From Demequina phytophila (GTDB lineage Bacteria > Actinomycetota > Actinomycetes > Actinomycetales > Demequinaceae), in the NCBI RefSeq assembly GCF_000971135.1, contig NZ_BBLW01000009.1:1-64000 (forward strand): a stretch of DNA of 64,000 bases. The letters are read 5' to 3'. How positions within the stretch are numbered: position 1 is the stretch's first letter; each line of letters starts with the position of its first letter. The notes beneath the pieces are model-generated. The model worked only from the letters and a program-made list of their open reading frames with translations. It did not search any database and was not told the origin of the DNA. This document shows, one piece after another, positions 1 through 64,000 of the stretch. A program made the translations under genes and the position numbers.

Positions 1-1997
1 GTCCCGGCGGCTTCGGCGGCCCCGGCGGCCGTCCCGCCCCCGGCGGCCGTGGCCGCGGCGGCGGCACCGCCGGCGCGTTCGGCCGTGCGGGCGGCAAGCC
101 CGTCCGCGGTCGCAAGTCCAAGCGCGCGAAGCGGGCCGAGTACGAGCAGCAGCAGGCGCCGGCGATCGGCGGCGTGCAGATCCCTCGCGGTGACGGCTCG
201 ACGCTCATCCGTCTGCGCCGCGGTGCGACCCTCACCGACTTCGCCGAGAAGATCGATGTCAACCCCGCGTCGCTGGTGACCGTCCTGTTCCACCTGGGCG
301 AGATGGCCACCGCGACGCAGTCGCTCGACGAGGACACCTTCGAGGCCCTCGGCGGCGAGCTCGGCTACGTCATCCAGATCGTGTCCCCCGAGGAGGAGGA
401 CCGCGAGCTGCTCGAGGACTTCAACATCGACATCGAGGCCGAGCTGGCCGCGGAGACCGATGAGGAGCTCGAGGCCCGCCCGCCGGTCGTCACCGTCATG
501 GGTCACGTCGACCACGGAAAGACCCGCCTGCTCGACGCGATCCGCAACGCCGACGTCATCTCCGGCGAGGCCGGCGGCATCACCCAGCACATCGGTGCCT
601 ACCAGGTCCACACGACCCACGAGGGCAACGACCGCGCCATCACGTTCATCGACACCCCGGGTCACGAGGCGTTCACCGCCATGCGTGCCCGTGGTGCCCA
701 GGTCACCGACATCGCGATCCTCGTGGTCGCGGCGGACGACGGCGTGATGCCGCAGACCATCGAGGCGCTCAACCACGCCCAGGCGGCCAACGTGCCGATC
801 GTCGTGGCGGTGAACAAGGTGGACAAGGAGGGTGCGAACCCGGCCAAGATCCGTCAGCAGCTCACCGAGTACAACCTGGTGGCGGAGGAGTACGGCGGCG
901 ACACCATGTTCGTCGACGTGTCCGCGCTCAAGGGTCAGGGCATCGACAGCCTCCTCGAGGCCGTCCTGCTCACCGCCGACGCGGGCCTCGACCTGCGCGC
1001 CAACCCGAACAAGGACGCCCGCGGCGTGGCCGTCGAGGCTCACCTCGACAAGGGCCGTGGTGCCGTGGCGACCGTCCTGGTCAACTCGGGAACGCTCAAG
1101 GTCGGCGACGCGATCGTCGCGGGCACGGCCTACGGCCGCGTCCGTGCGATGTTCGACGAGCACGACAACCCGGTCCAGGAGGCGCTCCCGGCGCGTCCGG
1201 TCATGGTCATCGGCCTGACCTCGGTGCCCGGCGCCGGCGACACCTTCCTGGTGGCCGACGACGACCGCACCGCGCGTCAGATCGCGGAGAAGCGTGCGGC
1301 CGCCGAGCGTGCCGCCCAGCTCGCGAAGCGTCGCAAGCGCATCTCTCTCGAGGACTTCAACAAGGCCCTCGAGGAGGGCAAGGTCGAGACCCTCAACCTC
1401 ATCATCAAGGGTGACGTCTCCGGTGCCGTCGAGGCGCTCGAGGACGCGCTGCTCCAGATCGACGTGGGCGACGAGGTCGACCTGCGCATCATCCACCGCG
1501 GTGTCGGTGCGGTGACGCAGAACGACGTCAACCTCGCGACGGTCGACAACGCCATCATCATCGGCTTCAACGTGCGTCCGGCCGAGCGCGTCCAGGACCT
1601 CGCGGATCGCGAGGGCGTGGACATGCGCTTCTACTCGGTCATCTACCGCGCGCTCGAGGACGTCGAGGCGGCGCTCAAGGGCATGCTCAAGCCCGAGTTC
1701 GAGGAGCGTCAGGTCGGTGGCGCGGAGATCATGGAGATCTTCCGCTCCTCCAAGTTCGGCAACATCGCCGGTTCGCTGGTGCGTACCGGTGTGATCCGCC
1801 GCAACGCGAAGGCCAAGGTGGTGCGCAACGGCGTCGTCATCGGCGAGCCGACCATCGAGACGCTGCGCCGCTTCAAGGACGACGCCACCGAGGTGCGCGA
1901 CGGCTACGAGTGCGGTATCGGCCTCGGCAAGTTCAACGACATCCAGGTCGGTGACATCATCGAGACCTTCGAGATGGTCGAGATCCCGAGGGACTGA
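1..1997 (+). CDS. infB: Translation initiation factor IF-2 (5' end outside window)
   Basis: IF-2 is the GTPase that places initiator fMet-tRNA on the 30S subunit and promotes subunit joining. The reading frame is open from base 3, so the N-terminus lies upstream. The visible part begins with a Gly/Pro/Arg-rich linker typical of actinobacterial IF-2, then an IF2_N-like segment (nt 174-450) and the G domain. G-domain motifs seen are GHVDHGKT (nt 501-524), DTPGHE (nt 651-668) and NKVD (nt 814-825), followed by the beta-barrel and C-terminal fMet-tRNA-binding domains. The stop overlaps the rbfA start (TGATG), so the two are probably translationally coupled. The family assignment is certain. Confidence 0.97.
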
Positions 1998-2428
1998 TGG
2001 CTGACAAGGCACGGGCTCTGAAGCTCGCGGGCACGATCAAGAAGATCGTCGCCCGCGCGCTCCAGACCGAGATCAAGGATCCGCGGCTGACGTTCGTCAC
2101 CGTGACCGACGTCCGTGTGACCGGAGACCTCCAGCAGGCCTCCGTGTTCTACACGGTGCTCGGCACGGACGAGGAGCGGGAGGACGCGGCGAAGGGCCTG
2201 GCGAAGGCCAAGGGCCGGCTGCGGTCGATCGTGGGCTCGCAGCTCGGCATCCGGCTCACCCCCACGCTCGAGTTCCACCTCGACGCGGTCCCCGAGACCG
2301 CGGCGAGCCTCGACCGTGCCCTCCACGAGGCGCACGTGCGGGACGAGGAGCTCAAGCGGCTGCGCGAGACCGCGCAGTACGCGGGGGAGTCGGACCCGTA
2401 CAAGCACCCCGACGAGGACGAGTCCTAG
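1997..2428 (+). CDS. rbfA: Ribosome-binding factor A
   Basis: The 143-residue protein is an RbfA-family KH-like 30S maturation factor that acts late in 16S rRNA 5'-end processing. The N-terminal part (residues 1-110) contains the conserved pattern of basic helix, then IKDPRL, then VTVTDVRVTGDLQQA. The tail is acidic. It starts on an ATG overlapping the infB stop by one base and ends directly against the truB start. The order infB-rbfA-truB is a classical translation operon. Confidence 0.95.
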   Translation: MADKARALKLAGTIKKIVARALQTEIKDPRLTFVTVTDVRVTGDLQQASVFYTVLGTDEEREDAAKGLAKAKGRLRSIVGSQLGIRLTPTLEFHLDAVPETAASLDRALHEAHVRDEELKRLRETAQYAGESDPYKHPDEDES

Positions 2429-3370
2429 TTGGGACGCAAGGGCGGTCCCGAGCCCGTCCCCGGCCTCGTGGTCGTGGACAAGCCGGCCGGCTGGACCTCG
2501 CACGACGTCGTCGCGCGGGTCCGCCGGCTGGCGTCCACCTCCAAGGTGGGCCATGCCGGCACGCTCGACCCCATGGCGACGGGCGTGCTGGTGCTCGGCA
2601 TCGGCAAGGCGACCAAGCTGCTCACCTACGTCGTGGGGCACGACAAGTCCTACGACGCCACCATCCGGCTCGGCCAGTCGACCGTGACGGACGATGCGGA
2701 GGGAGAGGTCACCTCGACCGCGGACGCGTCCGCGGTGGGGGACGAGGCCATCCGTTCCGCCATCGCCCGGCTCACGGGGGACATCCTCCAGCGACCCAGC
2801 GCGGTCAGCGCGATCAAGGTCGACGGCAAGCGGGCGTACGCCCGCGTGCGAGGGGGAGAGGACGTCGAGCTGCCCGAGCGTCCGGTGACGGTGTCGCGCT
2901 TCGACCTCCTGGAGGTCCGGAGGGACGATGCCGTGGTCGACCTGGACGTCCGGGTGGACGTGTCGTCGGGCACGTACGTGCGCGCGCTCGCGCGCGACCT
3001 GGGTGCCGCGCTCGGCGTGGGCGGTCACCTGACCGCGCTGCGCCGCACACGCGTGGGCGGCATCGGCCTCGACCGTGCGAGGACCCTCGAGGACCTGGGC
3101 GCCGTGGTCGACGGCGGCGAGCCGCTCCCGCGGGTGCCGCTCGCCGACGCCGCCGCGGCGACCCTGCCCGTGCTCGAGGTGACGGACCGCGACGCGGTCG
3201 CGTTGTCCTTCGGGCAGTGGATCGACGCCGCCGTCGACGGCCCCACCGTCGCCATCGCGCCCGGTCCGCGGGCGGTCGCGATCGTCGAGCCCAAGGCGGG
3301 CCGCGCGAAGCCGACCATCGTGTTCGAGCCCGCCGCCGCATCGTCCCCCGCCGCTCCTGCGGCAGAATGA
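2429..3370 (+). CDS. truB: tRNA pseudouridine(55) synthase
   Basis: TruB converts U55 of the T-loop of tRNAs to pseudouridine. The 313-aa protein has the catalytic motif HAGTLDPMATG with the nucleophilic Asp at about residue 47, and the N-terminal VVDKPAGWTSHDVV signature. The start is a TTG that abuts the rbfA stop without a spacer; no better ATG/GTG precedes the conserved DKPAGWTSH block. The C-terminal tail is Ala/Pro-rich and carries a copy of the GCATCGTCC motif at 3338. Two further GGACGATGC copies lie inside the gene (2689, 2923). The stop overlaps the ribF ATG. Confidence 0.94.
   Translation: MGRKGGPEPVPGLVVVDKPAGWTSHDVVARVRRLASTSKVGHAGTLDPMATGVLVLGIGKATKLLTYVVGHDKSYDATIRLGQSTVTDDAEGEVTSTADASAVGDEAIRSAIARLTGDILQRPSAVSAIKVDGKRAYARVRGGEDVELPERPVTVSRFDLLEVRRDDAVVDLDVRVDVSSGTYVRALARDLGAALGVGGHLTALRRTRVGGIGLDRARTLEDLGAVVDGGEPLPRVPLADAAAATLPVLEVTDRDAVALSFGQWIDAAVDGPTVAIAPGPRAVAIVEPKAGRAKPTIVFEPAAASSPAAPAAE
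2689..2697 (+). repeat. GGACGATGC dispersed motif, first of 29 copies (coordinates of all listed)
   Basis: This 9-mer occurs 29 times by my manual count. As GGACGATGC on the + strand it starts at 2689, 2923, 4821, 8995, 10010, 17393, 25027, 28073, 31268, 34214, 41024, 43802, 47959, 53096 and 56804. As GCATCGTCC it starts at 3338, 4879, 8876, 12327, 16562, 27378, 28060, 29179, 34239, 41919, 44090, 53469, 54834 and 58309. Most copies extend to GGGACGATGCG, often followed by G/C-rich SCGG. With about 72% G+C, under one copy is expected. Its function is unknown. Confidence 0.9.
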
Positions 3371-4350
3371 CCCGCATGCACGTCTGGCGCTCGCTCGCGG
3401 AGATCCCCGACCTGGGTCCCGCCGTGGTCACGCTCGGGAACTTCGACGGCGTCCACCGCGGCCACCAGGCCGTGCTGCAGGCGATGGTGGCGGACGCGCG
3501 TGAGCGCGGCCACGTCGCCCTCGCGATGACGTTCGACCCGCACCCCAAGGCGGTGCATGACCCGGCCCACCAGCCGGAGCTCATCACGGGCCTCGACGAC
3601 CGCCTCGAGCGGCTCGCGGCGACCGGCCTCGACGGGGTGCTGGTGGTGCGTTACACGCTCGACTTCGCGCGCCAGACGCCCGAGGAGTTCGTGCTCGACT
3701 ACCTGGTGCACGGCCTGCACGCCTCGTGCGTGGTCGTGGGCCGCGACACGCGCTTCGGGCGTGGCAACGCGGGCGACGTGGGGACCATGCGCGAGCTCGG
3801 GGCGCAGCTGGGCTTCGCGGTGGACATCATCGACGACGCGTGCGCGATCTCGGAGTCCGGCCGACGCTGGTCGTCGACCTGGGTGCGCGAGCTGCTCGAC
3901 TCCGGGGACCTGCCGGCGGCGACCGAGGTGCTGGGCCGCGAGCACCGGCTGCGCGGCACCGTCATCCACGGCGACGCGCTCGGCCGCGAGATCGGGTTCC
4001 CCACCGCGAACCTCGACCACACCGCCGGGATGATCCCGCGCCACGGCGTGTTCGCGGGGTGGCTCACGGTGCTCGACGGGCATGCCAACGCGCGCGCCGG
4101 CGCGCTGGTCGGGGAGCGCATGCCCGCGGCCATCAGCCTCGGCATGAACTACACCGTGGGCGGCACCGACCTGCGCATCGAGGCGTACGTCATCGACCGC
4201 GACGGGATCGACCTGTACGACGCGGAGGTCGCGCTCGACCTCGTGGAGTGGCGCCGTCCCATGCTCGACTTCGGGTCGCTCGAGGCGCTGGTGACGGCGC
4301 TCGGCGAGGACGTCGACTGGTGCCGCACCGTGCTCGCCGTGCGCGCCTGA
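3367..4350 (+). CDS. ribF: Bifunctional riboflavin kinase / FAD synthetase
   Basis: RibF phosphorylates riboflavin to FMN and adenylates FMN to FAD. The start chosen is the ATG that overlaps the truB stop (ATGA), giving 327 aa, the usual size. The N-terminal nucleotidyltransferase domain has [11 protein letters not shown] at about residues 24-34. The C-terminal flavokinase domain starts near residue 190 with the conserved GFPTANL motif. Longer in-frame extensions overlap truB and have no conserved sequence. It is the last gene of the infB-rbfA-truB-ribF run. Confidence 0.95.
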
Positions 4351-4388
4351 CGCTCCCGGTCGCGCGCACCGCCCCGCGTCCTGTACCA

Positions 4389-4418
4389 TTGACAGTCGCC
4401 GTCAGAACGGCCGCGGAT
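4389..4418 (+). promoter_or_regulatory. Candidate rpsO promoter
   Basis: A perfect TTGACA lies at 4389-4394, with GCGGAT 18 bp downstream (4413-4418) as a weak -10. An alternative -10 is TACCAT at 4384. The remaining leader up to the rpsO GTG is about 60 nt, room for an S15 autoregulatory structure, though I could not recognise one. Confidence 0.35.
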
Positions 4419-4478
4419 CCCAGTGCACCGGAGAACATGCCCGGTTGCGCCGCGCAACGAACCGAAAGAGAGACCCCA

Positions 4479-4748
4479 GTGGCACTCGACGCAGCAGTGA
4501 AGCAGTCCATCATGACCGAGTACGCGACCCACGAGGGCGACACCGGCTCTCCCGAGGTTCAGGTCGCCGTCCTCACGCAGCGCATCAAGGACCTGACCGA
4601 GCACCTCAAGGAGCACAAGCACGACCACCACTCGCGTCGTGGCCTGCTCCTCATGGTCGGCCGTCGCCGCAACCTCCTCAACTACCTCGCGAAGACGGAC
4701 ATCAACCGTTACCGCTCGCTCATCGAGCGTCTGGGCCTGCGCCGCTAA
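4479..4748 (+). CDS. rpsO: 30S ribosomal protein S15
   Basis: S15 is a primary 16S rRNA-binding protein of the 30S platform. The GTG start is chosen because it gives the exact family length (89 aa) and is preceded by a GAAAGAGAG ribosome-binding site. Diagnostic segments seen are [19 protein letters not shown], then HHSRRGLL and RNLLNYL. The gene is followed by a strong hairpin terminator and then pnp, the standard rpsO-pnp arrangement. Confidence 0.97.
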
Positions 4749-4769
4749 GCGCAGCCCCTCCCGGCGTCT

Positions 4770-4809
4770 GCCCGGCCGCTCCCCTCAGGGGTCGCAGCGG
4801 CCGGGCTTT
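4770..4809 (+). terminator. rpsO intrinsic-type terminator
   Basis: The arms GCCCGGCCGCT (4770-4780) and AGCGGCCGGGC (4796-4806) are perfectly complementary over 11 bp and are followed by TTT. This is a good GC-rich stem for a high-G+C genome. Confidence 0.8.
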
Positions 4810-4818
4810 CGCGTACCC

Positions 4819-4888
4819 GGGGACGATGCGCGGGCCGGGCCCCGCACGAACGTCGCCGCGCGCGCCCGCGGGGCCCCCGCATCGTCCC
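4819..4888. repeat. Inverted pair of GGGACGATGCG motifs between rpsO and pnp
   Basis: GGGGACGATGCG at 4819-4830 is inverted at 4878-4888 (CGCATCGTCCC), separated by a G/C-rich loop that can itself pair (CGGGCCGGGCCCCG and CGGGGCCCCCG). The pair lies between the rpsO terminator and the pnp promoter. See the motif finding. Confidence 0.75.
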
Positions 4889-4898
4889 TCCCTGCTGT

Positions 4899-5090
4899 TA
4901 GGATTGTCGCGGCCCGGTTCGCCGGGCCGACCAACACAACCTGGCAGGCCAGCCGGATGCTGATCCTCGGTGGTGACCCCCAGAACCCCCTCCCGCAAGG
5001 GGACCGTTCTGAGCGTTTCGACTGACGATCAGTGACGCGGCGTGAGCCGCATCCGCCTGCCTGCCACGAATAGGCAAGGAGCAACTCCTG
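4899..5090 (+). ncRNA. pnp 5' leader, candidate Actino-pnp RNA, with promoter
   Basis: A TAGGAT -10-like hexamer lies at 4899-4904. The downstream leader begins with the hairpin GGCCCGG-TTCG-CCGGGCC (4911-4928). A second long hairpin follows: CAGAAC (4981-4986) pairs with GTTCTG (5006-5011), enclosing CCCCT/AGGGG. A ribosome-binding site AAGGAG lies at 5078. Rfam describes an Actino-pnp motif in exactly this position, upstream of actinobacterial PNPase genes. I assign it by position and structure, not by a covariance-model match. PNPase autoregulation would be the expected role. Confidence 0.55.
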
Positions 5091-7310
5091 ATGGAGGGTC
5101 CTGAGATCAAGTTTGCCGAGGCCGTCATCGACAACGGCGCCTACGGCACCCGCACGGTCCGCTTCGAGACGGGTCGTCTCGCGCAGCAGGCCGCGGGCAC
5201 CGTTGCCGCGTACCTCGACAACGACACCATGCTGCTGTCGGCCACCACGGCCGGCAAGAGCCCCCGCGACGGCTTCGACTTCTTCCCGCTGACGGTGGAC
5301 GTCGAGGAGCGCTCGTACGCCGCGGGCAAGATTCCCGGCTCGTTCTTCCGCCGCGAGGGTCGCCCGTCGACGGACGCGATCCTCACGTGCCGCCTGATCG
5401 ACCGTCCGCTGCGCCCGACCTTCGTGTCCGGCCTGCGCAACGAGATCCAGGTGGTCGTGACGGTGCTCGCGATCAACCCGGACGACGCCTACGACACCCT
5501 CGCGATCAACGCGGCCTCCGCGTCGACGCAGATCGCCGGCCTGCCGTTCTCCGGCCCCATCGGCGGCGTGCGCATCGCGCTCATCGACGGCCAGTGGGTC
5601 GCGTTCCCCAAGTACTCGCAGAAGGAGCGCGCCGTCTTCGACATGGTCGTCGCCGGCCGCATCGCGGGTGACGACGTCGCCATCATGATGGTCGAGGCCG
5701 AGGCGACCGACGACGCGTTCGAGCTCATCGCCGAGGGCGCCAAGGCCCCCACGGAGGAGGTCGTCGCCGAGGGTCTCGAGGCCGCGAAGCCGTTCATCCG
5801 CGCGCTGTGCGAGGCGCAGATCGCCCTCGCCGCGCAGTCCTCGAAGGAGACCCGCGAGTTCCCGCGCTTCCTCGACTACCAGGACGACGTGTTCGCCGCC
5901 GTGTCGGCCGCCATCGAGGGCGACCTCGCCGCTGCGCTGCAGATCGCTGACAAGCAGGAGCGCGAGAACCGTCTCGACGAGATCAAGGACGCCGCGCACG
6001 CGCAGTTCGACGGCCAGTTCGAGGGTCGCGAGAAGGAGATCTCCGCGGTGGTCCGCGCGGTCACCAAGAAGACCATCCGCCAGCGCATCCTCAAGGACGG
6101 CGTCCGCATCGACGGCCGTGGCCTCAAGGACATCCGTCCCCTCTCGGCCGAGGTCGCCGTGGTGCCCCGCGTGCACGGCTCCGCGATCTTCGAGCGTGGC
6201 GAGACCCAGATCATGGGCATCACCACGGTCAACATGCTCAAGATGGAGCAGCAGATCGACTCGTTCAACCCCGAGACGCGCAAGCGCTACATGCACCACT
6301 ACAACTTCCCGCCGTTCTCGACGGGTGAGACCGGTCGTGTGGGCAGCCCCAAGCGTCGCGAGATCGGCCACGGCGCGCTCGCCGAGCGCGCCCTGGTGCC
6401 CGTGCTCCCGTCGCGCGAGGACTTCCCGTACGCGATCCGTCAGGTGTCCGAGGCGCTCGGCTCGAACGGCTCGACCTCGATGGGCTCCGTGTGCGCCTCG
6501 ACGCTCGCGCTGCTCAACGCCGGCGTGCCGCTGAAGGCCCCCGTCGCGGGCATCGCGATGGGCCTCGTGTCCGACACGGTCGACGGCGAGACCCGCTACG
6601 CGGCGCTCACCGACATCCTGGGCGCCGAGGACGCGTTCGGCGACATGGACTTCAAGGTCGCCGGCACCTCCGAGTTCGTCACCGCGATCCAGCTCGACAC
6701 CAAGCTCGACGGCATCCCCGCCTCGGTGCTCGGCGGCGCGCTGTCGCAGGCCAAGGACGCGCGTCTGCACATCCTCGGCGTGATGGCCCAGGCCATCTCC
6801 GAGCCCGACGAGATGAGCCCGCACGCGCCCCGAGTGATCGCGGTGCGCATCCCCGTCGACAAGATCGGCGAGGTCATCGGCCCCAAGGGCAAGATGATCA
6901 ACCAGATCCAGGACGACACGGGCGCGGACATCTCGATCGAGGACGACGGCACCGTGTACATCGGCGCCACCGACGGCCCGTCGGCGGAGGCCGCGCGCGC
7001 CGCGATCAACGCGATCGCGAACCCGCACGTCCCCGAGGTCGGCGAGCGCTTCGTCGGCACCGTGGTGAAGACCGTCGCGTTCGGCGCCTTCATCTCGCTC
7101 AGCCCGGGCAAGGACGGCCTGCTGCACATCTCGCAGATCCGCAAGCTCGTGGGCGGCAAGCGTGTCGAGAACGTCGAGGACGTGCTCGGCGTGGGTCAGA
7201 AGATCCAGGTGGAGATCACCGAGGTCGACCCGCGCGGCAAGCTGTCGCTCGGCGTGGTCGAGGAGGCCGGCGCGGAGTCCGCGGAGGCCGAGGAGACCGT
7301 CGAGGCGTAA
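5091..7310 (+). CDS. pnp: Polyribonucleotide nucleotidyltransferase (PNPase)
   Basis: PNPase is the phosphorolytic 3'-5' exoribonuclease and RNA 3'-tailing enzyme. The 739 aa match the actinobacterial family. Two RNase PH domains (about residues 10-240 and 330-560) flank a helical linker. These are followed by a KH domain ([12 protein letters not shown], about residues 597-608) and an S1 domain (about 650-720). The ATG is preceded by AAGGAG. It is followed by a stable hairpin terminator. Together with RNase J and RNase Y in this window it covers most of the mRNA decay machinery. Confidence 0.97.
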
Positions 7311-7330
7311 GCGCCTCAGGTTCTGACGCT

Positions 7331-7364
7331 CGAAGGGCGGTCCGGTGCGCCGGGCCGCCCTTCG
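7331..7364 (+). terminator. pnp terminator hairpin
   Basis: CGAAGGGCGG (7331-7340) pairs perfectly with CCGCCCTTCG (7355-7364) around a 14-nt loop, 20 bp after the pnp stop. No T-tract follows. Confidence 0.7.
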
Positions 7365-7393
7365 GCGTTCCTGGGCGCGTTCCCGCGCGGCAC

Positions 7394-7482
7394 GTTGCAG
7401 GACCACGCGGCGTTCCGTCCTGCATACGGGTCGCCGCGACCCGCATGCAGGACTGTTGCACCGGTGAACCTGCATGCAGGAG
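7394..7482. repeat. Cluster of TGCAGGA palindromic repeats
   Basis: Four TGCAGG-type units occur in 89 bp: TTGCAGGAC (7395), GTCCTGCAT (7417), GCATGCAGGAC (7443) and the palindrome CCTGCATGCAGG (7469). Two overlapping hairpins can form: TGCAGGAC with GTCCTGCA, and GCATACGGGTCG with CGACCCGCATGC (one mismatch). The cluster lies between the pnp terminator and the M16 peptidase promoter. Function unknown; an operator cluster or a small dispersed palindrome are both possible. Confidence 0.7.
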
Positions 7483-7537
7483 TCGACCGTGCCGGGCGCG
7501 GCCCACGGACCCGGACACCGCGCGCGGCGAGCGGGAC

Positions 7538-7543
7538 TAGGCT
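7538..7543 (+). promoter_or_regulatory. TAGGCT -10 element, probable leaderless start
   Basis: TAGGCT ends 7 nt before the ATG of the M16 peptidase, with no Shine-Dalgarno sequence between. This spacing predicts transcription starting at or next to the start codon. Confidence 0.5.
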
Positions 7544-7550
7544 CGCCCTC

Positions 7551-8870
7551 ATGCCTCACACCCTTCCCCTCGTGCACGCGGGAGCGCTCGGCTCCGACCT
7601 CGCCATCGAGCAGGACCACGGCGCCGTCATCCGCCGCAGCATCCTGCCGGGCGGCGTCCGCGTGCTCACCGAGCAGATCCCCGGCATGCGCAGCGCGACG
7701 CTCGGCGCGTGGATCGGGGTGGGCTCGCGCGACGAGGCCCCCGAGCACGCCGGCTCGACGCACTTCCTCGAGCACCTGCTGTTCAAGGGCACGCAGCGCC
7801 GCACCGCGCTCGACATCGCGGAGGAGTTCGACCGCGTCGGCGGCGAGTCCAACGCGCTCACCGGCAAGGAGTACACCTGCTACTACGCGCGGGTGATCGA
7901 CACCGACCTGCCGATGGCGATCGACGTGGTGCTCGACATGGTGACCTCGGCTCGCCTCGACCAGGCCGACTTCGACATGGAGCGCGGGGTCATCCTCGAG
8001 GAGCTCGCCATGAACGAGGACGACCCGGGCGACGTCATCCACGAGCGCTTCACCGAGGCGGTGCTGGGCGGCCACGTGCTCGGCCGGCCCATCGGCGGCA
8101 CGCCGGAGATCATCGAGGCCGTCACGCGCGACGCCGTGTGGGCCCACTACACGCAGCACTACTCGCCGGCAGGGCTGATCGTCACCGCCGCCGGGGGAGT
8201 GGATCACGACGCCGTGTGCGCGTGGGTGCACGATGCGCTGGTCGCCGGCGGCTGGGACCTCGCGGGCGACGCGGTGCCCGTGGGGCGGCGCGACCGGTTC
8301 GCGCCGGTCGAGGCGACCCTCACGCCCGAGGTGCGGATCCGCAGGAGCGAGCTCGAGCAGGCGCACGTGCTGATCGGCACGCGCGGCTTCTCCGCGACCG
8401 ACGACCGCCGCAGCGTCCTCGCGGTCTACAACGCGATCCTCGGCGGCGGGATGAGCTCCCGCCTGTTCCAGGAGATCCGCGAGAAGCGCGGCCTCACCTA
8501 CTCGGTGTACTCGTTCGGCGCCCCCAGCACCGAGACCGGGGTCTTCGGCATCTACGGCGCGTGCACGCCCGCGAAGGTCGACGAGGTCGAGCGCCTCATG
8601 GCCTATGAGCTCGAGCGCATGGCCGAGGGCGTGACGGAGTCCGAGCTCGAGCGCGCGAAGGGCCAGATCGCCGGCGGCATGGTCCTGCGCCTCGAGGACT
8701 CGTACTCCCGCATGTCCCGCCTGGGCAAGGCCGAGCTGGTGTACGGCGACCTGTGGTCCATCGCGGAGATGCTCGGCGACGTGCGGGCCGTGACGGCGGA
8801 CCAGGTGCGCACCCTGGCGGCGGACCTGGCGGGCCGCGACCGCGTGTCGGTGCGGGTCGGGCCCGCGTAA
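7551..8870 (+). CDS. M16-family zinc metallopeptidase (pitrilysin/MPP-like)
   Basis: The 439-aa protein has the inverted zinc motif HFLEH at about residues 71-75 and the distal conserved Glu segment ILEELAMNEDDP at about 147-158. The C-terminal M16 half carries the substrate-binding REKRGLTYSVYSF signature (about 307-319). The order pnp-M16 peptidase-dapB is common in Actinobacteria (here dapB is separated by the exporter cluster). The start is the ATG after a leaderless-type -10; longer in-frame extensions run into the upstream repeats. No signal peptide is seen, so it is probably cytoplasmic. Substrate unknown. Confidence 0.92.
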   Translation: MPHTLPLVHAGALGSDLAIEQDHGAVIRRSILPGGVRVLTEQIPGMRSATLGAWIGVGSRDEAPEHAGSTHFLEHLLFKGTQRRTALDIAEEFDRVGGESNALTGKEYTCYYARVIDTDLPMAIDVVLDMVTSARLDQADFDMERGVILEELAMNEDDPGDVIHERFTEAVLGGHVLGRPIGGTPEIIEAVTRDAVWAHYTQHYSPAGLIVTAAGGVDHDAVCAWVHDALVAGGWDLAGDAVPVGRRDRFAPVEATLTPEVRIRRSELEQAHVLIGTRGFSATDDRRSVLAVYNAILGGGMSSRLFQEIREKRGLTYSVYSFGAPSTETGVFGIYGACTPAKVDEVERLMAYELERMAEGVTESELERAKGQIAGGMVLRLEDSYSRMSRLGKAELVYGDLWSIAEMLGDVRAVTADQVRTLAADLAGRDRVSVRVGPA

Positions 8871-8999
8871 CCGGCGCATCGTCCCTGGTCAGCGCCCGCA
8901 TGGCGGGTGCTTATGCTGGCCTTACACAGTTGCCAGGCATCTCCCAGGTTCCGTCCATACGGTCTCACCGACAGTCGGTGATGATCGAACGGATGGACG

Positions 9000-10268
9000 A
9001 TGCCCCACAACCCTTCCCGATGGACGCGCGTACGGACGTGGGGGGTCCCCGCGGGGGCCGTCCTCGCGGGAGTCGGGCTCGGCGCGGGCGCGATGGCGCT
9101 GTGGGGACCCGAGGACGACCCGCAGGGCCGTGACGCCCTCGCGGCGGACGGCGGCGGCACGCAGACCGTCACGGTCGGGCTGCAGACGCTCGAGGAGTCC
9201 GTCTCCGCCACGGGCACCCTCGCGGCCGTCGCCTCCGACTCGCTCGCCTTCGAGGCCTCCGGCACCGTCACGAAGGTGAAGGTCGAGGAGGGCGACGTGG
9301 TCGAGAAGGGCGACGTGATCGCCACCATCGACACGTTGCAGCTGACGTCGTCGCTGCGGTCCGCGCAGGCGGAGCTCGCGCAGGCCAAGGCCACGGTCGC
9401 GAACCTCGAGGACGCCGACGACGGCTCGGACTCGAGCGCCGCGCAGATCTCGGCCGCGACGGCGCAGGTCGCGGTGCTCCGGGAATCGGTGGCGGACGCG
9501 AGGGACGCGATGAGCGACGCCACGCTGACGGCCGACATGGCCGGCCTCGTCACCTCCCAGCCGTACGAGGTGGGGGACGTCGTCTCGGGCGGCTCCTCGT
9601 CCTCGTCGTCGTCCTCCGGGTCCACCACGCAGCCGGGCGCCGCCACGGCCGCGTCGACCGCCTCGACGGACTCCGGAGTCACCATCGTGGGCCAGGACGA
9701 GTGGACGGTCTCCGTGAGCCTGTCCGAGGACGAGGTCGCCGAGATCGCCGAGGGCAACCAGGTCACCTTCACGTCGGATGACGTCGACGGCGAGTTCTTC
9801 GGGCTCGTCACCGACATCGCGAACCTCCCCACCACCACGGGCGGCAGCGCGACCTACGCCGTGGAGCTGCAGGTCACCGGCGACGTCGACGGCCTGTACG
9901 AGGGCACGTCCGTCACCGCGGAGATCGTCTACCTGCGCGAGGTCGACGTCCTCGCGATCCCCACCAACGCGGTCACCACCACCGATGGCGTCTCCACGGT
10001 GACGGTGGTGGACGATGCGGGGGAGACCGAGCAGCGTGAGGTCACCCTGGGCGACACGATCGGTACCTACACCGAGGTCACCGATGGACTCGAGGAGGAC
10101 GAGCAGCTCCAGGTCACGGTGATGGCATCCGGCGGAACCGGGACCGACGACGCGCAGGACGCGTTCGGCGGCCAGTTCCCCGGTGGCGGCGAGTTCCCGA
10201 CCGACGGGACCTTCCCCGGCGGCGGCCAGATGCCTGCCGGCGGCCAGATGACCGGCGGGCAGGGCTGA
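9000..10268 (+). CDS. HlyD/MacA-type membrane-fusion adaptor protein (first copy)
   Basis: The 422-aa protein has one N-terminal membrane anchor (about residues 14-34). It is followed by a biotinyl-lipoyl-like half-motif (SVSATGTLAAVASDSLAFEA), a short coiled coil (about 110-160) and beta-barrel domains ending near residue 375, as in periplasmic adaptor subunits of ABC exporters. A poly-Ser stretch interrupts it near residue 200. The C-terminal tail is a Gly/Pro/Met repeat (FPGGG, QMPAGGQM). The stop overlaps the ATPase start (TGATG). A GGACGATGC copy covers the start codon. Confidence 0.85.
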   Translation: MPHNPSRWTRVRTWGVPAGAVLAGVGLGAGAMALWGPEDDPQGRDALAADGGGTQTVTVGLQTLEESVSATGTLAAVASDSLAFEASGTVTKVKVEEGDVVEKGDVIATIDTLQLTSSLRSAQAELAQAKATVANLEDADDGSDSSAAQISAATAQVAVLRESVADARDAMSDATLTADMAGLVTSQPYEVGDVVSGGSSSSSSSSGSTTQPGAATAASTASTDSGVTIVGQDEWTVSVSLSEDEVAEIAEGNQVTFTSDDVDGEFFGLVTDIANLPTTTGGSATYAVELQVTGDVDGLYEGTSVTAEIVYLREVDVLAIPTNAVTTTDGVSTVTVVDDAGETEQREVTLGDTIGTYTEVTDGLEEDEQLQVTVMASGGTGTDDAQDAFGGQFPGGGEFPTDGTFPGGGQMPAGGQMTGGQG

Positions 10269-10963
10269 TGAGCGCTCCCGTCATCGAGCTGACCGGCGCT
10301 CGCAAGACCTATCACACCGGGGACATCGAGTTCGAGGCGCTCCGGGGGATCGACTGCAGGATCTTCCCCGGCGAGTACGTGGCGATCGTGGGGCCGTCCG
10401 GGTCCGGCAAGTCGACGCTGATGAACATCCTCGGCTGCCTCGACGTGCTCACCTCAGGCAGCTACGTGCTGGCCGGCGAGGACGTGTCGCGGATGGACGA
10501 GGTGGCCCTCGCCTCGGCCCGCAACCGCCGCATCGGCTTCGTGTTCCAGCAGTTCCACCTGCTGTCGAGCCTCACCGCGCTCGGAAACGTCGAGCTGCCG
10601 CTGATCTACGCGGGCGTCGCGCCGGCGGAGCGTCGTGAGCGCGCCATGGTGGCGCTCCAACGGGTCGGGCTGGGCGACAAGAGCCGCAACCACCCCGGCC
10701 AGCTCTCGGGTGGCCAGCAGCAGCGGGTCGCGATCGCGCGGGCGCTCGTGACCGAGCCCGCGATCGTGCTCGCCGACGAGCCCACCGGCAACCTCGACTC
10801 GCATTCGACGCGTGACGTGCTCGGCATGCTCGACGAGCTGCACGCCGAGGGCTCGACCATCGTGCTCATCACCCACGAGTCCGACGTCGCCGCGCGCGCC
10901 GGGACCGTCTACAACGTCACCGACGGGCAGTTCGTCGGCGCGGGAACGGGGATCGCCAAGTGA
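10268..10963 (+). CDS. ABC transporter ATP-binding protein, MacB/LolD type
   Basis: The 231-aa nucleotide-binding subunit has Walker [10 protein letters not shown] (about residues 42-50), the signature [15 protein letters not shown] (about 143-157), Walker [14 protein letters not shown] and the His-loop LITHES. The sequence type is that of the MacB/FtsE/LolD group, which drives mechanotransmission rather than classical transmembrane transport. It overlaps the adaptor upstream and the permease downstream by 1-4 nt, so the three are one translational unit. Confidence 0.93.
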
Positions 10964-12192
10964 GACCCGCCGACCTGCTCGCCAGCTCCTGGAGGGCGAT
11001 CCGCTCGCACAAGATGCGCTCCGCGCTCACCATGCTCGGCATCGTCGTGGGCATCGCGTCCGTGGTGCTCACCGTCGGTCTCGGCCTCGGCACGCAGAAG
11101 GACGTGTCCGAGCAGATCGCCGCGCTCGGCTCGGATCTGCTCATCGTGTCGCCCGGCTCCTCGACCGACGAGAGCGGCATGCGCGGCGGCTTCGGCAGCG
11201 GCGAGACCCTGACGCTCACCGACGCGGACGCGCTCGCGTCCGAGATCGCGGTGCCGGACGCCTCGGACGTCGCCGCGGAGAAGACCGCGAGCCTGTCGCT
11301 CGAGTACGGCGAGAGCAACTGGACCACCGACGTCACGGGAACCTCGACCAGCTGGACGGAGGTGCGGTCACGCGACCTGCTGTACGGCAGCTTCTTCACC
11401 GAGGAGGAGGCGACGGCAGGGGCCTCCGTCATCGTCCTGGGTGCGGAGACGGCGCAGGAGCTCTTCGGCACCACGAGCGTCGTGGGCCAGGACGTCACCA
11501 TCGACGGCGAGGCGTACGAGATCGTCGGCGTGCTGGCCGAGGCCGGATCCTCCGGCGAGACCTCGCTCGATGACATGGCCGTGGTGCCGATGACCACGAT
11601 GGTCGAAGGGCTCGACGCGTCGGGCAACAGCGAGTCCGTGGACACCATCTACGTCAAGGCTGCGTCCTCCGACGTGCTCAGCGCCGCCTCGCAGGAGACC
11701 ACCGGCCTGCTGCTCAACCTTCACGGCCTCGCGTCGGCGGACGACGCGGACTTCACCGTGGAGGTGCAGGACTCGCTGCTCGACGCGGCGACGTCGGTGT
11801 ACGAGAAGCTCACCGTGCTCCTCACCGGCATCGCCGCGCTCGCCCTCCTGGTCGGCGGCATCGGTGTCATGAACATCATGCTGGTCTCCGTCACCGAGCG
11901 CACCAGGGAGATCGGCCTGCGCAAGGCGCTCGGTGCGGCGCCCGCGCACATCCGCAACCAGTTCCTCATCGAGGCGATGATCCTCGGCCTCAGCGGCGGC
12001 GCCGTCGGCGTGATCCTCGGCGTCGGGCTCGCGCTCGCGCTGCCCTCGGTGCTCGGCTCGACCATCGTGATCTCGGGCCTCGCGCTCGTCGTGTCGGTGG
12101 TGGTGGCGGTGGGGATCGGCGCGGTGTTCGGCGTCTACCCGGCGGCGCGCGCCGCCAGGCTCGCCCCCATCGACGCGCTGCGCGACCAGTGA
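10960..12192 (+). CDS. MacB-like ABC transporter permease
   Basis: The 410-aa protein has one transmembrane helix near the N-terminus (about residues 20-45), a large extracytoplasmic MacB_PCD-like domain (about 50-270) and three C-terminal helices in an FtsX domain with the family sequence RTREIGLRKALGA. The GTG start overlaps the ATPase stop (GTGA). Family members export peptides, macrolides or lipoproteins; the substrate cannot be told from sequence. Confidence 0.92.
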   Translation: MRPADLLASSWRAIRSHKMRSALTMLGIVVGIASVVLTVGLGLGTQKDVSEQIAALGSDLLIVSPGSSTDESGMRGGFGSGETLTLTDADALASEIAVPDASDVAAEKTASLSLEYGESNWTTDVTGTSTSWTEVRSRDLLYGSFFTEEEATAGASVIVLGAETAQELFGTTSVVGQDVTIDGEAYEIVGVLAEAGSSGETSLDDMAVVPMTTMVEGLDASGNSESVDTIYVKAASSDVLSAASQETTGLLLNLHGLASADDADFTVEVQDSLLDAATSVYEKLTVLLTGIAALALLVGGIGVMNIMLVSVTERTREIGLRKALGAAPAHIRNQFLIEAMILGLSGGAVGVILGVGLALALPSVLGSTIVISGLALVVSVVVAVGIGAVFGVYPAARAARLAPIDALRDQ

Positions 12193-12221
12193 ACGTGACG
12201 ACCACAGAACAGGACACCCAC

Positions 12222-13142
12222 ATGAACAAGACCCCGATGACCCTCATGATGACCACCCTCGGCGTCGCGCTCCTCGCGGGATGCTCCGCCGGCGAGGCGG
12301 CGACCGTGGACGCCTCGGCGCCCGCCGCATCGTCCGACGCGGTGCTCGGCAGCGTCGGCGGCGACGGCGGGCAGGGCCGGGAGCCCTCCGGCGTCACCGG
12401 CGAGATCGCGTACGTCGCGGACGGCGTCGCCCAGGTGCAGGACGGCTCCACCCAGACCGCCGTGAGCTTCGGCGACGACACGGCGTTCACCGCGCAGGTC
12501 GAGCTGGCGCTCGCGGACATCGCGGTCGGTGCGTGCGTCACCGCGACGCTCGGCGACGACGACGCCGCCACGGCGATCTCGGTCACCGAGGCCGATGAGG
12601 ACGGTTCGTGCTCGGTCGGCTTCGGCGGCGGCGGGATGCCCGACGGCGACCGACCGGACGGCGACATGCCGACGGACATGCCCACCGCGATGCCCGACGG
12701 TGGGGACGTGCCCGCCGACGCGCCGACGGCGATGCCGGAGCTCGGCGACGGCGCGGACGGATCGGGCGGCATGCCGCAGGGCGGGTTCGACATGTCCGAC
12801 CGCGTGGTCGGCACGGTCACCGCGATCGACGGCGACGTGCTGACCGTCGAGACCTTCTCGGGCGAGGAGTCCACCGTGACCGCAGCCGCGGACGTGACGG
12901 TCACCGGCACCGAGGACGCCGACGCGGACGCGGTCGAGGCGGGCCTGTGCATGACGGCGACGGGCGAGGCCGACTCGTCCGGCGGCTATGCGGCGACCTC
13001 GGTGTACGTGTTCGACGGCGGCGACGAGGGGTGCGTGTCCGAGATGAGCTTCGGCGGCGGTCGCGGCGGCATGCCCGGCGGTGAGATGCCGGGCGGCGAC
13101 CAGACCGGCACCTCGGAGCCGGCGCTCGAGAGCGCGTCGTGA
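12222..13142 (+). CDS. Lipoprotein with two DUF5666-like beta repeats
   Basis: The ATG at 12222 is chosen over the GTG at 12189 because it gives a proper lipoprotein signal peptide ending in the lipobox LLAGC (Cys at about residue 21) and has an AGGA ribosome-binding site. Two related segments (about residues 60-125 and 190-265) follow the pattern VxGxxxxxDGxxxTVxT, like DUF5666 OB-type domains. Between them is an Asp/Met/Pro-rich linker, and the tail is a GGMPGGEMPGG repeat. A motif copy (GCATCGTCC) lies in the linker just after the lipobox. It overlaps the next adaptor by 4 nt (GTGA). It probably sits on the outer face of the membrane beside the exporter. Confidence 0.75.
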   Translation: MNKTPMTLMMTTLGVALLAGCSAGEAATVDASAPAASSDAVLGSVGGDGGQGREPSGVTGEIAYVADGVAQVQDGSTQTAVSFGDDTAFTAQVELALADIAVGACVTATLGDDDAATAISVTEADEDGSCSVGFGGGGMPDGDRPDGDMPTDMPTAMPDGGDVPADAPTAMPELGDGADGSGGMPQGGFDMSDRVVGTVTAIDGDVLTVETFSGEESTVTAAADVTVTGTEDADADAVEAGLCMTATGEADSSGGYAATSVYVFDGGDEGCVSEMSFGGGRGGMPGGEMPGGDQTGTSEPALESAS

Positions 13143-15055
13143 CCCGCGCGGGCCTGCCGGCGGTGCGCCGGCGTTGGCTGATCGCCGCCGCGCCCGTGGC
13201 GGTCGGTGCGGTGGCCGCGACGATGGTGCTGACCGGCGCCTCGTCGGCGTCCGCCACGTACCGCACCGCGGCGGCGCAGACGGGCGACGTCACCCAGACC
13301 CTCACGGCGACGGGGGCCATCGCGTCCGCGAGCCGCGACGACCTGGCGTTCCAGGTCGACGGCACGGTCGCGAAGGTCAAGGTGGGCGTCGGGGACACGG
13401 TCGAGGCGGGCGACGTGCTCGCGCGCCTCGACGCGGCCGACCTCGAGGACGCCGTCACCGAGGCCGAGCAGGCGCTCGCGGACGCGAAGGAGGCGCTCGC
13501 CGACGACCTGGAGGCGCAGAGCGAGGGCACGTCGAGCTCCTCGGGCACAACGACGGCGAGCTCGGCGGCGTACTCGACCGAGGATGCGTCGGGAGGCGGG
13601 ACCACCGTGGCACTGGCCGTGTACGTCCCGGGCGACACCGGCATCGTCGCCACGGCCGCCGGCGCGGGCTCGAGCGCGGTCGACGAGGCGCGTGCCGCGT
13701 TGGTCGAAGCCCAGGACGCGCTGCTCGACCAGTACGACGTCGCCCAGGCGCTGCTCGCGGCGGCGCAGCAGTCCTCGGCTGACGCGCAGGAGATCTGCGC
13801 CGCGTTCACGGACACCGATGCGTCCGATGCCGATGCGGGCGACCCCGGCGACGGCACGGGCACCACCGCCGCCGACTCGCTGGCGGCATGCCAGGAGGCG
13901 ACCGATGCCGCGCTCGACGCGTCCCAAGCCTCGATCGAGGCCCAGGCGACGCTCATGGACCTCGCGGCGGCCGTCGACGACGCCGTCGCCGCGCTCCAGG
14001 ACGCGCTCGCGGCGGAGTCGGGCTCGACCGCGACGCCCGACGGCTCCGACACGGGCTCCGGCTCGACGGGATCCCTGCCCGACGGCTCCGATGCCGGTGC
14101 GACCGGCGGCGCCGCCGGCGACCAGCCGTCGCAGGGCGACACCTCGGTGGGCGGCGGCGCGTCGCTGCCCGGCACGTCGGACGACGCCACCGGCACCGGC
14201 ACCACGGGATCCGACACCGGCTCCGCCACCGGGACGACGGGCGGCATGAGCGGCTCCTCGACGGCTGCTTCGGTGCCGAGCGCCGCGGACATCCTCGCGG
14301 ACAAGGCCGAGATCACGGCGGCCCGCGCGGCGCTGAGGGTGGCGCAGCAGCAGGTCGAGCATGCCACGCTCACCGCAGCCGTCGGCGGCACGGTGGTCGC
14401 CGTCGGCATGGCGGCCGGCGGGTCCGTGACCGCGGGCGACACGAGCACGGGGATCACGGTGGTGGCAGACAACGCCTATCTGGTGGAGCTCTCGGTCGGG
14501 CTCACCGAGGCGCAGCTGCTCGAGGTCGGTCAAGAGGCCGAGCTCACGCTCACCAGCAGCGGCGAGGTCGTGGACGGTGCGGTCTCGAGCGTCAGCACCG
14601 TCAACTCGGGCAACGACTTCGCGCAGGCATATGCGGTCACCATCGCGGTGCCGGACCCCGGGTTCTCCATCCGGATCGGCGCCGCCACCCGCATGACCAT
14701 CACCGTGGCCGGCGCGACCGGGGTGCTCGTGGTGCCGACCTCCGCCGTCGCGAACGCCGCGGGCGACGCGACGGTGCTGGTGGTCGGGGACGACGGGACC
14801 GCCTCCGAGGTCGCGGTGGAGACCGGCGCCGTGGGCGCGGTCTACACCGAGGTGACGTCCGGCCTCGCGGCCGGCGACGAGGTGGTCCTCGCCGACCTGA
14901 CCGCTGGTGTGACCTCCGGCGACGAGGAGGCGAGCGAGTCCACCGGGTTGCTCGGCGGTCTCGACAGCGGCTCCGACGACTCGACGGACCAGCAGATGCA
15001 GTTCCCCGGCGGCGGTGCCGGCGGGGGAATGGCGCCGCCCGGGTTCCAGGGCTAG
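13139..15055 (+). CDS. HlyD/MacA-type adaptor protein (second copy, with long low-complexity insert)
   Basis: The 638-aa protein has a membrane anchor at about residues 12-33, the lipoyl half-motif TLTATGAIASASRDDLAFQV, and an Ala-rich helical hairpin (about 105-310). A long Ser/Gly/Asp/Thr-rich insert follows (about 295-375), then the second lipoyl half and beta-barrel (about 395-600). The tail is Gly/Met/Pro-rich, as in the two upstream genes. It is far longer than the first adaptor because of the insert. Two adaptors for one ATPase/permease pair suggests either a hetero-oligomeric adaptor ring or a second permease elsewhere. Confidence 0.83.
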   Translation: MTRAGLPAVRRRWLIAAAPVAVGAVAATMVLTGASSASATYRTAAAQTGDVTQTLTATGAIASASRDDLAFQVDGTVAKVKVGVGDTVEAGDVLARLDAADLEDAVTEAEQALADAKEALADDLEAQSEGTSSSSGTTTASSAAYSTEDASGGGTTVALAVYVPGDTGIVATAAGAGSSAVDEARAALVEAQDALLDQYDVAQALLAAAQQSSADAQEICAAFTDTDASDADAGDPGDGTGTTAADSLAACQEATDAALDASQASIEAQATLMDLAAAVDDAVAALQDALAAESGSTATPDGSDTGSGSTGSLPDGSDAGATGGAAGDQPSQGDTSVGGGASLPGTSDDATGTGTTGSDTGSATGTTGGMSGSSTAASVPSAADILADKAEITAARAALRVAQQQVEHATLTAAVGGTVVAVGMAAGGSVTAGDTSTGITVVADNAYLVELSVGLTEAQLLEVGQEAELTLTSSGEVVDGAVSSVSTVNSGNDFAQAYAVTIAVPDPGFSIRIGAATRMTITVAGATGVLVVPTSAVANAAGDATVLVVGDDGTASEVAVETGAVGAVYTEVTSGLAAGDEVVLADLTAGVTSGDEEASESTGLLGGLDSGSDDSTDQQMQFPGGGAGGGMAPPGFQG

Positions 15056-15086
15056 GGGACCGGACGGCGCCGCCCGAGGCGCCCGG

Positions 15087-15092
15087 TACGCT
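15087..15092 (+). promoter_or_regulatory. TACGCT -10 element before dapB
   Basis: TACGCT ends 6 nt before the dapB ATG, without a ribosome-binding site, the leaderless-mRNA spacing seen repeatedly in this window. Confidence 0.45.
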
Positions 15093-15098
15093 CGACGC

Positions 15099-15842
15099 AT
15101 GATCTCCGTCGCCGTGCTGGGCGCCTCCGGGCGCATGGGTTCCCACGTGGTGGACGCCGTGAACGGCGCCCCCGACCTCGAGCTCGTGGCGGCCCTCGAC
15201 CACGGCGACGACGTCGCCCAGGCCGCGCGTGCGGGCGCCACGGTGGCGGTGGACTTCACGGTCCCGAGCGCCACCGAGGCGAACGTCCACGCCCTCATCG
15301 ACGCCGGGATCCACGCGGTGGTCGGCACCACGGGCTGGACGGCAGAGTCCCTGCTACGCGTCGAGGAGCACCTGCGCGAGCGGCCCGAGCTGGGCGTGCT
15401 GATCGCGCCCAACTTCTCGCTCGGCGCGGTGCTCGCGATGCGGTTCTCCGCCGCGGCGGCGCGGTACTTCGAGTCCGTCGAGATCGTCGAGCTCCACCAC
15501 CCCGACAAGGTCGACGCGCCCTCCGGTACCGCGACCCACACCGCGCAGGGGATCGCGGCCGCGCGGGCCGCCGCCGGCATCGGCCCGTCGCCGGACGCGA
15601 CCACGCACGACCCGGACGGGGCCCGCGGCGCCGTGGTCGACGGCGTCCACGTGCACGCGGTGCGCCTGCGCGGCCTGGTCGCGCACGAGGAGGTGCTGCT
15701 GGGCAACCCGGGTGAGCAGCTCACCATCCGCACCGACAGCTTCGACCGCATCAGCTTCATGCCGGGCGTGCTGCTGGGCGTGCGCGAGGTCGCGGGTCAC
15801 CCCGGCCTCACCGTGGGCCTCGACCGGTACATGGCGCTGTGA
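15099..15842 (+). CDS. dapB: 4-hydroxy-tetrahydrodipicolinate reductase
   Basis: DapB makes tetrahydrodipicolinate in the lysine/diaminopimelate pathway. The 247 aa begin with the dinucleotide-binding motif VLGASGRMG. The catalytic/substrate segment is ELHHPDKVDAPSGTA, with the paired His and Lys expected of the family. The GTTGW loop and the C-terminal FMPGVLLGVR are also present. The ATG fits the family length. dapA and dapF are in the same window but in separate transcription units. Confidence 0.95.
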   Translation: MISVAVLGASGRMGSHVVDAVNGAPDLELVAALDHGDDVAQAARAGATVAVDFTVPSATEANVHALIDAGIHAVVGTTGWTAESLLRVEEHLRERPELGVLIAPNFSLGAVLAMRFSAAAARYFESVEIVELHHPDKVDAPSGTATHTAQGIAAARAAAGIGPSPDATTHDPDGARGAVVDGVHVHAVRLRGLVAHEEVLLGNPGEQLTIRTDSFDRISFMPGVLLGVREVAGHPGLTVGLDRYMAL

Positions 15843-15852
15843 GCGTGGTCCG

Positions 15853-16311
15853 GTGAGCGTGATGCGGCGCCCGGCGTTCCTCGCCGCGGTCGCGACCACG
15901 GTGCTGCTCGCGCTGCTCATCGGCGTGGTCGCGAACATCGCGTTCGCGCTGCTGCAGACGCCCGGCGTCATCGCGAAGCTGCTGGGCGCCCTGGTGCTGG
16001 TGCTGCCCGTGATCGCGGTGTGGTTCCTGTTCCACGAGTGGCGCACCGGCGTCACCGTGCAGCGGATGGCGACGCGTCTCGAGGCCGAGGGCCGGCTCCC
16101 GCTCCATGACGGCGCGCGCGACGCCCAAGGCCGTCTCACCGAGGAGGCCGCGCGCGACATCTATGAGGTCGCGCGCACCGGCGTCGAGCTGGAGCCCCAG
16201 AGCTGGTCCGCGTGGTTCCACCTCGCCTGGGCCTATGAGGGCGTCAAGGAGAAGGCCGAGGCGCGAAAGGCGCTGCGTCACGCCGCCGCGCTGTTCCGCG
16301 CGCAGGCCTGA
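15853..16311 (+). CDS. Small membrane protein with TPR-like C-terminus
   Basis: The 152-aa protein starts at GTG 15853 (an ATG three codons later is also possible). Two hydrophobic helices (about residues 8-30 and 40-63) lead into a soluble domain whose last 60 residues (EVARTGVELEPQSWSAWFHL, then EKAEARKALRHAAALF) look like one or two TPR helices. It starts 10 bp after dapB and is probably cotranscribed. I do not recognise a named family. Confidence 0.7.
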   Translation: MSVMRRPAFLAAVATTVLLALLIGVVANIAFALLQTPGVIAKLLGALVLVLPVIAVWFLFHEWRTGVTVQRMATRLEAEGRLPLHDGARDAQGRLTEEAARDIYEVARTGVELEPQSWSAWFHLAWAYEGVKEKAEARKALRHAAALFRAQA

Positions 16312-16330
16312 CGGCGCGTCTCGCTCCGGG

Positions 16331-16432
16331 CGCTGATCCACACGCCACGGCCTCGGTACGCCCGATTCCGGTCATCCCTGCGCGCGTAGCCGAGGTCTGT
16401 GTGGATCAGCGCGGAAACCGTGTGGATCAGCG
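16331..16432. repeat. GCTGATCCACAC inverted repeat with an extra direct copy
   Basis: CGCTGATCCACAC (16331-16343) plus GCCTCGG (16350-16356) is mirrored by CCGAGG (16390-16395) and GTGTGGATCAGCG (16399-16411). A third copy GTGTGGATCAGCG follows at 16420-16432. The element lies between two convergent genes. It could act as a bidirectional terminator, but it lacks T-tracts and the extra copy suggests a dispersed repeat. Confidence 0.75.
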
Positions 16433-16452
16433 GTCGGGGACCGGGCGACTGG

Positions 16453-16935
16453 TCAGAGCGCCGCGCGGTACATCAGCTCCACGAGCTCGCCGCCGGGACC
16501 CTCGAGCGTGCGCCGCAGCCCGCCCTCCGCGAGGCCGGCGGAGGTGAGGAAGGCGCGCCGCGCATCGTCCCCCTCGAGGGACCAGGCGCGCACGTCCTCG
16601 CGGCCCTGGAGCCGCAGCGTGTCGATACAGGCGGACAACAGGCGCGAGCCGTGGCCCGCGCGACGGTGCTCGGGTGCGACCTCCAGCGCCATGATCTCGC
16701 CCGGAGTGATGGCGGCGAAGCCCACCACCCGAGGGCCGTCGCACGCCACGAACACCCGGTGGTCTCGCGACGGTGGCGCCACGATCGCGGCGGCCCACTG
16801 CGCGAGCACCTGGTCCGCGGGCAGCGCGTCCGCGGCCTCGCCCATCCAGTCGCGCCAGGCGGCGAGCTGGATCGCGGCGATCGCGTCCTCGTCGCCGGGG
16901 ACGGCGGGGCGGGCGGAGACGTCGGCGTGGATCAT
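16453..16935 (-). CDS. GNAT-family N-acetyltransferase
   Basis: The 160-aa single GNAT domain has the acetyl-CoA pyrophosphate-binding segment EVAPEHRRAGHGSRLL (R/Q-x-x-G-x-G/A pattern) and the preceding beta strand VVGFAAI. The ATG start is preceded at 7 nt by TAGGCT. Longer extensions overlap azlD and lack conserved sequence. One copy of the 9-mer encodes GDDA in it. Substrate unknown. Confidence 0.85.
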   Translation of the reverse strand: MIHADVSARPAVPGDEDAIAAIQLAAWRDWMGEAADALPADQVLAQWAAAIVAPPSRDHRVFVACDGPRVVGFAAITPGEIMALEVAPEHRRAGHGSRLLSACIDTLRLQGREDVRAWSLEGDDARRAFLTSAGLAEGGLRRTLEGPGGELVELMYRAAL

Positions 16936-16942
16936 GCGGACA

Positions 16943-16948
16943 AGCCTA
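16943..16948 (-). promoter_or_regulatory. TAGGCT -10 element before the GNAT gene
   Basis: On the minus strand TAGGCT lies 7 nt before the ATG with no ribosome-binding site, so a leaderless transcript is likely. It implies separate transcription from azlCD upstream. Confidence 0.5.
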
Positions 16949-16955
16949 GGGCGGC

Positions 16956-17279
16956 TCAGCCCCACCCGAGCGCGCGCAGCCCCGCCGCGACGCCCGCCGC
17001 CGCGACCACCACCACGATGAACGGTGCGCGCCGCCACAGCAGCACCGCCGCGACCACCAGCGCGGCGACGCGGGCGTCGAACACCAGCGAGCGACCCGAC
17101 GCGAAGGTCTGCACCGCGACCAGCGCGGACAGCAGGGCCACGGTCACGAACGCCGCGATGCGGTGGACGCGCGGATTCTCGAGCCACGCCTCGGGCACGG
17201 AGTGGCCCGCGTCCTTGGTGGTCCAGGACAGCACGCCCGCCGCGACGATCGCGACCCACATCCACGCGTACGCGCTCAC
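16956..17279 (-). CDS. azlD: AzlD-family branched-chain amino acid export subunit
   Basis: The 107-aa hydrophobic protein has three to four predicted helices and the size of AzlD, the small partner of AzlC in branched-chain amino acid efflux. The GTG start overlaps the azlC stop by 4 nt (GTGA), which fixes the pairing. Sequence conservation in AzlD is low, so the call rests partly on its neighbour. Confidence 0.85.
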   Translation of the reverse strand: MSAYAWMWVAIVAAGVLSWTTKDAGHSVPEAWLENPRVHRIAAFVTVALLSALVAVQTFASGRSLVFDARVAALVVAAVLLWRRAPFIVVVVAAAGVAAGLRALGWG

Positions 17280-17968
17280 TCGGGCACCTCCTCGGGTCGC
17301 GGGTGACCCCAGCCGGCGGCGATCGCGACGAGCGCGGCCGCGAGTACCGGCACGCCGGGCGGCGCGACGGGCGTCAGCGCGAGCGCCAGGAGGGACGATG
17401 CGGCCGCGACCGCCCGCGCACGACGGTGGGCCAGGCGCGGCCACACCAGGGCGAGGAAGGCGGCTGCGGCCGCGGCGTCGAGGCCCCAGTCCGCGGGGTC
17501 GCCGATGCTCGAGCCCAGCAGCGCGCCCAGGAGGGTGATCGCGTTCCAGGCGACGAACACGCCCACGCCGGTCCACCAGAACCCGGCCCGGCGCGCCGGG
17601 GGGTCCTCGGCGGGCTGGGCGAGCGCGACCGCGGTGGACTCGTCGATGGTGACCTGGGCGGCCCACGCCTTGCGCCAGCCGCGCATGGGACGCAGCACCG
17701 GGGCGAGCCCGACGCCGTAGAAGCCGTTGCGGAGCCCCAGGAACGTGGAGGTGGCGACCGCGGCGGCGGCACCGCCGCCGGCGCCGATCACGCCGACGAA
17801 CGCGAACTGCGAGCCGCCCGAGAAGATCAGGAGCGACAGCGCGCAGGTCTGCCACAGGTCGAGCCCCGCCGCGACGGACAGCGCCCCGAAGCTGAGGCCG
17901 TACGCGCCGGTCGCGAGCGACACCGACAGCGCCTGCTGGCGCGTGCGGTCGAGCGTCAGGAGGGCCAC
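17276..17968 (-). CDS. azlC: AzlC-family branched-chain amino acid permease
   Basis: The 230-aa membrane protein has the AzlC signature segments FGALSVAAGL, LLIFSGGSQFAFVGVIGAGG and the LRNGFYG motif, with about five to six helices. Together with AzlD it forms an exporter for branched-chain or related amino acids. The GTG start lies inside the 3' end of the preceding acetyltransferase gene (13-nt overlap), so GNAT-azlC-azlD is one operon. Confidence 0.88.
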   Translation of the reverse strand: MALLTLDRTRQQALSVSLATGAYGLSFGALSVAAGLDLWQTCALSLLIFSGGSQFAFVGVIGAGGGAAAAVATSTFLGLRNGFYGVGLAPVLRPMRGWRKAWAAQVTIDESTAVALAQPAEDPPARRAGFWWTGVGVFVAWNAITLLGALLGSSIGDPADWGLDAAAAAAFLALVWPRLAHRRARAVAAASSLLALALTPVAPPGVPVLAAALVAIAAGWGHPRPEEVPE

Positions 17969-19185
17969 GCGAGCTCCGTGCCGTCGACGTCCGCGAGGCG
18001 GGGGAGAGGCGTCGAGACCAGCGGCTCCCGACCGAGCGCCGAGACGTCCGCGACCCAGTGCTCCATCTCGAGCCCGTCGTCGGTATCGAGCGTGCGCCCT
18101 ACATGGGTGAAGCCCGCACGCCGCGCGACAGCGCCGGAGCGCGGGTTGTCCGGCCGGTGGAGGATCTCCACCGTCTCTGCGGCGGCGTACTGGAGCGCGA
18201 CGCGCGTCAGCGCGAGGACGGCCTCGGTCACCAGCCCGCGTCCCTCGTGCGACGCGGCGATCCAGTAGCCGACCTCGAGCCCCGGACGGTCGTCGAGCGG
18301 GTGAAGGCCCGCGCTCCCCAGGTACTCGCCGCTCGCGCGGTCGAACAGCCCCATGGTGAACTCGACGCCCGCCTCGTGCGCCGTGATGTTCTCCGCGACC
18401 TTCGCCGCGCGCTCCTCGGGCGAGGAGGGGGCGCCCCGCGCCCACGACAGCGAAGCCGCGAGACGGTCACGGTTCGCCTCGATCACCCGGTGGACAACCG
18501 CGGCGTCGTCCGCGCGGAAGCGACGGATCTCCAGGCGCCCCGTCTCGATGACCGCGGGCACGGGCCACACGCGCCAGTCCAGCTCGGTGCCGTCCTCGTC
18601 GCGAAGGACGGGCAGCGGCGTCGACGCGGCGGGCTCGCGGGTCAGCGTGGAGAGGTCCGCGGTCCACACCGCGAGCGCGACGGCGCCACGTGCCTCGATG
18701 CCCCGGCGCTCGAACCCGCAGCGCTCCGCGACCGCGTTCGACCTGCTGTTCGCGGGCTCAGCGTGGATCTCGACCCGCGCCGCTCGCGCGCGCAGGAGCG
18801 CCACGGCCGTGAGCGCGACCACGGCCTCGCTCACGAGCCCCTCGCCCTCGCGGTCCGCGCGGATCCAGTACCCGATCTCGAGCGCGTCGGGGCCCACCCG
18901 CGTGTGCAGCCCCGCGCCTCCCACGAATCCGCCCGTGGCGCGGTCGAACATGCCGAACGAGAAGTCGGTGCCCGCGTCGAACGCCGTGGCGAACTCGGCG
19001 ACCTTGGCCGCGCGCTGCTCGATGGTCTGCGGCTCGAGCGGCGCCCACGGGATGAACGCCAGCAGGTGGTCGATGTTGGCGAGGATCACCCGGTGCATCG
19101 CAGGGACGTCTGCGGCCTCGAGCCGCCGGATCACGAGCCGCTCGGTCTCGATGCGGGCGGGCACGGTCCAGGTCATGGCGTCCAT
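17956..19185 (-). CDS. Tandem two-domain GNAT acetyltransferase (RimJ/RimL type)
   Basis: About 409 aa containing two complete RimJ/RimL-like GNAT domains of similar sequence (about residues 1-195 and 205-400). Each has ETxRLxIRR-type start, GYWIRADREGEGLVSEAV or GYWIAASHEGRGLVTEAV for acetyl-CoA binding, and the SRSNAVAERCGF / PRSGAVARRAGF helix. It looks like an internal duplication and fusion with both acetyl-CoA sites intact. The start is ATG 19185 or 19176; neither has a good ribosome-binding site. It is coupled to azlC. Confidence 0.85.
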   Translation of the reverse strand: MDAMTWTVPARIETERLVIRRLEAADVPAMHRVILANIDHLLAFIPWAPLEPQTIEQRAAKVAEFATAFDAGTDFSFGMFDRATGGFVGGAGLHTRVGPDALEIGYWIRADREGEGLVSEAVVALTAVALLRARAARVEIHAEPANSRSNAVAERCGFERRGIEARGAVALAVWTADLSTLTREPAASTPLPVLRDEDGTELDWRVWPVPAVIETGRLEIRRFRADDAAVVHRVIEANRDRLAASLSWARGAPSSPEERAAKVAENITAHEAGVEFTMGLFDRASGEYLGSAGLHPLDDRPGLEVGYWIAASHEGRGLVTEAVLALTRVALQYAAAETVEILHRPDNPRSGAVARRAGFTHVGRTLDTDDGLEMEHWVADVSALGREPLVSTPLPRLADVDGTELAWPS

Positions 19186-19231
19186 CCTGGCACCGGCCCA
19201 GAGAGCCACCGCGCCGCGACCCGGCACCGTC

Positions 19232-19756
19232 TCAGTCCTGGCGGTGACGCTCCGACGGCACGTACGTGACGAATCGGTAGGTGAGCCCCGACGCGGACAC
19301 CGCCGGCTCGGTGGCGGCGTCCACCGCCCAGTCCTCGGGAGGCAGCGGGGGAGCGAACGTGTCGCCCTCGACCACCGCGTCGATCTCGGTCACCTCGAGA
19401 GCGTCCGCGTGCGCGAGCGCCTCCGCGAACAGGCCCGCCCCGCCGATCACCCAGCGCGCGCCGCCCGGGGCGTGCTCGGCGGCCACGGCCAGGGCATCGT
19501 CAAGCGAGGTCGCCCGGAAGGCGCCCTCCGCGACCGGGCCCGACGTCACCACCACGTTGACGCGTCCCGGCAGCGGCCGGAAGCGCGGCGGCAGCGATTC
19601 CCACGTGCGGCGGCCCATGATGACGACGTGGCCGCGCGTGAGGGACTGGAAGCGCGCGAGGTCCTCCGGCAGGTGCCAGGGCATGGCGCCGTCGAGCCCG
19701 ATGACGGGGCGTCCCACCGCGTCGCGGGCCTGCGCCCAGATGGCCTTGACGGTCAC
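19232..19756 (-). CDS. folA: Dihydrofolate reductase
   Basis: The 174-aa enzyme reduces dihydrofolate with NADPH. Family motifs are IGLDGAMPWHLPEDLARF (with the active-site acid in the PED segment), VIMGRRTWESLP and WVIGGAGLF. The GTG start lies 5 bp after the thyA stop, a usual thyA-folA operon in which FolA regenerates the folate oxidised by ThyA. Confidence 0.95.
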   Translation of the reverse strand: MTVKAIWAQARDAVGRPVIGLDGAMPWHLPEDLARFQSLTRGHVVIMGRRTWESLPPRFRPLPGRVNVVVTSGPVAEGAFRATSLDDALAVAAEHAPGGARWVIGGAGLFAEALAHADALEVTEIDAVVEGDTFAPPLPPEDWAVDAATEPAVSASGLTYRFVTYVPSERHRQD

Positions 19757-19761
19757 GCGGG

Positions 19762-20562
19762 TCAGACGGCCACGGGCGCCTTGATGCCCGGGTGGTGCTG
19801 GTAGTTCTCGATGACCACGTCGTCGATGTCGTAGTCGAACAGCGAGTCCTTCTTCTCGAGCCGCAGCGTGGGGTACGGGAACGGCTCGCGCGCGAGCTGC
19901 CGCTCCACCTGCTCGACGTGGTTGGAGTAGATGTGGCAGTCCCCGCCGGTCCACACGAAGTCGCCGACCTCGAGGCCGGTCTGCGCCGCGATCATGTGGG
20001 TGAGCAGCGCGTACGAGGCGATGTTGAACGGGACGCCAAGGAACAGGTCAGCGGAGCGCTGGTACAGCTGGCAGCTGAGCTTCCCGTCCGCGACGTAGAA
20101 CTGGAACAGCGCGTGGCACGGCGCGAGCGCCATCTGCGGGATGTCCGCGACGTTCCACGCCGACACGATGAGGCGGCGCGAGTCGGGGTTGCCGCGGATC
20201 TGCTCGACCAGCTCGGAGATCTGATCGACATGACGGCCGTCCGGCGTGGGCCACGACCGCCACTGGTACCCGTACACCGGGCCGAGCTCGCCGTCCGCGT
20301 CCGCCCACTCGTCCCAGATGGTGATGCCGCGCTCCTGCAACCAGCGCACGTTGGTGTCGCCGCGCAGGAACCACAGCAGCTCGCCCACGATCGAGCGCGT
20401 GTGGACGCGCTTGGTGGTGATGAGCGGGAAGCCCTGTGACAGGTCGTAGCGGAGCTGACGGCCGAAAACCGAGACGGTGCCGGTGCCGGTCCGGTCGCCC
20501 TTGGGGGTGCCGGTCGCCAGCACCTCGCGCAGCAGGTCCTCGTACGGGGTGGGGATGGTCAC
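19762..20562 (-). CDS. thyA: Thymidylate synthase
   Basis: ThyA methylates dUMP to dTMP with methylene-tetrahydrofolate. The 266 aa carry the catalytic-cysteine segment [10 protein letters not shown], the phosphate-binding RRLIVSAWN and the folate-site block [12 protein letters not shown]. The length equals the E. coli enzyme, and the C-terminus PVAV is as expected. folA follows immediately. A classical ThyA alongside no visible ThyX is ordinary for this group. Confidence 0.97.
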
Positions 20563-20616
20563 GGGGTCAAGGGTACGGCGGCGGCCCCGACTCGCCCAGC
20601 AGCCCGCGCCCGAACA

Positions 20617-21204
20617 TCAGCTCGACGCTGCGATGCCCCAGAACGCGTACTTCTCCGTCACGACGTACGCGCCGTTCCTCCGCTCGAACCTCACCCCGAC
20701 GGTGCCGCCGCCGTCGTTACGGATCGGCCATTCGACCAGGATGGTGCGACCCCACTGCGAGTACGACTCCTCGGTGATGTGACCCGCGGTGCCGGCGATC
20801 TCTCGCACCCGCGCGAGCCGCATGCCCTTAGCGATCTGGCGATATTCCGCCTTGGTGACCTTGTCCGCCTCGGAGTCGAGGGGTCCGTCGAGCCAGATCG
20901 CCGACTTGATGACCACCCGCCACACGCCGTCGAAGCGCCTGACGTCGAGGTTGACCACGCCGTAGGGGCTCGTGGTGGGGACCCACCTCATGGTCCGGTA
21001 CTCGATGCCGCCGGCGTAGTAGCTGTTCTCGTGCACGCCCTTGGAGTCGAAGACCGCGCGCGCGGAGGCGAGCGTGTCGCCCAGCTCGATCGCGTCGAAC
21101 TCGGCACGGTCCACCTTGCCGGTGTCGTCAGCCGTTGCCGCGGTGGCGCCCGACAGTGCCAGGGCGACGCCCACGGCCGTCGCGACGATGACCTTCAGTC
21201 TCAT
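20617..21204 (-). CDS. Secreted protein with two tandem BLIP-like repeats
   Basis: The ATG at 21204 gives a clear Sec signal peptide (about 28 residues, cleavage near ATADD) and is preceded by AGAAGGATC. The mature part is about 167 aa in two similar halves. The first begins DRAEFDAIELGDTLASAR and the second TKAEYRQIAKGMRLARVRE; each continues with about 45 residues of beta strands ending in aromatic W/Y-rich sequence. This tandem helix-then-sheet layout and length match beta-lactamase inhibitory protein (BLIP) and related SmpA/BamE-like folds. Sequence identity to BLIP looks low and there are no cysteines, so inhibitor function is only a possibility. Confidence 0.65.
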   Translation of the reverse strand: MRLKVIVATAVGVALALSGATAATADDTGKVDRAEFDAIELGDTLASARAVFDSKGVHENSYYAGGIEYRTMRWVPTTSPYGVVNLDVRRFDGVWRVVIKSAIWLDGPLDSEADKVTKAEYRQIAKGMRLARVREIAGTAGHITEESYSQWGRTILVEWPIRNDGGGTVGVRFERRNGAYVVTEKYAFWGIAASS

Positions 21205-21250
21205 ATCGATCCTTCTCAGAGCGCGTGTGCGCGCGGCTGGTCGGTTCACT

Positions 21251-21267
21251 GGTGTCAGGATGACACC
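21251..21267. promoter_or_regulatory. Perfect palindrome upstream of the secreted BLIP-like gene
   Basis: GGTGTCAGGATGACACC is a 7-bp perfect inverted repeat with a 3-bp centre, about 47 bp before the start codon of the secreted protein. On the minus strand a weak promoter (TTGCGA, 17 bp, CAATGT) lies just upstream of it, so a repressor bound here would block transcription. The binding protein is unknown. Confidence 0.45.
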
Positions 21268-21334
21268 TACTAGGCGCCAACATTGCAGGTAGAAGAAGCA
21301 TTTCGCAAGGGGCGGCGCACCAGTGGCGCACATG

Positions 21335-23032
21335 TCACGGCTCCCGCGCGCGCATCTCTGCGCGGAGCGCGTCCGCCCTCGCGACGCCGAGCCGGACCGA
21401 CTCCATCAGCGTGCCCGTCGCGGCGACGACGTTCGCCGGACCGAGCGCGTCGAGCGCACCCGTTCGCTCGAGCAGGGCCTGAAGCCGTGGCGGCACGCCG
21501 CAGATGACGAGCGCGACACCGTCCGCACGCATCTCCGCGGCACGCCGCCCGAGCATCTTGAGGAAGGTCGCCGACGGCACCCCGAAGGATCCGCGGGCGG
21601 AGACCACCAGCGCCGCGTCGTTCGCGCCCGTCATGTCCGGCCACTCGTCGTCGAGCCGGCCGATCTCGGCGAAGAAGCCATGCCCGCTGTAATGCACCAC
21701 CGTGGTGCGGTGCGACGGCAGCACCGCCGGTGCGTCCCCGATCGACCAGCCGTCGTCCTCGCGCACGAGCTCGACGAGCTCGCCGGCGCGGCTGTTCTGG
21801 ACGGCGGTGAGCAGGATCGACAGCGCCGCACCGATGAAGATGGCCTGCTGCAACGGCAGCGCGGTGGTCGCGACGAAGGTCACCACCATCGCGGCGAGCG
21901 ACGCCGTCGACGTCCGTGCCACCAGCCGGATGTCCGGAATCCGGCCCTCGACGATCTCGGCGCCGACGATGAGCATGAGCCCGCCGATCACCGCCATGGG
22001 GATCTCGCCCGCGACCGGCCCGATCAGGACCACGATGAGCCCGAGCGACAGGCCCGCGAAGATGCCCGACCACCGGGTCCGCGCGCCCGCGCCGGTCGCG
22101 ACGCCGGTCCGGGACAGCGAGCCGCCGGTGGGGAGCGCGCCGAAGAACCCGCCTACGAGGTTCGCCGCGCCCTGCGCCGTGAAGTCCTTCGACGCGTCGG
22201 CGCGGGTGCCGTCGGGGTTCGCGACCGCCGCGCTGATCCCGGCCGCCTGCGCGAGGGCGACGAGCGCGACGGCGATCGCGCCCGTGACGAGCGCGGGGAA
22301 GGCAGCCGTGTCGGGGATGGTGAACGGGGGCAGCGAGCGCGGCACCGCGGCTATGTCGGACACCGTCTCGACGTCGCGCGCGAGGACGAACGCCGCGATG
22401 CTGGCGACGATCAGCGCGACCAGGGTTGCGAGCGCCCGCAGGCGCGTGACCCGGCGCGCCGCGAACCACACGGCGACGGTCCCGAGGGCGACCGCGACCG
22501 TCGGGGCGTGCCAGTCGCCCACGTGGGCGACCGCCTCCACCAGCTTGCCCGCCGTGTTCGACGAGGCGGGCGCATAGCCCGTGGCGTCGGTGATCACGCC
22601 CGCAAGGATCTGAACCGCGATGCCGGTGGTGAAGCCCGTCATGACGGCGGTCGACACGAAGGCCATCACCGCGCCCATGCGCAGCAGGCCCATGATCAGC
22701 ATGACAACGCCCACCAGGACCGTGAGGGTCGCGACCCCGCCGACGTCGCCCGGGTCGAGCCCGGCCGAGGCCATGACGCTTTGCGACGACAGCGCGATCG
22801 CGCTGGTCAACGTGGTGACCATGAGCACCGTGCGGGCGAGCATCGAGCCCACGATGGTGGGAACCACGCCGGACCACAGCCCCAGGGGCGCGGCGAAGCC
22901 GCCGATGCTCGCGTAGGCCATGCCCTCCGGGATGGAGAACAGGCCCGTCACGAAGCCCGAGGACACGTCGCTCCACCTCGGCAGCGTGAAGCGTCGCTTC
23001 GTGTGCGCAGCCGCCGGCTGCCCACTGGCCAT
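21335..23032 (-). CDS. SulP-family anion (sulfate) transporter with STAS domain
   Basis: The 565-aa protein has 10-12 hydrophobic helices in about residues 25-400, including the SulP start FSIPEGMAYASIGGFAAPLGLW and the loop NPDGTRADASKDFTAQGAANLVGGFFGALPTGGSLSRT. A cytoplasmic STAS domain follows (about 430-555). SulP members carry sulfate, bicarbonate or carboxylates. It is divergent from an alkylsulfatase, which favours sulfate; the ion is not provable from sequence. Confidence 0.9.
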   Translation of the reverse strand: MASGQPAAAHTKRRFTLPRWSDVSSGFVTGLFSIPEGMAYASIGGFAAPLGLWSGVVPTIVGSMLARTVLMVTTLTSAIALSSQSVMASAGLDPGDVGGVATLTVLVGVVMLIMGLLRMGAVMAFVSTAVMTGFTTGIAVQILAGVITDATGYAPASSNTAGKLVEAVAHVGDWHAPTVAVALGTVAVWFAARRVTRLRALATLVALIVASIAAFVLARDVETVSDIAAVPRSLPPFTIPDTAAFPALVTGAIAVALVALAQAAGISAAVANPDGTRADASKDFTAQGAANLVGGFFGALPTGGSLSRTGVATGAGARTRWSGIFAGLSLGLIVVLIGPVAGEIPMAVIGGLMLIVGAEIVEGRIPDIRLVARTSTASLAAMVVTFVATTALPLQQAIFIGAALSILLTAVQNSRAGELVELVREDDGWSIGDAPAVLPSHRTTVVHYSGHGFFAEIGRLDDEWPDMTGANDAALVVSARGSFGVPSATFLKMLGRRAAEMRADGVALVICGVPPRLQALLERTGALDALGPANVVAATGTLMESVRLGVARADALRAEMRAREP

Positions 23033-23038
23033 GTCCTC

Positions 23039-23044
23039 ACGCTA
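23039..23044 (-). promoter_or_regulatory. TAGCGT -10 element before the SulP gene
   Basis: On the minus strand TAGCGT lies 6 nt before the ATG, with no ribosome-binding site: another leaderless-type start, in the 110-bp region shared with the divergent alkylsulfatase. Confidence 0.4.
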
Positions 23045-23142
23045 GCGCCGAGCGAGCGACGATGCGAGGGGCCGGTGCACTTGCGCGCGGACCCCCGCGG
23101 GTGAAGGCTGGAGCGTGGGTCCCCTCATCGCCGGAGGCTGCC

Positions 23143-25017
23143 ATGCGCCAGAACGACCCGATACCCGCGATCGAGGAGGCGCACGCGAGGCACCTCGCGA
23201 CGCTCCCATTCGAGGATGAGCGCGACTTCGAGGACGCCGACCGCGGCTTCCTCGGCACGCTCCGAGACCCGGTGATCCGGGACGCCGACGGAAAGGTCGT
23301 GTGGGACGCGTCGACCTACGACTTCATCGAGGGCGAGGCCCCGACCTCCGTGCATCCGAGCCTCTGGCGGCAGTCGACGCTCGTGGCACGCCATGGACTG
23401 TTCGAGGTGGTCGAGGGCCTGTACCAGGTGCGAGGCCTCGACCTGTCCGTGATGTCGCTCATCGAGGGCGACACGGGAGTGATCGTCGTCGATCCGCTGA
23501 TCTCCAAGGAGACCGCGGCCGCCGCGCTCGAGCTCTACCGCGAGCATCGGGGCGACCGGCCGGTGACCGGCATGATCTACACGCACGCGCACCTCGACCA
23601 CTTCGGCGGCGCGCTCGGCATCGTCAGCGCCGAGGAGGCGACCGAGCGCGCGCTGCCGATCATCGTCCCCGAGGCGCTCGTCGGGCACGCGGTCGCCGAG
23701 AACGTGTACGCCGGCACCGCCATGGCGCGCCGTGCGGGCTACATGTACGGCGCTGCGCTCGCACGCGGGCCGCGCGGCCAGGTCGGCGCGGGCCTGGGCC
23801 AGACCACCTCGACCGGGCATCCGGGGATCGTGGTGCCCACCCACGAGGTGACCGCCACCGGGGAGAAGGTCACCGTCGACGGCGTCGAGCTCGAGTTCCA
23901 GATGGCGCCCGGAACCGAGGCGCCGGCGGAGTTCCATTTTCTGGTCCCTCGCTACGCGGCGCTGTGCATGGCGGAGAACGTCACCCACAACCTCCACAAC
24001 CTGCTCACCCTGCGTGGCGCGCTGGTCCGCGACCCGAACCTCTGGGCGCACTACCTCACGGAGGCGATCGAGCTCTTCGGCGAACGCGCGGACGTGATGT
24101 TCGCCTCGCACCACTGGCCCACGTGGGGTCGCGCGCGGCTGATCGAGTACATCGCGATCCAACGCGACCTCTACAAGTACCTCCACGACCAGACCCTGCG
24201 CATGCTCAACAAGGGGATGACCGGCGCGGAGATCGCGGAGACGATGACCTTGCCGCCGGATCTCGAGAAGGTGTGGGGGACGCACGGGTACTACGGGTCG
24301 GTGTCGCACAACGTCAAGGCGATCTACCAGCGGTACATGGGGTGGTTCGACGGCAACCCCGCGCGGCTGTGGCCCCATCCGCCCCAGGCGCTCGCGGAGC
24401 GCTACGTGGCCGCGATCGGCGGCGTCGACAGGGTCGTCGAGCTCGCGCGCGGCGCCTATGACGCGGGTGACCTGCGGTGGGCGGCGACGCTGCTCGACCA
24501 CGCGGTGTTCTCCGCGCCGGACCACGCGGCGGCGCGCGGCCTCTACGCCGACACCCTCGAGCAGCTCGCGTACGGCTCCGAGAACGGCACCTGGCGCAAC
24601 TTCTACCTCTCCGGTGCGACCGAGCTGCGCGAGGGCACCTTCGGCACGCCCACGGCCACGGCCGCACCGGACCTCGTCGTGCAGCTCAGCCCGGAGCAGA
24701 TCTTCGACGCGATCGCGATCACCGTCGACGGCCCGGCCGCGTGGGACCTGGACCTCGCCATGGATGTGTCGCTCGTCGACCTCGACCGCACGTTCCGCGT
24801 CACGCTGCGCCACGGCGTGCTCGTCGCGGAGGAGGAGGCTGCGGGCGGCCGCGACGTGCCGCTGGCGCTCGGGCTCACCAAGGTGAGGCTCCTCGGGCTG
24901 GTGGCGGGAGACCTCGACTCGCCGGGCATCGCGGTCACGGGCGACATCACCGTGCTCCGGCGGTTTCTCGAGGTGCTCGATCCCGGTGACCCCGACTTCG
25001 AGATCGTGCTGCCGTAG
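23143..25017 (+). CDS. Linear primary-alkylsulfatase (SdsA1/BDS1-type metallo-beta-lactamase)
   Basis: These enzymes hydrolyse alkyl sulfates such as dodecyl sulfate to alcohol and sulfate. The 624 aa have the metal-binding motif THAHLDHFGG (about residues 147-156) in an N-terminal metallo-beta-lactamase domain. The alkylsulfatase dimerisation domain follows (about 380-500, starting near YMGWFDGNPARLWPHPP), then a C-terminal SCP2-like domain. The ATG is chosen for its GGAGG ribosome-binding site. No signal peptide is visible, so the enzyme may be cytoplasmic, unlike secreted SdsA1. Confidence 0.9.
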   Translation: MRQNDPIPAIEEAHARHLATLPFEDERDFEDADRGFLGTLRDPVIRDADGKVVWDASTYDFIEGEAPTSVHPSLWRQSTLVARHGLFEVVEGLYQVRGLDLSVMSLIEGDTGVIVVDPLISKETAAAALELYREHRGDRPVTGMIYTHAHLDHFGGALGIVSAEEATERALPIIVPEALVGHAVAENVYAGTAMARRAGYMYGAALARGPRGQVGAGLGQTTSTGHPGIVVPTHEVTATGEKVTVDGVELEFQMAPGTEAPAEFHFLVPRYAALCMAENVTHNLHNLLTLRGALVRDPNLWAHYLTEAIELFGERADVMFASHHWPTWGRARLIEYIAIQRDLYKYLHDQTLRMLNKGMTGAEIAETMTLPPDLEKVWGTHGYYGSVSHNVKAIYQRYMGWFDGNPARLWPHPPQALAERYVAAIGGVDRVVELARGAYDAGDLRWAATLLDHAVFSAPDHAAARGLYADTLEQLAYGSENGTWRNFYLSGATELREGTFGTPTATAAPDLVVQLSPEQIFDAIAITVDGPAAWDLDLAMDVSLVDLDRTFRVTLRHGVLVAEEEAAGGRDVPLALGLTKVRLLGLVAGDLDSPGIAVTGDITVLRRFLEVLDPGDPDFEIVLP

Positions 25018-25080
25018 CGGAGCAGCGGACGATGCGCTTGACTGGGCCGCAGGGACACCCGCCGGGGTCAGGGGGCCGGG

Positions 25081-25413
25081 ATGGACGTGCAGGGACTCGC
25101 CGAGGTCGCGGATGCGCAGCTCGAGCTCGCGCGCGTCGAGACCAGCGGCCGCCACGCCGTCACGCTCATGGGGGACCGCGACAGCGACCTCCGCCAGACG
25201 GTGATCGCGCTCGCGGCCGGCCACCGACTCCACGATCACGAGAGCCCCGGCGAGGCCACCTTGCAGGTGCTGCGCGGCGACGTCGAGCTCACCACGGCGA
25301 GCGCCGACGAGACGCTCGGCGAGGGCGACTACCTGGTCATCCCTCCGGAGCGCCACGGCCTCACCGCCGTCACCGACTGCGCCGTGCTGCTCACCGTCGC
25401 GACGCGCGCCTGA
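25081..25413 (+). CDS. Small single-domain cupin
   Basis: The 110-aa protein has the two cupin half-motifs: GHRLHDHESPGEATLQVLRGDVEL (two His and a Glu) and GDYLVIPPERHGLTA (the second-motif His). This keeps the usual metal ligands. It follows the alkylsulfatase by 63 bp, including one GGACGATGC copy, so cotranscription is possible but not certain. Function unknown. Confidence 0.75.
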   Translation: MDVQGLAEVADAQLELARVETSGRHAVTLMGDRDSDLRQTVIALAAGHRLHDHESPGEATLQVLRGDVELTTASADETLGEGDYLVIPPERHGLTAVTDCAVLLTVATRA

Positions 25414-25450
25414 GCGCCGGCGCCGACCCCTGACCATCCCCGGCGCGCGG

Positions 25451-25456
25451 TAGGTT
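25451..25456 (+). promoter_or_regulatory. TAGGTT -10 element before dapA
   Basis: TAGGTT ends 6 nt before the dapA ATG and there is no ribosome-binding site, so the dapA mRNA is probably leaderless. Confidence 0.5.
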
Positions 25457-25462
25457 TGGCCC

Positions 25463-26356
25463 ATGACTTCCACCTCCCGCCCGTTCGGCACTGTGCTGAC
25501 CGCGATGGTCACCCCGATGCACGAGGGAGGGGCGCTGGACCTCAAGGCCGCGCAGGAGCTGGCCCGGTTCCTCGTCGCGCATGGTTCCGACGGCCTGGTG
25601 CTCTCGGGCACCACCGGCGAGGCGCCCACCACCCATGCGCCCGAGAAGGTGGACCTCATCCACGCCGTGCGCGAGGCCGTGGGCGCGGACGTCACGATCC
25701 TCACCGGCGCCGGCTCGAACGACACCGCCCACGCGGTCCGCATGGCCGAGCAGGGCGAGGAGGCCGGAGTCGACGGCATCCTCGCGCTCACGCCGTACTA
25801 CTCGAAGCCGTCGCAGGCCGGCGTCGTCGCGCACTTCCGCGCCATCCTGGGCGCCACAGGCCTGCCCGCGATGCTCTACGACATCCCGGGCCGCACCGCG
25901 CTCGCGATCTCCGACGAGTCCTACGACGAGCTCGCCGCGCACCCGCGCGTGGTCGCCGTCAAGGACGCGACCGGCGGCGTCGAGAACGCCAAGGCGCGCA
26001 TCGAGCGCACCGGTCTCGCCTGGTACTCCGGCGACGACCCGCTCACCCTCGACTTCCTCCGGGCCGGCGCCGTGGGCGTCGTGTCCGTCTCGTCCCACGT
26101 GGTGGGGCGGGAGATCGCGGCGATGATCGCCGCGCATGACTCGGGTGACACGGCCGAGGCCGACCGCCTGCACGAGTCGCTCCTCCCGGTGCACCAGGCC
26201 GTCTTCACCGGTCCGGGCGCCACCAACGCGAAGTCCGCGCTGCACTGGCTCGGGGTCGTCCCGAGCCGCGCGATGCGCCTTCCGCTGCTTCCCAACACGC
26301 CGGCCGAGCACGACGCGCTCATCGCGAGCCTCGAGGCCGCCGGCATCCATCCCTGA
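25463..26356 (+). CDS. dapA: 4-hydroxy-tetrahydrodipicolinate synthase
   Basis: DapA condenses pyruvate with aspartate semialdehyde, the first committed step to diaminopimelate and lysine. The 297 aa show GLVLSGTTGEAPTTHAPEK, the catalytic Tyr segment ALTPYYSKPSQ, YDIPGRTA and the Schiff-base Lys in VAVKDATGG. RNase J follows after 10 bp. The dapA-rnj pair is a stable actinobacterial arrangement. Confidence 0.96.
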   Translation: MTSTSRPFGTVLTAMVTPMHEGGALDLKAAQELARFLVAHGSDGLVLSGTTGEAPTTHAPEKVDLIHAVREAVGADVTILTGAGSNDTAHAVRMAEQGEEAGVDGILALTPYYSKPSQAGVVAHFRAILGATGLPAMLYDIPGRTALAISDESYDELAAHPRVVAVKDATGGVENAKARIERTGLAWYSGDDPLTLDFLRAGAVGVVSVSSHVVGREIAAMIAAHDSGDTAEADRLHESLLPVHQAVFTGPGATNAKSALHWLGVVPSRAMRLPLLPNTPAEHDALIASLEAAGIHP

Positions 26357-26366
26357 CGGAGACTTC

Positions 26367-28049
26367 ATGACCTTCAATCCCGACCTGCTCCCGCCGCCCG
26401 CCCTCGAACCCGGCACCCTGCGCCTGGTGCCGCTCGGCGGGCTCGGCGAGGTGGGCCGCAACATGCACGTCCTCGAGCTCGACGGACGCCTGCTCATCAT
26501 CGACTGCGGCGTCCTGTTCCCCGAGGACCACCAGCCCGGCGTGGACCTGATCCTGCCCGACTTCGGCTACATCGAGGACCGTCTCGACGACGTCGAGGCG
26601 ATCGTGCTCACGCACGGCCACGAGGACCACATCGGCGCCGTGCCGTACCTGCTGCGCATGCGCCGGGACATCCCGATCCTCGGCTCGCAGCTCACGCTCG
26701 CGTTCGTCGAGGCGAAGCTGCGCGAGCACCGCATCAACCCCGTGACCCTCGCGGTCAAGGAGGGTCAGCGCGAGAAGCTCGGCGTGTTCGACCTCGAGTT
26801 CCTCGCGGTCAACCACTCGATCCCGGACGCGCTCGCCGTGTTCGTGCGCACCTCCGCCGGCACCGTGCTCAACACCGGCGACTTCAAGATGGACCAGCTG
26901 CCCCTCGATGGTCGCATCACCGACCTGCGCGCGTTCGCCCGCTTCGGTGACGAGGGAGTCGACCTGTTCCAGGTCGACTCCACCAACGCCGAGGTCCCCG
27001 GCTTCACCACGGCCGAGGTCGAGATCGGCCCCGTGCTGGACCGCCTGTTCGCGCAGGCCACGGGTCGGATCGTGGTCGCGTCCTTCGCGAGCCACGTCCA
27101 CCGCGTCCAGCAGGTGATCGACGCCGCCGAGTCGCACAAGCGCAAGGTCGCCTTCGTGGGGCGCTCGATGGTGCGCAACATGGGCATCGCCGCGGACATG
27201 GGCTACCTGCGTGTGCCCGACGGCATCCTCGTCGACCCGAAGAAGGCCGACGACATGCCGGGCGAGCAGGTCGTCTACATGTCGACCGGCTCCCAGGGCG
27301 AGCCGATGGCGGCCCTGTCGCGCATGGCCACCGGCGACCACAAGGTCACGGTGGGCGAGGGGGACCTGGTGATCCTCGCATCGTCCCTCATCCCGGGCAA
27401 CGAGAACGCCGTCTTCCGCGTCATCAACGGCCTCATGCGCCTGGGCGCGACGGTGGTCCACCAGGGCAGCGCGCGCGTCCACGTGTCCGGCCACGCGAGC
27501 GCGGGCGAGCTGTTGTACTGCTACAACATCCTGCGCCCGAAGAACGTCATGCCGATCCACGGCGAGGTCCGCCACCTGCTGGCGAACGGTCACCTCGCGA
27601 TGCGCACCGGCATCCCGCACGACAACGTGATGTTCGCGGAGAACGGCACCGTCGTGGACCTCAAGGACGGCGTCGCCCGCGTGGTCGGCGCGGTCGAGGT
27701 GCACAACGTGTACGTCGACGGCTCGTCGATCGGCGAGATCACCGACGCCGAGCTCAAGGACCGTCGCATCCTCTCCGAGGAGGGCTTCGTGTCCGTGTTC
27801 GCCGTGGTCGACTCGACCAACGGCCGCGTGGTCTCCGGCCCCGAGGTGCACGCCCGCGGCCTCGCGGAGGACGACTCGGTGTTCGACGCGATCCTGCCCG
27901 ACATCAAGAAGGCCATCGAGGAGGCCGCCCGCGGCGGCTCCACCGACACCCACCAGCTGCAGCAGGTGGCGCGCCGCGTGCTCGGGCGCTTCGTGGGCAC
28001 CAAGCTGCGCCGGCGCCCCATGATCATCCCGGTGGTCGTCGAGGCCTGA
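26367..28049 (+). CDS. rnj: Ribonuclease J
   Basis: RNase J is a metallo-beta-lactamase/beta-CASP enzyme with endo- and 5'-3' exoribonuclease activity in mRNA decay and rRNA maturation. The 560 aa have the zinc motif THGHEDHIGAVPYLL, the NHSIPDA and GDFKMDQ segments of the lactamase core, and the beta-CASP block RIVVASFASHVHRVQQ. The dimerising C-terminal domain is present. The start is an ATG with GGAG at 26358, 10 bp after dapA. It is followed by the motif-based inverted repeat. Confidence 0.95.
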   Translation: MTFNPDLLPPPALEPGTLRLVPLGGLGEVGRNMHVLELDGRLLIIDCGVLFPEDHQPGVDLILPDFGYIEDRLDDVEAIVLTHGHEDHIGAVPYLLRMRRDIPILGSQLTLAFVEAKLREHRINPVTLAVKEGQREKLGVFDLEFLAVNHSIPDALAVFVRTSAGTVLNTGDFKMDQLPLDGRITDLRAFARFGDEGVDLFQVDSTNAEVPGFTTAEVEIGPVLDRLFAQATGRIVVASFASHVHRVQQVIDAAESHKRKVAFVGRSMVRNMGIAADMGYLRVPDGILVDPKKADDMPGEQVVYMSTGSQGEPMAALSRMATGDHKVTVGEGDLVILASSLIPGNENAVFRVINGLMRLGATVVHQGSARVHVSGHASAGELLYCYNILRPKNVMPIHGEVRHLLANGHLAMRTGIPHDNVMFAENGTVVDLKDGVARVVGAVEVHNVYVDGSSIGEITDAELKDRRILSEEGFVSVFAVVDSTNGRVVSGPEVHARGLAEDDSVFDAILPDIKKAIEEAARGGSTDTHQLQQVARRVLGRFVGTKLRRRPMIIPVVVEA

Positions 28050-28055
28050 CGGCCT

Positions 28056-28085
28056 CCCCGCATCGTCCCTCGGGACGATGCGGGG
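28056..28085. terminator. Perfect 14-bp hairpin made of two inverted GGGACGATGCG motifs
   Basis: CCCCGCATCGTCCC (28056-28069) and GGGACGATGCGGGG (28072-28085) pair perfectly with a 2-base spacer, 6 bp after the rnj stop. It is placed as a terminator but has no T-tract. It is built from two inverted copies of the dispersed 9-mer, in the way paired uptake sequences form terminators in Neisseria and Haemophilus. Confidence 0.75.
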
Positions 28086-28126
28086 GTCGGGCGGGGTGGC
28101 AACCTCGCCTTGTCGGCGGTGGGCGC

Positions 28127-28132
28127 TACCGT
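28127..28132 (+). promoter_or_regulatory. TACCGT -10-like element before ftsK
   Basis: TACCGT ends 8 nt before the ftsK ATG, without a ribosome-binding site. This is weaker evidence than at dapA or dapF. Confidence 0.35.
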
Positions 28133-28140
28133 GCTGTGCC

Positions 28141-30828
28141 ATGGCACAGACGCGACAGACCCGACCCGCGACGAAGGCTTCGCGCTCTTCGTCGTCGAGC
28201 TCGCGCGCCGCTCAAGAGAAGAAGCGCCCGCCGGCCGTGCTGCGCGGCGTCGCCGCGATCGGCCGCGGCACGGCGAACGCCGTCGGCTCCGGCGTGCGGG
28301 GCATCGGCCATGGCGCGCGTGACGTGCCTCCCGCGGTGCGCCGCGACGGCCAGGCGATCATCCTCATCATCCTCGCGATCCTCATCGCCGCACGCGAGTG
28401 GTTCCAGCTGACCAGCTGGGCCGGCACCGCGATCCACTTCGTCGCCGCCGGCCTGTTCGGCGTCCTCGCGTACGGTCTGCCGGTGATCCTCACCATCATC
28501 GCGGTGCGCCTCATGCGCGCGCCGCAGGAGGAGAACGCGAACCACCGCATCACGTTCGGCGCGCTCCTGCTCGCCATCACCGTGGACGGCATTATCCACA
28601 TCGCGCACGGTCGGCCCAGCCCGGCCGGCGGCGTCGAGGCGCTCCAGGACGCCGGCGGCATCCTGGGCTGGGCGATCGGCACGCCGCTCGCGGGCCTGGT
28701 GACCGCGCCCCTCGCGGTGGTGGTGCTGGTGCTGCTCGCGCTGCTGTCGGTCCTCATCGTCTTCGGGATCTCGCTGCGCGAGGCCGCCGCCTGGGTCGCC
28801 GAGGTCACGCACAAGGTGCGCCACGACGGCGCCGGGAGCGACGCCGCGGACCACGACGAGCTCGATCTGCCCGAGCACCGCACGCTCGAGCGCCCGGGCG
28901 AGGCCCAGCAGAAGAGGCCCCAGCACAAGCGGACGGGGAAGGCGAAGCGGCTCATCGAGCGCGCGCTGCACGGCGACCCGCCGGCGGAGGACACGCTCGA
29001 CTCGTACGAGGCTGATGAGGCGTTCGCGCACGCCGCGACCGTCGACCCGCGCGAGTTCGACGAGATCATCGACCCCGACGCGCACCGCCGCGCCGTGACC
29101 GAGCAGATCTCGCCGTACGCGGTTCCCGAGGAGGACCCGGCCCCGTGGGACGACGCCCCGTGGGACGAGCCGGCCGCCGCATCGTCCCCCGACGCGACCA
29201 CCCAGCTCATCGCGGTGCCCGGCGAGGAGGCCGCACCCGCGGCCCCTGCGACCACCCACCTCGTGCCGCCGGGGGAGCAGGGCGAGCTCGAGGACTCCCG
29301 CCCGTACGTGCTGCCGTCCCTCGAGCTGCTGGTCAAGGGCGCGCCGCACAAGGAGCGCTCCGCCGCGAACGACCGCGTCGTGGCCGCCCTCACCAACGTG
29401 CTCGAGCAGTTCGGCGTGGACGCGGAGGTCACCGGGTTCACGCGCGGCCCCACGGTGACGCGGTACGAGGTCGAGCTCGGCTCGGGCGTGAAGGTCGAGA
29501 AGATCACCCAGCTGAGCAAGAACATCGCCTACGCGGTGGCGAGCGCGGACGTGCGCATCCTGTCGCCCATCCCCGGCAAGTCGGCGATCGGCATCGAGAT
29601 CCCGAACGTGGACCGCGAGACGGTCGCGCTGGGCGACGTGCTGCGCTCGCCGGTCGCGGCGCGCAACGACCACCCGATGGCGATCGGCATCGGCAAGGAC
29701 GTCGAGGGCGGCTACGTGATGGCCAACCTCGCGAAGATGCCGCACCTCCTGGTCGCGGGTGCGACCGGCGCGGGAAAGTCGTCGTTCGTCAACTCGATGA
29801 TCACGTCGATCCTCATGCGCGCCACCCCGAACGAGGTGCGCATGGTGCTCGTCGACCCCAAGCGCGTCGAGCTCACCATCTACGAGGGCATCCCGCACCT
29901 CATCACGCCCATCATCACCGACCCCAAGAAGGCCGCGCAGGCCCTCGAGTGGGTGGTGAAGGAGATGGACATGCGCTACGACGACCTGGCGCTGTTCGGC
30001 TTCAAGCACATCGACGACTTCAACAAGGCCGTCCGCGCGGGCAAGGTCAAGCCGCTGCCCGGCTCCGAGCGGAAGATCAAGACGTACCCGTACCTGCTCG
30101 TGATCGTCGACGAGCTCGCGGACCTCATGATGGTCGCGCCGCGCGACGTCGACGAGTCGATCCAGCGCATCACGCAGCTCGCGCGCGCCGCCGGCATCCA
30201 CCTGGTGCTCGCGACCCAGCGCCCGTCGGTCGACATCATCACCGGCACCATCAAGGCCAACGTGCCCTCGCGCCTCGCGTTCGCGACCTCCTCGCTGGCG
30301 GACTCGCGCGTGGTGCTCGACATGCCGGGCGCGGAGAAGCTGATCGGCCAGGGTGACGCGCTGTTCCTGCCCATGGGCGAGTCCAAGCCCATGCGCGCCC
30401 AGGGATCCTGGGTGTCCGAGTCCGAGATCCACGCCGCCGTCGAGCACGCGAAGCGGCAGGCGGACCCCGAGTACCGTGAGGACGTCGTGGCGCCCGCCGC
30501 GGGCGCGGCCGGCGCCGTCGCCGAGGACATCGGCGACGACCTCGAGGACCTGCTCGCGGCGGCGGAGCTCGTCATCACCACGCAGCTCGGCTCGACGTCG
30601 ATGCTGCAGCGCAAGCTCAAGATGGGGTTCGCGAAGGCGGGCCGCCTCATGGACCTCCTGGAAACCCGCGAGATCGTGGGTCCGTCGCAGGGATCCAAGG
30701 CGCGTGACGTTTTGGTCACACCTGACGAGCTGGTGTCCACTCTTGCTGTCCTACGAGGGGATTCTGGCGCTACGGTGGGCACCACCAACACGCACCAGCC
30801 TGAGGACGGGGAATGGGTGGAGTCCTAG
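28141..30828 (+). CDS. ftsK: DNA translocase FtsK/SpoIIIE
   Basis: FtsK pumps the chromosome terminus through the division septum. The 895 aa comprise a Ser/Lys-rich N-tail and four membrane helices (about residues 75-215). An Asp/Pro/Ala-rich linker (about 225-385) contains one GCATCGTCC motif. The RecA-like motor follows, with Walker A GATGAGKSS (about 539-547) and LLVIVDELADLMM. The C-terminal winged-helix gamma domain (about 820-870) has TSMLQRKLKMGFAKAGRLMD, which reads KOPS. The start ATG is chosen over an upstream in-frame ATG that falls in the terminator. The 3' end overlaps the GGDEF/EAL gene by 16 bp. Confidence 0.95.
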   Translation: MAQTRQTRPATKASRSSSSSSRAAQEKKRPPAVLRGVAAIGRGTANAVGSGVRGIGHGARDVPPAVRRDGQAIILIILAILIAAREWFQLTSWAGTAIHFVAAGLFGVLAYGLPVILTIIAVRLMRAPQEENANHRITFGALLLAITVDGIIHIAHGRPSPAGGVEALQDAGGILGWAIGTPLAGLVTAPLAVVVLVLLALLSVLIVFGISLREAAAWVAEVTHKVRHDGAGSDAADHDELDLPEHRTLERPGEAQQKRPQHKRTGKAKRLIERALHGDPPAEDTLDSYEADEAFAHAATVDPREFDEIIDPDAHRRAVTEQISPYAVPEEDPAPWDDAPWDEPAAASSPDATTQLIAVPGEEAAPAAPATTHLVPPGEQGELEDSRPYVLPSLELLVKGAPHKERSAANDRVVAALTNVLEQFGVDAEVTGFTRGPTVTRYEVELGSGVKVEKITQLSKNIAYAVASADVRILSPIPGKSAIGIEIPNVDRETVALGDVLRSPVAARNDHPMAIGIGKDVEGGYVMANLAKMPHLLVAGATGAGKSSFVNSMITSILMRATPNEVRMVLVDPKRVELTIYEGIPHLITPIITDPKKAAQALEWVVKEMDMRYDDLALFGFKHIDDFNKAVRAGKVKPLPGSERKIKTYPYLLVIVDELADLMMVAPRDVDESIQRITQLARAAGIHLVLATQRPSVDIITGTIKANVPSRLAFATSSLADSRVVLDMPGAEKLIGQGDALFLPMGESKPMRAQGSWVSESEIHAAVEHAKRQADPEYREDVVAPAAGAAGAVAEDIGDDLEDLLAAAELVITTQLGSTSMLQRKLKMGFAKAGRLMDLLETREIVGPSQGSKARDVLVTPDELVSTLAVLRGDSGATVGTTNTHQPEDGEWVES

Positions 30829-33071
30829 ACCTCTTCGCGCAGCCGGCCTTCGTGGCCGTCGTCGGCGCGCTCCTCATCCTGCTCGCGCTGAGCGCGTTCT
30901 ACTTCTTCTGGCGGTCCGGCCGCGAGCGTGCAGCGCGCGATTCGGCGCTGGCGCAGGAGCGCGCGCTGCGCAGCCAGTTCGAGGCCGTGATGACGTCCTC
31001 GCGCGACGGGGTGGTCATCCTCACCCAGGCGGGCGAGGTCGCGCTCATGTCGGACACGGCCTGCACGATCCTGGGCCTGCGCCAGGCGGACGTGCTGGGG
31101 GTGCCGCTGTCGCGACTGCCCATCCGGTCGGTCGACGCCCACATGCGGCCCATGATGGCCACGGAGGCGTTCTCGCGGACCGAGGACGGCCGTCCGCGCG
31201 TGGTCGGCGTCCCCGGCCGGCGCGGCGTGGACGACATCCGCTGGCTGCACGTGCGGTCGCGACCGGTGGACGATGCCGCGGGCGGGCGTCCCCTCTCGAT
31301 CGTCACCGTGATGGACACCACCGGTCTGCGCGAGGCCGCGGAGGCCATCAGCCGCTCGGACGCGCAGTTCCGGCGCGCGATGGAGAACGCCCCCACCGGG
31401 ATGGCGCTGGTGGACCTCGAATGGCGCCTCATGGAGGTCAACCGCGCGTTCGCCGAGATGATGGGCTCGACGGTGGCGGCGCTGCGCGGCACCCCGTTCA
31501 GCGCGCTGTCGCACCCGCAGGACCTCCACGCCGAGCGCGACCAGATCCAGCGCCTCTACGACGGCCACCAGAACCACTTCGCGGTGGAGAAGCGCTACGT
31601 GAAGACGGACGGCAACGTCGTGTGGGCGGTGCTCGACGTGGGTCTCGTGCGCTACGCGGGCGGCGCGCCCGACCACTACGTGGTGCAGGTGCGCGACACC
31701 ACCGAGGTGCGCATGCGCTCCGAGCTCATGCAGCACCGCGCGATGCACGACCCCCTCACGGGCCTCGCGAACCGCAACCTCTTCCACGAGGTCCTCGACG
31801 ACCTGCTGGCGCAGCCCGATGCGGACTCCCGCGTGGGGGTGATCGCGGTCGACCTCGACGGCTTCAAGGGCCTCAACGACCGATTCGGCCACGCCATCGG
31901 CGACAACGCCCTGGTCCACGTGGCGGGCGTGCTGCGCGCCGCGACCGGGGGCCGCGGCACCGTGGCCCGTCTCGGCGGAGACGAGTTCGTGATCGCCGTC
32001 CAGGACACCGACTGCTCGAAGGCGCTGTTCGAGATCGCCGCGGCCATCCACGACGGCCTGCGCGCGCCGCTCGCCGTCAAGCGGCACCAGATCCAGCTCG
32101 CGGCGTCGCTCGGCATCGCGATGGCTGACGAGGACACGGTCGCCGGCGGCGGGGCGTCGCTGCTGAGCGCCGCCGACGCCGCGATGTACCGCGCGAAGGC
32201 CGCCGGCAAGAGCCGCACCGAGGTGTACGAGCCGTCGATGCGGATCGCCGACGACAACCAGTCCGCCCTCGCGGCGGAGCTCGCGCGTGCGATCGAGAAC
32301 GGCGACCTGGTGCTGCACTACCAGCCGATCCTCGAGCTCACGACGCGCACGGTGGTCGGGTACGAGGCCCTGGTCCGCTGGCAGCACCCCACGCGCGGGC
32401 TGCTGCTGCCGGCCGCGTTCCTGCCGCTGATCAGCGACCGTGGGCTCGCGGCCACGCTGGGCGCCGCGCTGGTCGAGCAGGCGGCACAGTTCCTCGAGCG
32501 ATCGCCGTCGGACACCGTGTGGGTGTCGCTCAACGTGTCCGCGGACCAGCTGGGCGACTCGTCGTTCGCGGACGGCGTGCTCGCCTCGATCGGACGCCAC
32601 CACCTCAGCCCGCAGCGCGTCGTGGTCGAGCTCACCGAGGCCTCCCTGGTCAACCCCAACACCCGCATCCGGCACGAGCTCACGGAGCTCCGCAACGCCG
32701 GCGTGCCGATCCTGCTCGACGACTTCGGCACCGGCGTGTCCCCGCTGTCGTACCTGCGCGACCTGCCGGTCTCGGGCGTCAAGCTCGACATGTCCTTCGT
32801 CGCAGGCATCCCCGAGGACCCCGCCGGAGCCCGGGTGTCCCGCGCGCTCGGCGCCCTCGCACGCGAGCTCGGGCTGGCGACCATCGCGGAGGGCATCGAG
32901 ACCGAGGCGCAGGCACAGTTCCTCGCGGACTGCGGGTGGCGCTACGGGCAGGGATGGCTGTTCGGCGTCGCGCAGCCTGCCGCGACCGCGCTGTCGCAGC
33001 ACCCGCACACCGGCACCAGCCTCATCGACCCGCGCCCCGCGGAACCGGACCCGGTCTACGGCGAGCGCTGA
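30813..33071 (+). CDS. Membrane PAS-PAS-GGDEF-EAL cyclic-di-GMP protein
   Basis: The 752-aa protein has one N-terminal helix (about residues 9-29) and two PAS domains (about 50-170 and 185-300). A GGDEF domain carries an intact RLGGDEF site (near 388). An EAL domain keeps the catalytic set: YEALVRW, NVSADQL, ELTEASL, DDFGTG, KLDMSFV, EGIET and GQGWLFG. Both synthesis and hydrolysis of c-di-GMP are therefore possible. The start is embedded in the last 16 bp of ftsK and is preceded by GAGGACGGGGA, so it is probably translated from the ftsK message. Confidence 0.93.
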   Translation: MGGVLDLFAQPAFVAVVGALLILLALSAFYFFWRSGRERAARDSALAQERALRSQFEAVMTSSRDGVVILTQAGEVALMSDTACTILGLRQADVLGVPLSRLPIRSVDAHMRPMMATEAFSRTEDGRPRVVGVPGRRGVDDIRWLHVRSRPVDDAAGGRPLSIVTVMDTTGLREAAEAISRSDAQFRRAMENAPTGMALVDLEWRLMEVNRAFAEMMGSTVAALRGTPFSALSHPQDLHAERDQIQRLYDGHQNHFAVEKRYVKTDGNVVWAVLDVGLVRYAGGAPDHYVVQVRDTTEVRMRSELMQHRAMHDPLTGLANRNLFHEVLDDLLAQPDADSRVGVIAVDLDGFKGLNDRFGHAIGDNALVHVAGVLRAATGGRGTVARLGGDEFVIAVQDTDCSKALFEIAAAIHDGLRAPLAVKRHQIQLAASLGIAMADEDTVAGGGASLLSAADAAMYRAKAAGKSRTEVYEPSMRIADDNQSALAAELARAIENGDLVLHYQPILELTTRTVVGYEALVRWQHPTRGLLLPAAFLPLISDRGLAATLGAALVEQAAQFLERSPSDTVWVSLNVSADQLGDSSFADGVLASIGRHHLSPQRVVVELTEASLVNPNTRIRHELTELRNAGVPILLDDFGTGVSPLSYLRDLPVSGVKLDMSFVAGIPEDPAGARVSRALGALARELGLATIAEGIETEAQAQFLADCGWRYGQGWLFGVAQPAATALSQHPHTGTSLIDPRPAEPDPVYGER

Positions 33072-33085
33072 CCGCGCATCCGTCC

Positions 33086-34426
33086 CTACGCGCCGTCCGT
33101 GCGCGGCACCGCGACCACGTGGTCCGCCAGCGACGTCACCGGCTCCCGGTGCATCGGCGCGTGAGCGCCCACCGCGTCGGTGACGGCCGCGAGGCGCGAG
33201 TCGACCTCCGCGCCTGAGAGCGTGCCCGCGCCGCCTCCGATGTCCGTGAGCACGTGCACGGCGTGCCCGCCGAGACGGTCGACGGTGGTGCCCGTCCACG
33301 CCGGCTTGACCTTCACCGTGCCGTCCGCGGCGACGGTGACCGTGGCCGAGAGCAGCACGCCGTTCTGGGTGGCGGCGACACAGCACTGCGTGCCCTGGTT
33401 CGACAGGAAGTTGCCCAACCCGAACGCCGTCCACATGCCATGGCCGGACGGCCCGCCGTCGAGGCGCTCGATGGGCTGCGGCACGTGCGCGTGGTGGCCG
33501 ATGTACAGGTCCACCTGGCCGGAGTCCGCGATCTTCTGCGCGATGGCGCGCTGCGCGTCCGTCGGGGCGGTCTGGTACTCGACGCAGCAGTGCACGGAGG
33601 CGAGCACCACGTCGGCGCCCTGCTTCCGGGCCTTGCGCGCGGCGTCGATGATCGGCTGCGGATCGGCGGCGTCCGCGTCGAACAGGCCCACCTGCCACGG
33701 TGCTGAGACGGGCATGCCGTTGGTGCCGTACGCGAAGCTCACGTGCGCCACGGTGACGGTGCGGTCGCCGGACGTCACCTCGTAGACCGCCGTGGTCGCC
33801 GCCTCCTTCTTGGTGCGCGCCGTCCCTGCCGCCTGGAGCCCGTTCGCGTCGAACGCGTCGAGCGTCGCCTCGACGCCGGCGGTGCCGCGGTCGACGCTGT
33901 GGTTCGAGGCCGTCGAGCATCCGTCCCACCCCACCTTCGCCAGGTCGCGCACGATCGCCTTCGGCGCGGAGAACAGCGGGTAGCCCGACGGCTCGACGCC
34001 CTCGGGGGAGACGGGGACCTCCATGTGGCACAGCGCGAGGTCCGCGCCCTCGATGTAGGGCCGCACGCCCGCCATGAGGGCGGCGAAGTCGTAGCCGTCC
34101 GCGGTGCGCGCGGAGTCGTTGACCGGCGTGTGCGGCAGCACGTCGCCCGCGGCGACCAGGGTGAACCGGACGGGCGCGGGGGCAGGAGTCACCGACGCGA
34201 CCGGCGCGGGGCCGGACGATGCGGTGGTCCCGGCCGGCGCATCGTCCCCCGAGGGCGCGGGGACGGTCGCGGCGGGCGTGGGTGCGGTCCGCGCCGCCGG
34301 CGGCTCGGCACCGCCGCGGGCGCCGCCCACTCCGAGAGCGATGCCCGCGAGCAGCGCGACGAGCGCGAGCCCGCCCACCCACGCGGCGGCGGCGAGCGGA
34401 CGGGTGCGACGGTTCCGAGGGGGCAT
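33086..34426 (-). CDS. CapA-family (PgsA-type) metallophosphatase-like protein
   Basis: The 446-aa protein has an N-terminal membrane anchor or signal (about residues 14-35) and a Pro/Ala/Thr linker. The CapA domain follows: AAGDVLPH, then CHMEVPVS, ASNHSVDRG and the late VDLYIGHHAHVPQPIE. This matches CapA/PgsA poly-gamma-glutamate synthesis proteins, a calcineurin-like fold facing outside. In organisms without the other cap genes the role is unclear; no capB or capC is nearby. The linker contains two inverted copies of the 9-mer, encoding GDDA and TASS. The start ATG follows GATACT by 6 nt. Confidence 0.87.
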   Translation of the reverse strand: MPPRNRRTRPLAAAAWVGGLALVALLAGIALGVGGARGGAEPPAARTAPTPAATVPAPSGDDAPAGTTASSGPAPVASVTPAPAPVRFTLVAAGDVLPHTPVNDSARTADGYDFAALMAGVRPYIEGADLALCHMEVPVSPEGVEPSGYPLFSAPKAIVRDLAKVGWDGCSTASNHSVDRGTAGVEATLDAFDANGLQAAGTARTKKEAATTAVYEVTSGDRTVTVAHVSFAYGTNGMPVSAPWQVGLFDADAADPQPIIDAARKARKQGADVVLASVHCCVEYQTAPTDAQRAIAQKIADSGQVDLYIGHHAHVPQPIERLDGGPSGHGMWTAFGLGNFLSNQGTQCCVAATQNGVLLSATVTVAADGTVKVKPAWTGTTVDRLGGHAVHVLTDIGGGAGTLSGAEVDSRLAAVTDAVGAHAPMHREPVTSLADHVVAVPRTDGA

Positions 34427-34432
34427 GCCTTC

Positions 34433-34438
34433 AGTATC
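34433..34438 (-). promoter_or_regulatory. GATACT -10 element before the CapA-like gene
   Basis: GATACT (minus strand) lies 6 nt before the ATG. It has a good -10 match and leaderless spacing. Confidence 0.45.
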
Positions 34439-34512
34439 CCGTCGCGCGCCAAGGACCCCGGAACGCCCGGCCGCGCACCCGCGCACCGCGCCCGCGCATT
34501 AAGGTGTGAGCC

Positions 34513-35082
34513 GTGACCTCCGCTGTTCCCAACGTGCTCACCATCGCGCGGCTCGTGATGGTGCCGGTGGTGCTTGTGCTGCTCGCCGCCGACGGCGGCG
34601 CGGAGGGGCCGATGCGCTGGTGGGCCTTCGCGCTGTTCGTCCTGGCGGCGGTCACGGACTTCTTCGACGGCTACCTCGCGCGCCGATGGGGTGTGGTGAG
34701 CCCGTTCGGCAAGCTCGCTGACCCCATCGCGGACAAGGCGCTCGTGCTCGGGGTGCTCGCGGTGCTGGTGATGGTCGATGGGATCCCGTGGTGGCCCGTC
34801 GCGATCATCGCGGTTCGCGAGCTGTGGGTCACGGTGGGGCGGCTCCTGGTCGCGGCCGGGACCGTCATCCCCGCCTCACCGGGCGGCAAGGTGAAGACCA
34901 TCGCCCAGCTCATCGCGATCGGGATGTACCTGGCTCCGGGCATGCCGGCGTGGGTCGACGACGCCGCCTGGTGGGTGCTGCTGCTCGCCACGGCGATCGC
35001 CGTGGTCACGGGCGTCGACTACACGGTCAAGATCCTGCGCGCGGCCCGAGGGCAGCGCGCCGGCGGTCATGCCGCTGCCTGA
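34513..35082 (+). CDS. pgsA: CDP-diacylglycerol-glycerol-3-phosphate 3-phosphatidyltransferase
   Basis: PgsA makes phosphatidylglycerol phosphate. The 189-aa membrane protein has the CDP-alcohol phosphotransferase signature D-G-x2-A-R-x8-G-x3-D-x3-D, seen as DGYLARRWGVVSPFGKLADPIADK. There are four to six helices. The GTG start follows AAGG at a suitable distance. The 3' end overlaps cinA by 14 bp, and the order pgsA-cinA-clgR-DUF3046-recA is conserved in Actinobacteria. Confidence 0.93.
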   Translation: MTSAVPNVLTIARLVMVPVVLVLLAADGGAEGPMRWWAFALFVLAAVTDFFDGYLARRWGVVSPFGKLADPIADKALVLGVLAVLVMVDGIPWWPVAIIAVRELWVTVGRLLVAAGTVIPASPGGKVKTIAQLIAIGMYLAPGMPAWVDDAAWWVLLLATAIAVVTGVDYTVKILRAARGQRAGGHAAA

Positions 35083-35551
35083 CCAGGTCCTCACGCGACT
35101 GCGCGAGCACGGGGCGACGGTCGCCACGGCGGAGTCGCTCACCGGGGGAGCGGTGTGCGCGGCCCTGGTGTCGGTGCCCGGCGCGTCGGCCGTGGTGCGC
35201 GGCGGCATCGTCGCCTACACCGCCCCCATGAAGGCGCGGCTGCTGGGCGTGGATCCCGATGTCATCGCCGCAGCCGGCCTCGTCTCCGCGCAGGTGGCCG
35301 AGGCGATGGCGCGCGGTGTGCGTGACGCGACGGGCGCGACCCTCGGCATCGCCACCACGGGTGCCGCCGGCCCCGAGCCCCACGACAACTCCCCTGCGGG
35401 CCGGGTGTACGTCGCGGTGTCGGGCCCCTCCGGGGAGGTCAGCAGGCGGCTCGACGTTCCCGGCGATCGCGCCGCGGTGCGCGCGGGTGCGGTGGACGCC
35501 GCCCTGGCCCTGGTCCTCGAGTCCCTTGCGGGCGATGTCACATTGATGTAA
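35069..35551 (+). CDS. cinA: CinA C-terminal domain protein (nicotinamide-nucleotide amidase, PncC type)
   Basis: The 160-aa stand-alone CinA/PncC domain deamidates NMN in NAD salvage. Motifs seen are [32 protein letters not shown] and [25 protein letters not shown]. The N-terminal molybdopterin-like COG1058 half of full-length CinA is absent, as usual for this gene in actinobacterial recA clusters. Its traditional link to competence is by operon with recA only. Confidence 0.92.
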
Positions 35552-35642
35552 CCCCCACGCGACGGCGGCGGAACAAGGGTGCGGTAGTGTGCGTTGTGTC
35601 AGCATGGACAAGGGCCGCATGACAGTGATGAGGGGAGGCCGC

Positions 35643-35954
35643 ATGCCTGTGCTTCGCAACGAGATCGGCGAGGTTCTGCGCGACGCGCGCCTCACGCAGG
35701 GCAAGACCCTGCGCGACATCTCCTCCGGCGCCCGCGTCTCCCTCGGCTACCTGTCCGAGGTCGAGCGCGGTCAGAAGGAGGCCTCCTCGGAGCTCCTCGC
35801 CTCGATCTGCGAAGCCCTCGACATGCCCATGTCGACCATCCTGCGCGAGGTCTCCGACCGCTTCGAGGCCGCGGAGACGCTCGCTGGCGTGTCCGTGATG
35901 CCGTCGATCCCCGACACGGTTCCCGAGCTGCTCAGCTCGATGCGCTCCCGCTAG
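35643..35954 (+). CDS. clgR: XRE-family regulator ClgR
   Basis: The 103-aa protein has one helix-turn-helix (about residues 14-65) with the very conserved actinobacterial segment [31 protein letters not shown]. ClgR activates clp protease and, in some species, DNA-repair or psp genes. The ATG at 35643 has a GGGGAGG site; upstream in-frame ATGs do not fit the family N-terminus MPVLRNEIG. It keeps its standard place between cinA and recA. Confidence 0.9.
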
Positions 35955-35967
35955 GCCCGCCAGGGAC

Positions 35968-36201
35968 GTGCGTCTCAGCGAGTTCTGGCTGCTGGCCGAC
36001 GCGGTCTTCGGCGACTCCTACGCGCGCACGCTCGCGCGCGAGCTGTCGCTCGACGCATTCGACTCGCTGACGCCCGCCGCGGCGCTCGAGGCGGGTCATG
36101 CGCCGCGCGACGTGTGGCATGCCTGGTGCGAGCAGATGAGCGTGCCACTGCACCTCCGCGACGGCGGCGACCGCGAGCGGATGGTGCCGCCGCCGCGCTG
36201 A
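35968..36201 (+). CDS. DUF3046 protein
   Basis: This 77-aa GTG-started protein has the DUF3046 features: MRLSEFWLLADAVFGDSYARTLARE start, DSLTPAAALEAG, and DVWHAWCEQMSVP end. It is actinobacteria-specific and always found next to recA. Function unknown. Confidence 0.9.
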   Translation: MRLSEFWLLADAVFGDSYARTLARELSLDAFDSLTPAAALEAGHAPRDVWHAWCEQMSVPLHLRDGGDRERMVPPPR

Positions 36202-36225
36202 ACACCTCCGGCGTGTCGTTTCCCT

Positions 36226-36241
36226 TCGAACAGTTGTTCGA
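36226..36241. promoter_or_regulatory. LexA (SOS) box upstream of recA
   Basis: TCGAACAGTTGTTCGA matches the actinobacterial/Gram-positive LexA consensus (TCGAAC-N4-GTTCGA) with both half-sites perfect. It lies 138 bp before the recA ATG. A TATACC hexamer directly downstream (36243) may be the -10 of the controlled promoter. Confidence 0.93.
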
Positions 36242-36378
36242 TATACCGTGGTCCACAGGACACCACGCGACGGCGTCCGTCCCCCGCGGGGGACGCCGCC
36301 GGCGCACTGTCAGAGGGTCGGCGTAGCGTCGTCCTCGACACACGGCAGACCAGCCACGGATGGATGTGAGGAAGCGAC

Positions 36379-37470
36379 ATGGCACAGGCAGCGGATCGCG
36401 CGAAGGCCCTCGAGGCGGCGCTCGGACAGATCGATCGCCAGTTCGGCAAGGGCTCGGCGATGCGGATGGGCGAGAAGACGGTCGTTCCCGTCGAGGCCAT
36501 CCCCACCAGCTCTCTCGCGCTCGACATCGCGCTCGGTATCGGCGGCCTCCCGCGCGGCCGCATCGTCGAGATCTACGGACCCGAGTCCTCCGGTAAGACC
36601 ACGGTCGCCCTCCACGCCGTGGCCAACATGCAGAAGGCCGGCGGCACCGCGGCGTTCGTCGACGCGGAGCACGCGCTCGACCCCGAGTACGCGCGTAAGC
36701 TCGGCGTCGACGTCGACAACCTCATCGTGTCGCAGCCCGACACGGGCGAGCAGGCGCTCGAGATCGCGGACATCCTGGTCCGCTCCGGCGGCATCGACAT
36801 CCTCGTGATCGACTCCGTCGCGGCGCTCGTGCCCAAGGCGGAGATCGAGGGCGAGATGGGTGACAGCCATGTCGGCCTGCAGGCCCGCCTCATGTCGCAG
36901 GCGCTGCGCAAGATCACCGGCGCGCTCAACACCACGGGCACCACCGCGATCTTCATCAACCAGCTGCGCGAGAAGATCGGCGTGTTCTTCGGCAGCCCCG
37001 AGACCACCACCGGCGGCAAGGCGCTCAAGTTCTACGCCTCCGTCCGCCTCGACGTGCGCCGCATCGAGACCCTCAAGGAGGGCACCGAGCCCGTCGGCAA
37101 CCGCACCCGCGTCAAGGTCGTGAAGAACAAGATGGCCCCGCCGTTCAAGCAGGCCGAGTTCGACATCCTCTACGGCCAGGGCATCTCGCGCGAGGGCGGC
37201 ATCATCGACCTCGGCGTCGAGCACGGCTTCGTCAAGAAGTCCGGCGCCTGGTACACGTACGAGGGCGACCAGCTGGGCCAGGGCAAGGAGAACGCCCGCA
37301 ACTTCCTCAAGGACAACCCGCAGCTCGCGGACGAGATCGAGCGCAAGGTGAAGACCAAGCTCGGGGTCGGCGTGCCCGCCGGCGAGGAGAGCCAGGTGAA
37401 CCCCGCCACCGAGTCGGAGGACGGTGCTCCCGTCGCCGCGCGCGGCAAGAAGGGCCGCAACGACTTCTAG
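36379..37470 (+). CDS. recA: Recombinase RecA
   Basis: RecA is the DNA strand-exchange protein and LexA co-protease. The 363 aa show Walker [10 protein letters not shown] (about residues 72-80), the loop-1/loop-2 region with STAE-type sequence replaced by the usual actinobacterial [14 protein letters not shown], and the acidic/basic C-tail. The ATG is preceded by GAGGAAG. recX follows after 3 bp. The upstream LexA box makes it SOS-regulated. Confidence 0.98.
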
Positions 37471-37473
37471 GCC

Positions 37474-38028
37474 ATGACGGTGATCCCCGACAGCCCTCGT
37501 GGGCGCCGCCGTACACGGCGCGCGCCCGCGGGGGACTCCGAGTCCCCGCCGGTCGCGGACCCCGAGAAGGCGCGCGAGCTCGCGCTCGGGATCCTCACCC
37601 GTGCCTCACGCTCCTCGAGCCAGCTGCGTGACGCCCTGGTCGCCAGGCGCGTGGAGCCGGGGCTCGCGGAGCAGATCGTCGACCGGTACACCGAGGTCGG
37701 CCTGCTCGACGACGCGGCCCTCGCCGCGACCATCGTGCGCACGCGCCACGCCGAGCGCGGCCAGTCGCGTCGCGCGATCCGCCAGGAGCTTGCCCGCAAG
37801 GGCTTCGACCAGGACGACATCGGCTCCGCTCTCGACCAGATCGACGACGAGGACGAGCGTGAGCGCGCCGCCGAGCTCGCGCGCCGCCGGTGGGATCAGC
37901 TCGCGGCGCACCCCGTCGAGGTGCGCACCAGGCGCGTCGTGGCGATGCTCGGACGCAAGGGCTACCCAAGTTCTCTCGCCTTCGCCCTCGTGAAACACTT
38001 GCGGGATGCCGATAGCGAGGACGAGTAG
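37474..38028 (+). CDS. recX: Regulatory protein RecX
   Basis: RecX modulates RecA filaments. The 184-aa protein has three helical RecX repeats (about residues 30-175), with ARELALGILTRASRSSSQLRDAL, VGLLDDAALAATIVRTR and ARKGFDQDDIGSALDQI typical of the family. It starts 3 bp after recA and is surely cotranscribed. Confidence 0.93.
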   Translation: MTVIPDSPRGRRRTRRAPAGDSESPPVADPEKARELALGILTRASRSSSQLRDALVARRVEPGLAEQIVDRYTEVGLLDDAALAATIVRTRHAERGQSRRAIRQELARKGFDQDDIGSALDQIDDEDERERAAELARRRWDQLAAHPVEVRTRRVVAMLGRKGYPSSLAFALVKHLRDADSEDE

Positions 38029-38058
38029 TCCGTCGCGCGGGAAGAGGAGGAGCGGCCG

Positions 38059-39519
38059 GTGGGGCAGACCCTGACGATCCTGGTGCTGCTGGGCGCCAGC
38101 CTCGTCGCGCTCCTGCTGGTCGTGTTCGCCCGCCGCGAGGCCGGTGCGGAGCGCGACGCCGGCCGACGCGAGGCCGAGCAGGTCCGTGAGGACGCCCAGG
38201 CCCGGCTCGCCGACGCGAAGCGCCGCGAGGAGCACGCGCATCTGCGGGAGAAGGAGGTCGCGAGCGACCACCGTCACGCGCAGCAGTACGCGCGGGTGCT
38301 CGAGGAGCGCGCCTCCGTGGTCGCGCGCGACGAGAAGCGGCTGGAGGCCGAGCGTGCGCGCATCGCGCAGGACCGCGCCCGCGCCCTCGCCGAGGTCGCC
38401 CAGACCACCCCCGAGGAGGCCCGTGCCGAGCTGGTCGCCGAGCTGCTCGAGGACGCGCGCCGCGACGCCGAGGTCGCGCTTCGGCGTCTCGAGCGGCGCA
38501 CCCAGGCCACCGCCGAGCAGCGGGCCCGCGAGATCCTGGTCGACGCGATGCAGCGTCAGGCCGCTCCCTCCTCGGCCGCGCACGCGACCGCATGGGTCGA
38601 CCTGCCCAGCGAGGAGATGAAGGGCAGGATCATCGGCCGCGAGGGACGGAACATCCGCGCCTTCGAGGCGCTCACCGGTGTCACCGTGATCGTCGAGGAG
38701 GGCGTCAACGCGGTACAGCTCTCCTGCTTCGACCCCGAGCGCCGCGAGATCGCCCAGGTGATGCTCGCCGCGCTGGTCGAGGACGGCCGCATCCAGCCGC
38801 AGCGCGTCGAGGCGGCCTATGCGCGCGCTGTCGCCGGCGCCTTCCAGCGCCACCGCGCCGCCGGGCTCGACGCGCTCAGCGAGGCAGGCGTGTCCGGCGT
38901 CCCCTCCGAGATCGTCGACATGCTCGGAAGGCTACGCCTGCGCACCTCCTACGGTCAGAACGTGCTCTCCCACCTGGTCGAGACGTCGCAGATCGCCGCG
39001 GACATCGCCGCCGCGATCGGCGCGGACGTCGAGCTCGCGCGCCGCGGCGCGCTGTTCCACGACCTCGGCAAGGCCTTCTCCCACGAGCAGCAGGGCACGC
39101 ACGCCGCACTCGGTGCGCGATTCCTCGCCGACCACGGCGAGGAGCCCTCTGTCGTGAACGCCGTCGCCGCCCACCACGACGAGGTGCCCGCCGAGTCCCT
39201 CGAGGCCGTGATCGTCCAGGTCGCCGACGCGGTGTCGGCGGCGCGCCCCGGCGCGCGACGCGAGGACCTCGACTCCTACATCAACCGCATGGAGAACCTC
39301 GAGAAGCTGGTCCTCGAGCACCACGGCGTCACCCGTGTCCTCGCGATGGCGGCCGGGCGCGAGGTACGCGTGATCGTCGAGCCCGAGGAGATCGACGACC
39401 AGGGGACCCAGGCGCTGGCGCGTACAATTGCGGAGCACATCAGCAAGGACTTCACCTTCCCCGGAGAGATCAAGGTGACCGTGATCCGCGAGCTACGCGC
39501 GGACGCCGTCGCCGGATAG
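38059..39519 (+). CDS. rny: Ribonuclease Y
   Basis: RNase Y is a membrane-anchored endoribonuclease. The 486 aa have an N-terminal helix (about residues 4-22) and a long Arg/Glu/Ala coiled coil (about 25-165). A KH domain contains GRIIGREGRNIRAFE (about 194-208). The HD domain has HDLGKAFSHEQQGTH (about 334-348) and AAHHDEVP. The GTG start has GAGGAGGAGCGG before it. It sits between recX and miaB, the usual actinobacterial position when the gene is present. Confidence 0.94.
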   Translation: MGQTLTILVLLGASLVALLLVVFARREAGAERDAGRREAEQVREDAQARLADAKRREEHAHLREKEVASDHRHAQQYARVLEERASVVARDEKRLEAERARIAQDRARALAEVAQTTPEEARAELVAELLEDARRDAEVALRRLERRTQATAEQRAREILVDAMQRQAAPSSAAHATAWVDLPSEEMKGRIIGREGRNIRAFEALTGVTVIVEEGVNAVQLSCFDPERREIAQVMLAALVEDGRIQPQRVEAAYARAVAGAFQRHRAAGLDALSEAGVSGVPSEIVDMLGRLRLRTSYGQNVLSHLVETSQIAADIAAAIGADVELARRGALFHDLGKAFSHEQQGTHAALGARFLADHGEEPSVVNAVAAHHDEVPAESLEAVIVQVADAVSAARPGARREDLDSYINRMENLEKLVLEHHGVTRVLAMAAGREVRVIVEPEEIDDQGTQALARTIAEHISKDFTFPGEIKVTVIRELRADAVAG

Positions 39520-39522
39520 CGC

Positions 39523-41019
39523 ATGACTGACACCACCCTCGCACCCACGTACCTGGTCAAGACCCTCGGGTGCCAGATGAACGTGCACGACTCCGAGCAC
39601 ATGGCCGGCCTCCTCGAGGGCGCCGGCTACAGCGCCGCGCCCGCCGGCGCGGACGTCGCCGACGTGGTGGTGATCAACACCTGCGCCGTCCGCGAGAACG
39701 CCGCGACGCGCCTCTACGGCAACCTCGGCCAGCTCGCGTCGGTCAAAGCGCAACGCCCGGGCATGCAGATCGCCGTGGGCGGCTGCCTCGCGCAGAAGGA
39801 CCGCGGCGAGATCGTGAACCGCGCGCCCTGGGTCGACGTGGTGTTCGGCACCCACAACATCGACGTCCTGCCCGTCCTCCTCGAGCGCGCGCGCCACAAC
39901 GCCGCCGCGCAGGTCGAGATCGAGGAGTCCCTCAAGGTCTTCCCGTCGACCCTGCCGTCCCGGCGGGACGCGATCGCATCCGGATGGGTGTCGATCTCGG
40001 TCGGCTGCAACAACACGTGCACCTTCTGCATCGTCCCGTCGCTGCGCGGCAAGGAGCGCGACCGCCGCCCCGGCGAGATCCTGGCCGAGGTGGAGGCGCT
40101 CGTCTCCCAGGGCGCCGTCGAGGTCACCCTGCTCGGCCAGAACGTCAACTCGTACGGCGTCGAGTTCGGCGACCGCGGGGCGTTCGCGAAGCTGCTGCGC
40201 GCGTGCGGCGCCATCGAGGGCCTCGAGCGGGTGCGGTTCACGTCGCCGCACCCGGCAGCCTTCACCGACGACGTCATCGACGCCATGGCCGAGACGCGCA
40301 ACGTCATGCCGAGCCTGCACATGCCGCTCCAGTCCGGGTCGGACCGGGTGCTGCGCGCGATGCGCCGCTCCTACCGCTCCGAGCGATACCTCGGGATCAT
40401 CGACCGCGTGCGCGCGGCGATGCCCGACGCGGCCATCACCACCGACATCATCGTGGGCTTCCCCGGCGAGACCGAGGAGGACTTCCTCGAGACCATGCGC
40501 GTGGTCGAGGCGTCCCGCTTCACGTCCGCGTACACGTTCCAGTACTCGCCGCGCCCCGGCACCCCCGCGTACGAGCTGGAGCCGCTGCCCAAGGCCGTGG
40601 TCCAGGAGCGCTTCGAGCGGCTCCTCGCGCTCCAGGAGCGGATCACTCTTGAGGATTCGCAGAGGTTCGTGGGACGCGAGCTCGAGCTCATGGTCCTGGA
40701 CGGCGGCGGCCGCAAGGACGGCGACTCGGCCCGCATGAGCGGCCGCGAGCCCGGCAACCGCCTGGTCCACTTCACCGTCCCCGAGGGTGGCGAGGTGCCG
40801 CGGCCCGGCGACATGGTCACGGTCCGCGTCACGCACGGCGCGCCCCACCATCTCATCGCCGATTCCGAGCTCTACCGGGTGCGTCGCACCCGTGCGGGCG
40901 ACGCGTGGGACGCGGCGCAGGCCGGCGACCACGACCACGGCGGCGACTCCTGCGGCACCGGCGCCGGCGCTCCCGCCGGCCCCGTCCCGCTGGGCCTGCC
41001 GTCCCTCCGGCGCGGGTGA
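39523..41019 (+). CDS. miaB: tRNA-2-methylthio-N6-isopentenyladenosine synthase
   Basis: MiaB is a radical-SAM methylthiotransferase acting on i6A37 of tRNA. The 498 aa have an N-terminal UPF0004 domain whose three Cys (GCQMN, NTCAVRE, GGCLAQ) bind the auxiliary cluster. The radical SAM triad CNNTCTFC is at about residues 163-170, and a TRAM domain follows (about 385-455). The C-terminal 40 residues are a non-conserved Gly/Asp/His tail. It precedes miaA, whose product makes its substrate. Confidence 0.96.
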
Positions 41020-41021
41020 CC

Positions 41022-41966
41022 ATGGACGATGCGCCGGTGGTCATCGCGGTCGTCGGCGCCACCGCGACGGGCAAGTCCGCGCTCAGCCTCGCGCTGGCCG
41101 CGGAGCTCGACGGCGAGGTGGTCAACGCCGACTCCATGCAGTTCTACCGCGGCATGGACATCGGCACCGCGAAGCTCGGCGCGGACGAGCGGCGCGGCAT
41201 CCCGCACCACCAGCTGGACCTGCTCGACGTCCACGAGGACGCCTCGGTCGCGCGCTTCCAGGCCGAGGCGCGCGCGGACATCGCCGCGATCCACGCGCGC
41301 GGTCGCCGCGCGATCGTGGTCGGCGGATCCGGGCTGTACCTCAGGGCGCTGCTCGACCGCTTCGAGTTCCCCGGCACCGACCCCGAGCTGCGGGCGGCGC
41401 TCGAGGCGCGCGCCGACGCCGAGGGCCCGGGAGCCCTCCACCGCGAGCTCGTCGCCGTCGACCCTGCCGCGGCCGCCAAGATCCCGCCGCAGAACGTCAA
41501 GCGTCTCGTGCGGGCGCTCGAGATCATCGCGCTCACCGGCTCCACGCAGAGCTCGCTCCCGCGCCACGAGTACGCGGCGCCCGCGCTCACCATCGCTCTC
41601 GATCTGCCCTACGAGCTGCTCGACCCGCGCATCGACGCCCGCGTCGACGCCATGTGGGACGCGGGACTTGTGGGCGAGGTGACCGCACTCGAGGCACGCG
41701 GGCTGCGGGACGGAGTGACGGCACGACGCGCCGTCGGCTACGCGGAGACCCTGCGGCATCTCGACGGGGAGCTCGACGCCGCCGGGACGCGCGCGCTCAT
41801 CGCGCGGCACACCCGGCGGCTCGCCCGTAAGCAGGCGCAGTGGTTCCGTCCCGACCCGCGCGTGCGGTGGATCGACGCCCCCCGCGACCACGGCGACGTC
41901 GCACGGGCCGCCGCCGATGCATCGTCCCTGGTGAGGGCGGCCGACGCGGAGCGTCGTACCCGCTGA
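41022..41966 (+). CDS. miaA: tRNA dimethylallyltransferase
   Basis: MiaA adds the isopentenyl group to A37, the substrate of MiaB. The 314 aa have the P-loop VVGATATGKSALS (about residues 9-21), NADSMQFYRGMDIGTAK, the catalytic VGGSGLYLRALL and PQNVKRLVRALE. The ATG lies 3 bp after the miaB stop; a GTG two codons earlier that overlaps the stop (GTGA) is equally possible. The start codon lies within one GGACGATGC copy (MDDA), and the 3' end carries another. Confidence 0.94.
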   Translation: MDDAPVVIAVVGATATGKSALSLALAAELDGEVVNADSMQFYRGMDIGTAKLGADERRGIPHHQLDLLDVHEDASVARFQAEARADIAAIHARGRRAIVVGGSGLYLRALLDRFEFPGTDPELRAALEARADAEGPGALHRELVAVDPAAAAKIPPQNVKRLVRALEIIALTGSTQSSLPRHEYAAPALTIALDLPYELLDPRIDARVDAMWDAGLVGEVTALEARGLRDGVTARRAVGYAETLRHLDGELDAAGTRALIARHTRRLARKQAQWFRPDPRVRWIDAPRDHGDVARAAADASSLVRAADAERRTR

Positions 41967-41967
41967 C

Positions 41968-41973
41968 TAGGCT
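41968..41973 (+). promoter_or_regulatory. TAGGCT -10 element before dapF
   Basis: TAGGCT overlaps the miaA stop region and ends 6 nt before the dapF ATG, a leaderless-type start. dapF may thus be transcribed independently of miaA. Confidence 0.5.
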
Positions 41974-41979
41974 GGGCGC

Positions 41980-42843
41980 ATGAGGTTCACCAAGGGCCAC
42001 GGCACCGAGAACGACTTCGTCCTGCTGTTCGACCCCGAGGGCGGCCTCGACCTGACACCCGAGGCGGTGCGCTTCCTCAGCGACCGGCGCGCGGGGATCG
42101 GTGGGGACGGCGTCATCCGCGCCGTGCGGGCGAGCGCGCTCGAGGCGGGCGAGGGCGCGGATCCCGCGGCCTGGTTCATGGACTATTGGAACTCCGACGG
42201 CACCACCTCCGAGATGTGCGGCAACGGCGCGCGCGTGTTCGGCGCGTTCCTCGAGGCCGAGGCGGGGGAGGACCTCGCGGGCGGCCTCGCCTTCGCGACA
42301 CGCGGTGGGCCGCGACGCGTGACGTCCCTCGGTGAGGGCAGGTACGCGATCGGCATGGGGGAGTACCGGATCGGCGACGCTCCCGACGGCTTCGACTCCG
42401 AGGTCGCGGCGCGCGGCCTGGACCCCGTGCGCCCGGCGCTCAGCGTCGACATGGGGAATCCGCATCACGTGGTCGCGCTGGCGGACACCGCGGAGCTGGA
42501 GGCGCTCGACCTCACGGTCGCGCCGCAGGTCCATCCCGTGCCACCGCACGGCACCAACGTGGAGTTCGCCGTCGCGCTCGGCCACGCCGAGGTCGATGGT
42601 GTCAACCGGGGGCGGGTCCGGATGCGCGTCCACGAGCGCGGCTCGGGGGAGACCCGCTCGTGCGGCACGGGCGCGTGCGCGGTCGCCCTCGCGATGCGCG
42701 CCTGGGGCGGACCGGGCGCGCCCGACGTGTGGGACGTCGAGGTCCCCGGCGGCGTGGTCACCGTGCGCATCGTGGGCCGCGAGACCGTGCTCGAGGGGCC
42801 TGCGGTACTGGTCGCGACCGGCACGGTGACAGTCCCGGGCTGA
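41980..42843 (+). CDS. dapF: Diaminopimelate epimerase
   Basis: DapF converts LL- to meso-diaminopimelate for peptidoglycan and lysine. The 287 aa keep both catalytic cysteines: MWNSDGTTSEMCGNGAR-type first motif (seen as YWNSDGTTSEMCGNGARV) and GSGETRSCGTGACAVA. The substrate segment KGHGTENDFVL is at the N-terminus. It follows miaA by 13 bp. Confidence 0.96.
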   Translation: MRFTKGHGTENDFVLLFDPEGGLDLTPEAVRFLSDRRAGIGGDGVIRAVRASALEAGEGADPAAWFMDYWNSDGTTSEMCGNGARVFGAFLEAEAGEDLAGGLAFATRGGPRRVTSLGEGRYAIGMGEYRIGDAPDGFDSEVAARGLDPVRPALSVDMGNPHHVVALADTAELEALDLTVAPQVHPVPPHGTNVEFAVALGHAEVDGVNRGRVRMRVHERGSGETRSCGTGACAVALAMRAWGGPGAPDVWDVEVPGGVVTVRIVGRETVLEGPAVLVATGTVTVPG

Positions 42844-42845
42844 GC

Positions 42846-43436
42846 GTGCACCCCATCGAGCCGGGCGCGGACGGCGTCCCGAGGATCCACCCCGCGGATG
42901 CGGACGAATGGCGCGCCTGGCTCGCCGCGCACCATGCGTCCGCGACCGGGGTGTGGGTGGCGGTCTGGCGAACCGGCACCGGTCGGGCGGGCCTCGTGTA
43001 CGAGGACATCGTGCGCCAGGCCCTGTGCTTCGGATGGATCGACGCGGTCACCAAGCGCCTGGATGAGCAGCGCACGCTGCAGTACTGCGCGCCGCGCAAG
43101 CGGGGCTCCGGCTGGGCGCGCACGAACAAGGCGAGGATCGCGGAGCTCGAGCGCGCGGGCCTGATGACGCCTGCGGGAGCCGCGGTGATCGCGGCGGCCA
43201 AGGCGGACGGCTCGTGGACGGTGCTCGACTCGGTCGAGGCGCTCGAGGTGCCTCCGGACCTCGACGACGCCTTCGCGGCGCTTCCCGGGTCGCGCGAGGC
43301 CTGGGGGGCGTTCCCTCCCTCGGCCCGCAAGCAGAGCCTCCAGTGGGTCGCGTTCGCGAAGCGCCCCGACACCCGCGCGCGGCGCTGCGCCGCGATCGCC
43401 GCCGGAGCCGCGCGAGGCGAACGCGTCCCGTCCTGA
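42846..43436 (+). CDS. YdeI/OmpD-associated family protein
   Basis: The 196-aa protein has the YdeI pattern: WRAWLAAHHASATGVWVAVWRTGTG, then YEDIVRQALCFGWIDAVTKRLDE, RKRGSGWARTNKARIAELERAG and a C-terminal SARKQSLQWVAFAKRPDTRARR. The GTG start is 2 bp after the dapF stop, so it is probably in its operon. Function is not established; the family is widespread and soluble. Confidence 0.85.
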   Translation: MHPIEPGADGVPRIHPADADEWRAWLAAHHASATGVWVAVWRTGTGRAGLVYEDIVRQALCFGWIDAVTKRLDEQRTLQYCAPRKRGSGWARTNKARIAELERAGLMTPAGAAVIAAAKADGSWTVLDSVEALEVPPDLDDAFAALPGSREAWGAFPPSARKQSLQWVAFAKRPDTRARRCAAIAAGAARGERVPS

Positions 43437-43459
43437 CCGCACGCGCGGCCGAGCGGGGT

Positions 43460-44047
43460 TCAGGCGGAGACGCGCAGCACGCGGAAGCCCTTCGAGCTCC
43501 CGATCTTCTCGACCGCGCCCCAGCCCTGCGCCGTGATCCACGCCGCGAGCGAGTCCGCTCCCAGGTTCTTCTGCACCACCAAGAACGCCTCGCCGCCGGG
43601 CGCGAGGCGGGGCAGCCACGTGGCGAGGAGCCCGTGGAGCGCGTCCTTGCCGATCCGGATGGGCGGGTTGGACCAGATGGTGTCGAACGTCGCGTCGCCG
43701 GGGATCTCGTCGGGCAGCGACGCGGTCACCTCGACGCCCAGGCGCGCCGCGTTGCGGCGCAGGAGGTCGAGCGCGCGCTCGTTGACGTCGACGGCGGTGA
43801 CGGACGATGCGCCGCGCAGGGCGGCCTCGAGCGCGATGGGGCCCCAGCCGGCGCCGATGTCGAGAAGCCGGCCGCGCGGGTCGGGAACCTGACGCAGCAG
43901 CACCCGGGTGCCCAGGTCGACATGGCCGGGGGAGAAGATCCCCGGGGCGGTCTCGACCTCGACGTCGCGACCGGCGAGCGTCACAGTGATGGTGCGGCGC
44001 TCGTCCGCGGAGGCGGGGCGCGCGGTGAAGTAGTGGTCCTCGCTCAC
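43460..44047 (-). CDS. Class I SAM methyltransferase, RsmC-like
   Basis: The 195-aa protein has the RsmC/RlmG-type start SEDHYFTARPASADERRTITVTL, the SAM motif LLDIGAGWGPIALEAAL and the catalytic motif WSNPPIRIGKD, followed by LLATWLPRLAPGGEAFLVVQKNLG. It probably methylates the exocyclic amine of a guanine in 16S rRNA (m2G1207 type), but it is the short single-domain form, so the exact site is uncertain. The start is GTG; convergent with the YdeI-like gene. Confidence 0.87.
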   Translation of the reverse strand: MSEDHYFTARPASADERRTITVTLAGRDVEVETAPGIFSPGHVDLGTRVLLRQVPDPRGRLLDIGAGWGPIALEAALRGASSVTAVDVNERALDLLRRNAARLGVEVTASLPDEIPGDATFDTIWSNPPIRIGKDALHGLLATWLPRLAPGGEAFLVVQKNLGADSLAAWITAQGWGAVEKIGSSKGFRVLRVSA

Positions 44048-44133
44048 GCACCCGAGCGTATCGCCAGCCGTCGTGCCCGGGCGCCCGTCGCATCGTCCCT
44101 CCACAGCCGCGCCAGGGTGTCGGGCCGGGGTGA

Positions 44134-44139
44134 GACAAT
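44134..44139 (+). promoter_or_regulatory. GACAAT -10-like element before hflX
   Basis: GACAAT lies 8 nt before the hflX ATG, within the 100-bp region divergent to the methyltransferase. A GCATCGTCC copy lies upstream at 44090. Confidence 0.4.
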
Positions 44140-44147
44140 GGACGGGT

Positions 44148-45650
44148 ATGAGCGAGACAGCAGCAGATCACCAGGACACGCCCGAGACCAGCCGCGCAGA
44201 CGCGGTGATCGACCGGGTGCTCTCCCGTGCCGGCACCGCCGTCGCGGAGGGCGGGACCGCCCGCACCGACTACGACGGCGACCAGTACGACCGCGAGGAC
44301 CGCGCGGCGCTGCGTCGCGTCCAGAACCTCTCGACCGAGCTCGAGGACATCACCGAGGTCGAGTACCGCCAGCTGCGACTCGAGCGCGTCGTGCTGGTGG
44401 GCCAGTGGTCGCACGGCACCTCCGAGGACGCGGAGATCTCGCTGCGCGAGCTCGCGGCGCTCGCCGAGACCGCCGGCTCCGAGGTCCTCGACGGCGTCCT
44501 CCAGCGACGGCCCCACCCCGACCCCGCCACGTACATCGGCAAGGGGAAGGCGCACGAGGTGCGCGACATCGTCGCCGCCGTCGGCGCCGACACCGTCATC
44601 GTCAACGACGACCTCGCGCCCAGCCAGCGCCGCGCGCTCGAGGACGTCGTCAAGGTCAAGGTCATCGACCGCACGGCGCTCATCCTCGACATCTTCGCTC
44701 AGCACGCGAAGTCCAAGGAGGGCAAGGCGCAGGTCGAGCTCGCGCAGCTCGAGTACCTGCTGCCCCGCCTGCGCGGCTGGGGCGAGTCGATGTCCCGCCA
44801 GGCGGGCGGCCAGGTCGGCGGCGCGGGCGCGGGCATGGGCTCGCGCGGACCCGGTGAGACAAAGATCGAGCTCGACCGCCGCCGCATCCACACCCGCATG
44901 GCGCAGCTGCGGCGTGACATCAAGGCCATGGAGCCCGCGCGCCAGGTGCGCCGCGAGAAGCGCCTGGGCCTGCCCAACGTCGCGATCGTCGGCTACACCA
45001 ACGCCGGCAAGTCGTCGCTGCTCAACCGCGTCACCGGCGCGGGCGTGCTCGTCGAGAACGCGCTCTTCGCGACCCTCGACCCGACCGTGCGCCGCTCGCA
45101 GACGCCCGACGGCCGCGAGTTCACCGTGTCCGACACGGTCGGATTCGTGCGCGACCTTCCCCACCAGCTGGTCGCCGCGTTCGCGTCCACGCTCGAGGAG
45201 GTCGCGCACGCGGACCTCATGCTGCACGTGGTCGACGCGTCGCACCCGGACCCGGAGAGCCAGATCCGCGCGGTCCGCGAGGTGCTGGCGGACGTGCCGG
45301 GCGCGGACCAGGTGAAGGAGGTGCTGGTCCTCAACAAGGCCGACATCGCCGACCCCGAGACCCTCATGCGCCTGCGCGCCCGCCGCGAGATCACCATCGA
45401 GGTCTCCGCGCTCACGGGCGAGGGCATCGAGGAGCTGATGGAGCTCATCGGCCGTGAGCTGCCGCGTCCCGAGGTCACCGTCGACGTGGTGGTGCCCTAC
45501 ACGCGCGGGGACCTCGTGAGTGAGGTCCACCGGCACGGCGAGGTGCTCGCCCAGGCGCACGTCGCCGAGGGGACGCACCTCACCGCGCTCGTCGACGCGG
45601 GCCTCGCGGCGCGCCTCGAGGAGGCCGGCGTGCCCTCGGCCTCGCTGTGA
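44148..45650 (+). CDS. hflX: GTPase HflX
   Basis: HflX is a ribosome-splitting GTPase. The 500 aa have the N-terminal HflX domain (about residues 60-210, PDPATYIGKGKAHEV) and a coiled coil with the RGPGETKIELDRR signature. In the G domain, GYTNAGKSSL (about 282-291) is G1, DTVGFVRDLPHQLV is G3 and NKAD is G4. The ATG at 44148 is chosen; the upstream extension has no conserved residues. The stop overlaps the dinG start. Confidence 0.95.
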   Translation: MSETAADHQDTPETSRADAVIDRVLSRAGTAVAEGGTARTDYDGDQYDREDRAALRRVQNLSTELEDITEVEYRQLRLERVVLVGQWSHGTSEDAEISLRELAALAETAGSEVLDGVLQRRPHPDPATYIGKGKAHEVRDIVAAVGADTVIVNDDLAPSQRRALEDVVKVKVIDRTALILDIFAQHAKSKEGKAQVELAQLEYLLPRLRGWGESMSRQAGGQVGGAGAGMGSRGPGETKIELDRRRIHTRMAQLRRDIKAMEPARQVRREKRLGLPNVAIVGYTNAGKSSLLNRVTGAGVLVENALFATLDPTVRRSQTPDGREFTVSDTVGFVRDLPHQLVAAFASTLEEVAHADLMLHVVDASHPDPESQIRAVREVLADVPGADQVKEVLVLNKADIADPETLMRLRARREITIEVSALTGEGIEELMELIGRELPRPEVTVDVVVPYTRGDLVSEVHRHGEVLAQAHVAEGTHLTALVDAGLAARLEEAGVPSASL

Positions 45651-47581
45651 CCGGCGGCGACCAGAGCGCCACCCACGCCGCCGACGCGCTGCTCGAGCGC
45701 GCCGTCGGCGCGCTCGGGGGCGAGCCGCGCGAGGGCCAGCGCGCCATGGCGCGCGCCGTCACCGATGCCCTCGACGCCGAGGCGCACGCGCTCGTCCAGG
45801 CGGGCACCGGCACGGGCAAGTCGCTCGGCTACCTGGTCCCCGCCGTCGCACACGCCGTGCGCACCGGCGGCCGAGTGGTGGTCTCCACCGCCACCCTCGC
45901 GCTGCAGCGGCAGATCTTCACCAAGGACCTCCCTCTGGTGGCGGACGCGCTGGAGCCGGAGCTGGGCACGCGCGCGCGGATCGCGCTGCTCAAGGGCCGC
46001 GGCAACTACCTGTGCGTGCACAAGATGGCCGGCGGCTACCCCGACGAGACCGACGACACGATGCTGCCGGTCGGACCCACGAGCGACCTGGGACGCGAGA
46101 TCGTGCGGCTCAACGAGTGGGCCGAGACCACGGACACGGGGGACAGGGACGACCTGGTGCCCGGCGTGAGCGGCCGCGCGTGGGCGCAGGTGTCCGTGAA
46201 CGGCCGCGAATGCCTGGACCAGAAGTGCCCCGCGATCGCCGAGTGCTTCTCCCAGAGCGCGCGGGAGTCCGCTGCGCAGGCTCACGTGGTCGTCACCAAC
46301 CACGCCGTGCTCGGCGTCCAGGCGACCGGCCACGACATGATCGGCGACCACGCGGTGCTCATCGTCGACGAGGCGCACGAGCTCGTCAGCCGCATCACCT
46401 CCTCCGCGACCCACGAGCTCACCGTCGTCGCGGTCGACCGGGCCGCCCGCGACGCCCGCCGCTGCGGCATCGTCTCCGAGGACCTCGACCGCGCCGCCCG
46501 CCACCTCGACGGGGCCCTCGGCGACTGCTCACCCGGGCGGCTCCGCCTCGGCCTGCCCGACGCCCTCGCGATGGCCGTCGAGGAGGTGCGCGCGGCCGCG
46601 CGCGCACTCGTCTCGGAGATCACCAAGCGCTCGGAGGAGCTCGGCGCCGGGGGCAAGGTCGCCGCCGCGTCGCTGGGCGCGGTCCACGACGTGTGCGAGG
46701 AGCTCCAGGGCGAGCACGGCCGATACGTCATCTGGCTCGCCCCGCGCGACGGCGACTACGACGCCCCGGTGCCCGAGCGCATCGTCGCCGCGCCCCTCGA
46801 CGTCGCCGGCCTCATCCGCGACAAGCTGCTCGACGAGAAGGCCTCCGTGATGACGTCCGCGACGCTCGCGCTTGGCGGAGACTTCGGCGCCATCTCGCGT
46901 CACCTCGGCGTCGACCATGCCGTCACGCTCGACGCAGGCAGCCCGTTCGACTACCCCAAGCAGGGCATCCTCTACGTCGCGAAGCACCTGCCCAAGCCCG
47001 GCATGGGCGGCATCTCGGAGGACGCGCTCGACGAGCTCGAGGCGCTCATCCGCGCCGCCGGCGGCCGCACGCTGGGCCTGTTCTCCTCGCACAAGGCCGC
47101 GCTGGCCGCCACGGAGGCGATGCGCGAGCGCCTCGACGTCCCCGTGCTCTACCAGCTCGACGATCAGCTGCCGACGCTCGTGAAGCGGTTCCAGGAGGAC
47201 GAGAGCGCGTGCCTGTTCGGGTCCACGTCGCTGTGGCAGGGCATCGACGTGCCTGGCCGCACCGCGAGCCTCGTGGTGATCGACCGCATCCCGTTCCCGC
47301 GACCCGACGAGCCGGTGGCGCAGGCCCGCACCGAGGCCGTCGCGGCCGGCGGCGGCAACGGCTTCATGGCGGTCAGCGCCACCCACGCGGCGCTGCTGCT
47401 CGCGCAGGGCGCGGGCCGGCTCATCAGGTCGAGCACGGATCGTGGCGTGGTCGCGGTGCTCGACCCGCGTCTCGCGACCGCGCGCTACGGCGCGTTCCTC
47501 ACCCGGTCCATGCCGGACCTGTGGCCCACCACCGATCGTGAGGTGGCGCTGGGTGCTCTGCGGAGGCTCGCGGCGGGCTAG
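45647..47581 (+). CDS. dinG: ATP-dependent DNA helicase, DinG/XPD type
   Basis: The 644-aa superfamily 2 helicase has Walker [14 protein letters not shown] (about residues 45-57) and DEAH in [11 protein letters not shown]. Four Cys in an iron-sulfur arrangement are present (YLCVHK, then [13 protein letters not shown]). Motif VI-type [10 protein letters not shown] lies near the end. XPD-like helicases unwind damaged or R-loop DNA. The GTG overlaps the hflX stop (GTGA). It ends convergently on lexA with a 4-bp overlap. I see no LexA box in front of it, so SOS control is not evident. Confidence 0.93.
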
Positions 47582-48327
47582 ACGCGCCGCAGCACCGAGA
47601 CGACCTTGCCCATGACGGTCGCGTGCGTGCCGTCGATGGGCGTGTACGCCGGGTTGTGCGGCATGAGCCACACCTGGCCGTCCTTGCGGCGGAACGTCTT
47701 CACCGTGGCCTCGTCGTCGAGCAGGGCCGCGACGATGTCGCCGTTCTCGGCCGCGTTCTGGCGGCGCACCACCACCCAGTCGCCGTCGCAGATCGCGGCG
47801 TCGATCATCGAATCGCCGGACACCTGCAGCATGAACAGCTCGCCGTCGCCGGTGAGCTGGCGGGGGAGCGCGAACGTGTCCTCGACCTGCTGGTCGGCGA
47901 GGATGGGGCCACCGGCCGCGATGCGGCCCACCAGGGGCACCAGGTGGATGTTGTCGGCGGACGATGCGGTGGGCGCCGGGGCGGGCACGGTCGCCTCAGC
48001 GGAGGCGACGGCGGGGGCGGCGGCCTCCTCGCCTGGCAGGACCACCTCGATGGCGCGGGGCCGGTGCGGGTCGCGGCGCAGCACGCCCTTGGCTTCGAGC
48101 GCGGTGAGCTGGTGCTTGACGGACGACGGCGAGGTGAGGCCCACCGCGTCACCGATCTCACGCATCGACGGCGGATAGCCGCGCTCGAGGACCGTGGCAC
48201 GGATGAAGTCGACGACGGCGCGCTGGCGGGCGGTCAGCCCCGTGGAGGGGTCGCGCAGCTCGTGGACGGTCACCTCGGTGGCGCGTCCGGCGCCCGTCCC
48301 GCCGCGTGAGCTCTCTCCCTGCGCCAT
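47578..48327 (-). CDS. lexA: SOS repressor LexA
   Basis: The 249-aa protein has an N-terminal winged helix (about residues 28-95, [29 protein letters not shown]). A long Ala/Pro hinge contains one GCATCGTCC motif (TASSAD). The S24 peptidase domain has the Ala-Gly cleavage site in GRIAAGGPI, catalytic Ser in VSGDSMID and Lys in EATVKTF. The ATG has a GGGAGG site at good distance. It is divergent from a LysM gene across three LexA boxes, so it is autoregulated. Confidence 0.97.
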
Positions 48328-48405
48328 GGCTGCTGCCTCCCGTGGAGTGGATGTCAGACCCCGGTGGTCTCCTGGGTTCGACGCTAGGGGAATCCCTGGT
48401 GGAAA

Positions 48406-48421
48406 TCAAACATATGTTCGA
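48406..48421. promoter_or_regulatory. LexA box proximal to lexA
   Basis: TCAAACATATGTTCGA matches TCGAAC-N4-GTTCGA with one mismatch. It lies 79 bp upstream of the lexA start and is the likely autoregulatory operator. Confidence 0.85.
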
Positions 48422-48457
48422 GCGTGTCTTGCCAGCGTCGGAGCCCGGTGCTAGAAC

Positions 48458-48489
48458 TAGAACACACGTTCGATAGAACACCTGTTCGA
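48458..48489. promoter_or_regulatory. Two abutting LexA boxes before the LysM division inhibitor
   Basis: TAGAACACACGTTCGA (48458-48473) and TAGAACACCTGTTCGA (48474-48489) lie end to end without a spacer, each with one mismatch to the consensus first half-site, 15 bp before the ATG. Adjacent dimers on one DNA face-and-a-half would allow tight, possibly cooperative, repression. Confidence 0.9.
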
Positions 48490-48504
48490 ATCGAGGAGGC
48501 AGAG

Positions 48505-48819
48505 ATGAGCATCTACGCACCGCAGACGGTCGAGGCCCGGGCACGGCGCACGCGCGCCGGGAGGGTGGTCGGCGTGCTCGTGCTGCTCGTGGGCGCGGGA
48601 ATCCTGGGGCCGCAGGCCTTCGCGTCCGACGGCGCCGCGGAGCCGGTGGCCGTCGACGTGTACGCCGTGGGCGCGGGCGAGACCCTGTGGGACATCGCGG
48701 CCGCACGCACCGAGCCCGGCGACGACGTCCGCGACACCGTGGCGGACATCCAGCACCTCAACGCGATGGCGGACACCGCGCTCGTCGCGGGCCAGCAGCT
48801 CTACGTACCCGTCGACTGA
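48505..48819 (+). CDS. SOS-induced LysM cell-division suppressor (YneA/ChiZ/DivS type)
   Basis: The 104-aa protein has one N-terminal membrane helix (about residues 20-42) and an extracytoplasmic LysM-like domain (about 52-103, [20 protein letters not shown] and [10 protein letters not shown]). Position divergent from lexA and the size equal YneA of Bacillus, ChiZ/Rv2719c of Mycobacterium and DivS of Corynebacterium, which delay septation during DNA damage. The sequence is poorly conserved in this group, so I give no gene symbol. It has a GAGGAGG site and two LexA boxes. Confidence 0.88.
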
Positions 48820-48875
48820 CCACCGGCGCGGGCCGGCTGTTGGGCGTGCGTGCTGCTTCGTGGCAGAGTGAGCGC

Positions 48876-49361
48876 ATGCACTGCCCCTTTTGCCGCAACC
48901 CCGATTCGCGCGTGGTGGACTCGCGCACGGCCGACGACGGCTCGTCGATCCGCCGTCGTCGTGAGTGCCCGGCGTGCGGCAAGCGCTTCACCACCGTCGA
49001 GACGGCGAGCCTGTCCGTGGTCAAGCGCAACGGTGTGACGGAGCCGTTCAGCCGAGACAAGATCGTCTCGGGCGTGAAGAAGGCGTGCCAGGGCCGTCCC
49101 GTGAGCGACGACCAGCTCGCGCTGCTCGCGCAGCGCGTCGAGGAGACGGTGCGCGCGAGCGGCCAGGCGGAGATCCACGCGCAGGACGTCGGCGTCGCGA
49201 TCCTGCCGCCGCTGCGCGAGCTCGACGAGATCGCCTACCTGCGCTTCGCGAGCGTCTACCAGGGCTTCGACACCCTCGAGGACTTCGAGGCCGCGATCGC
49301 GCGCCTTCGCGAGGAGGACGCGGCTAGCGCCCGCTCCGCGGCTTCCGAGGCTTCCGAGTAG
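48876..49361 (+). CDS. nrdR: Transcriptional repressor NrdR
   Basis: NrdR represses ribonucleotide-reductase genes when its ATP-cone senses dATP. The 161 aa have the zinc ribbon CPFC-x27-CPAC (residues 3-34), the [15 protein letters not shown] signature and the ATP-cone (about 49-139). The C-terminal 20 residues ([16 protein letters not shown]) are a variable tail that overlaps the converging helicase gene by 38 bp. CAGAGT 6 nt before the ATG, with TTGGGC 18 bp upstream, could be a leaderless promoter. Confidence 0.95.
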
Positions 49362-50988
49362 CGCTGTCGTAGCCGCCCTTCGCGGGCTTCTTGCCGTAGC
49401 CCTTCTTGCCGGGCTTGTCGTCGCGTCCCTTGCCGCGCGAGCCGCCTTGCCGGTCGTCGTACCGGCGCGGGCCGCGCTCGTCGAGGCGTGCCTCGCGCTC
49501 GGACAGCCCACGCTCGCGCGCGGCGAGGGCGGCCTCGCGGTCGGCGAGATCGCGCTCGATCCGCGCGAGCCTGTCCTCCATGCGCTGCTGCGTCGCCCGG
49601 AGGTCGTCCCCGCGGCTGTCGCGCGCGTCGCGCTGAGGGCGGTCATCGCGGCGCGGGCGGTCGTCCCACGTGCGAGCGGGCCGGTCCTCCCAGCGGCGCT
49701 CCTGACGCGGACGGTCCCCGCGCGCAGGACGGTCGGCCCGACCCGGACGGTCGTACTTGCCGCGACGCTCGGGGCGCTGCGGTCGCGGTTCGCGCACCGG
49801 CTGCCATGACGGCTCCTGCGCGCCCGTGAGCTCGGTGATCATCGCGAGCGACTCGTCGTCCTCGCCGCGCACCTTGCGGAACGTGACGTCGACCCCGGCC
49901 TGCTCGAGCATGCGGTCCGTCGAGCGACGCTGGTGGGGGAGCACCAGCGTGACGACGAGCCCCTCCTCGCCCGCGCGCGCCGTGCGGCCCGAGCGGTGAA
50001 GGTAGTCCTTGTGGTCCGCGGGCGGATCGATCTGCATGACCAGGTCGACATGGTCGACGTGGATGCCGCGCGCCGCGACGTCCGTCGCGACCAGCACGGG
50101 CACGTCGCCCGCACGGAACGACGCGATCGCGAAGTTGCGCTCCGCCTGCGAGCGGTCGCCGTGGATCGCGAGCGCCAGGACGCCGGCCTCCCGCATCTCG
50201 TCCGCGATACGCTCGGTCGCGAGCTTGGTGCGCACGAACACGATGGTGCGACCCTCGCGTGCGGCGATGCGGGTCGCGAGCTGGTACTTCGCGTGCGGCG
50301 GCACGTTGAGCACCACGTGGCGCATGGTGGCCGGCTGGTCGTCGCCGTCGGTGACATCGTGCGTGACCGGGTCGTGCATGTACTGCTTCACCAGGCGGTC
50401 GACGTCGCCATCGAGGGTCGCGGAGAACAGCAGCCGCTGGCCGCCCTCGGGCACGCCGGCGAGGATCTCGGTGATCTCGTCCATGAAGCCCATGTCCGCC
50501 ATGTGGTCGGCCTCGTCCATGACGATGAGCTCGAGCTCTGACAGGTCCGCATGGCCGTTGCGCACCAGGTCCGCCATGCGACCCGGGGTGGCCACCACGA
50601 GGTGGACGCCGCGCTCGAGCGCCTGGATCTGCTTCGACATCGACAGGCCGCCGGCGACTAGTTTGAGCGACACGTGCATCGCGTGCGCGTAGGGCTCGAG
50701 CGCGTCGGAGACCTGCATGCCGAGCTCGCGCGTGGGCACCAGCACGATCGCCTTGGGCCGCCGCTTCTCGGGCCGGGGGCCGTCGGCGAGGCGCACGATC
50801 GCCGGCAGGCCGAAGCCGAGCGTCTTGCCCGAGCCCGTGCGCGCCTTGCCCAGCACGTCCCTGCCGGCCAGCGCATCGGCGATGGTGGCGGCCTGGATGG
50901 GGAAGGCGGTGACGATGCCGTGGCGCGCGAGCGCGTCGACGAGCGGGTCGGGAAGGCCGAGCTCCGCGAACGGGACGGCGTCGGACAG
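49324..50988 (-). CDS. DEAD-box RNA helicase with basic Arg/Asp-rich tail (start codon unclear)
   Basis: The protein has all SF2 DEAD-box motifs: Q motif [14 protein letters not shown], Walker [23 protein letters not shown] in [13 protein letters not shown], and HRSGRTAR. A long tail rich in RPxRDDRP and then Lys/Gly follows, as in RNA-chaperone helicases. No ATG, GTG or TTG occurs in frame between the serA stop and the Q motif. The first usual start (GTG, just before Walker A) would delete the Q motif. I place the start at a CTG (50988) that keeps the motif; this is a guess. The 3' end overlaps nrdR by 38 bp. Confidence 0.8.
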
Positions 50989-50999
50989 GTCCGCGGCGT

Positions 51000-52196
51000 C
51001 TATGACAGCACCCGCAGCCGCACCGTGCCCGGCATGCTCGACAGCGCCTGCACGGCCTCCTTGTCGAGGCCGGACGCGACGTCCGTCACCACGTAGCCGA
51101 GCTCGCCGCGCGTGCCGAGGAGCTGGGCGTCGATGTTGACGTTGTGCGCGGCGAACACCTGGTTGACCGCGGCCAGCACACCGGGGATGTTCTCGTGCAG
51201 GTGGGCGACGCGATGCGAGCCCTGGACCTGGTCGAGCGAGAGGGTGGGCAGGTTGACGCTGAGCGACGTGGACGCGTGGAACACGTAGTCGCGCAGGCGG
51301 GTCGCGACGAAGATGCCGATGTCGCGCTGCGCCTCCTCGGTCGACCCGCCGATGTGCGGGGTGAGGATGACGTTGGGCATGTTCTGCAGCGGTGACTCGA
51401 ACGGGTCGCCCGTCTTCTTGGGTTCCTCGGGGAACACGTCGAGCGCCGCGCCGCCGATCGCACCGGACTCGAGGCCCGCCTTGAGCGAGTCGAGATCCAC
51501 GATGAAGCCGCGCGACAGGTTGAGGAAGATCGCGCCCTCCTTCATCGCGGCGAACTGCTCGGGCCCGAAGAAGCCCTTGTTGCCCGAGCGGCCGTCGACG
51601 TGGAGCGTCACCACGTCGGCCTCGGCGAGGAGGGCGTTGAGCGACGGCATGGGGGTGGCGTTGCCCAGCGCCAGCTTCTCGGCGCTGTCGTAGAAGATCA
51701 CGTTCATGCCGAGCGCCTCGGCGATGACCGACAGTTGCGAGCCGATGTTGCCGTAGCCGACGATGCCGAGCGTGCGGCCGCGGATCTCGTGCGCGCCCGA
51801 CGCCGACTTGGACCACACACCCTCGTGGAGGCTGCGGTTGTGGTCGGGCAGGCGGCGGGTGAGGGAGATCATCTCCGACACCGCCATCTCCACCACGGAC
51901 CGCGTGTTGGAGAACGGGGCGTTGAACGCCGCGATGCCCTTGCGCGCCGCGTGCGCGAGGTCGATCTGGTTGGTGCCGATCGAGAACGCGCCCACCGCGA
52001 TGAGGTCCGGACATGCGTCGATCACCCGCGCCGTGAGCTGGGTCTTCGAACGGATGCCGAGGAGCTGGACGCCCTGAAGGGCCTCGATGAGCTCGTCCTC
52101 GTCCATCGCGCCGCCGTGGTTCTCGACGGAGATGCCGGCGGCCTCGAGGATCTCGGTGGCCTTGGTGGAGAGGTTCTCTAGAAGGAGTGCGCGCAC
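51000..52196 (-). CDS. serA: D-3-phosphoglycerate dehydrogenase (short, E. coli type)
   Basis: SerA catalyses the first step of serine synthesis. The 398 aa match the roughly 410-residue E. coli form rather than the roughly 525-residue actinobacterial form with the extra ASB domain. Motifs are FNAPFSNTRSVVEMA, GIVGYGNIGSQL for NAD, LSRGFIVD, EEP and the catalytic His in TPHIGGSTEEAQ. A C-terminal ACT domain (about 325-398, ENIPGVLAAVNQVFA) suggests serine feedback. GTG start. The stop lies 12 bp before the proposed helicase start. Confidence 0.93.
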   Translation of the reverse strand: MRALLLENLSTKATEILEAAGISVENHGGAMDEDELIEALQGVQLLGIRSKTQLTARVIDACPDLIAVGAFSIGTNQIDLAHAARKGIAAFNAPFSNTRSVVEMAVSEMISLTRRLPDHNRSLHEGVWSKSASGAHEIRGRTLGIVGYGNIGSQLSVIAEALGMNVIFYDSAEKLALGNATPMPSLNALLAEADVVTLHVDGRSGNKGFFGPEQFAAMKEGAIFLNLSRGFIVDLDSLKAGLESGAIGGAALDVFPEEPKKTGDPFESPLQNMPNVILTPHIGGSTEEAQRDIGIFVATRLRDYVFHASTSLSVNLPTLSLDQVQGSHRVAHLHENIPGVLAAVNQVFAAHNVNIDAQLLGTRGELGYVVTDVASGLDKEAVQALSSMPGTVRLRVLS

Positions 52197-52291
52197 GGGC
52201 GTTATCGTCTCGCACTTCTGCGCGCTTCTCCAACTCGGATCCGGACGGGAACCGTGCGATCGGCCGCCCGCGGGCATGGCAGAGTGTCCGC

Positions 52292-53095
52292 ATGGGTTCG
52301 GCGGGCAGGATGGTCGTGGTGACGCTGGTGTGCGCCGCGCTGTTCGTGGCGGGCGCGCTGTGGCGCGGGGTCACGTGGTCCGACGTCCGCCATTGGGGCA
52401 CGCCTCGCAACGTGATCGAGGCGGAGGGCGAGACGGTCCGGATCCCCGTCGCGGAGGGCTCCGCGGTACGGGTGCTGCCCGAGGTGGCCGCCACGACCAC
52501 GGGCTCCTACGACTTCCTGTTCCCCGACGGCGGCGCCGACGGCGGACCCGTCCGGTACGACCCGTGCCGCGTGCTCTCGTACGTGATCTCTCCCGCCCAC
52601 ATGCCGGAGGGCTTCGAGCCGATCATCCACGCCGCGGTCGCGGACGTCTCCGCCGCGACCGGGCTCGCGTTCGAATACGAGGGCCTCACCGACGAGACAG
52701 CGTCCTTCGAGCGCGCCCTGGTCCAGTCGCGGTACGGCGACCGGTTCGCGCCCATCGTCATCGGCTTCCAGAGCGAGTCGCAGAACGCCGACCTCGCCGG
52801 CACGGTCACCGGCCTGGGCGGCTCGAGCGCGGTGCCCGGCGCGTACGGCGACGACCGCTACCTGCGCGCCGGCGTCGTGATCATCGACTGGGAGGACGTC
52901 GCGGCGATCCGCGGCGACGGCGACGACCTCGCCCGCGCCGTGGTCGAGCACGAGCTCGGCCACGTGGTGGGCCTCGCCCATGTGGGCGACAAGCACGAGC
53001 TCATGCACGAGTCGAACCTCAGCCTCATCGACTGGGGTCCGGGCGACCTCGCCGGCCTCGCGCTCGCAGGTGCCGGGCAGTGCGAGGGGCGCTAG
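52292..53095 (+). CDS. Membrane-anchored or secreted metzincin-type metalloprotease
   Basis: The 267-aa protein has one N-terminal hydrophobic segment (about residues 6-23) and a matrixin-like catalytic domain with the extended zinc motif HELGHVVGLAH (HExxHxxGxxH, about 227-237) followed by the Met-turn-like HELMHES. A region resembling astacin/matrixin strands (YVISPAHMPEGFEP to VVIIDW) precedes it. The active site faces outside if the hydrophobic segment is an anchor or signal. Substrate unknown. The stop is followed at once by a GGGACGATGCG copy. Confidence 0.8.
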   Translation: MGSAGRMVVVTLVCAALFVAGALWRGVTWSDVRHWGTPRNVIEAEGETVRIPVAEGSAVRVLPEVAATTTGSYDFLFPDGGADGGPVRYDPCRVLSYVISPAHMPEGFEPIIHAAVADVSAATGLAFEYEGLTDETASFERALVQSRYGDRFAPIVIGFQSESQNADLAGTVTGLGGSSAVPGAYGDDRYLRAGVVIIDWEDVAAIRGDGDDLARAVVEHELGHVVGLAHVGDKHELMHESNLSLIDWGPGDLAGLALAGAGQCEGR

Positions 53096-53105
53096 GGACG
53101 ATGCG

Positions 53106-53121
53106 CCGGCCGGGTGGCCGG
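53106..53121. terminator. Short hairpin between convergent metalloprotease and HelD genes
   Basis: CCGGCC-GGGT-GGCCGG forms a 6-bp stem in the 42-bp gap between two converging genes. It could act in both directions, but it is short and has no T-tract. Confidence 0.3.
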
Positions 53122-53137
53122 GGCGGCATGCCCGGAT

Positions 53138-55321
53138 CTAGAGGCTGAGGCCCTCCGGCAGCGCGGCCGCGTGCACCACCTCGAGGCGTCGCGTGGGCCG
53201 GGTGAGCGCCACGTAGAGGTCCCCCGGACGCTCCGCGATCTCGGCGGGCTCGACCACCACGGCGACGTCGAACTCGAGCCCCTTGGACTCGCGCGCCGTG
53301 TAGACGTCGATGGTCGGGGAGCCGAGCGCGGTGCGCAGCGCCGTGTGCAGGCGTGGCGGGGCGATCACGGCGACCAGGCCGCCGTCGCCCTCGGCGAACG
53401 ACGCCTCGTGACCGCGCGCGATGCGTGCCGCCGTCGCGACGGGGTCGGCGTCGCGCGTGGCGCCCGCAGCATCGTCCAGCTCGCGGGCGGCCCGCAGGTC
53501 GCTCACGGGCAGGCGCGCCGCCTTGGCGTACGTCTGCGCGGCGTCGGCCACGGCGGCAGGGATGCGGTAGGAGATGGTGAGCTCGCGGAGCTCCCAGCCG
53601 GCCTGGAACAGCGGATCCATGGTCTCGGGCCACCAGCGCGTGCCCGCGACCGACGTGGTCTGCGCGACGTCGCCGACGATCGTGAAGGAGCGCGTGGGGC
53701 AGCGGCGCAGCAGCATCCGCCACGCCATGGGGCTGAGCTCCTGAGCCTCGTCCACGACCACGTGGCCGTAGGTCCACGACCGGTCGTTGCGAGCCCGCTC
53801 CGCGACCGAGAGGCGGGTGGTGCCGCCCTTCATGCGGCTGGCGAGCGCCTCCGCCGTCACCATGCCGCCGTCGCCGAACGTCTCGAGCACATCCTTCGCG
53901 TACTGGATCTCCTCCGCGGACGGCTCATCGGCGCGGCGAGCGCGGCCTCCGGGCATCTCACCCAGGAGCTCGGCGGCCTCGTCCAGCAAGGGTACGTCCG
54001 CCTCGGTGAACGGCGCGTGCGCGGGGCGCAGCAGCAGGTCGCGGTCGCCCTCGGGGAGCATCCGCGCCGCGTGATCGAGCAGGTGCGGCTTGGAGAACAG
54101 GTCGCGCAGCAGCTGCTCCGGCGTGACGGGCAACCAGCACAGGTTGATCGCGATGCGCACGTTCCTGTCGTCCCGCACGTCCCGCTCGAGCTCGATGCGG
54201 TCCTCGTCGGAGTACACCTCGAGCTGCTCCACGAGCTGGCGGGTCAGCCGGCCGATCATGTCCTTCGCGAAGGACGCACGCGCCTCGTTGTGGGGCCGCC
54301 CCTCGCGTCGCGCGCGGCCCTGCGCGTCCTTGACGTCCGCGCGGCGGATCACCACGGTGCGGCCGTCGATGCGGATCTCGCGGTCCGCGCGCGGCACCCG
54401 CTGGCGTTCGCGCACCGCGTTCTTCACGACGTCCGCCATCACGGTGCGGCCCTTGACCTCGGCCGCTCCGTCGTTCTCGACCGCGGTCACGTCGATGCCG
54501 GGCACCAGGCCCTCGAGGGTGGTCGACACGGCGCCGGTCTCTCCCAGCGAGGGCAGCACGTGGTCGATGTAGCGCAGGAACGTCCGGGAGGGGCCGATGA
54601 GGAGCACGCCGCGCGACTCGAGCTGCTCGCGGTGGTGGTAGAGCAGGTACGCGGCGCGGTGGAGCGCGACGGCCGTCTTCCCGGAGCCGGGACCGCCCTG
54701 CACCACGAGCGCGCCGCTCATGGGGGCGCGGATCACGGCGTCCTGCTCGGCCTGGATGGTCGCGACGATGTCGCCCATGCGGCCCGTGCGGCGAGCACCG
54801 AGGGCCGCGAGCAGGGCGCCCTCGCCCGCCAGCGCATCGTCCATCCCCATCTCGCGCAACGCCTCGACGTCCAGGACGTCGTCCTCGACCGCGGTGACGC
54901 GGCGACCCTGCGTGGTGAGGTGGCGACGGTTGACCACGGCGCCCGGGTTCGCGGCGGTCGCGGAGTAGAACGCGCGCGCGGCGGGGGCGCGCCAGTCGGT
55001 CAGCAGCGGGACGTGCTCGGCGTCCGAGAGCCCGATGCGGCCCACGTAGAAGCGCTCGCCGTCGCGCAGGTCGAGACGTCCGAAGCAGAGGCGGTCCTCG
55101 ACGGCGTCGAGCTGCGCGATGCGGTCCTCGTAGAGCGTCGCGAACGCGTCCCGCTCCGAGCGGTTCTGCGGCGAGCCGGACGGCCCCTCCCTGCGGATCG
55201 CGGCGAGCCTGCCGTCGGCCTCGCCGCGCAGCTCGTCGAGCCGCCCATAGAGTCCGTCGACCACCTGCTGCTCGGACGTCAGCCCGCTGCGCTCCGCCGT
55301 GAGTCCTCGCTCGTTCGCCAT
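53138..55321 (-). CDS. helD: HelD/HelR-type superfamily 1 helicase-like RNA polymerase recycling factor
   Basis: The 727-aa protein has the actinobacterial (class II) HelD layout: an N-terminal coiled-coil arm (about residues 10-60), the UvrD-like core split by an insertion, Walker A QGGPGSGKTAVALHRAAYL (about 205), VVVDEAQELSPMAW, GDVAQTTS and the late YTARESKGLEFD and ALTRPTRRLEVV. HelD proteins dislodge stalled RNA polymerase and some give rifamycin resistance. ATG 55321 is preferred to 55327 because GGAGG is then 8 nt away. I see no rifamycin-associated element upstream. A GATAAT hexamer lies about 50 bp upstream. Confidence 0.9.
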   Translation of the reverse strand: MANERGLTAERSGLTSEQQVVDGLYGRLDELRGEADGRLAAIRREGPSGSPQNRSERDAFATLYEDRIAQLDAVEDRLCFGRLDLRDGERFYVGRIGLSDAEHVPLLTDWRAPAARAFYSATAANPGAVVNRRHLTTQGRRVTAVEDDVLDVEALREMGMDDALAGEGALLAALGARRTGRMGDIVATIQAEQDAVIRAPMSGALVVQGGPGSGKTAVALHRAAYLLYHHREQLESRGVLLIGPSRTFLRYIDHVLPSLGETGAVSTTLEGLVPGIDVTAVENDGAAEVKGRTVMADVVKNAVRERQRVPRADREIRIDGRTVVIRRADVKDAQGRARREGRPHNEARASFAKDMIGRLTRQLVEQLEVYSDEDRIELERDVRDDRNVRIAINLCWLPVTPEQLLRDLFSKPHLLDHAARMLPEGDRDLLLRPAHAPFTEADVPLLDEAAELLGEMPGGRARRADEPSAEEIQYAKDVLETFGDGGMVTAEALASRMKGGTTRLSVAERARNDRSWTYGHVVVDEAQELSPMAWRMLLRRCPTRSFTIVGDVAQTTSVAGTRWWPETMDPLFQAGWELRELTISYRIPAAVADAAQTYAKAARLPVSDLRAARELDDAAGATRDADPVATAARIARGHEASFAEGDGGLVAVIAPPRLHTALRTALGSPTIDVYTARESKGLEFDVAVVVEPAEIAERPGDLYVALTRPTRRLEVVHAAALPEGLSL

Positions 55322-55474
55322 CGGCATACCCTCCGCACCCCCTGCGTTGTCCTCAGGGCAGTCCCTCATTATCGCGCAGTCGCGCGACCACCGGAAGCAC
55401 CCCCGCCGCACGCGGGTTTCGCGGAGGGCGAGAACGGCGGCCGTCGGAGGCCGACGGTGGAAGGATGGATGATC

Positions 55475-56398
55475 ATGGAACGACCTCTGCTGAGCTGGGA
55501 TCCGGAGGGTGTGCAGGCCTGGGCCGCCGCCGCTCCGCAGGAGGACGCCGTGCTGCTGCACTCGCTGCGCGGCTTCATCGACGCGGGCCGGGCGGGCGCG
55601 CTGGTCGCCGACCACATCCTCGAGGAGGGCGACCCCATCCGGGTCGCGACGTTCGACATCGACCAGCTGCTCGACTACCGGTCGCGCCGCCCCGAGATGA
55701 CCTTCTCCGTCAACCAGTGGACCGCGTACGACGAGCCGCACCTCGCGCTCGACATGGTCCGCGACCAGGAGGGCGCCGCGTTCCTGCTGCTCCACGGCTT
55801 CGAGCCGGACATCCAGTGGGAGCGCTACATCGCGACGGTGCGCGAGGCGCACGACCGCCTGGGCGTGACCCTCACCCTCGGCTCGCACGGCATCCCCATG
55901 GCGGTGCCGCACACGCGCCCGCTCACGGCGACCATCCACGGCACCGACCCCGACCTGCTCCCGGACACGCCCACGATGTTCGGCACGGTCACGGTCCCCG
56001 CGTCCGCGCAGAACCTGCTCGAGTACCGGTTCGGCCAGTGGGGGCTGCCGGCCGTCAACGTCGCGGTGCACGTGCCGCACTATCTGGCGCAGTCCTCCTA
56101 CCCGCAGGCCGCCCAGCGCGCGCTCGAGGGTCTCGAGGACCTCTCGGGGCTCGACCTCGACCCGGGCGCGCTCGACGCCGCCGCGGCGCGCGCGACGGAG
56201 GAGATCGACCGTCAGCTCGCGGAGAGCGAGGAGGTCCAGGCGCTCGTCGAGGCCCTCGAGAACCAGTACGACGCGTTCCACGAGGCCCGTGGCCAGGGGC
56301 TCCCTCTCGAGGGCGGGCTGCCCTCCGCGGATGAGATCGCGGCCGAGTTCGAGAAGTTCCTCGCGCAGGAGCGACGGGATCCCCCCACTCAGCCCTGA
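55475..56398 (+). CDS. PAC2-family (proteasome assembly chaperone-like) protein
   Basis: The 307-aa protein has the PAC2 domain of Actinobacteria: LLHSLRGFIDAGRAGALVADHILE, DIDQLLDYRSRRPEM, the LLHGFEPDIQWERY segment, TLGSHGIPMAVPHTRP and VNVAVHVPHYLAQSSYPQAAQRALEGL. The C-terminal 70 residues form an acidic coiled coil. ATG 55475 has GGAAGG at a proper distance; 55469 (MIME) is an alternative. No proteasome genes are visible here. Divergent from helD. Confidence 0.9.
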   Translation: MERPLLSWDPEGVQAWAAAAPQEDAVLLHSLRGFIDAGRAGALVADHILEEGDPIRVATFDIDQLLDYRSRRPEMTFSVNQWTAYDEPHLALDMVRDQEGAAFLLLHGFEPDIQWERYIATVREAHDRLGVTLTLGSHGIPMAVPHTRPLTATIHGTDPDLLPDTPTMFGTVTVPASAQNLLEYRFGQWGLPAVNVAVHVPHYLAQSSYPQAAQRALEGLEDLSGLDLDPGALDAAAARATEEIDRQLAESEEVQALVEALENQYDAFHEARGQGLPLEGGLPSADEIAAEFEKFLAQERRDPPTQP

Positions 56399-56430
56399 TT
56401 TCTGCCATGCTTGCCCCGGTTGCAAGAACG

Positions 56431-56542
56431 TAGTGTGCATGAACCTGTCTCACCTGGGTCGGGGAGCGGCATTGCGGCGACAAGGTGGGGCACGGGGCCC
56501 CGCCTTCCCGTCCTCCGGGCAAGAAGGTAAGGAATGACAGGC
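56431..56542 (+). promoter_or_regulatory. Structured leader of the cold-shock gene
   Basis: A TAGTGT hexamer (56431) may be the -10. The roughly 100-nt leader then contains the hairpins AAGGTGGGGC/GCCCCGCCTT (56482-56506) and CCCG-tcctc-CGGG (56507-56519) just before the AAGGA site at 56529. A long folded leader is typical of temperature-responsive csp mRNAs. Confidence 0.4.
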
Positions 56543-56746
56543 ATGGCACAGGGCTCTGTGAAGTGGTTCAACGCGGAGAAGGGTTACGGCTTCATCGCTC
56601 AGGACGGTGGCGGCGCGGACGTCTTCGTTCACTACTCGGCGATCGAGACCGACGGCTACCGCTCCCTCGAGGAGGCGCAGCGCGTCGAGTTCGAGGTGAC
56701 CAACGGCCCGAAGGGCCCGCAGGCGGAGAAGGTCCGCCCGCTCTGA
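56543..56746 (+). CDS. CspA-family cold-shock protein
   Basis: The 67-aa single cold-shock domain has both RNA-binding motifs: [12 protein letters not shown] (RNP1) and DVFVHYSAI (RNP2). The start MAQGSVKWF at 56543 gives the family length, with AAGGA 9 nt upstream; an ATG three codons earlier is possible. It is an RNA chaperone, and the gene is monocistronic with its own leader and terminator. Confidence 0.95.
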
Positions 56747-56760
56747 GTTCGAGCATCGGC

Positions 56761-56788
56761 GGCCGTCGTCCCGGGAGGGGCGGCGGCC
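56761..56788 (+). terminator. Hairpin after the cold-shock gene
   Basis: GGCCGTCGTCCC and GGGGCGGCGGCC pair over 12 bp with two G-T pairs around a GGGA loop, 15 bp after the stop. A GGACGATGC copy follows at 56804. Confidence 0.6.
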
Positions 56789-56828
56789 GTCGTCGTTCCC
56801 GGGGGACGATGCGGCGGCCGGGGGCCTG

Positions 56829-57608
56829 TCAGCCGGTCCAGTCGGTCGCCACGCCCGTCGGCAGCGGGGCGGATCCGGCGTAGCGGCGGAGCGGCGTCAG
56901 GTCGAGGCTGCCGCCCTTGACCGCCGCCAGGACCACGTTGCCGCGCCGCCTGCCCTTGAGCACGGCGTGCTCGCCGATCGCGGCCACGTCGTCGAACGCG
57001 CCGCGTGCCGCCGCGACGTCGGCGGCCGCCGTGGGGTCGCCCGGGCGCGTGCCCACGTTGGCGAGCACCAGCCCGCGCGGCCGCAGCGCCCGCGCCGCGT
57101 GCCCCCACCACTCGGGGCCGGCGAGCGCGACGGGCGTCGCGTCCCCCGCGAACGCGTCGCGCACCACGAGGTCGAGGCTCTCGTCCCGCCGGGACGCGAC
57201 GGCCTCGAGACCGTCCTGGGCGCGGATGCGAAGACGCGGCGCGCGCGGCAGGTCCCACCACCCACGGACGAGCTCGGGGAGCGTCGCGTCGACGTCCACC
57301 GCGATGTGTCCCGAGTCCGGAAGCCGGTGAGCGAGGTGGCGGGGGAACGCGCAGGCAGCGGCGCCCACGTGGAGCGCCAGCAGGCGCGGGGGAGGCCCCC
57401 ACGCGTCCACCACGGCGGACAGGTGCCGCATGTACTCGAACGCCAGGACATCGGGATCCGCGTCCAGCGGAGAGCTGGGAACTCCATTGACCCACAGGAA
57501 CGTTGTCCCATCGGGCTCGTCGCGCAGCTCTGCGACGCCGGTCGCGATGGTGAACTCGACGCCACGGGGCACGTCCGGGGCGACGCGAGGGTTCCGCTGG
57601 CGTGGCAT
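56829..57608 (-). CDS. Spermidine-synthase-like methyltransferase-fold protein
   Basis: The 259-aa protein has the Rossmann core of spermidine synthases: LALHVGAAACAFPRHLAHRLPDSG for nucleotide binding, HIAVDVDATLPELVRGWW, QDGLEAVASRRDESLDLVVRDAFAGDATP and ALRPRGLVLANVGTRPG. The GGGxG and catalytic Asp pattern of true polyamine synthases is degenerate, so aminopropyl transfer is doubtful. ATG start with a leaderless-type TAGGGT. Confidence 0.75.
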   Translation of the reverse strand: MPRQRNPRVAPDVPRGVEFTIATGVAELRDEPDGTTFLWVNGVPSSPLDADPDVLAFEYMRHLSAVVDAWGPPPRLLALHVGAAACAFPRHLAHRLPDSGHIAVDVDATLPELVRGWWDLPRAPRLRIRAQDGLEAVASRRDESLDLVVRDAFAGDATPVALAGPEWWGHAARALRPRGLVLANVGTRPGDPTAAADVAAARGAFDDVAAIGEHAVLKGRRRGNVVLAAVKGGSLDLTPLRRYAGSAPLPTGVATDWTG

Positions 57609-57614
57609 GGCCTC

Positions 57615-57633
57615 ACCCTAGACGCTCGTCTAG
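57615..57633. promoter_or_regulatory. CTAGACG-CT-CGTCTAG palindrome over a divergent promoter
   Basis: CTAGACGCTCGTCTAG (57618-57633) is a perfect 7-2-7 palindrome. It overlaps TAGGGT (minus strand, 57615-57620), 6 nt before the spermidine-synthase-like ATG. The DUF3040 gene's TAGACT -10 follows at 57654. The position suits an operator acting on the minus-strand gene or both. Confidence 0.45.
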
Positions 57634-57690
57634 CCCGGGCGACGCGCGACGGATAGACTTGACCACACGGTGCATCGGAAGGAGGGCGAG

Positions 57691-58056
57691 ATGCCGCTGT
57701 CGGAATACGAGCAGCGCGTTCTCGAGCAGCTCGAGAGGGATCTCGGCTCGGACGCCAAGCTCGGCTCTGCGATGGCGCGGGCGTCGAGGCCCCGCGGTCG
57801 CTATGTGTGGGCAGGGGTCGGCGTCGTCGCCGGTCTCGGGATCGTCGTGACGGGCGCGGTCACCCAGCTGATCATCGTGGGCGTGGCAGGGTTCGCCGTC
57901 ATGCTGGCGGCGGCGGTCTGGGCGTTGCTCGCGCCCCGTCCCGTCGGCAGCAGGCCCTCCGCGGGCGGCGACTCGCGCCGGCGCAAGGCCGACAAGAACT
58001 TCATGGCCCGCATGGAGGAGCGCTTCGAGCGCCGCCGCGAGCAGGGCGACATCTAG
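57691..58056 (+). CDS. DUF3040 membrane protein
   Basis: The 121-aa protein starts with the DUF3040 signature MPLSEYEQRVLEQLERDL, has two hydrophobic helices (about residues 44-85) and a basic C-terminal segment (RRRKADKNFMARMEERFERRR). GGAAGGAGG precedes the ATG. The family is actinobacteria-specific and often near mraZ/division genes, as here. Function unknown. Confidence 0.9.
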   Translation: MPLSEYEQRVLEQLERDLGSDAKLGSAMARASRPRGRYVWAGVGVVAGLGIVVTGAVTQLIIVGVAGFAVMLAAAVWALLAPRPVGSRPSAGGDSRRRKADKNFMARMEERFERRREQGDI

Positions 58057-58092
58057 TTTCTGTGGTGCCGTTGCGGATGAATCCGTAGCGCG

Positions 58093-58124
58093 GAGAAGGC
58101 CTCGGCAGATGCCGAGGCCTTCTC
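58093..58124. terminator. Strong bidirectional terminator
   Basis: GAGAAGGCCTCGGC (58093-58106) pairs perfectly with GCCGAGGCCTTCTC (58111-58124) around AGAT, between the convergent DUF3040 and transglutaminase genes. It has T/A-containing edges on both sides. Confidence 0.85.
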
Positions 58125-58154
58125 GCATGCCTGCGTCCGGTAGCCGCGGGGCCC

Positions 58155-60314
58155 TCACCCGCGCGCGCGGGCGCCCTTCTCCACGTCCTTCGCCGCCTCC
58201 GCCACCACGTTCGCCCACCCGCTGAGGACGTCGACCGCGACGCCGCTGCCCGACGGCGCGTACCGCTGGTCCTCGACCGCCGCGCGCAACGACGCGAGGG
58301 CGACCCACGCATCGTCCCCCAGCGCGGGACCGTCGTTGAGGATGGCCAGCTCCGTCTCGGCCGGCGTGAGCGTCTCGTCACCCGCGCGCGGACCGATCCT
58401 GCGCCGCATCGACGCCCACGCGCTCTCCGCGTCCGTGATCGACGCCGCGCCCCTGCGAGCGCGCCACCACAGAAGCGCCGAGCCGGCTGCCACGACGATC
58501 ACCAGGACCGCCACCACGATCCATGACGCGGACGGCCCGCGATCGGCGGCGGCGGGCGCGGGCCCCGCCGATGGCTCGGCCGTCGGGAGCGGACGGTCGG
58601 GCTGAGCGGTGGGTCGCGTGGTGTCGCGGATGTCGGGCACGGGGGCCAGGTCCTGCTGGTCGGGCGTCGCGTAGGCGGGACGCTGGCCGGTCTGGACCGC
58701 GGGCGTGGGCTCGAAGCGCACCCACCCGTGACCGGGGAAGTAGAGCTCCGGCCAGGCGTGCGCGTCACGGCCACGCACCACGAAGCGTCCGTCCGACTCC
58801 GCGCCGCCCAGGTACCCGATGGCCATGCGCGCAGGGATGTCGAGGGTGCGCGACATGATCACCATCGCGGTGGCGAACTGCACGCAGTAGCCGCGTCCGT
58901 CCGCGAGGAACGCCGACACCGCGTCGCCGCCCGACGGGGCGACGTCGGTGCTGTACTGGAAGTTGGGCCCGCGCAGGTACTCCTGCAGCAGCAGGGCGGT
59001 CTCGTAGCGGTCCGTCGCGGGAGAGGTGACAGCCTCCGCGACCTTCCGGACCTTGTCGATGTCGATGCGCTCGTTGAGCTCGAGGTAGCGGTCGGGGACC
59101 GCGGAGTCGCCTCCGCCGGCGATGAGCCCGTCCGCCTCGCGCAGCGACTCCTCGGTGTGGAAGTCGCCGGCCGAACGGACCGTGTAGGTGAGCCCCACCG
59201 TTCCCTCGGGGCGGCCGATCAGGACCTCGTCGGTGGACGCGTCGTACGTCCACTCGTCGCCGGCGGCGAGCGACCGCGGCGCCGACGGCACCGGCACGCG
59301 CGTCTCGGCTGAGTTGCCGATCGCGATGGTCGCGGTGCTCGGCTCGGAGATGAGCGGGTCGAGGAGATCCTCCGGCCACAGCACGCCCGTGGCCGGGCGC
59401 ATGTCGCCCTCGGGGTCGCGGTCCCACCGGGTGCCGTCGAACGTGCCGAACGAGTAGGCGCGGAGCACGTCGAGGCGGCCGTCGCTCGACGTGTAGGTGA
59501 GCACGGGCTCGGTGGACTGCTCCGTGAGCGAGTGACGTAGGTCGATCTCGAGGTCGAGCCGGGACGCCCCGCCGAGCTCCGCGGGCAGGGTGAGGCGGGG
59601 CATCGCGCCCCAGCCGGGCCCGCCGATCGCGAGCGGCGCGGCGACGAGCGCCACCAGCACCGCCGTCACCGTGGCCGCGAGGGCGGCCGCGGGCGGTGCC
59701 GGGGCGGCCCCGTCGCGCGCGCGAGCGCGCCACGGACCGCGGTCGCTACGGCGGGACAGCGCGATCACCGCGAGCCATGCCGCGAGGGCGCCCGCGAGCA
59801 CCACGGTGGCGACGCGGCGTTCGAGCGTGAGCGCCGGCAGCCACGGCGCGAGCAGCAGGAAGCCGGACGACGCGGCGAAGCCCGCGCCCACCGCGACGGC
59901 GTCGACCGCGAGGAACAGGCTCACCACGGCGAGCGTGATGCCTCCCGCGAGCGAGGACTCGACCTCGGCGGGCGCGACGGTGTGCTGCGCGTACCAGACG
60001 GCACGCTCGGCGACGAGCCGGATCCCCTCGAGGGTCTCCCCGCGCGGGAACCATGAGGTGCCCCCGTCGAGCGTGGGCACGTACGCGACCATGATGAGCC
60101 ACGCACCGGCGATGCCGCCGGCGACGGTGGGCAGGAACGGTCGGCCGGTGGCGAGCCTCGTGAGCACCACCACGGCCGCCGTCGCGGCGAGCACCGCGGC
60201 CATGGGGCGCAGCCAGTCCCCGAAGACCACCAGTCCCGACAGCCCGCCCACGCCGAGGCCCGCCGCGATCGCGATGAGCGGCGTGGCGACCAGCCGCCAG
60301 CGGCCCCCGTTCAC
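58155..60314 (-). CDS. Membrane transglutaminase-like protein (DUF3488/TgpA type)
   Basis: The 719-aa protein has five to six N-terminal helices (about residues 8-235) and a DUF3488 extracytoplasmic segment. The transglutaminase core has catalytic Cys in DGRGYCVQFATAM (about 475), His in GRDAHAWPELYF (about 517) and the following acid. One more helix (about 605-625) precedes a cytoplasmic tail with DUF4129-like sequence. GTG start overlapping the DUF58 stop (GTGA). The moxR-DUF58-transglutaminase operon is a common actinobacterial set; the substrate is unknown. Confidence 0.92.
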   Translation of the reverse strand: MNGGRWRLVATPLIAIAAGLGVGGLSGLVVFGDWLRPMAAVLAATAAVVVLTRLATGRPFLPTVAGGIAGAWLIMVAYVPTLDGGTSWFPRGETLEGIRLVAERAVWYAQHTVAPAEVESSLAGGITLAVVSLFLAVDAVAVGAGFAASSGFLLLAPWLPALTLERRVATVVLAGALAAWLAVIALSRRSDRGPWRARARDGAAPAPPAAALAATVTAVLVALVAAPLAIGGPGWGAMPRLTLPAELGGASRLDLEIDLRHSLTEQSTEPVLTYTSSDGRLDVLRAYSFGTFDGTRWDRDPEGDMRPATGVLWPEDLLDPLISEPSTATIAIGNSAETRVPVPSAPRSLAAGDEWTYDASTDEVLIGRPEGTVGLTYTVRSAGDFHTEESLREADGLIAGGGDSAVPDRYLELNERIDIDKVRKVAEAVTSPATDRYETALLLQEYLRGPNFQYSTDVAPSGGDAVSAFLADGRGYCVQFATAMVIMSRTLDIPARMAIGYLGGAESDGRFVVRGRDAHAWPELYFPGHGWVRFEPTPAVQTGQRPAYATPDQQDLAPVPDIRDTTRPTAQPDRPLPTAEPSAGPAPAAADRGPSASWIVVAVLVIVVAAGSALLWWRARRGAASITDAESAWASMRRRIGPRAGDETLTPAETELAILNDGPALGDDAWVALASLRAAVEDQRYAPSGSGVAVDVLSGWANVVAEAAKDVEKGARARG

Positions 60315-61563
60315 ACGACCTCTTCCGCGAGGAGCCTCGCCCAGGCATCCTCAAGGCGTTCCGGCTCGATGGAGGCGACCGCGCGCCACCCTGATGCCGT
60401 GAGCGACTGGACGGTGCGGTCGGCGCGCGCGCGTGCGGGCTCCGGTGCGCGGACGATCGCCCACGCGCGACCCGTCTCGCCCAACGGCGCGAGCGCCCGC
60501 AGCGCGACCGTGCCCGAGGGTTCGATGACCGCCACCACGACGTCGCGGTGTCCCGGGTCGAGCCGGCCGGCACCCGCCGCGATGAGCCGATCCGACTCGG
60601 CGGTGCTCTCCGTGGGGACCAGGTCGACGGTCGAGTCGAGGAGCGCGGCCCTCGCGGATTCCGCGGCGCGACCGTGGGTGTCGTGCACCGAGGTCTCCTG
60701 GGTGCCGGCGATGAGGCGCACGGGGTGGCCCGCCTCGACCACCGACAGCGCGACCGACGCCGCGGCCGTGATCGCCCACTCGAGGCCGCTCGGGGCGGGA
60801 GGGAGGCCCAGCAGGATGGTGGCGGCGGTACGACCCTGCTGCTCCTCGGACCTCACGAGCAGCGTGCCGCGGCGAGCCGAGGACGCCCAGTGGACCCGGC
60901 GCAGGTCGTCGCCGTCGCGGTAGTCCCGCAGCGACGCGTCATCCGCCGCTGGGGTCCGCGCCCCTGCATGCGCGCGGTCCGCGCTTCCCATGAGCTCGCC
61001 CGCGCTCGCGGCCAGGTCCACGACGGTGGGCCACACGGCGACCTCGACGGCGGTGCCGACCGCGCGGTCCGACCAGGCCAGGCCGAACGGGTCCGCTGCC
61101 CGCGCCAGCGCCGGACCGAGCAGCCAGCGGCCGCGGCGCGACGGCTCCAGGCGGTAGCGCAGCTCGACGGTCCCGGACCGCCGGGAGATCGCGGCACGGG
61201 TCCCGGCGCCGCCCGTCAGCTCGGCCGCGGCCTGCTCGCGCAGCCGCATCGCGCGGGCCAGCGCCCCGCGCACCGCGACCCGCACCGTCACCTGTGCGGG
61301 CGCGCCCGCGCTGAGCGTGGCCGGGCTCACCTCACGGGTGACCGCGTGCACGCGCGCCCGGGTGGTGAGCACCTGCGCGACGATCCACGCCGCCGCGACC
61401 GCGGCGGCCGCGAGCACCGTCGCGCCGATGAGGACCAGGGGAGCGGAGGCGAACCCGACCCCCACCAGCAGCAGCGCTCCGCCGCCGGCGGCGAGGCCCA
61501 CCCCGCGGGGGGTCACGACGGTCTCCGCGTCCTGGTCGCGACGCACCGGGGACGTCAGCCTCC

Positions 61564-61567
<4 letters not shown>
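60311..61567 (-). CDS. DUF58 family membrane protein
   Basis: The 418-aa protein has two hydrophobic segments (about residues 22-66), a beta-rich extracytoplasmic-like region, and the DUF58 signature RDYRDGDDLRRVHWASSARRGTLLVRS (about 215-240), followed by a VWA-like domain with partly missing metal residues. It overlaps moxR upstream (ATGA) and the transglutaminase downstream. Such proteins act as partners of MoxR ATPases. Confidence 0.9.
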
Positions 61568-62559
<992 letters not shown>

Positions 62560-62583
62560 GGGTTCCCCTCTCCCCTTGGTCCG

Positions 62584-62589
62584 AGCCTA
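62584..62589 (-). promoter_or_regulatory. TAGGCT -10 element of the moxR operon
   Basis: On the minus strand TAGGCT lies 24 nt before the ATG, with a ribosome-binding site in between, so this transcript has a short leader unlike the leaderless genes. Confidence 0.45.
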
Positions 62590-62700
62590 GTTGAGGCGTG
62601 TACGCCCGGGCGAGAGAGATTTCCCTCCACCGCTTTGACGCTCGGACTACCTGGTGTTTTGGTGAAATGTAGCGAAGTATCTGCCGATTTTCCGAGACAT

Positions 62701-62726
62701 GTGGAGGGAAGTGGAGTAAAGTGGGG
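62701..62726. promoter_or_regulatory. MraZ-type operator: three 10-bp-phased GTGGRG repeats
   Basis: GTGGAGGGAA, GTGGAGTAAA and GTGGGGGC begin at 62701, 62711 and 62721, exactly one helical turn apart, 38 bp before mraZ. MraZ is known to bind TGGGN direct repeats spaced by five bases in its own promoter. The preceding 60 bp are A/T-rich for this genome and should contain the promoter. Confidence 0.88.
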
Positions 62727-62763
62727 GCATCGGGAGGGACAGGGAGCCTGAGGGGAGGGGCCG

Positions 62764-63231
62764 ATGTCTGAGAGCACGACGTTCGGCCTCGGGCCCACGG
62801 GTGTGTTCCTGGGCACCTTCACGCCGCGCCTCGACGACAAGGGGCGGCTGATCCTCCCGGCGAAGTTCCGTGGTCGGCTCGCGTCGGGGCTGGTCGCAAC
62901 CCGCGGTCTCGACCGCTGCGTGTTCCTCTTCCCGCTGGACGAGTTCGCGCTCATCCACGACCGGCTGCGCCGCGCGCCGCTCGAGAACAAGGCGGCGCGG
63001 GACTACCTGCGCAGCTTCCTCGGGCACGCGAGCGACGACATCCCCGACAAGCAGGGCCGGATCCTGCTGTCGCAGCCGCTGCGCCGCTATGCGGGGCTCG
63101 AGCGCGACGTCGCCGTGGTGGGCATGGGCTCGCGAGTCGAGATCTGGGACGCGGAGCGATGGGAGCAGTACCTGGAGGCCGGCGAGGACGCGTATGCGGA
63201 GACGGCGGCAGAGATCTTCGACGACATGTAG
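62764..63231 (+). CDS. mraZ: Transcriptional regulator MraZ
   Basis: The 155-aa protein consists of two SpoVT/AbrB-like domains, each with a D-x3-R-type motif: DDKGRLILPAKFRGRL (about residues 23-38) and DKQGRILLSQPLRRYAGLERDVAVVG (about 98-123). MraZ autoregulates the division and cell-wall cluster. GGGGAGGGG precedes the ATG. It is the first gene of the dcw cluster that continues beyond the window. Confidence 0.96.
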   Translation: MSESTTFGLGPTGVFLGTFTPRLDDKGRLILPAKFRGRLASGLVATRGLDRCVFLFPLDEFALIHDRLRRAPLENKAARDYLRSFLGHASDDIPDKQGRILLSQPLRRYAGLERDVAVVGMGSRVEIWDAERWEQYLEAGEDAYAETAAEIFDDM

Positions 63232-63237
63232 GAGCGC

Positions 63238-63315
63238 GTGCCCCGTGGCCTCCTCCCGGATCGCTCTGGCGGACTTCCCCCCGCCAGAGGAGCTCGGAGG
63301 GAGACCACGGGGCAC
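63238..63315 (+). ncRNA. mraW RNA motif between mraZ and rsmH
   Basis: A long hairpin: GTGCCCCGTGG (63238-63248) pairs with CCACGGGGCAC (63305-63315) and CTCTGGCGG (63264-63272) with CCGCCAGAG (63281-63289), with a partly paired C/T-rich and G/A-rich internal part. The terminal loop is ACTTCCCC. Rfam's mraW motif, found upstream of mraW (rsmH) in Actinobacteria, is a hairpin with a conserved CUUCCCC loop, so position, structure and loop all agree. Its function is not established. Confidence 0.88.
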
Positions 63316-63339
63316 GGGCGGACCGGGAGAGGAGGGGCG

Positions 63340-64000
63340 ATGGGCGAGAACGGGAACGATGCGCGTGAGGACGCGGCGTCGCGCCACCGACCGGTGATGC
63401 TCGACCGCTGCGTCGACCTCCTCGCGCCCGCCCTCGACCACGAGGGCGCCGTCGCGATCGACGGCACGCTCGGCATGGGCGGCCACACCGAGGGCATCCT
63501 CGAGCGCTGCCCGCAGGCCCGCGTGGTCGGCATCGACCGCGACCCGCAGGCCATCGCGCTCGCGTCGGCGCGGCTCGCGCGGTTCGGGGACCGGTTCATC
63601 GCCCACCACGCCGAGTACGACGACATCGCCGGCGCGCTCGCGGCCGCCGGCGTCGACCACGCGGACGGCATCCTGCTCGACCTCGGCGTCAGCTCGCTGC
63701 AGATCGACGACGCCGAGCGCGGCTTCTCATACGCGCAGGACGCGCCGCTCGACATGCGTATGAACCCGGGCGACCCGGTCTCGGCGGCGGACCTCCTGCG
63801 CGACGCCGACGAGCGCGAGCTCGCACGGATCCTGCGCGAGTACGGCGAGGAGCGCTTCGCCGCGAAGATCGCGCGTTCCATCGTGCGACGCCGCGAGACG
63901 GACCCGATCACCCGCTCGACCGAGCTCGTCGACCTCGTCCGCGCCTGCATCCCGGCCGCGACGCGCACGCCGGGCGCGGGCAACCCTGCCAAGCGCACGT
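63340..64000 (+). CDS. rsmH: 16S rRNA (cytosine(1402)-N(4))-methyltransferase (3' end outside window)
   Basis: RsmH (MraW) methylates N4 of C1402 in 16S rRNA. The visible 220 residues have the family start RHRPVMLDRCVDLLAP, the SAM motif DGTLGMGGHTEGIL, GIDRDPQAIALA, and GILLDLGVSSLQIDDAERGFSY with DAPLDMRMNPGDP. The ATG has GGAGGGG in front. It runs off the window in frame. Second gene of the dcw cluster. Confidence 0.96.
   Translation, partial: MGENGNDAREDAASRHRPVMLDRCVDLLAPALDHEGAVAIDGTLGMGGHTEGILERCPQARVVGIDRDPQAIALASARLARFGDRFIAHHAEYDDIAGALAAAGVDHADGILLDLGVSSLQIDDAERGFSYAQDAPLDMRMNPGDPVSAADLLRDADERELARILREYGEERFAAKIARSIVRRRETDPITRSTELVDLVRACIPAATRTPGAGNPAKRT

Follow-up and report, generated by a model that had tools for sequence, protein, structure and literature searches.

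A secreted two-repeat protein of Demequina phytophila with the predicted fold of the beta-lactamase inhibitory protein BLIP

The gene, its product and its surroundings

The DNA analysed here (the window) is a stretch of 64,000 nucleotides from Demequina phytophila. Its minus strand carries a gene for a putatively secreted protein built of two repeats, the features of which are collected in Table 1. The gene is real, with homologues in other genomes and a paralogue. Its stop codon is located at 20617-20619 and its best start is the ATG at 21204, immediately preceded by AGAAGGA. As the homologues and the signal peptide begin at 21204, this ATG was taken as the start instead of position 21333, to which the mechanical open reading frame runs on.

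The protein of D. phytophila begins with the signal peptide MRLKVIVATAVGVALALSGATAATA. The alanines at its −3 and −1 positions, A23 and A25, are invariant in 11 of the 11 aligned family members, and residues 1-24 have pLDDT values below 50 in the AlphaFold2 model. A lipobox cysteine is absent from the signal peptide. The export signal is strongly supported, the signal peptide being judged by eye, and the protein is predicted to be secreted and soluble. Cleavage after residue 25 would leave a mature chain of about 170 residues, which contains no cysteine. This agrees well with the first-pass annotation, a reading of the bare sequence that had described a signal peptide followed by a mature chain of about 167 residues without cysteines.

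Table 1. Features of the gene, its product and its upstream region (positions in the window)
Feature	Position	Strand	Basis
CDS, putatively secreted two-repeat protein with predicted BLIP fold, 195 aa plus stop	20617..21204	minus	ORF and homologues
Signal peptide, residues 1-25, inferred cut after ATA and before DDTGK	21130..21204	minus	by eye, A23/A25, pLDDT
Repeat 1, about residues 28-110 (predicted helices 33-38 and 45-52; predicted strands 57-64, 67-76, 83-91 and 94-103)	20875..21123	minus	model and repeat alignment
Repeat 2, residues 113-195 (predicted helices 118-122 and 130-137; predicted strands 142-149, 152-161, 168-176 and 179-188)	20620..20868	minus	model and repeat alignment
Turn between strands beta2 and beta3 of repeat 1, residues 77-82 (TTSPYG), at the place of BLIP's Asp49 loop	20959..20976	minus	model and alignments
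Imperfect inverted repeat GGTGTCA-N3-TGACACC	21251..21267	none	47-63 nt upstream of the ATG

Upstream of the gene, two arms of 7 bp surround three non-symmetric bases. The first-pass annotation had taken this element for a perfect palindrome of 17 bp and had proposed conditional expression on its strength; with its asymmetric centre the palindrome is imperfect. The pattern is present at one place in the host genome. Upstream of the paralogue and of 10 homologues, none of the inverted repeats listed repeats it, and 4 of the 12 upstream regions compared (the window, L007, L009 and L011) contain an exact inverted repeat with arms of at least 7 bp. As the element is single-copy and not conserved, and such arms occur in other upstream regions as well, it provides no evidence of regulation. 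We therefore rejected it as a regulatory site, and the proposal of conditional expression loses its footing. No sigma-70-type promoter or terminator pattern was found within 20540-21420, and the leader RNA folds little better than shuffled sequences (z −1.29; 22 of 200 shuffles as good).

The gene is located between thyA and a gene for a SulP-type transporter. Among the neighbours, thyA and dapA were identified by eye, the SulP transporter, an alkyl sulfatase and a cupin by Pfam. When the frames at five loci were compared by eye, the dapA/cupin-thyA neighbourhood was common to the window, L046 and L048 but not to L047 and L049. In the window, the SulP-family transporter and the alkyl sulfatase (21338-25014) separate the gene from the cupin gene; in D. 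iriomotensis (L048) it lies, by eye, directly between the dapA/cupin side and thyA. None of the neighbours inspected by eye at these five loci is a convincing partner gene. A single open reading frame at 17959-19227 on the minus strand of the window encodes two tandem GNAT acetyltransferase domains (Pfam Acetyltransf_3 in two stretches).

Internal repeats, predicted fold and remote homology

Repeats 1 and 2 share 25 identical residues among 80 aligned. Their alignment score of 56 was reached by none of 500 shuffles (mean 12.1, sd 5.8, maximum 41). Both repeats whose starts had been quoted in the first-pass annotation are thus present and alignable. An AlphaFold2 model of the 195 residues, built on an alignment of 11 rows, reached a mean pLDDT of 85.1 and a pTM of 0.76 and consists of two units, each with two helices and four strands. 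In blocks of ten residues, pLDDT is 93-97 across most of both repeats and 84-88 in the linker and near residues 161-170; it is low in the signal peptide and the C-terminal tail.

Comparison of the model with the PDB by Foldseek yielded 14 matches at E≤0.001, all of them chains of the beta-lactamase inhibitory protein BLIP or of BLIP-I, that is, two proteins represented by many entries. Unrelated proteins and BamE follow from E 0.03 on; BLP and the Streptococcus mutans protein 3d4e are absent from the best 50 Foldseek matches listed. VIA-align, run over 995 of Foldseek's best 1000, gave Z-scores of 11.3-11.7 for BLIP, 11.7 for 3d4e, 11.5-11.6 for BLIP-I and 11.4 for BLP. The 16 best rows all belong to these four proteins, with 142-151 residues aligned at an rmsd of 3.4-4.0. 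After this group comes a gap; the next best row is a BamE domain, matched to one half with Z 8.2, and lower values follow. The moderate Foldseek TM-scores by query (0.49-0.53) and the rmsd values show that the fold is the same but shifted in places, perhaps because the two domains stand at a different angle. Judged from the model, the window protein almost certainly has the BLIP fold. The fold, size and two-repeat plan of BLIP that had been recognised in the sequence, at about 20% identity, are thus upheld by the model, by both structural searches and by the family profile described below; compared with BLIP and BamE/SmpA, both predicted halves are BLIP-type and neither has a differing fold. 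Three phage proteins, other than those taken up below, also match the fold of the model at E≤0.001.

According to the accessible text of Das 2010 (PMC2954215), the BLIP-like superfamily comprises BLIP, SmpA_OmlA, DUF2874, PepSY and DUF3192. Its domain is described there as a short helix, a loop, a long helix and four antiparallel strands, occurring in one to four copies in exported proteins (PMC2954215). The predicted structure of the window protein follows this pattern, with two helix-helix-four-strand units and an export signal recognised by eye.

On the sequence level the kinship is far less apparent. Searched alone, the window protein has no match in Pfam at E≤1, and against PDB sequences it gives only a chance-level match that is not BLIP, namely an NTF2-like protein at E 0.068. 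OsmE (12.3 vs 65 bits), fatty-acid-binding proteins (E around 0.3-0.4) and DUF1513 in one family member (E 0.0064) were likewise judged to be chance. The curated cut-off of PF07467 (BLIP) is not reached by the window protein, nor is that of PF04355 (BamE), for which there is no match. A PF07467 search of the host genome was without a match, the controls of that search being silent too; across the phylum PF07467 matched 2 of 396 genomes, both below the cut-off. In the window protein, Pfam and NCBIfam thus fail to recognise the family, which very probably belongs to the BLIP/BamE superfamily.

The family profile is more sensitive. Built from 11 members, it ranked BLIP chains as the best 9 of the 15 PDB sequences listed (E 0.0011-0.0068); these are variants of one protein and count as one independent match, whose best domain has an E of its own of 0.013. 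Repeat 1 and the beginning of repeat 2 align with BLIP without a shift of register. Among the 11 aligned members, Pfam gave one weak BamE match (0.0022) and one weak BLIP match (0.023). Two relatives act as bridges. L071 (L071:1462-1998, minus strand; genome G1032, from another family of the class) has a signal-like start followed by two repeats, each of which contains a pair of cysteines. The family profile (A3, built from 10 rows) matches it at E 5.1e-13, over a stretch (profile 2-172) that takes in the signal peptide, and it exceeds the Pfam cut-off for BLIP with 31.4 vs 26.7 bits. It shares 21% identity with the window protein, and when it is searched alone against the PDB, BLIP reaches only E 0.07 and ranks after an unrelated lipoprotein (E 0.02). 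Of the two proteins, L071 may be the better BLIP candidate. The second bridge, the four-repeat relative L008 from Demequina, exceeds the Pfam cut-off for BamE (28.6 vs 23.2 bits) with a match that spans 25 residues. Sequence evidence and fold together make it very probable that the window protein is homologous, remotely, to BLIP and BamE.

Relatives and repeat number

A search with the single protein matched 10 of 149 genomes, host included, all in the host's genus. The relatives in the 9 other Demequina genomes are 31-48% identical to the window protein; the named ones come from D. gelatinilytica, D. silvatica, D. iriomotensis and D. maris (4 loci), and one genome (G020) carries three copies. 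The paralogue in the host (C11:473277-473828) is 43% identical. In the order, the 11-row profile gave matches at E≤0.001 in 19 of 396 genomes: ten Demequina (G042 weakly), G155 over its full length, six of the genus g42, and G101 and G369 weakly. By eye, the weak matches in G042, G101 and G369 read as N-termini of unrelated proteins. The matches in g42, six large-genome genomes, span about one repeat. These g42 proteins (L027-L032, L038-L040 and L043, from genomes of 7.8-9.4 Mb) each have one repeat, a signal-like start and two cysteines; there are several per genome in three of the six genomes, and they match mainly repeat 1 of the profile. Among 296 genomes drawn from the class, 8 match the profile, namely the host, G1032 over most of the profile (L071), G894 and G845 over about one repeat, and four weakly (E 3e-5 to 5e-4).

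Repeat number varies within the family. L008:1483-2547 (G031:C2) encodes 355 amino acids in four units. Its repeats 2-4 are mutually 57-63% identical (52/83, 43/76 and 44/76) and 26-39% identical to repeat 1 (32/82, 25/82 and 20/76). Because repeats 2-4 are closer to each other, the additional units were probably gained later than the first duplication. The AlphaFold2 model of L008 (mean pLDDT 85.5, pTM 0.69) has four helix-helix-four-strand units and gave 17 PDB matches at E≤0.001, all BLIP, BLIP-I, BLP or 3d4e; porins, which appeared at E 0.005 and weaker, were judged to be chance. L008 also has a DUF3862 match below the cut-off (20.2 vs 25 bits). A further locus, G041:C1:2535875-2536675 (L010, L014), may encode three units in disturbed frames, in a genome listed as 50% complete; sequencing error or decay is a possible cause of the disturbance. 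Repetition as such is not new, since one to four copies have been reported for DUF2874 in the available text of Das 2010 (PMC2954215). Among the titles and abstract openings listed for open-access papers on BLIP and its relatives, none describes a BLIP-like protein from Demequina.

Contact residues, possible partners and known systems

The hot spots of BLIP are Asp49 and Phe142, and Asp49 enters the active site of the beta-lactamase (PMC6121496, from the portion available). In HMMER and two MAFFT alignments, Asp49 pairs with Ser79 of the window protein. Across the 11 members this position is occupied by S, S, S, S, S, S, G, N, T, S and R and is acidic in none; in the following column, 3 of 11 members have an acidic residue. 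Since the stretch from E68 to D87 of the window protein contains no further acidic residue, a small alignment slip would not restore Asp49. Around BLIP's Phe142 loop the window protein is shorter by about 7 residues, and the two MAFFT alignments place the gap differently. The BLIP interface residue Lys74 aligns with W104 by HMMER, and BLIP Trp162 with W189 by MAFFT only. A global-mode hhalign comparison (A1 vs BLIP) aligned repeat 2 with BLIP repeat 1 at a probability of 21%, a shift that is possible because the protein is repetitive; it was discarded for the comparison of residues. Conserved among the 11 members are, besides structural glycines, W74 (10/11), W104 (11/11), W159 (11/11), W189 (10/11), K100 (11/11) and K185 (10/11). 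These tryptophans and lysines recur in each unit as the pairs W74/W159, K100/K185 and W104/W189; two of the positions, W104 and W189, are those aligned with binding residues of BLIP.

In the host genome, PF13354 (class-A-type) gave two weak matches, of 27.2 bits and of 20.7 bits (22.7 with its neighbours), at a cut-off of 22. By eye, one appears to be a DacB-like carboxypeptidase next to tilS and the other a penicillin-binding protein (PBP) of the transpeptidase type next to murE. Across Demequina, PF13354 matches occur in 33 of 44 genomes, above the cut-off in 31, but strong ones exist only in G034 and G035 (132.6 and 136.6 bits; next best 32.1), neither of which is among the 10 carriers of the gene. 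The other Demequina matches are putatively cell-wall enzymes like the two of the host. Three host genes belong to PF00144, a family that also includes class C beta-lactamases, DD-peptidases and esterases. The paralogue is about 8 kb from one of them, possibly by chance (loci L063:33-1025 and G000:C11:473277-473828, the latter being the paralogue).

The reading implied by the first-pass annotation, inhibition of a beta-lactamase, finds no support in Ser79 at the Asp49 position, the shorter Phe142 region, the lack of cysteines and the weak PF13354 matches, and we rejected BLIP-type inhibition as the main reading. The protein might still inhibit class A enzymes of competitors in the manner of BLIP but through a different contact set. 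Its fold, export signal and size agree with this; W189 matches a BLIP tryptophan; BLIP-II, of unrelated fold, reaches the same enzyme surface (PMC6121496, in the part accessible); and an inhibitor aimed at other species needs no such enzyme at home. Set against it are the altered contact positions, including Trp in place of Lys74, the near-absence of strong class A matches from the genus, and BLP, a far closer relative of BLIP, which in the same partial source has the BLIP fold and no detectable beta-lactamase inhibition (PMC6121496). The BLIP fold alone thus does not predict inhibition, and we consider this activity very improbable. The label "beta-lactamase inhibitor" is not warranted on present evidence; the window protein is probably a distant BLIP relative that binds something else.

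PBPs share the fold of serine beta-lactamases. The protein could therefore be a regulator or inhibitor of the PBPs or DD-peptidases of the cell's own wall, as proposed for BLIP-I in Streptomyces exfoliatus. PBP-like genes are present in the host genome by eye, and loss of BLIP-I is reported to change the morphology of Streptomyces (Kang 2000, as cited in the accessible parts of PMC2954215 and PMC10653890). CopD of S. pneumoniae, with two PepSY domains of the BLIP-like superfamily, is reported to control PBP1a and PBP2b; the available text reports, however, no detected interaction between its extracellular domain and PBP transpeptidase domains (PMC10653890). Moreover, the gene is accessory within the genus, and its patchy occurrence (10/149 genomes, host included) speaks against a core role in the wall. 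Inspection by eye revealed no PBP gene within about 8 kb, and the nearest PF13354 match on the contig is 45 kb away. A role in controlling PBPs is thus conceivable but doubtful. A wall- or glycan-binding structural module, in which the tryptophans bind sugar and repeat number tunes avidity, appears unlikely. It would suit the W and K positions conserved in each repeat, the four-repeat L008 and the possible three-repeat protein of G041, and L008 has a CBM13-like match; that match is weak (24.6 vs 30 bits), lies below the cut-off and overlaps the BamE match, and the superfamily members with a known partner are known to bind proteins. An immunity or exclusion protein of BamE/BLIP fold, directed against a secreted toxin or phage, is in our view as improbable as class A inhibition. 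The Bacteroides T6SS immunity protein 9uu1 matches one domain (Z 6.9), phage proteins annotated as immunity or BLIP match at ranks 5 and 8 (E 0.009 and 0.046), and the gene distribution is patchy; a Z below 8 may reflect no more than an arrangement found in many proteins, a function does not follow from a shared fold, and no toxin or phage gene was noted beside the gene among the few neighbours scanned by eye.

We favour, with some confidence, a member of the BLIP/BamE (SmpA_OmlA) superfamily that is secreted in soluble form and acts as a binding protein with two domains, its partner being rather likely a protein. That this partner has the PBP fold is possible but not to be expected. After export the two domains would form one crescent, whose concave eight-stranded sheet may clamp a convex part of an extracellular partner and so block or tune it. 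W74, W104, W159 and W189 may take part in binding, on the face of the sheet that they would line. Binding would not follow BLIP's way, as there is no Asp49 and the Phe142 region is shorter; for the same reason a class A beta-lactamase is an improbable partner. A cell-envelope enzyme or some other exported protein would be the likeliest kind, in line with what has been proposed for BLIP-I and its relatives. The superfamily as a whole has been argued, in the accessible part of Das 2010 (PMC2954215), to act by inhibitory binding of a partner.

A bolder reading, which we regard as unlikely, is that of an undescribed family of secreted proteins in Demequina and scattered other actinobacteria, mostly cysteine-free and of BLIP fold, that grows by repeats (two, four, perhaps three) and clamps PBPs or other wall enzymes. 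If true, the module would first have served to regulate the wall, and BLIP would have specialised in inhibiting beta-lactamases only late. BLIP has been studied intensively as a protein-protein inhibitor; its original role is unsettled, and BLIP-like genes have been called very rare in actinobacteria (PMC9146315, in the text available). A sister family lacking BLIP's inhibitory residue, in carriers without a strong class A match, would offer a comparison set for the role of the fold before inhibition. It is also a warning that "BLIP fold" should not be annotated as "beta-lactamase inhibitor".

Among known systems, BLIP of Streptomyces clavuligerus (1jtg_B, PF07467) is likewise secreted and has 165 residues in two repeats of two helices and four strands; it aligns with the model of the window protein at Z 11.7, with 20% identity over 149 residues. 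BLIP has two disulphides, one per domain. Unlike BLIP, the window protein has no cysteine, Ser for Asp49, Trp for Lys74, a Phe142 region about 7 residues shorter and no Pfam BLIP match. BLP of S. clavuligerus (3gmx) is secreted and has the same BLIP fold (Z 11.4); it is 11% identical to the window protein in the structural alignment and, unlike the latter, recognisably related to BLIP by sequence (E 7.5e-15). The putative BLIP of S. mutans (3d4e), which we take to be a member of DUF3862, shows the two-repeat BLIP fold with Z 11.7 and 20% identity over 143 residues. BamE/SmpA_OmlA (PF04355) corresponds to one such domain per repeat, with a best Z of 8.2 and an rmsd of 1.9 over 64 residues. BamE is a one-domain outer-membrane lipoprotein of Gram-negatives, whereas the window protein is predicted to have two domains and carries no lipobox cysteine.
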